In this document: piece by piece, positions 1 to 36,029 of the stretch
Numbering within the stretch: position 1 is the first letter of the stretch
Layout of the letters: the number at the start of each line of letters is the position of its first letter
Source of the DNA: Gemmatimonadota bacterium
GTDB taxonomy: Bacteria; Gemmatimonadota; Gemmatimonadetes; Gemmatimonadales; Gemmatimonadaceae
Direction: 5' to 3'
DNA length: 36,029 nucleotides
Assembly: GCA_003171215.1 (NCBI GenBank)
Contig: PMYN01000134.1
Span: 1 to 36,029 of the forward strand
The notes under the pieces: generated by a model
Databases searched by the model: none
What the model was told of the DNA's origin: nothing
Seen by the model: the letters and a program-made list of their open reading frames with translations, nothing else
Program-made: the position numbers and the translations under genes

Positions 1-1511
1 TCGAGCACGAAGAGCTCGCCGCCGTTGCCGAGGGCGCCGGCCTGCATCACGAGCTGCACTGCCTCCGGGATGGTCATGAAAAAGCGGCGCATCTCGGGGT
101 GCGTGACCGTGACCGGGCCGCCTTCCTTGATCTGCCGCAGGAAGGTTGGGATCACCGATCCGCTCGACCCGAGGACGTTGCCGAACCGTACCGACACGAA
201 GTTGCGCTGATCCGCCATGGCGGCATTGAGCACGATCATCTCCGCCACGCGCTTCGTCGCGCCCATGATGGACGTGGGGCGCACCGCCTTGTCGGTGGAG
301 ATGTTGACGACGTGTTTCACGTCGGCGTCGAGCGCGGCGTCCACCACGTTGCGCGTGCCGAGGACGTTGTTGGTGACCGCTTCGACGATGTTCTCTTCCA
401 TCAACGGCACGTGCTTGTGCGCCGCCGCGTGGAAGATCGCGTGCGGCTTGTGGCGGGCGACGATCGAGTGCACGCGGCCCGGATCGCGGATGTCCGCGAT
501 GATCGGAATCAACTTCAGCTTGGGGAACTGCTTGCGCAGCTCGCGCTCGATCTCGAAGATCTGGTTCTCGCTGTGGTCCACGGCGACGAGCGTGCTCGGC
601 TCCAGTGCGGCAATCTGCCGGCAGAGCTCGCTGCCGATCGACCCGCCGGCGCCGGTCACGAGCACCGTGTGCCCCGTTGCCAGTTGCCTGACGGAGGCGA
701 GATCGGTGACGATCACGTCGCGTCGCAGGAGGTCCTGGATCTCCACGCGCCGCAGCGTGCTCACGTTGGCGCGTCCGGAGATCAGGTCGTCGAAGCCGGG
801 TATCGTGCGCGCCTGGATTCCGGCATCGCTGGCCGCCTGGACCACGCGCCGGACGACGTTACCCCGGGCCTTCGGCATCGCGATGATGACCTCGTCGACT
901 CCGAGGCGGCTGATGAGCGACGGAAGATCTGCGAGCGTGCCCATCACGGGAATGCCGCCGAGCAACTGCTGCTGCTTGTAGGCATCGTCGTCCACGAAGG
1001 CGACGATGTGCACCTTGAGGCGTTCGTTGAGGCGTGTTTCGCGGAGGATCAGTTGTCCGGCCGAGCCGGCGCCAACTATGATGGCTCGCCGGTCGTTGGC
1101 CGAGCGATTGGTGCGACGGCCGGCGAATCGGGCCAGCAGGCGCGGCCCGGCGAGAACACCGGTCGCGAGAAGGGCGTCGAGCACGAGTGCAACGTATGGA
1201 AGGCGGACGGGGGCGAGCCCAGTCGCCGTCAGGCCGACGGTTCCCAGCAGGAACGTCAGAACGCCGGAGAGAGCGCCCACGTACAGAATGCGCTGGAGTT
1301 CCGAGATGCTCGCGTGCTGCCAGAGGCAACGATAGAGCCCCGCTGCGGAAGCGATGCCGAGGCGAATCCCGAGCGCAAGCAGCGCGTAGATGGTGACCGC
1401 ATGCGAGAGATCAGCGGGCCAGGAGAACGACTCGACTCGAAGGCTCACCGCCAGCGCGGGGAGGCCGGCGAGGAGAAGGACGTCCAGAAAGAAGAAGTGG
1501 CGGTTTCGCAT
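1..1511 (-). CDS. CapD/PglF/WbpM-type nucleotide-sugar 4,6-dehydratase (partial)
   Basis: Membrane-anchored sugar-nucleotide dehydratase/epimerase of the FlaA1/CapD/PglF family, which makes UDP-4-keto-6-deoxy sugars (PglF feeds UDP-bacillosamine synthesis). I translated the reverse strand by hand from the ATG at 1511. It begins MRNRHFFFLDVLLLAGLP, followed by several hydrophobic N-terminal segments. A first nucleotide-binding motif, VGAGSAGQ, lies near residue 145 and a second, TGAGGSIGSEL, near residue 290. STDKAVRPTSIMGATKR near residue 405 is the family's active-site block, with Met where classical SDRs have Tyr. About 503 codons are present and no stop is reached, so the C-terminal part lies outside the window; the family is usually 600-650 residues. 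It is divergent from the MarR-like regulator gene. With PglE, PglD and PglC at 28-30.6 kb it could complete a diNAcBac pathway. A large open frame on the opposite strand here is antisense shadow. The family call is firm; the exact substrate is inferred. Confidence 0.93.
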   Translation of the reverse strand, partial: MRNRHFFFLDVLLLAGLPALAVSLRVESFSWPADLSHAVTIYALLALGIRLGIASAAGLYRCLWQHASISELQRILYVGALSGVLTFLLGTVGLTATGLAPVRLPYVALVLDALLATGVLAGPRLLARFAGRRTNRSANDRRAIIVGAGSAGQLILRETRLNERLKVHIVAFVDDDAYKQQQLLGGIPVMGTLADLPSLISRLGVDEVIIAMPKARGNVVRRVVQAASDAGIQARTIPGFDDLISGRANVSTLRRVEIQDLLRRDVIVTDLASVRQLATGHTVLVTGAGGSIGSELCRQIAALEPSTLVAVDHSENQIFEIERELRKQFPKLKLIPIIADIRDPGRVHSIVARHKPHAIFHAAAHKHVPLMEENIVEAVTNNVLGTRNVVDAALDADVKHVVNISTDKAVRPTSIMGATKRVAEMIVLNAAMADQRNFVSVRFGNVLGSSGSVIPTFLRQIKEGGPVTVTHPEMRRFFMTIPEAVQLVMQAGALGNGGELFVL

Positions 1512-1573
1512 GGGTGGGGTGGGGCCTTCAACGTCACACTCTGCGCGCGGTGCGTCAATGCGCGCCGACGCTA

Positions 1574-1586
1574 TTGAGCTACTCAA
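1574..1586. promoter_or_regulatory. Short dyad (TTGAG-CTA-CTCAA) in the divergent intergenic region
   Basis: A perfect 5-bp inverted repeat with a 3-base centre lies between the CapD-like gene and the MarR-like regulator gene. It could be a small operator for the winged-helix regulator encoded next door. A repeat this short may also be chance. Confidence 0.3.
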
Positions 1587-1603
1587 GAAATTGACTAGTC
1601 GTC

Positions 1604-1609
1604 TTGACA
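1604..1609 (+). promoter_or_regulatory. Candidate -35 box TTGACA for the regulator/antiterminator operon
   Basis: TTGACA matches the sigma-70 -35 consensus and lies 73 bases before the GTG of the MarR-like gene. At 17-base spacing the -10 candidate is AATGTT (1627-1632), only three of six matches, and it overlaps the dyad at 1628-1646. That placement would suit repression by a protein bound to the dyad. Confidence 0.4.
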
Positions 1610-1627
1610 GCACAGAGGTCGTCGCCA

Positions 1628-1646
1628 ATGTTCATGTGTTGAACAT
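1628..1646. promoter_or_regulatory. Perfect 7-bp dyad, candidate operator
   Basis: ATGTTCA (1628-1634), a 5-base spacer TGTGT, then TGAACAT (1640-1646) form a perfect inverted repeat of 19 bases. It sits just downstream of a TTGACA and 37 bases before the MarR-like regulator gene, a typical position for an autoregulatory operator. There is no T-run after it, so it does not look like an intrinsic terminator. Confidence 0.5.
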
Positions 1647-1682
1647 ACCTCTTGTCTCGTCCAGACACTTCAGCCGCGGACC

Positions 1683-2015
1683 GTGAGCGATTCCTCGTTT
1701 CTGCGTGTGCTTCGCCTTCTCCATACGAGCCCCAGCCGCACGCAACGGGAGATGGCGCAGGAGCTTGGGATGAGCCTCGGCAAGGCGAACTACCTGCTGA
1801 GGGCGCTGCTCGGCAAGGGATTCGTGAAGATCCAGAACTTTCGCAACAGCTCCAACAAGCGTGGCTACGCCTACCTCCTTACTCCGGAGGGAGTCGCGGC
1901 CAAGGCCGAGCTCACGCGACGTTTTTTGGCAGCGAAGATCGAAGAGTACGATGCCCTCCGCCTCGAGATAGAGCGGTTGCGGATGGAGAGCGAGGGTGCA
2001 GTAGAGGAAAGGTAG
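1683..2015 (+). CDS. MarR-family EPS-associated transcriptional regulator
   Basis: Small 110-residue winged helix-turn-helix protein. The N-terminal half reads as a wHTH: a helix around FLRVLRLLHTSP, then QREMAQELGMSLGKANYLL as the likely HTH, and a wing rich in Asn, Ser and Lys before YAYLLTPEG. The C-terminal third is a charged helix (AAKIEEYDALRLEIERL) that could dimerise. Size and pattern match the MarR-like 'EPS-associated' regulators found at the head of exopolysaccharide clusters. The start is GTG at 1683, chosen because no better in-frame start precedes the first helix; the Shine-Dalgarno is weak. It is divergent from the CapD-like gene, has a dyad just upstream and is followed by a NusG paralogue. 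Likely role: local control of the cluster, possibly autorepression. The family is fairly certain; DNA target and ligand are unknown. Confidence 0.85.
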   Translation: MSDSSFLRVLRLLHTSPSRTQREMAQELGMSLGKANYLLRALLGKGFVKIQNFRNSSNKRGYAYLLTPEGVAAKAELTRRFLAAKIEEYDALRLEIERLRMESEGAVEER

Positions 2016-2093
2016 GGCGTAGCTCGTTTGGGTTCGTCGCGGTATTTCACTTGGTTCGTCACGATCTGTGACTGACCATGCACTTGGGTTCCC

Positions 2094-2639
2094 ATGATTC
2101 AGCGGGTCGATACCCCTGAAGTGCAGACTGACCATTGGTTCGTGATTTGGGCTGAATCGCGCGCCGAGAAGAAGGTCGAGAAACGGATGGCAGCGCTTGG
2201 GCTGACCCCTTGGCTACCGATCGTGAAGGAGCGCCACCGCTGGAGTGACCGCTGGCGGGAAGTTGAGTGCCCGCTCTTTCCCGGCTATCTCTTTGCCAAG
2301 GCCACCAATGCCGACTGGCATCAGATTCTTCGGACGCAGGGTGTCCTGACTGTGGTCAAAGAAGGCGGGAGGCCAGCTCTGCTTGCCGACAGTTTTGTCA
2401 CCGCTCTTCGTGATGCGATAGGACGCGAGGGCGCCGCGCCCGAAGCTGTTACCGAGCGCGTCGACTACGCCGCGGGAGACGAAGTGATCGTACAGGAGGG
2501 TGTGCTTCGCGGAGTTCGCGGGATCGTGCGCGAACGGAGGAGCGGACGCCAACTGGTGATTTGGGTCGCCGAGATTGGGAGGGGGGTCGGGTTCACGATT
2601 GGGTCGGCGCTGGTCACGAGGGCGCTCGCCGCATGGTGA
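2094..2639 (+). CDS. NusG-paralogue transcription antiterminator (UpxY/RfaH-like)
   Basis: A 181-residue specialised NusG paralogue expected to bind RNA polymerase and suppress termination across the downstream polysaccharide operon. The N-terminal NGN domain is recognisable: HWFVIWAESRAEKKVEKRM, then PLFPGYLFAKA, then the turn VLTVVKEGG. The C-terminal part (DEVIVQEGVLRGVRGIVRE) is a KOW-type segment. The length suits the UpxY/LoaP/RfaH group and is similar to housekeeping NusG, but placement inside an EPS cluster beside its regulator argues for a specialised factor. The ATG at 2094 is preceded by little Shine-Dalgarno signal. The next gene starts 7 bases after its stop, so it leads the 2.6-12.9 kb operon. 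Its recruitment site is not identified; one weak ops-like sequence lies at 25536. Confidence 0.87.
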   Translation: MIQRVDTPEVQTDHWFVIWAESRAEKKVEKRMAALGLTPWLPIVKERHRWSDRWREVECPLFPGYLFAKATNADWHQILRTQGVLTVVKEGGRPALLADSFVTALRDAIGREGAAPEAVTERVDYAAGDEVIVQEGVLRGVRGIVRERRSGRQLVIWVAEIGRGVGFTIGSALVTRALAAW

Positions 2640-2646
2640 TCATGCC

Positions 2647-3651
2647 GTGTCTGTGAGCGCACTTATCGTCGGCCTCGGGAGTATTGGCCGACGTCACCTG
2701 TCAAACTTGACACAGCTCGAACCCGATCTGAACGTAACAGTCTGGCATCAGCACTCGAGCCCGAATGACCACGCCGCTGATTATGCTGCGCGCCCAGTGC
2801 ATCATGTCTTCAATGTTCGCGATGCCTTGAAGGCGAAGCCGCGGTTCGCTTTGATCACCGGGCCCGCGTCGGTGCACGTGGAGACAGCGCTGGAACTTGC
2901 GGGACGCGACATCCACCTCCTGATTGAGAAACCCTTGTCGAATCGTCTCGAGGGTATTGATCTGCTGGTGGCACTATGCCGAGAGAAAAAATGCGCGCTG
3001 TTGGTAGGGTACAACTATCGGTTCTATCCGCCGCTGCAGGCGATGAGGCAAGCCATAGACGACGGACGAATTGGTCGAGTTTTGTCGGTGCGCGCTGAAG
3101 TAGGACAGTACCTGGCCGACTGGCGTCCGGGCGTTGACTACCGGCAAACTGTGTCCGCTCGATCGGAACTCGGTGGCGGCGCACTCCTCGAATTGAGCCA
3201 CGAGATTGACTATGTACGCTGGCTTGCCGGAGAAATCACCGAAGTCAGCGCCCGGATTGGTCATGTGAGCGATCTCGAGCTTGACGTGGAAGACACTGCG
3301 GAGATCACGCTGGCGTTCGCCAGCGGTGCCATTGGGAGCATTCATCTCGACATGGTCCAGCGCGCACCAACGCGAACGTGCAAGGTCATCGGCACTACGG
3401 GAACGTTGATCTGGGATGGTATCAGGCACCACGTGCGCTTGTATTCCTCGGAGACGTCGCAGTGGGCTGACGTGTCCGCACCCAGCGTGCGAGACCGCAA
3501 CGAGAGCTACCGGGCAGAGTTGCGTCATTTTCTCGATTGCGTCGCTGGCAAGGCAACTCCAGCAGTGACGGGAGAAGAAGGCCGGCGAGTGTTGCAGATC
3601 GTCCTGGCCGCCAGACGGTCCGCGATGGACTGCCGAGTCGTGACAGTGTGA
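2647..3651 (+). CDS. Gfo/Idh/MocA-family NAD(P)-dependent sugar oxidoreductase
   Basis: Dehydrogenase/reductase acting on a sugar or sugar nucleotide. The N-terminal Rossmann motif VGLGSIGRRHL comes right after the start, and the family's EKPLS signature lies near residue 98, followed by a typical alpha/beta C-terminal domain (YNYRFYPPLQAM, GGGALLELSHEIDYVRWL). The frame is open further upstream, but the Rossmann strand begins immediately after GTG 2647 (GTG 2653 is an alternative), giving 334 residues; the upstream part would overlap the antiterminator. Its stop overlaps the next start by four bases (GTGA), so the two are probably translationally coupled. Such oxidoreductases often accompany legionaminic-type genes, but the exact reaction cannot be read from sequence. 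Confidence 0.85.
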   Translation: MSVSALIVGLGSIGRRHLSNLTQLEPDLNVTVWHQHSSPNDHAADYAARPVHHVFNVRDALKAKPRFALITGPASVHVETALELAGRDIHLLIEKPLSNRLEGIDLLVALCREKKCALLVGYNYRFYPPLQAMRQAIDDGRIGRVLSVRAEVGQYLADWRPGVDYRQTVSARSELGGGALLELSHEIDYVRWLAGEITEVSARIGHVSDLELDVEDTAEITLAFASGAIGSIHLDMVQRAPTRTCKVIGTTGTLIWDGIRHHVRLYSSETSQWADVSAPSVRDRNESYRAELRHFLDCVAGKATPAVTGEEGRRVLQIVLAARRSAMDCRVVTV

Positions 3652-4364
3652 AGCCATATGTCGTGGCGGCGATCTTCGCGCGCGGTGGATCAAAGGGCGT
3701 TCCTCGGAAGAATGTTCGCCCGTTCGCCGGGAAACCCTTGATCGCGTATGCGATCGAAGCTGCTCATGCTAGCAAACTCATTGATCGTGTGATCGTATCC
3801 ACGGACGATGCAGAGATTGCTGAAGTAGCCCGCCGCTGTGGCGCTGAAGTGCCGTTCGTGCGCCCATCGGCACTGGCTCAAGACGACTCGCCGGAATGGA
3901 TGGCCTGGCAGCACGCTATTCGCACGCTCCATGGTAATGACGGTCCGCGCCCGTGGGATGTTTTTGTCTGCGTACCAACGACTTCGCCGTTGCGAAAAGT
4001 CGAAGACATCGATGCGTGCATTTCGAAACTGCTATCTGGTGATGCAGACATTGTGATTACGGTTCGCAATGCCGAGCGGAGCCCGCACTTCAACATGGTC
4101 ACGCTTAACGAGCGTGGCGTGGCACACCTCGTAATTCCGCCGCAGCGTGCGACATCGCGTCGACAAGATGCCCCGGCGGTCTTTGATATCACGACGGTAG
4201 CCTATGCCGCGCGGCCGTCGTTCGTATTGTCAGCGACGGGAATGTTTCAGGGCGTAGTTCAGGCGGTTGTCGTGCCCACCGCACGCGCTCTCGACATCGA
4301 CACCGAACTTGACTTCCGGGTGGCGGAGCTGCTGCTGCAACAGCAATTGGAGTCACATCCATGA
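3648..4364 (+). CDS. CMP-nonulosonic acid synthetase (acylneuraminate cytidylyltransferase; LegF/PtmB/NeuA-like)
   Basis: Activates a nonulosonic acid (sialic, legionaminic or related) with CTP to give the CMP-sugar used by transferases. The N-terminal signature ARGGSKGVPRKN is near residue 10, followed by GKPLIAYAIEAA, VIVSTDD, the PTTSPLR block and a late DIDTELDF, all family hallmarks. The start is GTG 3648, overlapping the upstream stop as GTGA and placing the first beta strand at the N terminus; 238 residues is normal. The stop overlaps the next ATG (ATGA). Neighbouring SDR, NeuB and NeuC genes favour legionaminic-type rather than plain N-acetylneuraminic acid. High confidence in the family, moderate in the exact sugar. 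Confidence 0.92.
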   Translation: MKPYVVAAIFARGGSKGVPRKNVRPFAGKPLIAYAIEAAHASKLIDRVIVSTDDAEIAEVARRCGAEVPFVRPSALAQDDSPEWMAWQHAIRTLHGNDGPRPWDVFVCVPTTSPLRKVEDIDACISKLLSGDADIVITVRNAERSPHFNMVTLNERGVAHLVIPPQRATSRRQDAPAVFDITTVAYAARPSFVLSATGMFQGVVQAVVVPTARALDIDTELDFRVAELLLQQQLESHP

Positions 4365-5164
4365 ATTCGCTCAAGGCTCTCATGGACCTTCATGGACGGG
4401 TTGCGCTGATTACCGGCGGCGCGGGCCACATTGGACGGGCAATGGCCGGTGCGCTGGCTGAACTCGGCGCCGGAGTCGTGTTGCTGGACCTTGATGCCCA
4501 GGCCGCCACGAACTTGGCGGCTCAGATACGTTTCGACTACGGCGTGGAGACGCTGGCTGTTGGCGTGGATCTGACCGACGAAGCCGCGGTTCGAACTGTG
4601 CCGGGAATCGTGCTGAAGCAATTTGGCCGCCTCGACATTCTCATCAACAATGCGGCGCTGGTTGGCACCTCGGAATTGAAAGGGTGGGGTGTCCCGTTCG
4701 ATGACCAGAGCGCCGCTACATGGCGGCTGGCCATGGAAGTAAATCTGACGGCACCATTCGTGCTCACGCAGGCGTCCCGCGCTGCGCTCGCTTCCTCAGG
4801 GCACGGTTCGGTGATCAACATCGGGTCCATCTACGGGATGGTCGCGCCGGATATGAGCCTGTACGCTGGTACAGCCCTCGGTAATCCGGCGGCATACTCG
4901 GCGAGCAAGGGCGGGCTCCTCCAACTGACCCGTTGGCTGTCGACCGTTCTGGCGCCGGATATTCGTGTCAACGCCATCACCGTCGGCGGCGTGTCGCGGA
5001 ATCAAGGCGCGGCGTTTCAGGAACGCTATATCTCTCGAACGCCGCTCGCTCGGATGGCCACCGAACAAGACTTGATCGGCGCAGTCGCGTACTTGGCCAG
5101 CGACCTCTCCGCCTACGTAACGGGACACAACCTCGTTGTCGACGGGGGGTGGACAGCGTGGTAA
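4361..5164 (+). CDS. SDR-family oxidoreductase (PtmA-like)
   Basis: Classical short-chain dehydrogenase/reductase of 267 residues. The cofactor motif TGGAGHIG is at residues 18-25, the NNAA structural motif near 96-99, and the catalytic Ser156, Tyr179 and Lys183 lie in INIGSIYG and AAYSASKGG. The ATG at 4361 overlaps the previous stop as ATGA. A homologous SDR (PtmA) accompanies the CMP-synthetase PtmB in Campylobacter flagellin glycosylation clusters, where it is implicated in modifying legionaminic-acid derivatives; that assignment here rests on synteny. The C terminus ends with the usual VTGHNLVVDGGWTAW. The family is certain; the substrate is unknown. Confidence 0.88.
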   Translation: MNSLKALMDLHGRVALITGGAGHIGRAMAGALAELGAGVVLLDLDAQAATNLAAQIRFDYGVETLAVGVDLTDEAAVRTVPGIVLKQFGRLDILINNAALVGTSELKGWGVPFDDQSAATWRLAMEVNLTAPFVLTQASRAALASSGHGSVINIGSIYGMVAPDMSLYAGTALGNPAAYSASKGGLLQLTRWLSTVLAPDIRVNAITVGGVSRNQGAAFQERYISRTPLARMATEQDLIGAVAYLASDLSAYVTGHNLVVDGGWTAW

Positions 5165-6210
5165 TCGCTGTGACGATCGGCGACAGGAGGGTGGGCAGCG
5201 GGTCTCCGTGCTTCGTCATTGCGGAAGCCGGCGTGAATCACAACGGCAGCGTGGAATCGGCATGTCGTTTGGCAGAGATTGCCCGTGAGGCTGGTGCCGA
5301 CGCGGTCAAATTCCAGACGTTCAAGGCGGCGAAGCTCGTCACGCTCGATGCACCGAAGGCGGAATATCAGCGGCAGACCACCTCCACCGGCGAGTCACAG
5401 TTCGAAATGCTTCGCGCGCTAGAACTGTCCGAAGCGGCTCATCGAGAAATCCTGGAGCATTGTCGAAGATCAGGCATCCTCTTTCTGTCATCGCCGTTTG
5501 ACGAAGAGAGTGCTGACCTCCTTGGCACGCTGGGAGTGCCGGCGTTCAAGATTCCATCTGGCGAGATAACGAATCTGACCTTCCTTTCCCACGTCGCGCG
5601 TAAGGGGAAGCCCATCATTTTGTCCACCGGGATGGCAGACCTTGCGGAAGTGGAGCAGGCGGTTGCGACCATTCGGCAGGCGGGAAATCCCAACATTATT
5701 CTGCTGCAGTGCGTGACGAACTATCCTGCCGCGCCGGAGGATGTCAACCTTCGTGCGATGAGAACGATGGCAGAAGCGTGCCATCTGCCGGTCGGCTATT
5801 CGGACCACACCGTCGGGAACGAAGTGGCGTTCGCTGCTGTTGCGCTCGGCGCATGCGTGGTCGAGAAACACTTCACACTCAGCCGGGAACTTCCCGGGCC
5901 TGACCACAAAGCGTCGATTGAGCCTGACGAATTGGCGCAACTGGTCCGCGGAATTCGCGCGGTTGAATCCGCGTTCGGCACGGGGCGCAAGGAACCAGCT
6001 GTGAGCGAAGCGGCGACGGCTGCAGTGGCGCGGCGGAGCCTGGTGGCGGTCTCGACCATACCCGCAGGTGCGGTCCTCACCGAGGATGTCGTCGCGATGC
6101 GCCGTCCCGGCACCGGATTGCCACCGAGCATGCGTGGACAGGTCGTGGGCCGCAGGGCACGGGTGCTGATTGCTGAAGGCACTTTGATCTCGATGGAGAT
6201 GCTGATTTGA
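5158..6210 (+). CDS. neuB: N-acetylneuraminate/legionaminate synthase
   Basis: Condenses phosphoenolpyruvate with a 6-carbon N-acetyl sugar (ManNAc or a 2,4-diacetamido-trideoxy sugar) to form a 9-carbon nonulosonic acid. The TIM-barrel NeuB domain is plain: FVIAEAGVNHNG at the N terminus, DAVKFQTFKA, SSPFDEESADLL, KIPSGEITNL, STGMADL, GYSDHTVG and VVEKHFTLSR. The last ~60 residues form an antifreeze/SAF-like domain (RRSLVAVSTIPAGAVLTEDVV, then GRRARVLIAEG). The frame is open far upstream; I chose GTG 5158, which overlaps the SDR stop, with GTG 5170 equally possible (it gives the familiar TIGDRRVGSG start). Length 350 residues, as usual. The stop overlaps the neuC start as TTGA. LegI is an alternative name. 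Confidence 0.93.
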   Translation: MVIAVTIGDRRVGSGSPCFVIAEAGVNHNGSVESACRLAEIAREAGADAVKFQTFKAAKLVTLDAPKAEYQRQTTSTGESQFEMLRALELSEAAHREILEHCRRSGILFLSSPFDEESADLLGTLGVPAFKIPSGEITNLTFLSHVARKGKPIILSTGMADLAEVEQAVATIRQAGNPNIILLQCVTNYPAAPEDVNLRAMRTMAEACHLPVGYSDHTVGNEVAFAAVALGACVVEKHFTLSRELPGPDHKASIEPDELAQLVRGIRAVESAFGTGRKEPAVSEAATAAVARRSLVAVSTIPAGAVLTEDVVAMRRPGTGLPPSMRGQVVGRRARVLIAEGTLISMEMLI

Positions 6211-7382
6211 GGACGATCGCCATCGTCACTGTCGCGAGATCCGACTACGGTATCTACCTGCCTATCCTCCGACGTATTCAGACGGATCCCGAACTGAATC
6301 TGCGGCTGATGGTGTCCGGCGCGCATCTCTCGCCTGAGTTTGGGATGAGCGTGAAGCTCATCGAAGCCGACGGATTCACCGTTGCCGACCGGGTCGAAAT
6401 GTTGTTGTCGTCGGATTCGCCAGAAGGCATTTCAAAATCGATCGGTCTCGGCGTGATTGGTTTTTCGCAGGCCTTTGCACGCTCGCAGCCGGATCTGCTT
6501 GTGGTGCTGGGCGACCGCTTCGAGATGTATGCCGCGGCTCTGGCGGCCCTCCCGTTCCTGATCCCCGTAGCGCACATTCACGGCGGCGAAGTCACGATGG
6601 GAGCGATTGACGACGCGTTGCGGCATTCGATGACCAAGCTGAGCCATGTGCATTTCGTGTCTACGGTCGACTATGGCCGACGGATTGAACAGCTGGGCGA
6701 GGAGTTGGATAGGATTGTGGTGTCGGGAGCGCCGGGTTTGGACAACCTGAACAGCTTCACGCGCCTCTCCGGAGCTGAGCTCTTTGCGAAGTTCGGTTGT
6801 TCCACGCAACCGCAACCTTTGCTAGTGACATTTCATCCGGTGACGCGTGAATACCCTCTCGTGAAAACGCAGACCCAGGCGCTGTTGGATGCACTCGACG
6901 AAGTCAAACTGCCCGTCGTGTTTACGCAGCCCAATGCCGATACGGGTGGTCGGCAGATCAGCCACATGATTGATGAGTTCGTCAGCCATCATGCAACCGC
7001 GTGCCGCGTCGACAACCTTGGCTTGCAGGGATATTTCAGCCTAATGAGTCTCGCTGCGGCCATGGTGGGGAATTCATCGAGCGGCATCATCGAAGCGCCG
7101 TCGTTCGGTCTTCCCGTCGTGAACATCGGCTCGCGTCAGACGGGCCGCGTCAGAGCCAGCAACGTGATCGATGTCGAAGCCGATCGCTCCGCCATCGTTG
7201 TCGGTATCCGCCAGGCCGTAAGGCCTGAGTTCCGTGACGGCCTTCGTGGTGAAGTCAACCCGTACGGGGACGGTCACGCCTCACGGATCATCGTCGAGCG
7301 ACTCAAGTCGATCACGCTGGGGCCGCGCTTGACGACGAAGCGATTCCGCGACGTGCGGGTCGCCGGCGTGATCGGCGGCTGA
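6207..7382 (+). CDS. neuC: Hydrolysing UDP-sugar 2-epimerase (NeuC/LegG)
   Basis: Converts a UDP- or GDP-linked HexNAc to the free 2-epimer with release of the nucleotide, the step before NeuB. It has 391 residues with the family pattern: TVARSDYGIYLPILRRI at the N terminus, LVVLGDRFEMYAAALAA, HIHGGEVTMGAIDDALRH, VTFHPVTREYP, FTQPNADTGG, and the C-terminal GNSSSGIIEAPSFGLPVVNIG. The start is an unusual TTG at 6207 sharing TTGA with the neuB stop, consistent with coupled translation. The substrate in a Leg pathway would be a diacetamido sugar nucleotide, as for LegG. Immediately downstream lies the frameshifted neuD remnant. Confidence 0.93.
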   Translation: MRTIAIVTVARSDYGIYLPILRRIQTDPELNLRLMVSGAHLSPEFGMSVKLIEADGFTVADRVEMLLSSDSPEGISKSIGLGVIGFSQAFARSQPDLLVVLGDRFEMYAAALAALPFLIPVAHIHGGEVTMGAIDDALRHSMTKLSHVHFVSTVDYGRRIEQLGEELDRIVVSGAPGLDNLNSFTRLSGAELFAKFGCSTQPQPLLVTFHPVTREYPLVKTQTQALLDALDEVKLPVVFTQPNADTGGRQISHMIDEFVSHHATACRVDNLGLQGYFSLMSLAAAMVGNSSSGIIEAPSFGLPVVNIGSRQTGRVRASNVIDVEADRSAIVVGIRQAVRPEFRDGLRGEVNPYGDGHASRIIVERLKSITLGPRLTTKRFRDVRVAGVIGG

Positions 7383-7386
7383 TCCC

Positions 7387-8038
7387 TTGACGCGTTAGTG
7401 CGTCACACCTGGCGGTGGCGGTCACGCCCCTTTGCTGATCGACAGTCCGTCGATTCATGGTGTTGGGCTCCACAATGTCTTGGACTCCAATCCAAAGTTG
7501 TCGGGCGCAACACCGCTCAACGCGCCAATTCTAGGGCGAAGGATATGTTGAGTTTGCTTGCCGGCCACGAGGTGAATCGATTCGTCATCGGGCTGGGTGG
7601 GACGGGCGTCAATCGACGGCGACAGCGACTTTTCTACTTAGCCCGGGCGCAGGGCCTGCGTTCGATGAGGGTTATCCAACCGAGGATGCATTTCTTCGTG
7701 CTCGGCGCGAATTGGCGACCGATCGAAATTGTCGCCCGGCAGCGTTGTCAACGCCCGAGCCGAGGCCGGTTTTGGTGCTATCGTCAATCACGGAAGTATG
7801 GCGGAACGCGGTTGTCAGATTTGTGGTCAGATCTACGTGGCCACCAACGCGGTGCCGGCCAGCACAGTACGAGTCGGCCTGCGAGCGCGTGTCGGAGCCG
7901 GAGCGACGATCCGATGGGGATTGTTATCGGTGAGGGCGCCGTCGGCGGGTCCGCACCCGCCGTCATGAAGAACGTTGTAGCGGGCAGTTGGTGGTCGGTG
8001 TGCCGGCGCGCGCGGTGGCGAGGCAACGGAGGATGTTC
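7387..8038 (+). pseudogene. Degraded NeuD/PglD/LegH-type sugar acetyltransferase
   Basis: Remnant of a left-handed beta-helix acyltransferase, recoverable only by changing frame several times. Frame of 7399: TPGGGGHAPLLIDSPSIHG, then LDSNPKLSG and PILG. Frame of 7398 from about 7535: MLSLLAGHEVNRFVIGLGG and RRRQRLFYLARAQGLR. Frame of 7681: ARIGDRSKLSPGSVVNARAE, GAIVNHG and VRVGLRARVGAGATI. Back to the first frame near 7915: GIVIGEGAVGGS and VMKNVVAGS. Finally, from about 7988: VVVGVPARAV. A TAG at 7396 also interrupts the N terminus. At least four shifts in 650 bases, with both flanking genes intact, argue for true decay rather than one sequencing error. In related clusters NeuD/LegH acetylates the 4-amino intermediate or O-acetylates the acid. 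An intact relative is at 29930. Confidence 0.85.
8028..8032 (+). promoter_or_regulatory. Strong Shine-Dalgarno GGAGG deciding the hisF-like start
   Basis: GGAGG ends six bases before ATG 8039 and leaves no room before ATG 8033, so 8039 is the likely start. Most other genes in this operon start by stop/start overlap; here translation can begin independently of the decayed neuD. Confidence 0.6.
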
Positions 8039-8914
8039 ATGAACGTACGCATTGCTCCGCGACTCGATATCAAGGGGCCCAATCTCGTGAAGGGCATCCA
8101 CTTCGAAGGGCTACGCGTGTTGGGCAAGCCCGAGGATTTCGCCCGATATTACTATGAGAATGGAGCTGACGAACTGATCTATATGGATGCCGTGGCGAGC
8201 CTATATGGCCGCAATAGCTTGCTGGAGATCATCGAGCGCACGTCGCGCGAGATCTTCATCCCGCTGACCGTCGGAGGTGGGTTGCGGACCATCGAGGACA
8301 TACGGAAAGTGTTGCGCGCGGGCGCGGACAAAGTGTCGTTGAACACGGCCGCCATCGCTCGTCCGGAATTTGTGCATGAGGCCTCACGCACGTTCGGCGC
8401 ATCCACCATCGTTGTGTCGATTGAAGCAATGCCCGTGGCGAATGGACGATACGAGGCATATGTCAATTACGGCCGCGACAGGACCAGTGTGGACGCGCTC
8501 GAGTGGGCCGTCCAAGCCGCTGACCTCGGCGCCGGGGAGATTATGATTACGTCGATTGCCCGCGAGGGAACCGGCCAAGGATTCGACGTTGAACTGGTCC
8601 GGAAGGTGTCGGATCAGGTCTCTGTCCCAGTAATCGCGGGCGGCGGCGCCGGCAGCGTCGATGATGTCAGGCGCGTGATCACGGAAGGGCGCGTGGAAGC
8701 GGTCGCGCTCGCGTCGATCCTGCACTACAACTATCTGAAACAGGCTCAGCAGGTGGCGGGCGGCGACTACGCCACCGAGGGTAACACCGAGTTCCTGAAA
8801 CGCGGCACCGGATTCTCTCGCGTAAAAGACGCGTCACCGCGCGATGTCAAGTCGCATCTGGCCGCGAACAGCATCGCTTGTCGATACTCCGAGGACGCTG
8901 GCACACATGTCTGA
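8039..8914 (+). CDS. HisF-like cyclase subunit (polysaccharide amidotransfer system)
   Basis: (beta/alpha)8-barrel protein of the imidazole-glycerol-phosphate synthase cyclase family, recruited here to work with HisH as an ammonia source. The start MNVRIAPRLDIKG keeps the first barrel Asp (Asp10), and PLTVGGGLRTIEDI and VIAGGGAGSVDDV are the phosphate-binding loops. Two positions differ from histidine-pathway HisF: the catalytic Asp of the 'SID' strand is Glu129 (VVSIEA) and the following Asp of 'TSID' is Ala (TSIAREG). It has 291 residues, about 35 longer at the C terminus than usual. No other histidine-biosynthesis gene is nearby, while a HisH-like gene overlaps by 8 bases and a WbpG-like amidotransferase follows. 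In LPS and flagellin clusters such trios install acetamidino groups. Confidence 0.88.
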   Translation: MNVRIAPRLDIKGPNLVKGIHFEGLRVLGKPEDFARYYYENGADELIYMDAVASLYGRNSLLEIIERTSREIFIPLTVGGGLRTIEDIRKVLRAGADKVSLNTAAIARPEFVHEASRTFGASTIVVSIEAMPVANGRYEAYVNYGRDRTSVDALEWAVQAADLGAGEIMITSIAREGTGQGFDVELVRKVSDQVSVPVIAGGGAGSVDDVRRVITEGRVEAVALASILHYNYLKQAQQVAGGDYATEGNTEFLKRGTGFSRVKDASPRDVKSHLAANSIACRYSEDAGTHV

Positions 8915-9608
8915 TGCGGCCCCCCCACGCGTGGCGATTGTTGACTACGGCCTCGGAAATCTCTACAGCGTCAAGCAAGCGTGCGCCTACGTCGGATTGT
9001 CCGCGACGATCACATCGTCGAAACCGGACATTCTCGCATCGGATGCGATCATCCTTCCGGGCGTCGGTGCGTACGGCGACGCGATGGCGACTCTCGGCAC
9101 CCTGGGGCTGATCACGGCCATTCAGGACTACGCCGCCGCCGGCCGGCCGCTCGTTGGTATTTGTCTCGGCATGCAACTGCTCATGAGCGGCAGCGATGAG
9201 TTCGGTCAGCGCGATGGTCTCGGTATCATCCCCGGACGCGTTGTGCGATTCCAGGATCCGGTCGTCGACGATCACAAGCTCAAGATACCGCAAATTGGCT
9301 GGAACGGCATTTATCGGGTCAAGGCTATGGTATCTGCCGGTGGTGATCCTTGGACCGGCACGTTCCTCGAGTCCGTTGCGGACGGCGAGCCGATGTACTT
9401 CGTTCACAGCTACGTGGTCCGACCCGCCGATCCTGACGTGGTGTTGTCGACAACGCGCTATGGGAACATCGAGTTTTGTTCGTCGCTGAGATTCAAGAAT
9501 GTCGTTGCATGCCAGTTCCATCCCGAGCGGAGTGGCCCTGAAGGGCTGAAGATCTATCGGACCCTAGCCAAGATGATCAGTGATCGTATCACGGGAGCAG
9601 TCGAGTGA
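8907..9608 (+). CDS. HisH-like class I glutamine amidotransferase subunit
   Basis: Glutaminase that releases ammonia from glutamine for the partner HisF-like/WbpG-like proteins. 233 residues. The N terminus VAIVDYGLGNLYSVKQA is typical of HisH. The nucleophile is Cys86 in GICLGMQLL and the catalytic pair is His205 and Glu207 in CQFHPERSG, so the triad is complete. The start ATG 8907 overlaps the HisF-like stop by 8 bases. The stop overlaps the next GTG as GTGA. A longer upstream in-frame extension exists but would run back into hisF and lacks family similarity. Role in histidine synthesis is unlikely given the context. Confidence 0.9.
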   Translation: MSDAAPPRVAIVDYGLGNLYSVKQACAYVGLSATITSSKPDILASDAIILPGVGAYGDAMATLGTLGLITAIQDYAAAGRPLVGICLGMQLLMSGSDEFGQRDGLGIIPGRVVRFQDPVVDDHKLKIPQIGWNGIYRVKAMVSAGGDPWTGTFLESVADGEPMYFVHSYVVRPADPDVVLSTTRYGNIEFCSSLRFKNVVACQFHPERSGPEGLKIYRTLAKMISDRITGAVE

Positions 9609-10816
9609 ATCCGTCGCCTAAGGCCAAGTACGGTCTCCCCGAACACGTCATGTTTTGCAAGCGATGTGTCATGTCTAATCAGCGGCCAGCATCGATTCCG
9701 GAGTTCAGACACCTACCGGATCGCCAGGGCGCGAAGTACATGCACATTGATGAAGAGGGCGTGTGCGACGCCTGCCGGCATGCGGACCAGAAGGAAGCGA
9801 TCAATTGGAAGGTCCGCGAGGAAGAACTGGTCAGACTGTTGGATCAGCACCGGCGCAACGACGGCGCGTATGACTGCCTAGTTCCCGGTAGCGGCGGCAA
9901 GGATAGCGTCTATCAATCGCACGTGTTGAAATACCGTTACGGGATGCACCCGTTGACCTGCACTTGGCCGCCGACGTTATACACCGACTACGGGTACCAC
10001 AATTATCGCACTTGGCTTGAGGTCGGTGGTTTTGACAACGTGACCTTCAAACCGAATGGCCGCGTTCACACAACTCTGACACGACTGGCCATTCAGAATC
10101 TGCTGCATCCGTTCCAGACCTTCATCCTCGGGCAGAAGAACCTGGCTCCGAAAATCGCAGCGCAGTATGGAATTTCGCTCATCTTCTATGGTGAAAACGA
10201 GGCCGAGTACGGGAACCCGCTGGCCGACAACCAGACTTCACTTCGCGATAAGTCGTATTTCGCTATGCGCGATATGACCGATGTGTACTTGGCCGGCGTC
10301 TCAGTTCCGGACTTAGTAGGCAAACATGGCCTCACGCTGCAGGATCTGAGGGCCTATTTGCCGATGCCATCGAGCGATCTGGAGAAGACGTCGATTCAGG
10401 TGCATTACCTCGGCTATTACCTGAGGTGGACGCCTCAAGAGTCTTACTACTACGCGGTCGAGAACACCGGCTTCCAGGCGCGCCCGTTCCGGACCGAGGG
10501 CACCTACAGCAAGTACAATAGCATCGACGACAAGATCGATGATCTGCACTATTACACGACGTGGATCAAGTTCGGCCTCGGCCGCGCGTCGTATGACGCG
10601 TCTCAGGAGATCCGCAACCGGCACTTGACTCGTGAGGAAGGCGTGGCCCTTGTGCACCAGTTCGACGGCGAGGTGCCAACGCGCTATTTCTCGGAAGTCA
10701 TGGAGTACATCGGCATGTCGGCAGACGAGTTCATGTCGCTCTGTGATGACGCCAGGTCAGCGCACTTGTGGGAGAAGCACGGCGGCGAGTGGGTGTTGCG
10801 TCACGTGGTGGCGTAG
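9605..10816 (+). CDS. N-acetyl sugar amidotransferase (WbpG/PseA-like)
   Basis: PP-loop ATP pyrophosphatase-type enzyme that uses ATP and ammonia to turn an N-acetyl group of a sugar into an acetamidino group. 403 residues. The N terminus carries two cysteine pairs, Cys18/Cys21 (FCKRCVMS) and Cys54/Cys57 (VCDAC), likely zinc ligands. The PP-loop SGGKDS is at residues 96-101. Later segments such as FILGQKNLAPKIA and IFYGENEAEYGNP are typical of the family. GTG 9605 overlaps the HisH-like stop. With the HisF/HisH-like pair it forms the complete trio known from Pseudomonas O-antigen (WbpG) and Campylobacter pseudaminic-acid modification (PseA). The target sugar here is inferred to be the nonulosonate or its precursor. 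Confidence 0.9.
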   Translation: MNPSPKAKYGLPEHVMFCKRCVMSNQRPASIPEFRHLPDRQGAKYMHIDEEGVCDACRHADQKEAINWKVREEELVRLLDQHRRNDGAYDCLVPGSGGKDSVYQSHVLKYRYGMHPLTCTWPPTLYTDYGYHNYRTWLEVGGFDNVTFKPNGRVHTTLTRLAIQNLLHPFQTFILGQKNLAPKIAAQYGISLIFYGENEAEYGNPLADNQTSLRDKSYFAMRDMTDVYLAGVSVPDLVGKHGLTLQDLRAYLPMPSSDLEKTSIQVHYLGYYLRWTPQESYYYAVENTGFQARPFRTEGTYSKYNSIDDKIDDLHYYTTWIKFGLGRASYDASQEIRNRHLTREEGVALVHQFDGEVPTRYFSEVMEYIGMSADEFMSLCDDARSAHLWEKHGGEWVLRHVVA

Positions 10817-10843
10817 TTGCAAGGGCCTGAACACAGGCATACA

Positions 10844-11920
10844 ATGTTCCGCGATATTGACAAGCTCTGCGTCCGGCTGGGCGACTCGGTTCGAAAAGCC
10901 ATCAAGCATATCGAAGACGGGCAATGCGGCATCGTGCTCGTCGTCGACGGGGACCGTCGTCTCTTAGGGACCATCACCGATGGCGATATCCGTCGTGCGC
11001 TACTGGCCGAACAGGATATTGACGCACCTGTGGAGTTGTTCTTGGCGATTAAAGAGAATTCTCCGTATGCGCATCCCGTGACAGCACCGATCGGTACCGC
11101 GCCGGCCGAGCTGCTAGCGCGGATGATCTCAGGCGTGTTCCGGCAGATTCCACTGATTGATGGGGACGGCCGTGTTGCAGCCTTGGCGACGCTTCAGGAT
11201 TTACTGCCGGCGTCGACTCCGGCCTTGGGAGCCGTCATCATGGCCGGCGGGTTGGGTACGCGGTTGATGCCGTTAACGGAGGACCTGCCCAAGCCGATGT
11301 TGCCGGTCGGCGGCCGGCCGCTTATGGAACACATCATCGAGCAGCTCCAGCAGGCGGGTATTCGTCGGGTCCATGTGAGCACGCACTACAAGCCCGAGAA
11401 GATCATCGAACACTTTGGTGACGGGCAGGCTTTCGGGGTAGACTTGAACTATGTCAACGAAGATCTGCCGCTGGGAACCGGCGGCGCTCTGGGGCTGATC
11501 TCGCCGCCGAGCGAGACGCAACTGGTAATCAACGGCGACATCCTCACTCAGATTGATTTCGGCGCGATGCTGGCGTTTCACCAGGACAATGCAGCGTCGC
11601 TCACCATGGCCGTGCGGCGATATGAACTGCAGGTTCCGTACGGGGTGATCGAGTGCGACGGAGCGCGAGTGACCAGTCTCAAGGAGAAGCCGCAAGTCGG
11701 TGTTCTTGTGAACGCGGGCGTGTATCTGCTAGAACCTTCGGTTTACGAGTTCATTCCCAGAGGCCGGAGCTTCAACATGACTGACCTGATCTGGTGGCTT
11801 CTCGACGCCGGTAGGACAGTCATTAGTTTCCCGATTCGCGAGTATTGGCTGGACGTCGGCCAGCACGGTGACTACGCGCAAGCGCAAGACGACATGAAAA
11901 ATGGAAAGGTAACGCGGTGA
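10844..11920 (+). CDS. CBS-domain sugar-1-phosphate nucleotidyltransferase (PtmE-like)
   Basis: Makes a nucleotide sugar from a hexosamine-1-phosphate; the Campylobacter homologue PtmE makes GDP-glucosamine for legionaminic acid. Residues ~1-125 are two CBS motifs (GIVLVVDGDRRLLGTITDGD; FRQIPLIDGDGRVAALATLQ). From ~126 there is a nucleotidyltransferase domain: VIMAGGLGTRLMPLT, LPKPMLPVGGRPLMEHII, and the metal/sugar site VINGDIL. ATG 10844 gives 358 residues and starts right before the first CBS motif; a TTG at 10817 is in frame but adds residues without family similarity. The stop overlaps the next GTG as GTGA. The presence of this gene is the best hint that the pathway is GDP-linked legionaminic-type. 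Confidence 0.88.
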   Translation: MFRDIDKLCVRLGDSVRKAIKHIEDGQCGIVLVVDGDRRLLGTITDGDIRRALLAEQDIDAPVELFLAIKENSPYAHPVTAPIGTAPAELLARMISGVFRQIPLIDGDGRVAALATLQDLLPASTPALGAVIMAGGLGTRLMPLTEDLPKPMLPVGGRPLMEHIIEQLQQAGIRRVHVSTHYKPEKIIEHFGDGQAFGVDLNYVNEDLPLGTGGALGLISPPSETQLVINGDILTQIDFGAMLAFHQDNAASLTMAVRRYELQVPYGVIECDGARVTSLKEKPQVGVLVNAGVYLLEPSVYEFIPRGRSFNMTDLIWWLLDAGRTVISFPIREYWLDVGQHGDYAQAQDDMKNGKVTR

Positions 11921-12900
11921 ACTGGACCGGGAAACGAGTGCTCGTCACGGGTGCCGGTGGCTTCATCGGAAGCCATTTGATCGAGCGTTTGGTCGAACTG
12001 GGCGCGAACACGCGCGCGTTCGTCCACTACAACGCGCTAGGCTCCTGGGGCTGGCTTGATCATTCGCCGCTACGCGGGGAGATGACTGTTATGGCGGGTG
12101 ATATTTGTGACTCGGATAGCGTGCGCGAGGCAATGAAAACCATCGACGTTGTGTTCCACCTAGCCGCCCTCATCGCCATTCCATATTCATATCGCGCGCC
12201 AACGTCGTACGTCCGAACGAACATCGGCGGCACGCTGAACGTGCTGCAGGCTGCCCGGGAGATAGGAATCGAGCGGCTTGTCCATACGTCGACCAGCGAG
12301 GTCTACGGCACGGCGCGCTATGTCCCAATCGACGAAGCGCATCCGCTGCAAGGGCAGTCGCCGTACTCCGCGAGCAAGATCGGAGCGGACAAGATGGCTG
12401 AGGCCTTCAGCCTGTCGTTCAACCTGCCCGTTGTCACCGTGCGGCCTTTCAATACGTTTGGTCCGCGGCAGTCGGCACGAGCAGTGCTGCCTACGATCAT
12501 GAGTCAATGCCTTGCGGGAGGCACGGTGAAGCTCGGCAATCTCAGTCCCACGCGCGATCTGAACTTTGTCGAGAACACGGTCGAGGGATTCGTGATGGCA
12601 GCGTCGGCTCCCGACGCGGTCGGCCACACACTGAACCTCGGATCAGGGCGCGAGATCAGTATCGGCGATCTTGCGCGGCTGATCGCGACGATCGCCGGTC
12701 ACGAAATCACGATCGAAATGGATGAGGCCCGTCTCCGCCCGATCGGCAGCGAAGTCGAACGCCTACTCGCGGACAATACGTTGGCAAGAAAGCTACTCGG
12801 ATGGGAGCCATCCGTGAGCCTTGAAGAGGGGCTGCATCGCACACTTGAGTGGATGAAGTTGAACGCCAGGAGCTATCGCACGAATATCTATGCCGTTTGA
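11917..12900 (+). CDS. legB: NAD-dependent nucleotide-sugar 4,6-dehydratase (LegB-like)
   Basis: Extended SDR of 327 residues, likely GDP-GlcNAc 4,6-dehydratase or a close relative. Cofactor motif TGAGGFIGSHL is at residues 11-21; VVFHLAALIAIPYSY and RTNIGGTLNVLQAA follow. Active-site blocks are TSTSEVYGTA (Thr126, Ser127, Glu128) and PYSASKIGADK (Tyr150, Lys154). The C-terminal part VRPFNTFGPRQSARA is typical of 4,6-dehydratases. GTG 11917 overlaps the PtmE-like stop. In known Leg clusters LegB is followed by the aminotransferase LegC, but none is found here: the next 400 bases hold no recognisable gene. Substrate assignment rests on context. Confidence 0.85.
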   Translation: MNWTGKRVLVTGAGGFIGSHLIERLVELGANTRAFVHYNALGSWGWLDHSPLRGEMTVMAGDICDSDSVREAMKTIDVVFHLAALIAIPYSYRAPTSYVRTNIGGTLNVLQAAREIGIERLVHTSTSEVYGTARYVPIDEAHPLQGQSPYSASKIGADKMAEAFSLSFNLPVVTVRPFNTFGPRQSARAVLPTIMSQCLAGGTVKLGNLSPTRDLNFVENTVEGFVMAASAPDAVGHTLNLGSGREISIGDLARLIATIAGHEITIEMDEARLRPIGSEVERLLADNTLARKLLGWEPSVSLEEGLHRTLEWMKLNARSYRTNIYAV

Positions 12901-13313
12901 GAGATGCGCGGAGCGAGTTCGGTGCGATCCATGACTCTGTACGTGATCTCGCGGTACCGGACAATGCGTTGGCGTAGATCACGAGAGCTAGTTGAGTTCT
13001 CGCGCTCCATTCGCGCCATGAGTTGCGACGTTATTGATTCCGTCGATGATTCAGACCAACGCGGATGGTGAGCGTTCTTCACCGCAGGGAACGGGCGATG
13101 AACAGGAGTTCGACACATACCGCCTTCACCAGCGTGATTCCTGGCAGGCAGTGCTGCCGCGTCCGTGAACACCGCCGCCATCGGCGAGCGCTAGTGTGCT
13201 CGACGATCGTCTGCAAAGTTCCGTTGCATAACGCGTGAAACTCATCCAAACGCCCATGCGGGCGAAGCGTTCTATTGTCGAAATGACGGATGCTGTGCCG
13301 GCGCTAAGACATT
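12901..13313. other. 413-base gap with no recognisable gene
   Basis: All six frames are interrupted or lack family motifs. I looked specifically for a LegC aminotransferase remnant after legB and saw none (no GNE..Y...D...VSS block and no PLP-lysine block). No convincing terminator with a T-run. It probably contains the end of the legB transcript and the promoter of the flippase gene, but I cannot point to either. Confidence 0.5.
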
Positions 13314-14831
13314 GTGCTTGAGCAAGCTCCAGAGGAAGGGTTGAAGATAGCCTTCCATGAGAATAGTTCGATTGCGCAGGACGTTCGCCGTCTCGCTGGG
13401 AAATCGGTGGTGTATGGCGTTGGAACGGTTCTGCTGCGAAGCGTCGGCTTGTTGGTGTTGCCCTTGTATACGCATTTCCTGACCCCTGCGGACTACGGCA
13501 TCGTAGCACTATCGGCGACACTTACCGCATTCCTCGCCATCGTCTTTCCGCTCAGTCTCTACAGTGCCGTCGCACGATTCTATTTTCTAACCTCGTCTGA
13601 CGAGGAACGGCGGCGGACCAATGGGACCATATGGATCGCGATTCTGATTCTCGGATTGGCGGCGAGTGCGTGTCTGGACCTCGTGGGCGCCCCGTTATTC
13701 CGCTGGGCCTACGCCGATCTCCCATTCAGTCCGTTTGTCCGGATGTCGATTTGGACTGCGTTCTTAAGCCTGTTCAATCTGGTCCCGCTGAACTTGCTGC
13801 AGGCCAAGGAACAGCCCGGCGCGTATGTCGCGTGGAGCGTCGGCAGCGTGCTGCTTACCGCAGGCATGATTCTCATCTTCGTGGTCGTGCTTAGGCAGGG
13901 CGCCTACGGATACCTCTTTGCGACTCTACTTGCGAACTTCGTTCTTGCCACACCTCTGGCCATTGTCACGATTCGCGAGTGTGCGTTCGCGTTCGACTTC
14001 AAGATCCTGCGTAGGGCGCTTGCGTTCAGCCTACCGCTGGTTCCGCACGGCGTTGCGAGTTGGGCGCTCGGTCTGTCGGACCGAGCGATCCTAATGCACT
14101 TCGTTCCGCTTGGAGCAATCGGATTGTATTCGCTCGGCTACCAGTTCGGCGCCGTGATGATCATGGCCTCGGGCGCGATTTCGAACGCTTGGATTCCGTT
14201 CCTCTACAAGCGCGTCGCCGCGCAGGGCAAACAGGCTAATGCCGGTCTAGCTCGCTTGGTGACGTACTACACACTCGCCGTCTGCACGATCGCCGTGCTC
14301 CTGTGTCTTTTCTCCCGCGACGCGATTCTGCTGTTTACTAGCCCTCCGTTCCACGGGGCGTCCCCGATTGTCCCCATCGTCGTGATCGGATATCTCTTTA
14401 ACAGTCTCTATATTGTTCCCGCAAACTTTCTGTTTGTATCGAATCGTACTGCGTACCTTCCGATCGCGACAATGGGTGCCGCCGTATTAAACATCTTGCT
14501 TAACCTTGTACTGGTGCCGCGTTACGGCATAATCGCAGCTGCATGGACCACGCTCGTGGCGTTTCTAGTTACGTTGATCGTCACGTTGGTAATAGCGAGC
14601 CGAGTCTTTCCCTTTCCATACGAGTATAGGCGAATCGCCCTGATCTTGATTTCAACTGCGATCGTCGTTGCTGGCGGACTTCAGACTTATGTCGCTCTGC
14701 CTATTGATCTCGTGGTACAGTCTGCGTGGCTAGTTGCCTTTCCTTTGTTGCTCGTGCTGTCCGGAGTTATGTCGAATCGCGAGCGCGAAGCACTCGGGGC
14801 GTTTGCGCGTCGAATGCTGCCGAGGGTGTAG
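13314..14831 (+). CDS. Wzx-type oligosaccharide flippase
   Basis: Integral membrane protein of 505 residues from the MATE-like polysaccharide transporter (RfbX/Wzx) family, expected to flip undecaprenyl-linked repeat units to the periplasm. The N terminus has the family's pattern GKSVVYGVGTVLLRSVGLLV then PLYTHFLTPADYGIVALS, followed by about a dozen hydrophobic segments; loops such as RFYFLTSSDEERRR fall between helices. GTG 13314 is the most upstream plausible start; TTG 13341, right after AGAGGAAGGG, is an alternative giving 496 residues. It stands alone between two gene-poor stretches. There is little doubt on the fold; the transported repeat unit is unknown. Confidence 0.88.
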   Translation: MLEQAPEEGLKIAFHENSSIAQDVRRLAGKSVVYGVGTVLLRSVGLLVLPLYTHFLTPADYGIVALSATLTAFLAIVFPLSLYSAVARFYFLTSSDEERRRTNGTIWIAILILGLAASACLDLVGAPLFRWAYADLPFSPFVRMSIWTAFLSLFNLVPLNLLQAKEQPGAYVAWSVGSVLLTAGMILIFVVVLRQGAYGYLFATLLANFVLATPLAIVTIRECAFAFDFKILRRALAFSLPLVPHGVASWALGLSDRAILMHFVPLGAIGLYSLGYQFGAVMIMASGAISNAWIPFLYKRVAAQGKQANAGLARLVTYYTLAVCTIAVLLCLFSRDAILLFTSPPFHGASPIVPIVVIGYLFNSLYIVPANFLFVSNRTAYLPIATMGAAVLNILLNLVLVPRYGIIAAAWTTLVAFLVTLIVTLVIASRVFPFPYEYRRIALILISTAIVVAGGLQTYVALPIDLVVQSAWLVAFPLLLVLSGVMSNREREALGAFARRMLPRV

Positions 14832-15249
14832 CGCCGGGTCCTGCTGGGCCCGATGGGCTCTCTCAGTGCTGAATTCGTTGTGCCTCGACTGATTATTTCC
14901 TTGGATTTGAGAGAGGAAGTTCGTGGCGCGCGGTACTGGTGCGAGCACCGATAGAGCGACGTGTAGTTACCCGCCGTCCTCAGCCCGATGGCGCGACGGA
15001 GTTTCTTATGCCCCCGATGTCGCACTTCAATTACGTGGAAAGTCTAGTCGTCGTGCCGCGTCATGCACAGGATGGCGCACATCTCGGACGACGTGAGCGT
15101 GTGGTTCGAGAGATTGTTACGATGGTGGCGCAACATACTGCGCGCGACGGCTAGCGCGTGCTGCTGGAATGCACCCTACCGATCATGGGCATCGATCCTC
15201 TGAACTCTCGCTACCCGAAGTACTCAACAGAACCCACCCACTTCTAGGC
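14832..15249. other. 418-base gap, possibly holding a decayed hydrolase fragment
   Basis: No intact gene is supported. An open stretch (14939-15154) encodes 71 residues ending in HAQDGAHLGRRERVVREIV, which loosely resembles the C-terminal DxxH block of SGNH hydrolases, the family encoded just downstream. No start, no catalytic serine block and no further match were found, so this may be chance. A short GC hairpin (GGGCCC-GAT-GGGCTC, near 14857) follows the flippase stop without a T-run. Confidence 0.3.
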
Positions 15250-16059
15250 ATGTCAATCGACACCGGTGAGAGAAGAAGCGGGCAGCGCGAAACATTGATC
15301 CGGCTCTACGGAGATTCGCTGAGCATGCCGCGCTCGACCGAGGGTATCCACTACCTCGAAACGTTCGCAGAGAGGTTTCGCGCGCAGATTGAGGATACTA
15401 CGCCCGGGTGTCGCGTCTCAATTTATAATCGATCGCGCGGAGGGGTCGCGATTTCGACACTCCTGGAGGACTTTAGGAAGGACAGTTTCTTCTTCGGCAT
15501 GCCCGGAGGCTCGGTCATGATCCTACAGGCGGGCATCGTCGATTGTGCTCCTCGGCCCTTGCCCCCGTTGATCCGTCGCGGCGTGGCAATGTTGCCACCA
15601 AGGGCCAAATCGCGTGTCATAGAATTCCTGCACGAACATCGCGCGGGAATCTTGCGCCGGGGTTTCGGGTGGCGCGCGACGTCGTTGAGAACTTTCGCCG
15701 ACGTTTACTCGGAGTGGTTGAGCGTGGCGTGTCGAACATTCGAGTTGGTTTACGCCGTCAATATCGCGCCAACCAATGCAGCGACGGAGGCGAGATCGCC
15801 AGGGTTCGGAAGATCCGTGATTCAGTACAACTCTCTAATCAAGCGTGCCTGCCAAACCGCTGAGAGCAACAACGTGCGATTGATTGACGTGCATGCCGCC
15901 ATTCTGGGGGATGAACGTGGTATAAACAAATTCATCAACGCAAACGATGGCCATCATATCACGGCGGCTGGTCACCGTTTGTATGCGGACCTTCTAGTCG
16001 CGACACTGAGAAGAGATGGGGCACTGGGGCTTGGACCACTCAACGAGGACTATAGGTGA
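15250..16059 (+). CDS. SGNH/GDSL-family hydrolase
   Basis: 269-residue protein of the SGNH hydrolase superfamily. The GDSL block is RLYGDSLSMPR with nucleophile candidate Ser23, and block V near the C terminus is NDGHHITAAGH with the Asp-x-x-His pair. The middle holds a plausible glycine/asparagine region (NRSRGGVAIS; GGSVMILQAGIVD). Such enzymes in polysaccharide loci remove or transfer O-acyl groups, but this member could act on other esters. No signal peptide or membrane segment is visible, so it would act in the cytoplasm. ATG 15250 puts the catalytic serine near residue 20 as usual; ATG 15169 in the same frame is possible. The stop overlaps the next GTG (GTGA). Confidence 0.72.
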   Translation: MSIDTGERRSGQRETLIRLYGDSLSMPRSTEGIHYLETFAERFRAQIEDTTPGCRVSIYNRSRGGVAISTLLEDFRKDSFFFGMPGGSVMILQAGIVDCAPRPLPPLIRRGVAMLPPRAKSRVIEFLHEHRAGILRRGFGWRATSLRTFADVYSEWLSVACRTFELVYAVNIAPTNAATEARSPGFGRSVIQYNSLIKRACQTAESNNVRLIDVHAAILGDERGINKFINANDGHHITAAGHRLYADLLVATLRRDGALGLGPLNEDYR

Positions 16060-17072
16060 TAACCACTGCAATTATCGGGGCTGGCCGCATGGGTCGGCGA
16101 CACATTGAGATGGTGCGTCAACTCGGACTCGAGTTGGTGGGAGTGTGCGATTCGCAGTCGGCAGCGCTCGTGCTCGCCGCGACTGATCAAGCGGTGCCGG
16201 AGCACTTGTTGTTCAGCGATGCTGCGACGATGTTGTCGCGAACGACGCCAGCATGCGTCATCGTGGCGACGACTGCGCCCAGTCACTGCGAGTACACTTG
16301 CCTAGCGGCGGAGCTCGGCGCGAAGTTCATTCTTTGCGAGAAACCCATGGCCGTTTCGTTGAACGAGTGCGACCGGATGATTCGCGTTTGCACCCGTCAT
16401 GGAGCACGCTTGGCAATCAATCATCAGATGCGATTCATGCAGCAGTATATCGTGCCAAAGCGGCTACTCGCCTCGCCCGTCCTCGGCGGTCTGACTAGCG
16501 TCACGGTTGTGGCAGGGAACTTCGGGATGAGCATGAACGGCATCCATTATTTCGAGATGTTCCGGTTTCTCACTGACGAACCAGTTTCGGCTGTGTCGGC
16601 GTGGTTTTCGGACGAGCATGTGCCGAACCCTCGGGGCTCGCATTTTGTTGATCGTGCAGGTTCAATACGCCTTTCGACACCTTCGGGCAAGCGCTTCTAC
16701 ATTGAGAGCGGCGCCGATCAAGGGCACGGGATCGTTGTTGTCTACGGCGCAAGGTACGGACAGATTGTCGTCGATGAACTCGCGGTGACGCTCCGCTATT
16801 CTGCACGACTTGAAGCGCATCGCGAGCAGGCGACCACCAGATACGGCATGCCGTGGTTCGAGAACTCCGAACCCATCGCGGTGAACATTATTGAGGTCTC
16901 AGGTTCAGTACTGACAGCGCTTCTCCAGGAAAAGAACTATCCATCCGGAGAAGATGGGCGGTCTGCTCTACGAACATTGGTAGCAGCGTACCTATCCACC
17001 GAGAACGGTAACCGCACGGTCGATCCTCGCTCTCCTGACATGCCCGCGGCTCGAGTGTTTCCGTGGGCTTGA
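16056..17072 (+). CDS. Gfo/Idh/MocA-family oxidoreductase
   Basis: 338-residue NAD(P)-dependent sugar dehydrogenase. The Rossmann motif IIGAGRMGRRHIEMV is at the extreme N terminus and the family signature CEKPMAVS lies near residue 95; INHQMRFM is the usual block after it. GTG 16056 shares GTGA with the SGNH gene stop. The C-terminal domain is weakly conserved, so the substrate cannot be named. The next gene, a second and quite different family member, overlaps by 10 bases; the two may act in sequence on one sugar (for example oxidation and reduction at neighbouring carbons), which is inference. Confidence 0.82.
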   Translation: MITTAIIGAGRMGRRHIEMVRQLGLELVGVCDSQSAALVLAATDQAVPEHLLFSDAATMLSRTTPACVIVATTAPSHCEYTCLAAELGAKFILCEKPMAVSLNECDRMIRVCTRHGARLAINHQMRFMQQYIVPKRLLASPVLGGLTSVTVVAGNFGMSMNGIHYFEMFRFLTDEPVSAVSAWFSDEHVPNPRGSHFVDRAGSIRLSTPSGKRFYIESGADQGHGIVVVYGARYGQIVVDELAVTLRYSARLEAHREQATTRYGMPWFENSEPIAVNIIEVSGSVLTALLQEKNYPSGEDGRSALRTLVAAYLSTENGNRTVDPRSPDMPAARVFPWA

Positions 17073-18031
17073 CGCATCCAAGTCCGGATGGAACGATTGA
17101 CGTTGCCATCATCGGCGCCGGCTACATGGCGCGTGAACATGTGCGCGCTTTCGTATCGATTCCGGGCGTTCGTGTCTGCGGCATTCATAGTCGAACCGCT
17201 GCGCGCGCCGAGTCGTTGAGCGCCGAGTTTGGGATCCAAACGGTCGCGGCGAGCATTCCAAATCTCTATGAACGCACGCGAGCCCAACTTGTCGTGATCG
17301 CTGTCCCCGAACTCGAAGTGCGTGCGGTGGCTGAGGCGTGTTTTGAGTTCTCCTGGGTAGCGCTCGTGGAAAAGCCTGCCGGATACAACTACGAAGATGC
17401 GCAGGCGATTGCCAACGCTGCAAGTTTGGCGCAGCGACGCGCCTTCGTCGCGCTCAACCGACGGTACTACTCCAGCACACGCCATGTGCGGGCGGCACTT
17501 GCGAGTGACACCTCGCCCCGATTCATCAAGGTCCAGGACCAGGAAGATCCTGCACAGGCGCTGGCGAGCGGCCAGCCGTCGCTGGTAGTTGCGAATTGGA
17601 TGTACGCGAATTCCATTCATCTCATTGACTTGTTCCGAGTTTTCGGACGAGGAGCCGTTGCGTCTGTCAATCCAGTAATCCCGTGGAATGCGGATGTTCC
17701 CGGTGTCGTGGTGAGTCACGTCCGGTTTGACAGCGGCGACGAGGGGCTCTACGAAGGTTTGTGGAATGCGCCCGGTCCTTGGGCGGTGTCGGTTTCGACG
17801 CCGGCCACGCGTTGGGAGCTTCGACCGATCGAGCAGGTATCACGACAGAATCGCGGCGAGCGCCGTGCCGTCGCAATCGATGTCGATGCACGGGACGTCG
17901 ACTACAAGGCGGGACTTTGGGCGCAGGCCGAAGCTGCCGTCGCGGCGGTGCGTCACGAACCCACGGATCTACCGACCTTGAAGGATGCTTTGGAGACAAT
18001 GCGCTTAGCCCGCATGATTTTTGGCGTGTGA
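17063..18031 (+). CDS. Second Gfo/Idh/MocA-family oxidoreductase
   Basis: 322 residues. N-terminal Rossmann motif IIGAGYMAREHVRAF near residue 16, then VALVEKPAGYNYEDA near residue 98 as the EKP signature, then ALNRRYYSSTRHV. A conserved-looking SIHLIDLFRVFGRGAV block is in the position of the family's catalytic His-containing helix. The GTG at 17063 overlaps the previous gene; no better start is seen. It is clearly different from the first member, so this is not a fresh tandem duplication. A short gap leads into the GT-B gene, whose ATG is three bases past this stop. Confidence 0.82.
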   Translation: MGLTHPSPDGTIDVAIIGAGYMAREHVRAFVSIPGVRVCGIHSRTAARAESLSAEFGIQTVAASIPNLYERTRAQLVVIAVPELEVRAVAEACFEFSWVALVEKPAGYNYEDAQAIANAASLAQRRAFVALNRRYYSSTRHVRAALASDTSPRFIKVQDQEDPAQALASGQPSLVVANWMYANSIHLIDLFRVFGRGAVASVNPVIPWNADVPGVVVSHVRFDSGDEGLYEGLWNAPGPWAVSVSTPATRWELRPIEQVSRQNRGERRAVAIDVDARDVDYKAGLWAQAEAAVAAVRHEPTDLPTLKDALETMRLARMIFGV

Positions 18032-18033
18032 CG

Positions 18034-19596
18034 ATGTCGAATGAACTGAGCGGCTTCGTTCGCACGCTCCAGCGTTCCGCCGACCTTGTTCAGGCGTGGG
18101 GCGACACGGAAATCTCCGGCCGATCGACGATACGCGAATTGCTCAAGGTCGATGACCTCCCGGTGTGGGACATACTCGCCCCTGACCTCGCCCTCTATCG
18201 GATTCCTCCGGCCCTGACACAGTCCCGTTCGGCTAACAGGCGACGCTCACGTCTTAAGCGACAGCTCCGGGCCGTCAGACACGTAGTGCAAGGCGCACCC
18301 CGCTGCGATGATTCAGATTGCGTCCGATGGCCGGCGGAACCAGTGGCCCTCTTCCTGGGATTCACGCCCTATATCACCAGAGACATCTTGCTTCCAGTTG
18401 TTACCGCGATGAAAGATTGTCGGGACCTTCGTCCAGTCGTCCTCACGCGGGAATCAGTGTCCTTCGCGGATCCTGACGGCGCGACCTTTCATTCAGTCTG
18501 GCGACATTGGACAAACGACACTCAGCGAGACGCTCGCGGGATTGCGCGATCTATGCGCCGGGCGTTCGATACCCTTGTTAATGACGAGGCATATCGTTTG
18601 GTGTTTTCGGATCAAGGCCGATCGTTGTGGGCTGACGCTGGCGAGGCGATTCTTGATCTGGGACTGTATGCGACGGATGAAATTGCGAGATACACCGCCT
18701 CAGCGCACCACGTTCTAATCCGACATCGGCCGGCCGTGATTGTGTCTCCTGACGTCGCGGACGCACGTACGCGGGCGTTTACGTTGCTAGGTGCCGCTTC
18801 CGGTATTCCGACAGTCGAGATCCAGTTCGGTGCCTGCGGCGCGGAAGCGATCGAGTGGCGGTTTTTTGCTGCCGATAGAGTAGCCGTATGGGGTCCCCAG
18901 TCGCGCGATGTTCTTGTCTCGCACAACATTTCGGCTGAGCGCGTGATTGTCACTGGTTCGCCGCGTCATGATGCGCTTTTTGACGTCACCGAAGTCGAGC
19001 TGAAGGAGTTTCGGGATCGGTTCCGTGTCCCGGTAGGACAGCTCGCGGTGGTGTTCGGCTCGACGTACCGAATGAGTGCCTACGACAACGCGGCCGACAT
19101 CGAAATTCTGAGAAATATGAAGCGAGCCGTCTTCGCGGCTGCCGCCTCGCTGCCGATGCTAACACTAATCGTCAAACCCCATCCGTTGGAGGACGTGAAC
19201 GAGAGTCGTGCACTCGCATCCGGTGCGATCAACATCGTTTTTGCTGAACAGACAGAAGACATTCGACCGTTAACCCGAGCGTGCGATGCGTTTCTCACCC
19301 TCGGCTCGGCGTCTACCCTCGACGCGGTTATTTTGGGGAAGCCCACGATCTGCCCGGCGTTCCCTGGCTGGGAATGGAGCGAACTCTTTGTGGATAGCGG
19401 GGCGGTCGCCGTTCCGAGGAGCGCGGAGGAGATCGTCGCCGCGTTGCGCGAGCTCGTGGAAGACGGCGGCATCACAATCCTCGCTCGACACGCGCAGGCA
19501 CGCGATACGTTCCTGTCGGAGTGGGTGCGAGACGGCGGTCACGGTGGTACCGACAGAGTCCTCTCGTTGCTTGAATCGGTTGTTTGCTTGAACTGA
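18034..19596 (+). CDS. GT-B-fold glycosyltransferase-like protein, candidate nonulosonate transferase
   Basis: 520-residue protein. The C-terminal half shows the pattern of GT-B surface-carbohydrate transferases: DRVAVWGPQSRDVLVSH, VIVTGSPRHDALF, TLIVKPHPLED near residue 381, then FLTLGSASTLDAVILGKPTI near residue 422 and a closing acidic/aromatic stretch. The His-Pro (KPHP) and Ser-Ser/Thr (GSAST) blocks are shared by CDP-glycerol and bacterial sialyl/polysialyl transferases. The N-terminal ~180 residues are not recognised. ATG 18034 follows the previous stop by two bases; an upstream in-frame extension overlapping the oxidoreductase is rejected. As the only such enzyme beside a CMP-nonulosonate pathway it is a candidate to use CMP-Leg, which is inference. 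Confidence 0.65.
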   Translation: MSNELSGFVRTLQRSADLVQAWGDTEISGRSTIRELLKVDDLPVWDILAPDLALYRIPPALTQSRSANRRRSRLKRQLRAVRHVVQGAPRCDDSDCVRWPAEPVALFLGFTPYITRDILLPVVTAMKDCRDLRPVVLTRESVSFADPDGATFHSVWRHWTNDTQRDARGIARSMRRAFDTLVNDEAYRLVFSDQGRSLWADAGEAILDLGLYATDEIARYTASAHHVLIRHRPAVIVSPDVADARTRAFTLLGAASGIPTVEIQFGACGAEAIEWRFFAADRVAVWGPQSRDVLVSHNISAERVIVTGSPRHDALFDVTEVELKEFRDRFRVPVGQLAVVFGSTYRMSAYDNAADIEILRNMKRAVFAAAASLPMLTLIVKPHPLEDVNESRALASGAINIVFAEQTEDIRPLTRACDAFLTLGSASTLDAVILGKPTICPAFPGWEWSELFVDSGAVAVPRSAEEIVAALRELVEDGGITILARHAQARDTFLSEWVRDGGHGGTDRVLSLLESVVCLN

Positions 19597-20087
19597 TCAA
19601 GTCTTTGAATGTTGTTCGACGAGATGGATGTGGATTGCGGGTGCACGAAATCACGGATATGACGCGGCTGTCTTCGTGTGCGGTCAGGCTCAATGGCACT
19701 GATTGCAGCGGCGAGTCGCTCGGAGGTCCGCTGGCTGTCCGGATGACCCGTTCCGAATCCGAAGAGAGGTTTGATAGACCGCATTGATATCGTCGTGGTC
19801 TGGCTACGTTTCCCGATCGCCTGTGGCGCGGTACTATTGAGTGGTTGAGTAACATCGGAGGTCATCGCGAGCGGCCGCTCCAATGAGCTAAGTGGAGATC
19901 TCGCTGAAGCAGTGTCCAGCGCAAACCATCGACTGTCTACGGTATCAGCGGTGCGGGCCAAGGCAGTTCGCGACGTGAACGACCGTCGCCAGGCTGAGCT
20001 ATCCGACACGTGTATGGAAGTTCTGGCGCTTCGTTGTAGGCGCTGGGCGGAACGGAAGTATCATTCTTTTCTCGTCGAGGTGAATCG
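19597..20087. other. 491-base gap with no supported gene
   Basis: Only short open stretches with no recognisable motif in six frames. The only signal I trust is GAGG at 20077-20080, seven bases before the ATG of the methyltransferase gene. No terminator with a T-run and no clear -35/-10 pair. Confidence 0.5.
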
Positions 20088-21326
20088 ATGTACCGGGAAG
20101 TGACGCAATGCCGCATGACCGGAAGTCCCAAGCTTGTCCCGATTCTTGACCTAGGTACGCAGTATCTCACGGGCGTATTTCCAAAGGAGCGTAACACCGA
20201 CCTCACCAAGGGTCCGCTCGAGCTCGTGCTGTGCACTGATGGCGGCCTGCTGCAATTGCGTCACTCGTATGACGCGGCCGAGATGTACGGGGCGAACTAC
20301 GGATATCGTTCTGGCCTCAACAAGTCGATGGTAGAGCATCTGTCCCAGAAGGCGGCGCGCCTCGAGACTCTGGCGGGCGTTAGTCCCGACGACATCGTTC
20401 TCGATATCGGCAGCAATGACGCCACGCTGCTGAAGTCATACACGAACGTTGGTCAACGCCTAGGTGGCATCGATCCGAGCGCCGGCAAGTTCCGTCACTT
20501 CTACCCCGATCACATCAAACTCGCCACCGAATTCTTCTCGGTAGAGGGTTTCCGTTCGATGTTTGGTGGCGACAAGGCCCGGTTGATTACGTCGATCGCA
20601 ATGTTCTATGACCTCGAGGATCCTCTGAGCTTCATGCGATCAGTCGAGGCGGTGCTGGCGGACGACGGCATTTGGCATTTTGAGCAGAGTTACATGCCAC
20701 TGATGCTGGAGACCAAGGCGTACGACACCATCTGCCAAGAGCATATCGAGTACTACAGCCTCACTCAGATCAAGTGGATGGCTGACCGCACGGGCATCGA
20801 GATTCTCGACGTGGAGCTGAATAAGGTGAACGGCGGATCATTTGCCGTAACCGTGGCGAAGCACGGCTCGCGGCATCAGGCGAATACACAGGCCGTGGAA
20901 TCGCTCCTTCAGCACGAGCGCGAGTTGCGGCTGGATACGCCCGGCGCCTACACCGAGTTCGTCGCCGCGGTTTCTCGTCATCGCTTGGAGCTTCCGGCGC
21001 TGATCCGCCGCCTTCGGGCAGAAGGAATGAAAGTGTTTGGTTACGGCGCGTCGACGAAGGGCAACGTCCTGCTCCAGTGTTGCGGACTAACGGCGGACGA
21101 TCTGACGTGTATCGCCGACGTTAACACGGACAAGCACGGCTGCTATACGCCCGGGACCAACATCCCGATCGTCTCGGAAGCTGAGGCGCATGCTCAAGAT
21201 CCAGATTATTTCCTCGTGTTGCCTTGGCACTTCCGCAGCAACTTGTTGGAGCGCGAGCAGGCGTTTCTCCAACGCGGCGGCAAGATGATTTTTCCATTGC
21301 CCATAATCGAAATTGTTGGCGGATGA
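20088..21326 (+). CDS. SAM-dependent (C-)methyltransferase with N-terminal zinc-like domain
   Basis: 412 residues, organised as in NDP-hexose C-methyltransferases of the TylC3/NovU type: an N-terminal CRMTGSPKLVPILDLGTQYL domain, a central methyltransferase core (IVLDIGSNDATLLKSY, then GIDPSAG, then FEQSYMPLML) and a C-terminal domain with VFGYGASTKGNVLLQ. The block MYGANYGYRSGLNKSMVEHL after the N-terminal domain is diagnostic. The N-terminal metal site looks reduced: CRMT and CTDG appear where relatives often have CxxC pairs. Such enzymes add a methyl group to a sugar carbon or modify a keto sugar. A good Shine-Dalgarno (GAGG at 20077) supports ATG 20088. The acceptor sugar is unknown. Confidence 0.85.
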   Translation: MYREVTQCRMTGSPKLVPILDLGTQYLTGVFPKERNTDLTKGPLELVLCTDGGLLQLRHSYDAAEMYGANYGYRSGLNKSMVEHLSQKAARLETLAGVSPDDIVLDIGSNDATLLKSYTNVGQRLGGIDPSAGKFRHFYPDHIKLATEFFSVEGFRSMFGGDKARLITSIAMFYDLEDPLSFMRSVEAVLADDGIWHFEQSYMPLMLETKAYDTICQEHIEYYSLTQIKWMADRTGIEILDVELNKVNGGSFAVTVAKHGSRHQANTQAVESLLQHERELRLDTPGAYTEFVAAVSRHRLELPALIRRLRAEGMKVFGYGASTKGNVLLQCCGLTADDLTCIADVNTDKHGCYTPGTNIPIVSEAEAHAQDPDYFLVLPWHFRSNLLEREQAFLQRGGKMIFPLPIIEIVGG

Positions 21327-21360
21327 GCGTGTTCGTGACACTCTCCATCAGGAAGACACA

Positions 21361-22308
21361 ATGAGTGATAACTTGGCGGAACTCAAGGAAGCCGAAGCTC
21401 GCTTCTTTGACAAACAAACGCAGCGACGCATGGACGAAGGACGGATTCCTATTGAGGCCGACATCCGTCGAGCCACTCCGTCCAAGCCGCGGTGGTTCGG
21501 CGACGAGTTGATCGATCCGAAGATGACGTTCTTGCTCGAGGGCGCACATCGGGATCGATTCATCGCTCTGGCGTCGCACGCGCCCGGTGGCCGCGTGCTC
21601 GACATTTGCTGCGGACCAGGTTGGCTGTCGCTCGAACTGGCTCGAAACGGTCAAACCGTTGACGCATATGATCTATCCCATGAGGCCATTGCTCTAGCGC
21701 GACGAATGCTCGCTGAAAACCCGTACCAAGAGGGTTTCGGAGGGATTAACTATCACGTAGGAGATGTGACCAAGGTTGATCTCGGCGTCGAACAGTATGA
21801 CGCAGTGACGGGCAGTTCGGCGTTTCACCACATTGACGACCTTCGGGCGTTCATGGAAACGATTTACCGGGCGCTCAAACCAGGTGGTATCATCGTCACA
21901 GTCGACGACATGCCGCGCGGCGCGCTCGAGATTGCATTGGATCGATTCTTTCGACTGATCCTCCCGACGTATAACATGTCCTATTGGGCGAAGCTCAAGG
22001 CTATTGTCAAACGTGCAGTCGGGATCACACGCACGGCCGAGGAGATTTTTTCTCCCATGGAGCAGGGTAAACACGACAGCGTGTACGTCATCGCTGAGAT
22101 CTGGCATCGAGACTTCGAGATCGTCGAGGAAGCGGAATTCATGGCGTTCTCTCTCTCGCCATGCACATTGGTGAAAGGACCAGACGCTTTTCGGTACCAG
22201 GCTGCCCGTCTGATCATTGCTATCGACAAGCTCTTGTGCCGGCTTGGGCTGACGCGAGGCTTCATTCGCGTGATCGTTGGTCGAAAGCCGTGGCCCCAAG
22301 CATCGTGA
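21361..22308 (+). CDS. SAM-dependent methyltransferase, class I
   Basis: 315-residue class I methyltransferase. SAM-binding motif VLDICCGPGWLSLELAR lies near residue 81, motif II region VDAYDLSHEAI follows, and AVTGSSAFHHIDDLRAF plus ALKPGGIIVTVDD are the motif III/IV blocks. The C-terminal ~130 residues carry an amphipathic stretch (FFRLILPTYNMSYWAKLKAI) that may touch membrane or a lipid-linked substrate. AGGA about 9 bases upstream supports ATG 21361. The stop overlaps the next GTG as GTGA. In this context it probably O- or N-methylates a sugar of the repeat unit; the sequence does not say which. Confidence 0.83.
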   Translation: MSDNLAELKEAEARFFDKQTQRRMDEGRIPIEADIRRATPSKPRWFGDELIDPKMTFLLEGAHRDRFIALASHAPGGRVLDICCGPGWLSLELARNGQTVDAYDLSHEAIALARRMLAENPYQEGFGGINYHVGDVTKVDLGVEQYDAVTGSSAFHHIDDLRAFMETIYRALKPGGIIVTVDDMPRGALEIALDRFFRLILPTYNMSYWAKLKAIVKRAVGITRTAEEIFSPMEQGKHDSVYVIAEIWHRDFEIVEEAEFMAFSLSPCTLVKGPDAFRYQAARLIIAIDKLLCRLGLTRGFIRVIVGRKPWPQAS

Positions 22309-23321
22309 AAGAGGTTCGACCGTGCTTGTCGCTCTGCATCGCAACACGAAACCGAGCCACAGTTCTCAAACGAACACTGAAAGGCATCGTCGACGAAATC
22401 TCCGGTCTAGACATCGAGGTCGTCGTGGTGGATGGCAATTCTACAGACGAGACGTCGGCGGTCATGGCGGACGTCTCGTCGAGATACTCGTTTGTAAAGT
22501 ACTTTCGGGAATCTCACAATTCCGGCGTCGACGGGGATTACGACAAGTCGGTCGGATATGCGAACGGTGTGTACTGTTGGTTGCTCTCCGATGACGACAA
22601 GATCGAGTCGGGCGCCGCTGCGCGCGTGATCGATGCCTGCCACCAAGCTCGGACCCTCGTGGTGGTCAACGCTCGAGTCTACGACCAGAGCTTTCAACGA
22701 GTGTTACAGGATCGCCGTTTGCCAATCGCTGAAGATTTAGTTTTCGAGCGCGGTGCCGACGAGGCTCTGTTCGTGCGAACGGCGGACTACTTGACGTTCA
22801 TTGGCGGTGTGGTCATCCGCCGCGAAGAGTGGCTAGGGCGGAATCGGACGCCTTATCAGGGGTCGATGTTCGTCCATGTGGGAGTAATTTTCCAGGCCGA
22901 ATTGCCTAACGGCGCCGTTGTCATTGCCGAGCCGGCGGTTGGAATTCGCTACGGCGCCGCCTCTTGGGTGAGTCGCCGCTTTGAGATCTGGCTTACGTTA
23001 TGGCCACGACTTGTATGGTCATTTGATCGGTTCTCGCCGGAAAGTCGAGCGGCTGTCGTAGCGCGCGAGCCGTGGAGACGGCTAGGCACTTTGCTCTTTT
23101 ACCGGGCTATGGCCAGTTATTCGGTCCGCGAATATGGCGCCATCGTTCGACCACAAATCTCCTCTTGGATCAAACGAATCGGTGGTTGGCTGATTGCGAA
23201 GCTCCCTGTCGTCGTCGCGCGTGCTGTGGCGACCAAGTACATTCGTTGGCGCTATCCATACGACGAAATTACGCCGCTCGACCTACAGCCTCCGCAGAGG
23301 TCGTCCCGATCCGGGTCTTAA
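22305..23321 (+). CDS. Glycosyltransferase family 2
   Basis: 338 residues with a GT-A N-terminal domain: CLSLCIATRNRATVLKRTL, then VVVVDGNSTDETSAV, then CWLLSDDDKIESGA, which holds the DxD-like acidic cluster (DDD) for metal/nucleotide binding. The C-terminal third (RFEIWLTLWPRLVW; WIKRIGGWLIAKLP) contains amphipathic helices that could sit on the inner membrane. GTG 22305 overlaps the methyltransferase stop and directly precedes the first strand. Its 3' end overlaps the convergent Wzz gene by four bases, including a shared TTAA that contains both stop codons. Donor and acceptor are unknown. Confidence 0.88.
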   Translation: MKEVRPCLSLCIATRNRATVLKRTLKGIVDEISGLDIEVVVVDGNSTDETSAVMADVSSRYSFVKYFRESHNSGVDGDYDKSVGYANGVYCWLLSDDDKIESGAAARVIDACHQARTLVVVNARVYDQSFQRVLQDRRLPIAEDLVFERGADEALFVRTADYLTFIGGVVIRREEWLGRNRTPYQGSMFVHVGVIFQAELPNGAVVIAEPAVGIRYGAASWVSRRFEIWLTLWPRLVWSFDRFSPESRAAVVAREPWRRLGTLLFYRAMASYSVREYGAIVRPQISSWIKRIGGWLIAKLPVVVARAVATKYIRWRYPYDEITPLDLQPPQRSSRSGS

Positions 23322-23326
23322 CCCGG
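23311..23326. terminator. Stop-codon hairpin CCGGGT-CTTA-ACCCGG between convergent genes
   Basis: A perfect 6-bp GC-rich stem with a 4-base loop spans the shared stop codons of the GT2 (plus) and Wzz (minus) genes. There is no T-run on either side, so it may be a bidirectional roadblock or Rho-assisted terminator rather than a classical one. Confidence 0.4.
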
Positions 23327-24421
23327 GTGTGCAATTCGAAGTATCGCGCGAAATGGGCGCTGAAGGTCGTGCAGTGTTGCTTTTCGCAATTCGTCGAAGT
23401 CCTCGCGGTCTCGAGACGGACGCAGTTCGCGACCTAAGCCGTCCAGTGCTAGTGCGATGATACAGCCAATCAGGGCGCCAACTACAACAGCGAGGAAAGT
23501 CTTTATGATGAGAAGCCTAGCATCTGGCTGCATGGGCAGCTCTGGCGGATCGACAACGGTCACGACTGGGGTATTCCTGATCTCCTCTACGCGCGCCTGC
23601 TCCTCCGCCTGCGCCAAAGCAGTATAAAGTGACTGTTGCATGGTCAACGCTCGGCCCAGGCGGTCGTACTCAAAGATCAGCTGTGGAGAGTTTCGATATT
23701 CACGATTCTTCTGGAGAAATTCTTGCAGTCTTTGTTCGACTGCCGATAACTTCTCAGCGGCGTCCTTCACTCGGCCATCGACGAAGATCCGTTCCGACGC
23801 CGCCTGCGTTCGTCGGCGGCCCTGATTGAACGCGTCCACCAACATCAAGAGACGAGCTGCAATCTGAAATGAAAGTTCAGGATAGGGACTGCGAACGGAC
23901 AGCGTGACCAAACCGGTTTCTTGAACCGTTCCCACCTCCAAGTTTGCCTGCAACCACTGGCGCGCCAGTGCCATCCGGTGCGCCGAGTCGGAGGTGGCAA
24001 TTGCGAGCACTGTCGGAAGGTTCCCGCGGAGCGGTACGTTGTCATGCCGCAATTCGTAATCGCTGAGGGCCGCCTGCATGAGAAGAACACGGGACCGCAA
24101 CAGGCCCGCGTAGAAGGCCGCCGATTGTCCGGAAGAGGAAGTGCCGAGCGGAACACCGAATTGTGCGGCTAAGCCGGACAAGACATTGCCGTTGGCTCTG
24201 GCCGCGTCTTGAGGCATTAGCGAGGCTGTTGTGGTATATGTCCGCGGCGCGACGAATGTGACGATTGCGACGAGAACCGCCGACCCGATAGCAAACAGGC
24301 ATACAAGAAGCCGATGCCGAAGGATGGCGTTCAGGAGCCTCAAGGTCGATATCTCGCTCTCGACACCGATGGCGGAGTCCTGCTCGAGTCGCCGTTGTTC
24401 GTTGAACTCGTCGCGATGCAT
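23318..24421 (-). CDS. Wzz/GumC-type chain-length determinant protein
   Basis: 367-residue inner-membrane polysaccharide co-polymerase. A first transmembrane segment (LLVCLFAIGSAVLVAIVTFV, about 39-58) is followed by the Wzz-type start of the periplasmic part (TYTTTASLMPQ), a long mostly helical region (coiled-coil-like EKLSAVEQRLQEFLQKN; SLYTALAQAEEQARVEE), the proline-rich VVDPPELPMQPDARL before the second membrane segment (FLAVVVGALIGCIIALALD), and a short cytoplasmic tail. No Walker motifs: there is no fused tyrosine kinase, unlike Wzc. ATG 24421 is preferred to an upstream GTG at 24487, since the extension adds charged residues without family similarity. Confidence 0.86.
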   Translation of the reverse strand: MHRDEFNEQRRLEQDSAIGVESEISTLRLLNAILRHRLLVCLFAIGSAVLVAIVTFVAPRTYTTTASLMPQDAARANGNVLSGLAAQFGVPLGTSSSGQSAAFYAGLLRSRVLLMQAALSDYELRHDNVPLRGNLPTVLAIATSDSAHRMALARQWLQANLEVGTVQETGLVTLSVRSPYPELSFQIAARLLMLVDAFNQGRRRTQAASERIFVDGRVKDAAEKLSAVEQRLQEFLQKNREYRNSPQLIFEYDRLGRALTMQQSLYTALAQAEEQARVEEIRNTPVVTVVDPPELPMQPDARLLIIKTFLAVVVGALIGCIIALALDGLGRELRPSRDREDFDELRKATLHDLQRPFRAILRIAHPG

Positions 24422-24511
24422 TATGCGTTCATTCCGCCTTTCAACATGAACAAAATTCGAAACGAATTTGGCCGACCCGACACGCACGTTTCTTGCTTAC
24501 CGTCAAGCCCG

Positions 24512-25690
24512 TTATTCGTGATCCTCAAAGGTAGCATTGGCGCGAAGGTAATCAAGTAATTGAGTCTCGACATGTCGCGCTTCGAGTTCTCGCTCGAAAA
24601 AGGCTGTGCAGCACGTTCGGTAGTCTCGAAGCATCAGATCGGTGGTTTGCATCAAGACTCTCGCCAATGATCCTCCATCGCCCTCGCGATAGTTCACGCC
24701 GAGGTGCTCTCGATTGACAAGTTCAGCAATATCGCCAGTCATGCAATTCAGCAATGGAAGGCCCGCGGACAGATATGTCCCGGCCTTGTATGAAAACGAA
24801 GCCGTAGTGTTCACATACCCGTTGAATCCCCAATCTGCCGCCGAGAGAATCTGTGAGAGCGCGTGGGTGTTGTAAACGACTCCGTGATAGACATGAGCGA
24901 TGTCGAGTCGACGCAATTCAGACAGCAGCCAGTTGCGACGATCTCCATCGCCGACGATGGCAAGCTGGTGGCTCTTTCGTGTGTCTTCCATCGCGAGAGC
25001 TGCCAGAAGGGCACTGAAATCATAGAGATGACCGAGGTTGCCAACGTAGGCTATTACCCGCTGTGCACGACGCGCATCGATCTCGCGCGGCACAGGTGGC
25101 AAAGCCGCGTGCCCAATGTAGATGCGCTTGACTGGGGGAGCGTCTGGCCGCCGATGCCGCTGTCCGGAAACGCGAAACGAATCGGAGACCGACAGCACGA
25201 GATCCGCTTTGTGGCACGCGAACGCGAACAAAGAGCGCCAAAGGGCGAAGAACGGAGCGGCCGATCGTCGGACGATGTTTGGAAATGGAAGTACATCCGG
25301 CCAAAAGTCGATGATGTCCGCCACCGTCCGATGCCGATTTGCCAGTAACAATACGCCGCATGCGGCAAGATTGAGCGGCAACGTCACATACACTCCGTCG
25401 AAGCGGCTCCGCTTCCTCGCAAAGAACCAGATTGCGGCGAGGCCGAACAGCAGGTGCGACACAAATCGCCGCACGCCACGATTGTTCCCATAGGGCAAGG
25501 TGCGAATGCTCGTGATTCGCATTCGGCCGAGGCTAGACGGTAGCGTGCGCCGCACTTTCGCAACATGGTCAAAGTCGGACATCAGGATGGTCACCGTACC
25601 AAGCTGGCTTAGCGCAGACGCGACGGCGCGCGGACGACTTGGGGCATCGAGGCTGAGGAAAGGAGCGACGACTAGAATCTGTGGGGCCAC
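24512..25690 (-). CDS. Glycosyltransferase family 4-like (GT-B)
   Basis: 392 residues. The N-terminal domain begins MAPQILVVAPFLSLDAPSRP, a GT-B first strand with a long loop. The middle has VADIIDFWPDVLPFPNIV and hydrophobic/basic helices (FFALWRSLFAFACHKADLVL) that may contact membrane. The C-terminal Rossmann domain shows VIAYVGNLGHLYDFSALLAA, HQLAIVGDGDRRNWL and the donor-site region YNTHALSQILSAADWGF, then SFSYKAGTYLSAGLPLL. It starts with GTG at 25690, divergent from the Wzy-like gene, and lies 90 bases upstream of the Wzz-type gene on the same strand, so the two may be co-transcribed. It is called GT4-like from the C-terminal pattern; donor unknown. Confidence 0.82.
   Translation of the reverse strand: MAPQILVVAPFLSLDAPSRPRAVASALSQLGTVTILMSDFDHVAKVRRTLPSSLGRMRITSIRTLPYGNNRGVRRFVSHLLFGLAAIWFFARKRSRFDGVYVTLPLNLAACGVLLLANRHRTVADIIDFWPDVLPFPNIVRRSAAPFFALWRSLFAFACHKADLVLSVSDSFRVSGQRHRRPDAPPVKRIYIGHAALPPVPREIDARRAQRVIAYVGNLGHLYDFSALLAALAMEDTRKSHQLAIVGDGDRRNWLLSELRRLDIAHVYHGVVYNTHALSQILSAADWGFNGYVNTTASFSYKAGTYLSAGLPLLNCMTGDIAELVNREHLGVNYREGDGGSLARVLMQTTDLMLRDYRTCCTAFFERELEARHVETQLLDYLRANATFEDHE
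25536..25548 (+). promoter_or_regulatory. ops-like element (12/13 match to E. coli ops)
   Basis: GACGGTAGCGTGC differs from the E. coli RfaH recruitment sequence GGCGGTAGCGTGC, as I recall it, at one base. It is on the sense strand about 250 bases before the Wzy-like gene, but inside the antisense GT4 coding region. Since the window encodes a NusG paralogue it is worth noting; chance is quite possible. Confidence 0.2.
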
Positions 25691-25795
25691 GATGTCAACG
25701 CATAAGGAAAGAGGAAATGGGGCTTGGTCAGATCGCCCTTACTCGACGGAGGGCGGCGCGCGCGGGCCGCGCTCAGCATGTGTGAGTGCCATCTC

Positions 25796-27130
25796 ATGAG
25801 ATCGACATCTATACCGAGGGCCCCGCTCATCTCGGTGTCCAATCGGTTCTTCGTCTTGCCCGCTCTATTCAGCGTCGAACTCGTGCTCGGCGGGCCGTAT
25901 GGCGTCTACCATGGCGTTCCCTTGCGGTTCATCCTGTTTTTCGGGGCGGCGCTGTCGCTGGCGGCAGCGGTCCATATTCGAGGAGCGGTTAGCGCCCAAT
26001 CGCTCGGAGCGTTGTGGTCTATTGCGGCTTTCATCGTCGTTGAGTTGGTCTGGACCACGATCATCCCAAGCCTAAGTGCGGGTGTGCTCGCCTACGGGAT
26101 TGCCGAGGGCAGAGCAATATTCGTCCTCGTGCTTCCGTTGATGGCAGTATACTGCATTCCCACTGCCTCGTTGGAGGGTCGCGTGCGCTCTCTTCAACGC
26201 TTCGTCGTCCGGAGCAGCGCTCTTCTCGCTATCGCCCAAGTTGTGATCTGGATAGTAGGTACTTTGGTGCCCTCGACCCGGCTGCCGTTCGTTGTCGTGG
26301 TCGATGCTCTGCTCAGCCCAACAGGTCAGTCACTCTACATCGGAGGCATGAAGGACGGATTCTTCCGAGTGTTTTGGATTTCCAGCCTCTGGCACTTGGT
26401 TGCATTTTTTTGGATACCGCTTGTGGTCACGCGTCGCTCGTTCGCCCTGATGCTTCGACTACTCGCGCTTCTGGCGGTACTGGTCTCCTACTCCCGCGGG
26501 ATTTGGCTTGGACTTGCAGCCGGATACCTAGTAAGCATCATCGTGCGTGTCGGCGAAAGACGATTTGTAGGCAATATTGCGAAGGCGACATTGGCTATTA
26601 CAATGGCTGTCGGCTTCTTGAGTATTTTCGCGACGGTCATGGGACAAGACGCCAGGCTCAGCGGACGCGTGCTGGCGACAAAATCGGGGCACGACATCGG
26701 AATTAACGAACGTTTCGAACAGAGCTCGTATTTGTTCGCACTCTTCCGAGAACACCCCTTGATCGGCGGAGGCTATGGTGCGTATTCCAAAGATTACATC
26801 CGAACGACAGTCGCGCCGTTCAGCTACGAGAACATGCCGGTGGCCATGCTTGCGAAGCTTGGACTGGTCGGTCTGTCGATGTCGTTGATATTCCCGCTGT
26901 ATTGGGCAATTTCGACCTTGGCACGCCGCCGATGGTGGCCCCGAGACTGCGCCGCCTTGCTGGGTAGCGCCACCGCGCTCATCATCGCATCTATGACGAA
27001 CCCGATGCTCATCAATTTCGTTGGAATGGGGATCGTCAGCGTGTTACTTCTGCAGTGGTCACTAATCGTCTCCGCGAATCCGCCCGTTCGGGGCGACCGG
27101 ATCGGCGATCAAGAGCACTTTGAAAAATAG
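25796..27130 (+). CDS. O-antigen ligase/polymerase (Wzy-like) membrane protein
   Basis: 444-residue integral membrane protein with about ten to twelve hydrophobic segments. Two features suit the Wzy/WaaL superfamily: a helix pair around VSYSRGIWLGLAAGYLVSII, and a large periplasmic loop with FREHPLIGGGYGAYSKDY, the usual 'HPxxGxGxG' block. It probably polymerises repeat units from undecaprenyl diphosphate in the periplasm; ligation to another acceptor is the alternative. ATG 25796 is preferred because it directly precedes the first hydrophobic stretch; ATG 25775 is another option. Its last 69 bases overlap the 3' end of the convergent GT2 gene. It is divergent from the GT4-like gene (about 105 bases between starts). 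Confidence 0.83.
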   Translation: MRSTSIPRAPLISVSNRFFVLPALFSVELVLGGPYGVYHGVPLRFILFFGAALSLAAAVHIRGAVSAQSLGALWSIAAFIVVELVWTTIIPSLSAGVLAYGIAEGRAIFVLVLPLMAVYCIPTASLEGRVRSLQRFVVRSSALLAIAQVVIWIVGTLVPSTRLPFVVVVDALLSPTGQSLYIGGMKDGFFRVFWISSLWHLVAFFWIPLVVTRRSFALMLRLLALLAVLVSYSRGIWLGLAAGYLVSIIVRVGERRFVGNIAKATLAITMAVGFLSIFATVMGQDARLSGRVLATKSGHDIGINERFEQSSYLFALFREHPLIGGGYGAYSKDYIRTTVAPFSYENMPVAMLAKLGLVGLSMSLIFPLYWAISTLARRRWWPRDCAALLGSATALIIASMTNPMLINFVGMGIVSVLLLQWSLIVSANPPVRGDRIGDQEHFEK

Positions 27131-28081
27131 TGCAAGTCGTTGCAGTACACGTTCCGGCGCTACGTCGAGCCGTGCGATTTTACGGATTCTTTCAAGACGG
27201 GAGTAGTCTCGGTTTGTCAGGGCGTCGAGGACCTCGTCGATGGCTTTTAACATGTCGGCGTCCACTCCGATCTGCGTCCCGCGCACTCTCGCTCGCAGTG
27301 CTGAGAGCTGACGCACGCCGAGTAAGAAGTTCTCCTCGTATTTTCTCCACCAGGATTCAGGTGATCGAGCGATCTGAAGTGCGGTGTCCAAGGGCAGCTG
27401 ACTTCCAACCGCGTTTGCGGTATGCTGACGGTATGCAACTGTTGGCTCATCCAAGTAGATGATCGCTCCGAAGAGGGCTGCGCACTGGGCGAGCCACCAG
27501 TCGTGCATCACCACCTTCGGCATCGGCAATGCGTGTTTGAGGAGAGCTTGGTTGACAAGGGAGGCACAACCAGTCACTCTGTTTTGGAACAGAAGCTGGC
27601 GAGCGGTCCGCTTTTCCATCGACGGCAACCGTTGCCGACGTGCGAACGACGGATGCAGGAGACGCAGATCGAATTCGACGACACGGAGGTCGCTGTGAAT
27701 GAGCACCGGCATCTCTCGCCCGAATCGAACTTCGTGGTCGCAAAGAGCCGCCAGCATGCTGGTCGTCTTGTTTGGATACCAAACGTCGTCTTGATCGCAC
27801 GGAAAGACGTAGCTCTCGCCCACGCGTTGGCAGTGGGCGAGTAATTTGGCGAAGCTGGCTGACGGCCCTAGTCGCTGCCCGTCCGACGGCAAGATCGTGA
27901 TTCGCGGATCGGCGGTTGCCGCACTCCGGAGAATACCTAGCGTGTCGTCAGACGAACCGTCGTCGCGGACATACAATCTCCAGCGAGTAGCCGCTTGCTC
28001 CTGAAGACTGGACAGCTGAGCCGGCAGATGCTCTGCACCATTATAAGTTGCAAGTATTATCGCATGCGACGGGATCGCCAT
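27062..28081 (-). CDS. Glycosyltransferase family 2 (rhamnosyltransferase-like)
   Basis: 339 residues with a GT-A fold: HAIILATYNGAEHLPAQL, then YVRDDGSSDDTLGIL (DDGS/DD nucleotide-binding region), then VFPCDQDDVWYPNK with DQDD as the metal-binding DxD motif, and later VMHDWWLAQCAALFG. That arrangement, especially CDQDDVW and HDWW, is characteristic of rhamnosyl- and related transferases. The C-terminal ~90 residues are helical and charged. Starting at ATG 28081 it is divergent from the PglC-like gene with only 68 bases between starts. Its 3' end overlaps Wzy by 69 bases. Rhamnose as donor would fit the RmlD-like gene at 30965, but RmlA/B/C are not here. Confidence 0.88.
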   Translation of the reverse strand: MAIPSHAIILATYNGAEHLPAQLSSLQEQAATRWRLYVRDDGSSDDTLGILRSAATADPRITILPSDGQRLGPSASFAKLLAHCQRVGESYVFPCDQDDVWYPNKTTSMLAALCDHEVRFGREMPVLIHSDLRVVEFDLRLLHPSFARRQRLPSMEKRTARQLLFQNRVTGCASLVNQALLKHALPMPKVVMHDWWLAQCAALFGAIIYLDEPTVAYRQHTANAVGSQLPLDTALQIARSPESWWRKYEENFLLGVRQLSALRARVRGTQIGVDADMLKAIDEVLDALTNRDYSRLERIRKIARLDVAPERVLQRLALFFKVLLIADPVAPNGRIRGDD

Positions 28082-28149
28082 TGGCTCAGCAATTCTGCGA
28101 CGAGGCGCTCGCCGTCTGGTGCGTCTCGACTTGCGGGCAGCAATATTCG

Positions 28150-28809
28150 ATGACGTACGCTGGCAAGAGAACCGTTGATATCGTTGTGATTCTTGCCACT
28201 GCCGTGCTGTGGCTTCCGCTTCTGCTTGTAACGGGCATCTTCGTTCGGGTCTTCATGGGTGCGCCGATCTTATTCAAGCAACAACGAGTGGGTTTGAACG
28301 ATCGGTCATTCGAGTTGCTCAAATTTCGGACAATGACTGACCCACGCTCGGCGGACGGCCGAATGCTCCCCGACAGCCAGCGGTTATCTCGAATCGGTCG
28401 TGCGCTCCGGTCTTCATCGCTTGACGAGTTACCGCAACTCATCAACGTGCTTCGTGGGGAGATGAGCTTGGTAGGTCCGAGACCTCTGTTGCCGGAGTAC
28501 CTTGCATTGTACACCTCAGAGCACCGGCGGAGACACACGGTCCGTCCGGGATTGACTGGATTGGCCCAAGTATCCGGCCGCAACGCTTTATCGTGGCCTG
28601 ACCGTTTGGATCTGGATATTCGATATGTTGACACGTGCTCGATCTGGAACGACCTGACTATCTTAGTCCGAACGGTTGGAGTCGGTCTGCTTCACCGTGG
28701 CGTGGCTGAATCAGGGATGGCTACAATGACGCCCTTTGCGGGTTACGAGCCTCGGCGCCCAGACAGTTGCGAACGGAGTCGATCGTGCGATCCTGATCAG
28801 CGTCCGTGA
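28150..28809 (+). CDS. pglC: Small monotopic phosphoglycosyl transferase (PglC-like)
   Basis: Initiates repeat-unit assembly by moving a sugar-1-phosphate (diNAcBac-1-P in Campylobacter) to undecaprenyl phosphate. 219 residues. A single N-terminal membrane segment (IVVILATAVLWLPLLLVTGIF) is a re-entrant helix. Then QQRVGLNDRSFELLKFRTM, the catalytic Asp-Glu pair in [29 protein letters not shown] and the C-terminal RPGLTGLAQVSGRN are all family signatures. ATG 28150 is used: the frame is open upstream, but that part overlaps the divergent GT2 start and lacks family features. Its last 89 bases overlap the convergent PglE-like gene. The substrate is inferred from neighbouring PglE and PglD. Confidence 0.88.
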   Translation: MTYAGKRTVDIVVILATAVLWLPLLLVTGIFVRVFMGAPILFKQQRVGLNDRSFELLKFRTMTDPRSADGRMLPDSQRLSRIGRALRSSSLDELPQLINVLRGEMSLVGPRPLLPEYLALYTSEHRRRHTVRPGLTGLAQVSGRNALSWPDRLDLDIRYVDTCSIWNDLTILVRTVGVGLLHRGVAESGMATMTPFAGYEPRRPDSCERSRSCDPDQRP

Positions 28810-29887
28810 GGCTTGACGAGGATGGCAAACATAGCCCAGTACGATAGAGCCTCTCAGCCACAGCACCCCCGATAATCTGAGAGCCAGCGAAGATGGGTTG
28901 AGTGTGCATCGGCCTCCAGACCGGCCTAGCTTCTATGTTCTGGGCCTCAAGCGACTGGACCAGCTCCGCTGGTGTGATCCTGTGCTCGATTGGATCAAGG
29001 AACACCACGCTCAGCCAGCGTGAATGCATGCCCCATGGTGCTTCGCGCTGCAACTCGACTCCGCCCATCGTTTCGAGCGCGTCGCGGTAACGTTTGGCAA
29101 CCCGTTGACGTTCGTCAACCCGCTGGTCGAGAACGCGCAACTGACCTCTGCCAATGCCGGCCAGCAGGTTGCTCATACGATAATTGTATCCCAGTTCTCG
29201 GTGAAGATACTCCAGAGACGGCTCGCGGGATTGGTTCGCCCATTTACGCATCACCACAAGAGCTTTGCTGTCTCGCGACACCACCATGCCGCCGCCAGTC
29301 GTCGTAATGATCTTGTTTCCATTAAAGCTCAGAATCGAATAGTCGGCGGTAGTCCCAGTCTGCCTTCCTCTATATTTTGCCCCGAGGGACTCGGCGGCAT
29401 CCTCCACCAGTACCACACCATATTTGGCACAGATTGATGCAATCGAATCCACGTCCGCGTGCTGTCCGTAGAGGTGCACGACGATCAGCGCTTTGGGGAG
29501 CGTTCTTGTTCGTTCGCTTGCTCGAAAATAATCTTCGACCAGTCCAGGATCCATGTTTCCGGAGCCGGCCTCGCTATCAATGAAAACGGGCTGCGCGCCG
29601 AGATACATGATCGGCCAGACGGAGCCCGCGAATGTCAAGGTGGAGACTGCTACGCGGTCACCCGTCGCCACGCCTATCGCGCGCAACACCAAGTGAATGG
29701 CTGCGGTCCCCGAACTCACCGCGAGCGTCGAAACGTTTTCGGCAAGACGTTGAGCGACTTCGGACTCGAACGCGTCTATGTTCGGACCCGTCGAGGACAA
29801 CCAGTTCGACGCGAAGGCGTCGGCAATGAAACTCTGTTCGTTACCGCTCATGTGCGGTACGGATAAGTAGATCCGACTCGGCTTCAC
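28721..29887 (-). CDS. pglE: DegT/DnrJ/EryC1/StrS aminotransferase (PglE-like)
   Basis: PLP-dependent sugar aminotransferase of 388 residues that puts an amino group at C-4 of a UDP-4-keto sugar, using glutamate. The N terminus RIYLSVPHMSGNEQ resembles PglE and is followed by WLSSTGPNIDAFE, AVSSGTAAIHLVLRA and VEDAAESLGAKYRG. The PLP lysine lies in LSFNGNKIITTTGGGMVVS, and ELGYNYRMSNLLAG and RPVWRPMHTQPIF are family blocks. GTG 29887 is chosen because it starts seven codons before the conserved LSVPHM; upstream is not similar to the family. It is divergent from PglD by 42 bases and overlaps PglC at the 3' end. It could also serve the legionaminic pathway, which lacks its LegC here. Confidence 0.88.
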   Translation of the reverse strand: MKPSRIYLSVPHMSGNEQSFIADAFASNWLSSTGPNIDAFESEVAQRLAENVSTLAVSSGTAAIHLVLRAIGVATGDRVAVSTLTFAGSVWPIMYLGAQPVFIDSEAGSGNMDPGLVEDYFRASERTRTLPKALIVVHLYGQHADVDSIASICAKYGVVLVEDAAESLGAKYRGRQTGTTADYSILSFNGNKIITTTGGGMVVSRDSKALVVMRKWANQSREPSLEYLHRELGYNYRMSNLLAGIGRGQLRVLDQRVDERQRVAKRYRDALETMGGVELQREAPWGMHSRWLSVVFLDPIEHRITPAELVQSLEAQNIEARPVWRPMHTQPIFAGSQIIGGAVAERLYRTGLCLPSSSSLTDADQDRTIDSVRNCLGAEARNPQRASL

Positions 29888-29929
29888 TATTCCTGGATAG
29901 TCTAAGATGATGAGACAACGGGTGTACGG

Positions 29930-30580
29930 ATGATGGCGGCGACCAAATCTAGATCGGCCGACGATCATTCAATATACATCGTGGGATCCGGCGGGCATGC
30001 ACGTGTTGTTGCCGATATCTTGATTGCTGCAGGCCAGATGCCAACGGCATTCATCGACGAGCCGCACGCAGGCGAAAGCCGCCTAGGCTTACCTGTGATT
30101 GGTGCCGGAGATGTTGGCTCCGACGTCCGGGTGATTGTCGCAATCGGCGATAATGAGGTGCGCGAGCGTGTCGCGCAGGACTACCACCGTTTTGCGACCG
30201 CCATTCATCCGAGAGCCACTATCGCACCCGACCTGCAAATCGGTTGCGGAACGGTGATCATGGCGGGCGTAGTCCTCAGCGTAGGCGTCTCAATCGGCAA
30301 CCATTGCATTGTGAACACCCACGCATCGATCGATCATGACGTGGTGCTCGACGAGTTCGTACACGTTGGGCCCGGTGCAACGTTGGGAGGCTCAGTTCGC
30401 GTTGGCCGGGCATCCGTAGTTTCGCTTGGTGCGAACATCATCCATGGTCGAACTATCGGCCGGGACACGATCATCGGCGCCGGAGCGGTAGTACTGCGTG
30501 ACGTTCCAGAGCGGGTGGTGGCCGTGGGCGTTCCGGCAACTGTGATTCGGTCTAGAAAGCCTGGCGATCGCTACCTCTGA
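29930..30580 (+). CDS. pglD: NeuD/PglD-family sugar N-acetyltransferase
   Basis: 216-residue acyltransferase that acetylates the C-4 amino group of the bacillosamine precursor with acetyl-CoA. The N-terminal Rossmann-like part has IYIVGSGGHARVVADIL; the C-terminal left-handed beta helix starts near HPRATIAPDLQIGCGTVI and runs through hexapeptide repeats, ending with GAGAVVLRDVPERVVAVGVPATVIR. The catalytic His pair is in NTHASIDHDVVLDEF and VHVGPGA. ATG 29930 or ATG 29933. It is divergent from pglE, so a shared 42-base promoter region is likely. The decayed NeuD at 7387 belongs to the same family, so this gene might also replace that function (inference). Confidence 0.88.
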   Translation: MMAATKSRSADDHSIYIVGSGGHARVVADILIAAGQMPTAFIDEPHAGESRLGLPVIGAGDVGSDVRVIVAIGDNEVRERVAQDYHRFATAIHPRATIAPDLQIGCGTVIMAGVVLSVGVSIGNHCIVNTHASIDHDVVLDEFVHVGPGATLGGSVRVGRASVVSLGANIIHGRTIGRDTIIGAGAVVLRDVPERVVAVGVPATVIRSRKPGDRYL

Positions 30581-30964
30581 CTCGGGCCGCACGTGTTTCC
30601 GATCCCGTGACGAGAAGAACGGTTCTTGAAGACCGCGCGTTTACGACTGGGCCGTGCTGCCGCTAACGCGTGGATTCCATTCCGCTCTGTTGCTCTCATT
30701 GATTGGGTCGGTGACGCGCCATCTGATGCAAACGGAATTCATCGGTGCCTCCGACTTGGATTGACACCTCGGTTTCTGACTCCGCCCGACGCGGTGACTG
30801 TTGCCACTGCGTGCATCGTGTGCTCTGCTGCGGGCGCGGTGCGCACGGAACCTTCGGACGATCTAAGGAATCGTGGCCCGATCGTAATTCACCTATCCGG
30901 TACTCGCACGCAAGCATGCGACGGCTCCGATGAAGACCCAGAAGTCCCGACGGAGCCGCTGCCA
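30581..30964. other. 384-base gap upstream of the RmlD-like gene
   Basis: The frame leading into the RmlD-like gene stays open from about 30626, but the extra ~113 residues show no recognisable domain, are rich in Arg, Cys and Pro, and precede the canonical start of the Rossmann domain. I take this as leader DNA. No promoter or terminator is obvious. Confidence 0.45.
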
Positions 30965-31885
30965 ATGAATCTCGCCAGGATTCCTGAGGAGAGGCGACCC
31001 TGCCTGCTCGTGCTCGGCGCTCGCGGCCAGGTAGGATGGGAATTGGTGCGCACGCTCGCCTCGCTCGGCGAGGTCCGAGCCCTCGATCATGCTTCTCTCG
31101 ATCTGACCGACACCGTCGCGATTCGTGCCGTCATCGGGGCCATCGCACCGGGAGTGATTATTAATGCTGCGGCGTATACGCAGGTTGACCGTGCAGAGAC
31201 GGAGCCGACTATCGCGCATCGGGTGAACGGCGATGCCCCGGGGATCCTCGCCGCGGAGGCCGCGCGCTCGGGCGCGCTCCTAATACACTACTCCACCGAC
31301 TACGTGTTCGATGGCACCGGCTCCCAGCCGTACACGGAGCGCGACTTGCCGGGACCACGCACTGTCTATGGCGCCTCCAAGCTTCGCGGCGACCAAGCGG
31401 TGCTGGAGAGAGGCGTCGAGGCTTACGTCTTCCGCGTCGGCTGGGTGTACGGCCGCCGCGGCAGGAACTTCCTCAACACAATTCAGCGACTGGCTCGCGA
31501 GCGGGAAGAGTTGAGTGTCGTTGGCGACCAGCACGGCGGACCGACTTGGTCGCGGGCTATCGCGCGCGCCACGGCGCGGGCTGTAGAGCTGTGGCTGCGG
31601 TCGCGACGCGACGGCTCGGCAGCTCCCGCACGCGGCATCTATCATATGGCGCCGCCAGACCACACTACTTGGCATGGCTTCGCGTCGGAAATTATTGACG
31701 CACTGCCAATGCCCGACGCGAGGAAGCGGCCTCAGGTCAAATCGATCTCATCGGTCGAGTATCCAACACTTGCCGTGCGCCCGGCTTGGTCCGTTCTAGA
31801 CGCGCGGTTGCTGCGAGAGGCCTTCGGGTTGCAGTTGCCGCCGTGGCGCACGCAACTCTCTCGATGCATGGGCGGCGGCGCGTGA
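30965..31885 (+). CDS. rmlD: dTDP-4-dehydrorhamnose reductase-like (RmlD)
   Basis: NADPH-dependent reductase of the extended SDR family, normally the last step to dTDP-L-rhamnose. 306 residues. The cofactor motif LVLGARGQVGWELVRTL is near residue 13, then LDLTDTVAIRAVI, NAAAYTQVDRAETEP, the substrate block HYSTDYVFDGTG, and YGASKLRGDQAV with the active-site Tyr/Lys; FRVGWVYGRRGRNFL and the late VRPAWSVLD are also typical. RmlA, RmlB and RmlC are not in the window, so rhamnose precursors must come from elsewhere or the enzyme reduces another 4-keto sugar. ATG 30965 is preferred to starts in the long upstream open frame. A strong hairpin follows at 31990. Confidence 0.85.
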   Translation: MNLARIPEERRPCLLVLGARGQVGWELVRTLASLGEVRALDHASLDLTDTVAIRAVIGAIAPGVIINAAAYTQVDRAETEPTIAHRVNGDAPGILAAEAARSGALLIHYSTDYVFDGTGSQPYTERDLPGPRTVYGASKLRGDQAVLERGVEAYVFRVGWVYGRRGRNFLNTIQRLAREREELSVVGDQHGGPTWSRAIARATARAVELWLRSRRDGSAAPARGIYHMAPPDHTTWHGFASEIIDALPMPDARKRPQVKSISSVEYPTLAVRPAWSVLDARLLREAFGLQLPPWRTQLSRCMGGGA

Positions 31886-31989
31886 GCTGGTACAGGATCC
31901 GACTTGGCGGTATTGCCGTTTCTTCAATCGCGTCCCGAGTAATCGCGAGCTTATTATCCAGACAGGCGCCGACCGATTTGTCGTCCGCT

Positions 31990-32033
31990 CTGCCCGCTGC
32001 AACCACCGTGCGCACGGTGCGCGCAGCGGGCAG
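31990..32033. repeat. 44-base nested palindrome (hairpin) downstream of rmlD
   Basis: Outer arms CTGCCCGCTGC (31990-32000) and GCAGCGGGCAG (32023-32033) are perfect 11-bp complements. Between them sits a second perfect palindrome, ACCGTGCGCACGGT (32005-32018), flanked by four-base bulges AACC and GCGC. It lies in noncoding DNA, 105 bases after the rmlD stop and 128 before the next gene. No T-run follows, so it could be a Rho-independent-like terminator without U-tail, an mRNA-stabilising hairpin or a REP-like element. Confidence 0.75.
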
Positions 32034-32160
32034 CCCGAGACATGCAGCATTTCGTATACCTTGTCAGCAATCTCCTGAGCTGCTCAATAGGACTCAAATG
32101 TTCGATTCTGGTGTTCGCACCAGACGCTTCTTTTCCCGAAGACTTCCCAACTGAGTAAGC

Positions 32161-34098
32161 ATGTCGTCTGCAAGAGTGCGTCTCGTCTACCTAGACACCT
32201 GTGTCGTCGGAACGGGTGTATTGTCGTTGATATTCCTTGGCATTCGCACATATCTTGGACGAGGTGCTGCTGCACGGGGGGCGCTACCTCTCGCTGCAGC
32301 CGTCTACGTCGTCTTTGCTATCGCTGTCACTTTCCGACGTCGGATACCGATGTCGAGAGCGATCATCAACCTACTGCGAGCCAGCTGCGTTGCCGCCAGC
32401 TGCGTTCTTGCGACCGCGGCGGTGATGCGCGCCTCCTCAGAAAGGCCAAGCGAGTACGGTTGGCCGCCGCACGTTCGCGAATTGTCCGGTGGGCTTCCCT
32501 GGCTCACCAGTCAGGAACGCGCAATCTGGACTCTGCGGCTCCTTGCCCACGCCGTAACGGCTCATCGGTCATCGCTAGCCTGGGGAGTCCTTCCGTCGGA
32601 CTGGCCGATACCCACGGGTGTCGAGGTGGCGATGGACTCGGTCGCCGACACGGTGCGCCTCTACGCGCGCGTCAAGCCGGACTCGCTCGAATGTGTTGAG
32701 CGCCTATTCCGAGGATCACTGCTGTCGTACGGCGCCGTTGCGGATTCGATCATTCGGTGCTTCCATGGCAACTCCACGACACGAGTTGTCTACCAGCGCA
32801 TCTTGCGTCGGAAGATGGCGCCGCTCGCGAACCAGGCGCGGATTACAGGAGCGCCTTGGAGTCAGTATCGAGGCGATGAGGTCAAGACTGCACGTGCGCC
32901 GGAGTTGTTCGAGTATTCGCGAGGCTTCAACATACACATAGGTGGATCCGTGCGTTCATCAATAGCGATTGTCGGCCACAACGCTATTGTTGGCACCCAC
33001 GGTACTGGCACCATCGTGAGCATCGACGTGCAAAAGGCCATGGTGGTCTGGCGCGCGACTGTACCGAACTGGGTGCATGAGGACGGGGTCTCGGACGGGC
33101 AGATAGTCGTTCTCGGATTCGGCGACAGTGGACCATCTTTTCGAACACGAGCGCCGGCCGGTGTCGCCGCTTACCGAGTTCGCGACGGCATTCTGCTGTG
33201 GTCGGCATTCGAATCCAATTCAGTCATGTCATCGCCAGTCATATCTGACGGGCGAGTAACTTACGCGACCGCGGGTGGGCTGGTGAAGATGAGGGAGTTG
33301 AATTCAGGCGAGCTAATTCATCAAACTCAGCTTCCCGGCGCGGTGGCAATGGCTCCGCCGGCCCTAATTGGCGCGACGCTCGTGTTCGGCGCTGGCAATG
33401 GTTGGGTTTGTGCGCTGGACGCCACCGATCTGTCGCGGCAATGGTGCAGCCGCCTCCCAGGTGTCGCAGAGACGGGTGTTGCCGGACCAGCCGTCTTTGA
33501 CACAGTCATCGTGCAATCAGCCGCTCAGATGCTCGATGTCTATCACCTCGGCACCCAAGCGGCTCAGGTCGGACCAGTGTTGCTCGGACGAATCGCGGCC
33601 GACATCATCGTGGGAAGATCGGAACGTCCTGTTGGCCAAATTATCTTTGGTGTGAGAGTACGAGATGGCAGTATTCTGTGGCGAGGATTGTCGCACCCCG
33701 CGCGGCGAATCGTGCTGGGGCACAACTCCGGAACGGCGACCGGGTCTCGCAGCATCGGTGTGGTTGTCCTTCCCATTCCTGACTTGGTCGTCGCCTTCAA
33801 TCCAGCGACTGGTACCGAAATCTGGCACGCCGAAGCCGACGGTTCGCGAGGCCCGCCGCTTGTGGTTGACAGTTCTGTGTACGTGTTCTCGGCAACAGGA
33901 TCTATTCGCGTCTTGCGCATTCGTGACGGCAGCACAGCCTGTACGTATAGGTCGAAATTCAAATTTGACCGTGCTGGTCCATCGCTGGCCGGGACGTTGC
34001 TGCTCGTGGGCACAATCTCCGGCGAGATATTCGGTATCCCTCGCAGTTTGATTGACAATTGCCGTTTAGACCAGCTCGATTTATTAATAGGGAAATGA
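32161..34098 (+). CDS. Membrane-anchored PQQ-type beta-propeller protein, function unknown
   Basis: 645 residues, not a known polysaccharide enzyme. Three hydrophobic N-terminal segments (about 11-32, 40-58 and 70-88) probably anchor it. A linker of ~130 residues (YGWPPHVRELSGGLPWL onwards) has no recognisable domain. From about residue 260 come repeated BamB/PQQ-like blades: VSIDVQKAMVVWRA, AAYRVRDGILLWSA, MRELNSGELIHQT, CALDATDLSRQWCS, VRVRDGSILWRG, VAFNPATGTEIWHAE and RVLRIRDGSTACTY, about seven in all. No PQQ-dehydrogenase catalytic residues are recognised, so it is more likely a periplasmic scaffold or sensor. ATG 32161 is the first start after the intergenic hairpin; no clear Shine-Dalgarno. 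Its place between rmlD and the initiating transferase suggests a polysaccharide role, unproven. Confidence 0.72.
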   Translation: MSSARVRLVYLDTCVVGTGVLSLIFLGIRTYLGRGAAARGALPLAAAVYVVFAIAVTFRRRIPMSRAIINLLRASCVAASCVLATAAVMRASSERPSEYGWPPHVRELSGGLPWLTSQERAIWTLRLLAHAVTAHRSSLAWGVLPSDWPIPTGVEVAMDSVADTVRLYARVKPDSLECVERLFRGSLLSYGAVADSIIRCFHGNSTTRVVYQRILRRKMAPLANQARITGAPWSQYRGDEVKTARAPELFEYSRGFNIHIGGSVRSSIAIVGHNAIVGTHGTGTIVSIDVQKAMVVWRATVPNWVHEDGVSDGQIVVLGFGDSGPSFRTRAPAGVAAYRVRDGILLWSAFESNSVMSSPVISDGRVTYATAGGLVKMRELNSGELIHQTQLPGAVAMAPPALIGATLVFGAGNGWVCALDATDLSRQWCSRLPGVAETGVAGPAVFDTVIVQSAAQMLDVYHLGTQAAQVGPVLLGRIAADIIVGRSERPVGQIIFGVRVRDGSILWRGLSHPARRIVLGHNSGTATGSRSIGVVVLPIPDLVVAFNPATGTEIWHAEADGSRGPPLVVDSSVYVFSATGSIRVLRIRDGSTACTYRSKFKFDRAGPSLAGTLLLVGTISGEIFGIPRSLIDNCRLDQLDLLIGK

Positions 34099-34241
34099 CC
34101 GTCAATGTGATTCTGTCTCTGAGACTTCGGTAGCTCCCGTGAGCGTGCAGCACATCCGCCCTCTGGACTGAGAGCCTGCGCGCTGACTCCACATAGCCAC
34201 GCGCCGCCCGAATTCGAGAACAAGCCGTACGGCGCGACTGA

Positions 34242-35315
34242 TCACCCGCCCGGCCTGACCACCGCACCCACCGTCCGCGCGAGCGCCGACGCGTCGCTCA
34301 GCAGCGTCCACCGCCGCACGTACGCCAGTTCGATGTCGCACCGCTCCGGATAGCCCACTCCGTGCCGGCCGCTCACCGCCCACGCGCCGGTGATGCCCGG
34401 CCGCACCGAGAGCAACAGGTCGCGTGCCGTGCCGTAGTGCTCGAGCTCTTCCTCCACCACCGGCCGCGGGCCAACCAGCGACATCTCGCCCACGAGCACG
34501 TTCCAGAGCTGCGGAAGCTCGTCCAGGCTCGTCCGCCGCACGAAGCGGCCCACGATCGTCACGCGCGGGTCTTGGTCGTCCGGAATCTTGTAGTGGTTGC
34601 GCCGGTACTCCTCGTACATTTCCGCGTCGGCGCGCAGAACCGCCTCCGCGTCGGAACTCATCGTCCTGAGCTTCAGGCACTGGAACTTGCGCCCGCTGCG
34701 CCCGATGCGCTCGTGCCTGAAGATCACCGCGCCCGGAGACTCCAGCCGAATGGCAACGGCAAGCAGAGCAAATAGCGGCGCGGTGACCAGCAGCCCTAGC
34801 GCCGAGCCCACCACATCGAGCGCGCGCTTGACCTGCACCTCCCAGCGCCGTCTCGGAATCCGCGCGAGCTGGACGAGCGGACTTTCACCGCTCCACACGA
34901 TCACCGGGTCGTGCCCCGCGAGCACCTCGGTGGGCATCACGGCGAGCAGCTCACAGTGGTGCAGCAGCGCGAGGTCGGCCACTCTGCGCATGGTGCCGAC
35001 ACCCACCGGCCCCGCCACGAGAATCGTCTCCGCCCGGTGTGCACCAAGCAACTCGGCGAGCTCTCTCACTCCCGCGTCCTGATCGTCCGATTCCACGTCC
35101 ACGGCGAGTGCAGCCACTACCTCGAATCGGCCGGCAATCGCAGCCGGATGCTGCAGTGCACGCGGGATGTCCTCCGGCGCACCCACAATTATGACGCGCC
35201 GGCATTCCGTTTCCGGAACGTCGGGCCACCTGGAACCAGTGTGGGAAATCTCACCCGTGCGAACGCGTTGAGGCGTTTTGCGAACTGGCTCGACAGGCGT
35301 CTTGCGCGGAGGCAT
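34242..35315 (-). CDS. Polyprenyl-phosphate glycosylphosphotransferase (WcaJ/WbaP-like, N-terminally short)
   Basis: 357 residues. Moves a hexose-1-phosphate to undecaprenyl phosphate. An N-terminal Rossmann-like regulatory domain ([36 protein letters not shown]) is followed by the membrane helix [20 protein letters not shown], then [21 protein letters not shown], the catalytic Asp-Glu of [29 protein letters not shown] and [13 protein letters not shown]. The four-helix N-terminal membrane bundle normal in this family is missing: ATG 35315 gives a soluble front. Upstream in-frame sequence (to a GTG at 35555) has no hydrophobic helices and overlaps the divergent export gene, so I reject it. It is the second initiating transferase in the window, beside the PglC-like one. 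Confidence 0.84.
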
Positions 35316-35373
35316 CCGGTCGCGGGTGAGGGTGAGCGACGATCTTCGGGAAGCTAAGTACGGCACCACGTAC

Positions 35374-35395
35374 GAGCAACCTTGGAGCAACCTTG
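35374..35395. repeat. Tandem 11-bp repeat in the divergent promoter region
   Basis: GAGCAACCTTG occurs twice head to tail (35374-35384 and 35385-35395), between the divergent initiating-transferase and export genes and 36 bases before the export ATG. The 11-base period is close to one DNA turn, so a protein could bind both copies on one face. No T-run. Confidence 0.6.
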
Positions 35396-35430
35396 CCGGA
35401 GCCACGGCACAGCGGTACCATCCCGATCCA

Positions 35431-36029
35431 ATGATACGTCTTTCTGCGCGGTCGCTGTCTGTGCTCGCCGTCACGCTGGCGCTCTGGATTCCGTCGGCTG
35501 CCATGGCGCAATTGCGCGCCGATCCGCAACGGGCTCCGCTCTCGCCCGGCGACAAGCTCCTGCTGAAAATATGGCTCGACTCGAGCTACGTGGACAGCGT
35601 GCGAATCGACCAGTCCACGCACGTGGTTCTGCCCCGGGTGGGCGTCATCTCGCTCGCTGGAATTCCCTCCGAGGCGATCGCGGACTCCGTTCGCTCCGCG
35701 TACAGCTCGGTGCTGAGGACGAAGTCGATCGAGGTCACTCCGCTTCGCCGCGTGGGAGTCGTCGGTGACGTGCGCAAACCGGATGTCTACTACATCGACC
35801 TCACCACCAACCTCCGCGACGCGATCGCGCTGGCCGGAGGGGTGGCTGAAATCGGCCGGCCGGACAACATCTCGATCATTCGAAATGGCCAGCAGACACG
35901 GGTCAAGGATTGGCAGGACGCGGCGTCGGTCTGGGCGCCGCTCCTCTCCGGCGATGAGATCCTCGTGGGCCGCCAGAGCTTCTTCGAGCGCAACGCCATC
36001 GCCGTGATCACGGGCATCAGCGTGCTCGC
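35431..36029 (+). CDS. Polysaccharide export protein (Wza-like, partial)
   Basis: I translated it by hand from ATG 35431: it runs open to the window end (199 codons plus two bases) and continues outside. A signal peptide is clear: MIRLSARS, a hydrophobic stretch SVLAVTLALWI, then PSAAMA before QLRAD, a signal-peptidase-I-like site; no lipobox cysteine is seen. The mature protein starts with the polysaccharide export domain (LSPGDKLLLKIW, VLPRVGVISLAGIPSEAI, VTPLRRVGVVGDVRKPDVY) and an SLBB-type segment (NLRDAIALAGGVAEIG). It should form the outer-membrane/periplasmic exit pore with the Wzz-like protein. It is divergent from the initiating transferase across a 115-base region holding the tandem repeat. 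Partial at the right edge. Confidence 0.88.
   Translation, partial: MIRLSARSLSVLAVTLALWIPSAAMAQLRADPQRAPLSPGDKLLLKIWLDSSYVDSVRIDQSTHVVLPRVGVISLAGIPSEAIADSVRSAYSSVLRTKSIEVTPLRRVGVVGDVRKPDVYYIDLTTNLRDAIALAGGVAEIGRPDNISIIRNGQQTRVKDWQDAASVWAPLLSGDEILVGRQSFFERNAIAVITGISVL

Follow-up and report, generated by a model that had tools for sequence, protein, structure and literature searches.

In legionaminic acid synthesis, LegC makes a 4-amino group that is then acetylated by LegH. The pathway proceeds from UDP-diacetylbacillosamine in Legionella and from GDP-linked precursors in Campylobacter (PMC6137143). In Plesiomonas, legH is needed for legionaminic acid-dependent flagella: a legH insertion mutant makes no flagella (PMC4481668). 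The Plesiomonas shigelloides LegH, a protein of 217 aa, is encoded in a cluster together with PtmA, PtmF, PtmE, LegF, LegI, LegG, and LegB (PMC4481668), and the locus described here carries a gene of the same family with the same neighbors. Unlike in P. shigelloides, however, legH is broken and has lost the codon for the catalytic His, the cluster is without a canonical legC, and HisF/HisH/WbuX amidation genes have been added. The family also includes PglD, PglB, and PerB (3BSS, 4M98, and 4EA7), which share its left-handed β-helix.

The window, i.e., the whole stretch of 36,029 nucleotides that was analysed, is contig C81 of a 4.14-Mb MAG (162 contigs, 98.8 % complete). Profile searches and comparison with the Plesiomonas legionaminic-acid cluster (PMC4481668) revealed a compact plus-strand operon between 2.6 and 12.9 kb with the order PtmF-LegF-PtmA-LegI-LegG-(LegH)-WbuZ/HisH/WbuX-PtmE-LegB. 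Upstream of legH, it specifies a PtmF-like Gfo/Idh oxidoreductase (2635–3651), a LegF/NeuA-like CMP-nonulosonate cytidylyltransferase (3651–4364), a PtmA-like short-chain dehydrogenase (4361–5164), a LegI/NeuB-like synthase (5158–6210), and a LegG/NeuC-like hydrolysing 2-epimerase (6207–7382). Downstream follow a WbuZ/HisF2-like amidation protein (8039–8914), a HisH-like glutamine amidotransferase (8910–9608), a WbuX-type N-acetyl sugar amidotransferase (9605–10816), a PtmE-like CBS-nucleotidyltransferase (10817–11920), and a LegB-like NDP-GlcNAc 4,6-dehydratase (11917–12900). All of these genes are intact; the labels PtmF, PtmA, and PtmE are based on protein type and gene company rather than on direct sequence comparison. 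Judged from its gene content, the operon is best read as a legionaminic-acid set, with CMP-legionaminic acid as its predicted product. The first-pass annotation of this DNA had called the operon intact except for legH, which is not quite right: of the genes of a GDP-type legionaminic-acid cluster (PtmE/PtmF/PtmA and LegB/C/H/G/I/F), canonical legC is missing from the operon in addition to the broken legH. A NusG-family (RfaH/LoaP-like) gene is located at the head of the operon (2094–2639), preceded by a small winged-helix MarR-like reading frame (1652–2071, its translation judged by eye) and, on the minus strand, by a gene for a PglF/CapD-type dehydratase that is cut by the contig end (3–1628). 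Antiterminators of the NusG family could lessen polarity across an untranslated pseudogene. With a GC content of 0.59, against 0.64–0.68, the window is consistent with a polysaccharide island. Its neuC is absent from all of 17 same-genus genomes. Misbinning of the contig was considered and rejected, as its composition agrees both with the genome (4-mer r of 0.84–0.91 with two of the genome's own contigs) and with the phylum.

Between the gene for NeuC, which ends at 7382, and that for the HisF-like protein, with its ATG at 8039, both intact as had been noted before, lies the remnant of a NeuD/LegH-type sugar N-acetyltransferase gene (7387–8042, plus strand). An extent of 7387–8038 had been given earlier; the start is correct, while at its end the remnant reaches the TGA at 8040–8042 that overlaps the ATG of hisF (ATGA). 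All NeuD-like motifs that had been named as spread over the three plus-strand frames were indeed found there. When the three frames were compared with the NeuD/LegH family by frameshift-aware alignment, using a NeuD profile of 218 positions built from eight syntenic relatives, a near-full-length match was obtained: window positions 7399–8011 aligned with profile positions 6–211 (206 positions) at a score of 349, versus a mean of 28 (sd 3, maximum 35) for 12 shuffles of the DNA. The homology runs along the whole NeuD/LegH sugar N-acetyltransferase domain (TIGR03570). Where at least four frame changes had been claimed, exactly four single-base changes were located, near 7537, 7686, 7915, and 7977, and these were stable in number and place when the frameshift penalty was varied between −9 and −30; the laxest penalty (−5) added two mutually compensating shifts near 7444–7448. 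The same procedure gave no frame change in any of three intact relatives. The early TAG, also reported before, is located at 7396–7398, as codon 4 of the frame in which legH was originally read and which starts with TTG at 7387; with this stop and the four frame changes, no single open reading frame for legH is left. No promoter, terminator, tRNA, or Rfam RNA was found within the remnant.

The decay is also visible at the level of amino acid residues. Read through the shifts, the remnant has a mean identity of 44 % to nine relatives, versus 58 % among these relatives themselves. For NeuB, the corresponding values are 62 versus 61 %, for NeuC 61 versus 61 %, and those of HisF and HisH fall short of the relatives' mean by no more than about 4–5 points; the neighbors thus have hardly any excess divergence or none, in contrast to the remnant. 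Of 55 residues invariant in the nine relatives, 15 were changed in the remnant, as compared to one to eight in leave-one-out controls. The catalytic His of the HD/HE motif is an Arg, and the Asp of EHD is gone too: where EHD is expected, the remnant has ERG. The catalytic role of the mutated position is supported by the PerB structures 4eaa and 4eab, which are variants of this very His. Given its four frame changes, its early stop, its excess divergence, and the missing catalytic His, neuD/legH is regarded here, as in the first-pass annotation, as a multi-frameshift pseudogene. The pattern of its sequence indicates that legH decayed through substitutions and indels over a long time, which its neighbors did not. 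No relevant literature on neuD pseudogenes in nonulosonate clusters was found. Gene decay of such a kind is fairly ordinary in sugar-making operons, and events of this type, in which a pseudogene is found together with a probable substitute on its own contig, are already known.

Comparison of the same locus in related genomes (Aminicenantes, Chloroflexi, and others) showed that the slot after neuC is occupied by an intact NeuD-type acetyltransferase gene. Intact legH in the same synteny was found in seven loci (L001–L004, L007, L010, and L011) and in the same-class genome G254. In several relatives hisF follows the intact neuD, and the position between legG/neuC and a hisF-like gene is conserved, with the same order in L002, L004, L011, and L046. 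The legC gene of the relatives is placed either before ptmF or after legB. In the window, no legC remnant was detected at either place, after LegB or before PtmF, as frameshift-aware scores did not exceed shuffled levels on either strand. A gap of 413 nt (12901–13313) follows legB, at the legC site of several relatives; neither of its strands holds a recognisable remnant.

About 21–22 kb downstream of the remnant, on the same contig, two divergent neighboring genes specify putative enzymes for the kinds of step that the operon has lost. The protein encoded at 29930–30580 (plus strand) is an intact N-acetyltransferase of the NeuD/PglD family, proposed here as the substitute of LegH. It scores 193 bits against a curated cut-off of 160.8 bits, and its gene is the only one of the NeuD family above this cut-off in the whole genome (match at 29.97–30.54 kb). 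Its catalytic motif is intact: like PglD, PglB, and PerB, it keeps the catalytic residues, in the form DHD. The other gene (28721–29968, minus strand) encodes an aminotransferase of the PglE/LegC family. No other protein of the genome matches the LegC family better, and it is proposed here as the substitute of LegC. In the test for canonical LegC (TIGR04181), it stays at 330 bits, below the cut-off of 420 bits, while the LegC proteins of relatives are above it with 473 and 478 bits. Among solved structures it is closest to 4ZTC and 1O61, both of C. jejuni PglE. A gene for a PglC-type bacterial sugar (phosphoglycosyl) transferase (28048–28809, plus strand) flanks the pair.

It had been suggested that the acetylation step was either lost or taken over. 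The presence of an intact acetyltransferase gene beside that of a PglE/LegC-type aminotransferase makes takeover the better reading: the steps performed by a PglE/PglD pair are the very ones that the operon lacks, and takeover is therefore the simplest account. The favored reading, to which we assign a probability of roughly 0.6, is that legH is a true and fairly old pseudogene that decayed under relaxed selection after it was made redundant by the distal PglE-like/PglD-like pair. LegH would originally have been the N-acetyltransferase for the 4-amino group of the nucleotide-linked legionaminic-acid precursor. The distal PglE-like aminotransferase would take care of 4-amination and the PglD-like acetyltransferase of 4-N-acetylation of this precursor, which would render both the legC of the operon, now absent, and legH dispensable. 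Selection on legH would have been relaxed while the flanking genes on both sides were kept under selection, in an operon that is presumably still active. A counterpoint to takeover is that PtmE and LegB suggest GDP-sugars, whereas PglE/PglD-type enzymes are known for UDP-sugars; therefore, either the PglE/PglD pair would need to tolerate the other nucleotide, or NeuC would need to work by way of the UDP route. As both a UDP route, in Legionella, and a GDP route, in Campylobacter, have been described, either nucleotide is possible (PMC6137143). That PtmE and LegB have been retained speaks for the GDP form, in combination with nucleotide tolerance of the PglE/PglD pair.

The annotation of glycan operons often relies on a handful of marker genes. 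In the operon discussed here, a central step is broken and a second one is missing. As the contig itself encodes likely substitutes for both, the presence of neuB and neuC alone tells neither which sugar is made nor by which enzymes. The locus offers a clean case for asking whether PglD-like enzymes serve two routes, nonulosonate and bacillosamine, at once.

Instead of by the distal pair, acetylation might have been replaced by an unrelated enzyme, a GNAT or a formyltransferase, encoded elsewhere in the genome, in which case the PglE/PglD pair would serve only to make a bacillosamine-type priming sugar for PglC. The same-family genome G272 has LegB, LegC, NeuC, NeuB, and PtmE but lacks a NeuD-family gene, and none was found (E ≤ 1e-20) in either of the same-family neuC-bearing genomes G272 and G036. 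Formyltransferase-like genes were noticed by eye in the nonulosonate clusters of L047 (9963–10853) and L050 (13679–14500), which suggests variants with N-formyl in place of N-acetyl. Together, these clusters make a non-homologous replacement possible in the window genome as well. Against it, no GNAT or formyltransferase gene that could act as a replacement was recognised among the window genes examined, and the window is also without a canonical legC, for which the PglE-like enzyme is the sole good candidate; we consider this explanation unlikely. Somewhat less likely still is that the step was abandoned without any replacement, the operon making a nonulosonate that needs no acetylation, or making nothing while its other genes have not yet decayed. 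NeuB and NeuC do score above the N-acetylneuraminate cut-offs, and sialic acid itself is made without LegB, LegC, or LegH. LegB and PtmE, however, are not involved in the synthesis of plain sialic acid, and legH has accumulated many substitutions while its neighbors have stayed full length and normally conserved. Highly improbable, finally, is a sequencing or assembly error in a gene that is really intact: the frame changes are single-base indels and the genome is a MAG, but the neighboring genes on the same contig have no frame changes, the indels lie outside long homopolymers, and this explanation was rejected on the excess divergence and the scattered loss of invariant residues, including the catalytic His, which are beyond what a few indel errors can cause.

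Since the legH remnant ends on the start of hisF, the expression of the latter deserves separate mention. It had been proposed that hisF, having retained a GGAGG of its own, can thereby withstand a loss of translational coupling. The GGAGG ribosome-binding site is real; it lies inside the legH remnant (8028–8032, plus strand), 6 nt before the ATG at 8039. Relatives in which neuD is intact likewise have a purine-rich ribosome-binding site ahead of hisF (for example, GGGAGG in L011), and that of the window was therefore inherited. Coupling has not obviously been lost, because there is an open frame whose end falls precisely on the start of hisF. This plus-strand frame 0 runs over 214 codons from the GTG at 7398–7400, which overlaps the premature TAG (TAGTG), to the TGA ending at 8042; it spans the remnant and is largely out of the ancestral frame. 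It contains no stops, where codon shuffles within segments predict five (P(open) 0.002), dinucleotide shuffles give a P of 0.008, and relatives that were reverse-translated and given the same indels yield P values of 0.001–0.043 (mean 0.015) for frame 0 and a mean of 0.034 for any frame, all P values being uncorrected for the fact that the frame was noticed after looking. GC-rich genes often carry long alternative frames, and in the intact gene of G254, each alternative frame contains just two to three stops; the open frame 0 is a lead, not a result.

On this basis, ribosomes might still translate dead legH in a different frame, which would serve as a coupling relay to hisF without yielding a functional protein, a scenario that we regard as doubtful. 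Ribosomes leaving neuC would restart at the TTG at 7387, stop at the TAG, restart on the overlapping GTG, and then run 214 codons to the TGA on the hisF start. Selection would keep frame 0 open, by which ribosomes would be delivered to hisF and Rho polarity would be avoided. No relevant literature on pseudogenes with translational coupling was found. That frame 0 specifies a new protein family was rejected: it has no Pfam hit, and its composition is like that of an out-of-frame translation. In relatives, overlaps of a few bases between some cluster genes of L004, L007, and L011 point to translational coupling. In L006, an Omnitrophota MAG, neuC and neuD are fused in one frame of 641 codons (5001–6926).

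Follow-up and report, generated by a model that had tools for sequence, protein, structure and literature searches.

The window analyzed here (the whole 36,029-nucleotide stretch of DNA from a Gemmatimonadota bacterium) carries, in a polysaccharide locus, a gene whose product joins a membrane anchor to a β-propeller. The locus raises the question of what such a protein does: does it serve the adjoining polysaccharide machinery as a scaffold, sensor, or assembly factor for the export complex, as the original prediction proposed, or does it have a function of its own?

Architecture of the Protein

The AlphaFold2 model of the 645-residue protein (8 sequences, mean pLDDT 74.1, pTM 0.75) consists of three helices, followed by a linker with a helix at residues 117-135 and a small sheet, and then the propeller (Table 1). 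Hydropathy likewise identified the three hydrophobic N-terminal segments that had been predicted, and the β-propeller expected after them was substantiated by the model and by a Pfam match to PQQ_2 (78.2 bits, cut-off 27.6). The propeller has eight blades according to both the strand list of the model and the blade alignment, and not the "about seven" counted initially. The linker had been described as unrecognized, and it is without a Pfam match even at an E-value of 10.

Table 1. Features of the propeller gene and its upstream flank, in window coordinates.
Feature	Coordinates	Strand	Basis or remark
Terminator-like stem-loop between RmlD-type gene and propeller gene	32107..32124	+	Chance level not exceeded
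Whole gene, 645 aa	32161..34098	+	ATG start, intact ORF
TM helix 1, residues 8-26	32182..32238	+	Hydropathy, AlphaFold2 model
TM helix 2, residues 40-58	32278..32334	+	Hydropathy, AlphaFold2 model
TM helix 3, residues 71-89	32371..32427	+	Hydropathy, AlphaFold2 model
Linker domain, residues 117-200, helix + small sheet	32509..32760	+	AlphaFold2 model
Invariant linker C178	32692-32694	+	Family alignment
Invariant linker C200	32758-32760	+	Family alignment
Eight-bladed propeller, residues 256-627	32926..34041	+	Pfam, model, fold matches, blade alignment
Blade 1 ring residue R265	32953..32955	+	Blade alignment
Blade 2 ring residue H306, Met in TTH	33076..33078	+	Blade alignment
Blade 3 ring residue M356, Met in TTH	33226..33228	+	Blade alignment
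Blade 4 ring residue M397, Met in TTH	33349..33351	+	Blade alignment
Invariant C417 and C429, presumed pair	33409..33447	+	Family alignment
Blade 5 ring residue V440, place of TTH Asp325	33478..33480	+	Blade alignment
Blade 5-6 insertion, residues 459-491	33535..33633	+	Low model confidence
Blade 6 ring residue H521	33721..33723	+	Blade alignment
Blade 7 ring residue R563, Arg in TTH	33847..33849	+	Blade alignment
Invariant C594 and C634, presumed pair	33940..34062	+	Family alignment
Blade 8 ring residue R604	33970..33972	+	Blade alignment

Three N-terminal segments are present in all 10 family members with a complete anchored N-terminus (L067, whose N-terminus is cut at a contig end, was excluded from this count). 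In the same members the loop between segments 2 and 3 has one to five positive and zero negative charges, which fits an orientation with the N-terminus inside and the C-terminus outside the cytoplasm. The six cysteines of Table 1 are invariant in 11 of 11 members when L066 is set aside, a pattern that suits disulfides outside the cytoplasm, with these residues presumably pairing. The periplasmic placement originally predicted is consequently supported by the transmembrane (TM) segments, the positive loop, and the cysteines together, and we envisage that the three TM helices and a disulfide-bearing linker would hold the propeller outside the cytoplasm, on the outer side of the inner membrane.

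The linker itself appears to differ within the family. In the divergent pair L036 and L037 it resembles the heads of Gemmatimonadota type IV pilins (hhalign 93.5%, score 42.2, versus at most 14.5 in 150 column shuffles), unlike the linkers of the core members, the window protein included, which reached 0.2-0.3% against pilin heads in hhalign. The modeled TM helix 3 plus linker gave no fold match at an E-value of 0.001. A pilin identity for the window linker was dropped, as the profile and fold searches were negative, and derivation of the spacer from a pilin is plausible in L036 and L037 alone. Elsewhere in the window's own genome lies a tandem of three almost identical pilin genes (L075:212-1584, G000:C60).

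Family and Distribution

Relatives of the protein form a small and rare family that, within the searches made, occurs in Gemmatimonadota only. At an E-value of 1e-15, 6 of 179 genomes of the same taxonomic family had a match, counting the window's own genome and the remote relative L066, whereas the 17 other members of the genus had none; four copies are present in G392, a genome from the same order. Loci at which only part of the propeller matched (L003-L014, L019-L028, and L049-L060) do not enter the family counts, and L002 of the own genome, which matched query residues 42-120, was rejected as a beta-lactamase-family serine hydrolase with a chance hydrophobic match. The core members are 28-34% identical to the window protein, L036 24%, L037 21%, and L066 23%. 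The last (L066:10007-11386, minus strand) is a soluble single relative of 459 residues with a signal-peptide-like N-terminus, whose relatives among 288 genomes of the order are the anchored family only.

No homologs were found in plasmids by tblastn at 1e-5 or in viral contigs by pattern, and a search of genome contigs with a single protein gave no match; one strict peptide pattern found only two genomes among these contigs, those behind G392 and G407. These searches were limited, so that absence from outside the phylum is weakly tested. Among the open-licence papers listed by text searches, none describes this architecture, as judged by title or abstract start.

Copies occur in tandem at two loci, three in L032 and two in L034, and the end-to-start gene overlaps in the triplet (L032:3710-9740) and the pair (L034:8043-12084) are suggestive of translational coupling and diversification. 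Directly after the pair lies a gene without a Pfam match at 0.001 (L034:6637-8046, minus strand), whose product gives the impression of a secreted glycoside hydrolase. Two contig ends of one genome each carry part of the gene (L067:2-1666 and L068:1-793), and the parts overlap by 173 residues at 96% identity, representing either two copies or strain variation. A separate set of proteins of about 800 residues, 63-67% alike (L069:2903-5299, L072:2404-4782, and L073:7500-9884), consist of an N-terminal half of more than 400 residues followed by a half that contains a propeller.

Genomic Neighborhoods

That the window gene sits in a polysaccharide locus was confirmed: it has an RmlD-type gene on its upstream side and a sugar transferase on its downstream side, and the window also contains genes for Wzz, Wzy, a flippase, and glycosyltransferases. 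Among the family, only L037 shares so clear a setting, with an SLBB export gene and rml-type genes as neighbors. Within the genes scanned, which are a part of each neighborhood, L032 has two glycosyltransferases; L034 has PMT_2-type, UbiA-type, and family 2 glycosyltransferase genes; L033 has a sulfatase and a methyltransferase; and L035, L036, L066, and L067 have RecJ, a cytidylyltransferase-like protein, amidohydrolases, and acyltransferases among others. In an all-against-all comparison no neighbors were in common with the window beyond sugar-nucleotide enzymes and one weak match. As the relatives lie in mostly unrelated neighborhoods, a dedicated role in polysaccharide export is unsupported: the proposed factor for the export complex has no common export neighbor, and the supposed tie of the protein to polysaccharide loci largely failed, most relatives having been found outside clear polysaccharide loci. 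The polysaccharide genes beside it are probably incidental, and a weaker polysaccharide link is possible from the two loci, the window and L037, in which the gene is beside rmlD-type genes.

Within the window (30983-35504), GC content is 0.66-0.67 in the RmlD-type gene and in the last of the sugar transferases, against 0.56-0.60 in the propeller gene and seven other measured genes, marking a variable, possibly acquired stretch. The locus also has two polyprenyl-phosphate sugar transferases (28048-28809 and 34242-35555), one of which adjoins NeuD/PglD-type acetyltransferase and DegT-type aminotransferase genes.

A sulfur neighborhood was considered on account of a SoxA/TsdA-type cytochrome gene beside the L032 triplet. 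This lead was dropped because the domain is widespread (present in 150 of 177 related genomes), the cytochrome falls short of the SoxA cut-off (43.3 vs. 110), and such a neighbor is repeated at no other family locus.

A Ring of Eight Conserved Residues

The blade alignment revealed a register with one conserved residue on each blade, located three residues ahead of where the inner strand begins (Table 1). Seven of its eight columns show no variation among the 11 members; the remaining one, position 440 on blade 5, holds His in 10 of them and Val in the window protein. Conservation averages 0.99 here, against 0.77 at the best of the 33 other registers. When one column per blade was drawn at random, eight of eight was obtained in 0 of 200,000 trials, and a product estimate gives a chance of 2.9e-7, or ~1e-5 after allowing for 34 registers; these figures are only indicative, because the test followed sight of the pattern and the members are related. 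When 34 further propeller ORFs from the phylum were scanned with a rough pattern, Arg proved common at the same register (45 of 407 matches) and Met rare (4 of 407), so that the Met and His residues, and not Arg, are the telling members of the ring. These eight near-invariant residues, one per blade, are predicted to lie in a ring around the mouth of the central channel. The original reading recognized no quinoprotein catalytic residues; the ring alignment nonetheless points to a conserved pocket, other than that of quinoproteins.

The Pocket of Tetrathionate Hydrolase

Tetrathionate hydrolase (TTH) was the top Foldseek match of the propeller model (E 1.1e-26), and in VIA-align the window model matched it with a Z of 44.0 over 371-388 residues; the next matches, for the window model alone, were a designed propeller (Z 37.5) and BamB (Z 35.1). 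By sequence, the family profile scored BamB above TTH in the PDB. When aligned to a TTH fragment, the larger family alignments reached a probability of 98.4-99.6%, small family subsets and L066 one of 82.1-97.0%, and the window protein alone 12.4%, versus 97.8 and 84.4% for two control sets of unrelated propellers. Membership of the TTH family by sequence alone was rejected, since unrelated propellers of the phylum score similarly on this fragment.

The TTH residues could be placed on the ring. Asp325, located from the wild-type and D325N chains of TTH (chain position 296, offset 29), falls at the blade 5 register. Counted by eye, the ring methionines of blades 2, 3, and 4 (chain 143, 209, and 250) are Met172, Met238, and Met279, and blades 6, 7, and 8 have Phe, Arg, and Ile. 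The family residues H306, M356, and M397 occupy the three Met registers in 11 of 11 members (His allowed). For a Metallosphaera TTH (2025), PMC11818568 puts Met172, Met238, and Met279 close to the pocket, some relatives having His instead, and describes an Asp at the essential position and two Arg that touch the substrate in simulation; in our reading its residue numbers coincide with the A. ferrooxidans numbering. As to these two substrate contacts, R563 matches the blade 7 Arg of TTH, and it is doubtful whether Arg497 corresponds to blade 8. The D325N substitution is reported to abolish TTH activity (PMC10859504), and the essential Asp (or Glu) is absent from 11 of 11 members, 10 having His in its place and the window protein Val. 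The remote L066, whose ring residues are R, H, M, M, D, N, K, and V, keeps Asp at this register, and its best PDB sequence match is TTH. The family keeps the pocket layout of TTH without the catalytic acid; because this residue is absent, we suggest that the protein may work like TTH and do not claim membership.

Proposed Function

We propose that the protein is a membrane-anchored, extracytoplasmic, TTH-like pocket protein, acting as an enzyme or a binding protein, a reading for which we find belief and doubt evenly balanced. The ring would constitute a pocket for a small, probably anionic ligand, and we infer that it binds such a ligand here. The His-bearing members would be catalytic, and in the window copy catalysis would be altered or lost, so that this copy, with Val at the key position, may bind rather than cleave.

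The Val also bears on whether the whole family might be sensors or binding proteins, whose pocket takes up a periplasmic ligand without turnover while the TM part signals or sits near a transporter. The membrane anchor of every complete anchored member is in keeping with this, but a cytoplasmic signaling domain is absent, His is kept at the position in 10 of 11 members, and no regulator or transporter neighbor is repeated across loci; we consider such a role quite unlikely. That the ring Met and His bind copper or heme, in a redox or metal-handling protein, we regard as highly improbable. Invariant Met does occupy two positions of the ring and His three, PMC11818568 calls the methionines of the TTH pocket putative metal ligands, and the L032 triplet adjoins a cytochrome c gene. 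Set against these are the lack of a match to any metal-protein family, the three Arg, which suit an anion better, and the wide occurrence and unrepeated position of the cytochrome noted above.

An extension of the TTH-like pocket reading, very unlikely as a whole, would make the family a membrane-tethered TTH-like branch working at near-neutral pH, with His as general acid in place of the acidophiles' Asp and tetrathionate or another S-S or oxyanion substrate. In Gemmatimonadota, a soluble version with Asp would then exist beside anchored versions with His; tandem copies would be adapted to different substrates, and the window Val copy would be a specialized binder or inactive. TTH-like chemistry is described for acidophiles in PMC10859504 and PMC11818568, and other sulfur-oxidation genes are reported from Gemmatimonadota in PMC12345210. 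If the pocket reading is true, TTH-like chemistry extends from acidophiles to Gemmatimonadota, and eight residues are named for mutation. The PQQ-like or BamB-like label, which is all that family models give, hides an apparent active site. A false lead is also removed, as the gene may have no part in the polysaccharide machinery that it adjoins.

Comparison with Known Propeller Proteins

Membrane-bound quinoprotein dehydrogenases also have TM helices followed by a PQQ-type propeller, and PQQ-dependent dehydrogenases have PQQ-binding residues and an adjacent Cys-Cys pair. The window protein differs from these enzymes in scoring below the cut-offs for PQQ in Pfam (13.7 vs. 26.7 bits) and PQQ_enz_alc_DH in NCBIfam (15.6 vs. 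480), in agreement with the initial view that it belongs to no recognized quinoprotein family; its 645 residues contain no adjacent Cys-Cys.

BamB (YfgL) is, like the family, an eight-bladed PQQ_2-type propeller of the envelope with a good sequence match: it is the best NCBIfam match (53.6 bits) and leads the PDB sequence matches for the first half of the family profile. The protein could accordingly be a BamB-like scaffold, whose propeller docks proteins of an envelope complex and whose TM helices replace the lipid of BamB, and the rmlD-type genes that adjoin both the window gene and L037 would accord with this. We consider it unlikely, however: the NCBIfam score is far under the cut-off of 285.2, the fold match is weaker than that to TTH, and no conserved neighbor for docking was found. 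The most conserved residues form the channel-mouth ring, which BamB lacks, so that of the original scaffold reading a pure scaffold at least is disfavored.

The nearest solved fold to the family is the eight-bladed propeller of TTH, known from Acidithiobacillus ferrooxidans (6l8a/7cqy) and Metallosphaera cuprina. From this enzyme the family differs in its three TM helices, linker, and six cysteines, in the insertion after blade 5, which is shorter in TTH, in the replacement of Asp325 by His or Val, and in having loci without a sulfur neighborhood. The pocket register of TTH is nevertheless the ring register of the family, and the Met residues of blades 3 and 4 and the blade 7 Arg are common to both.
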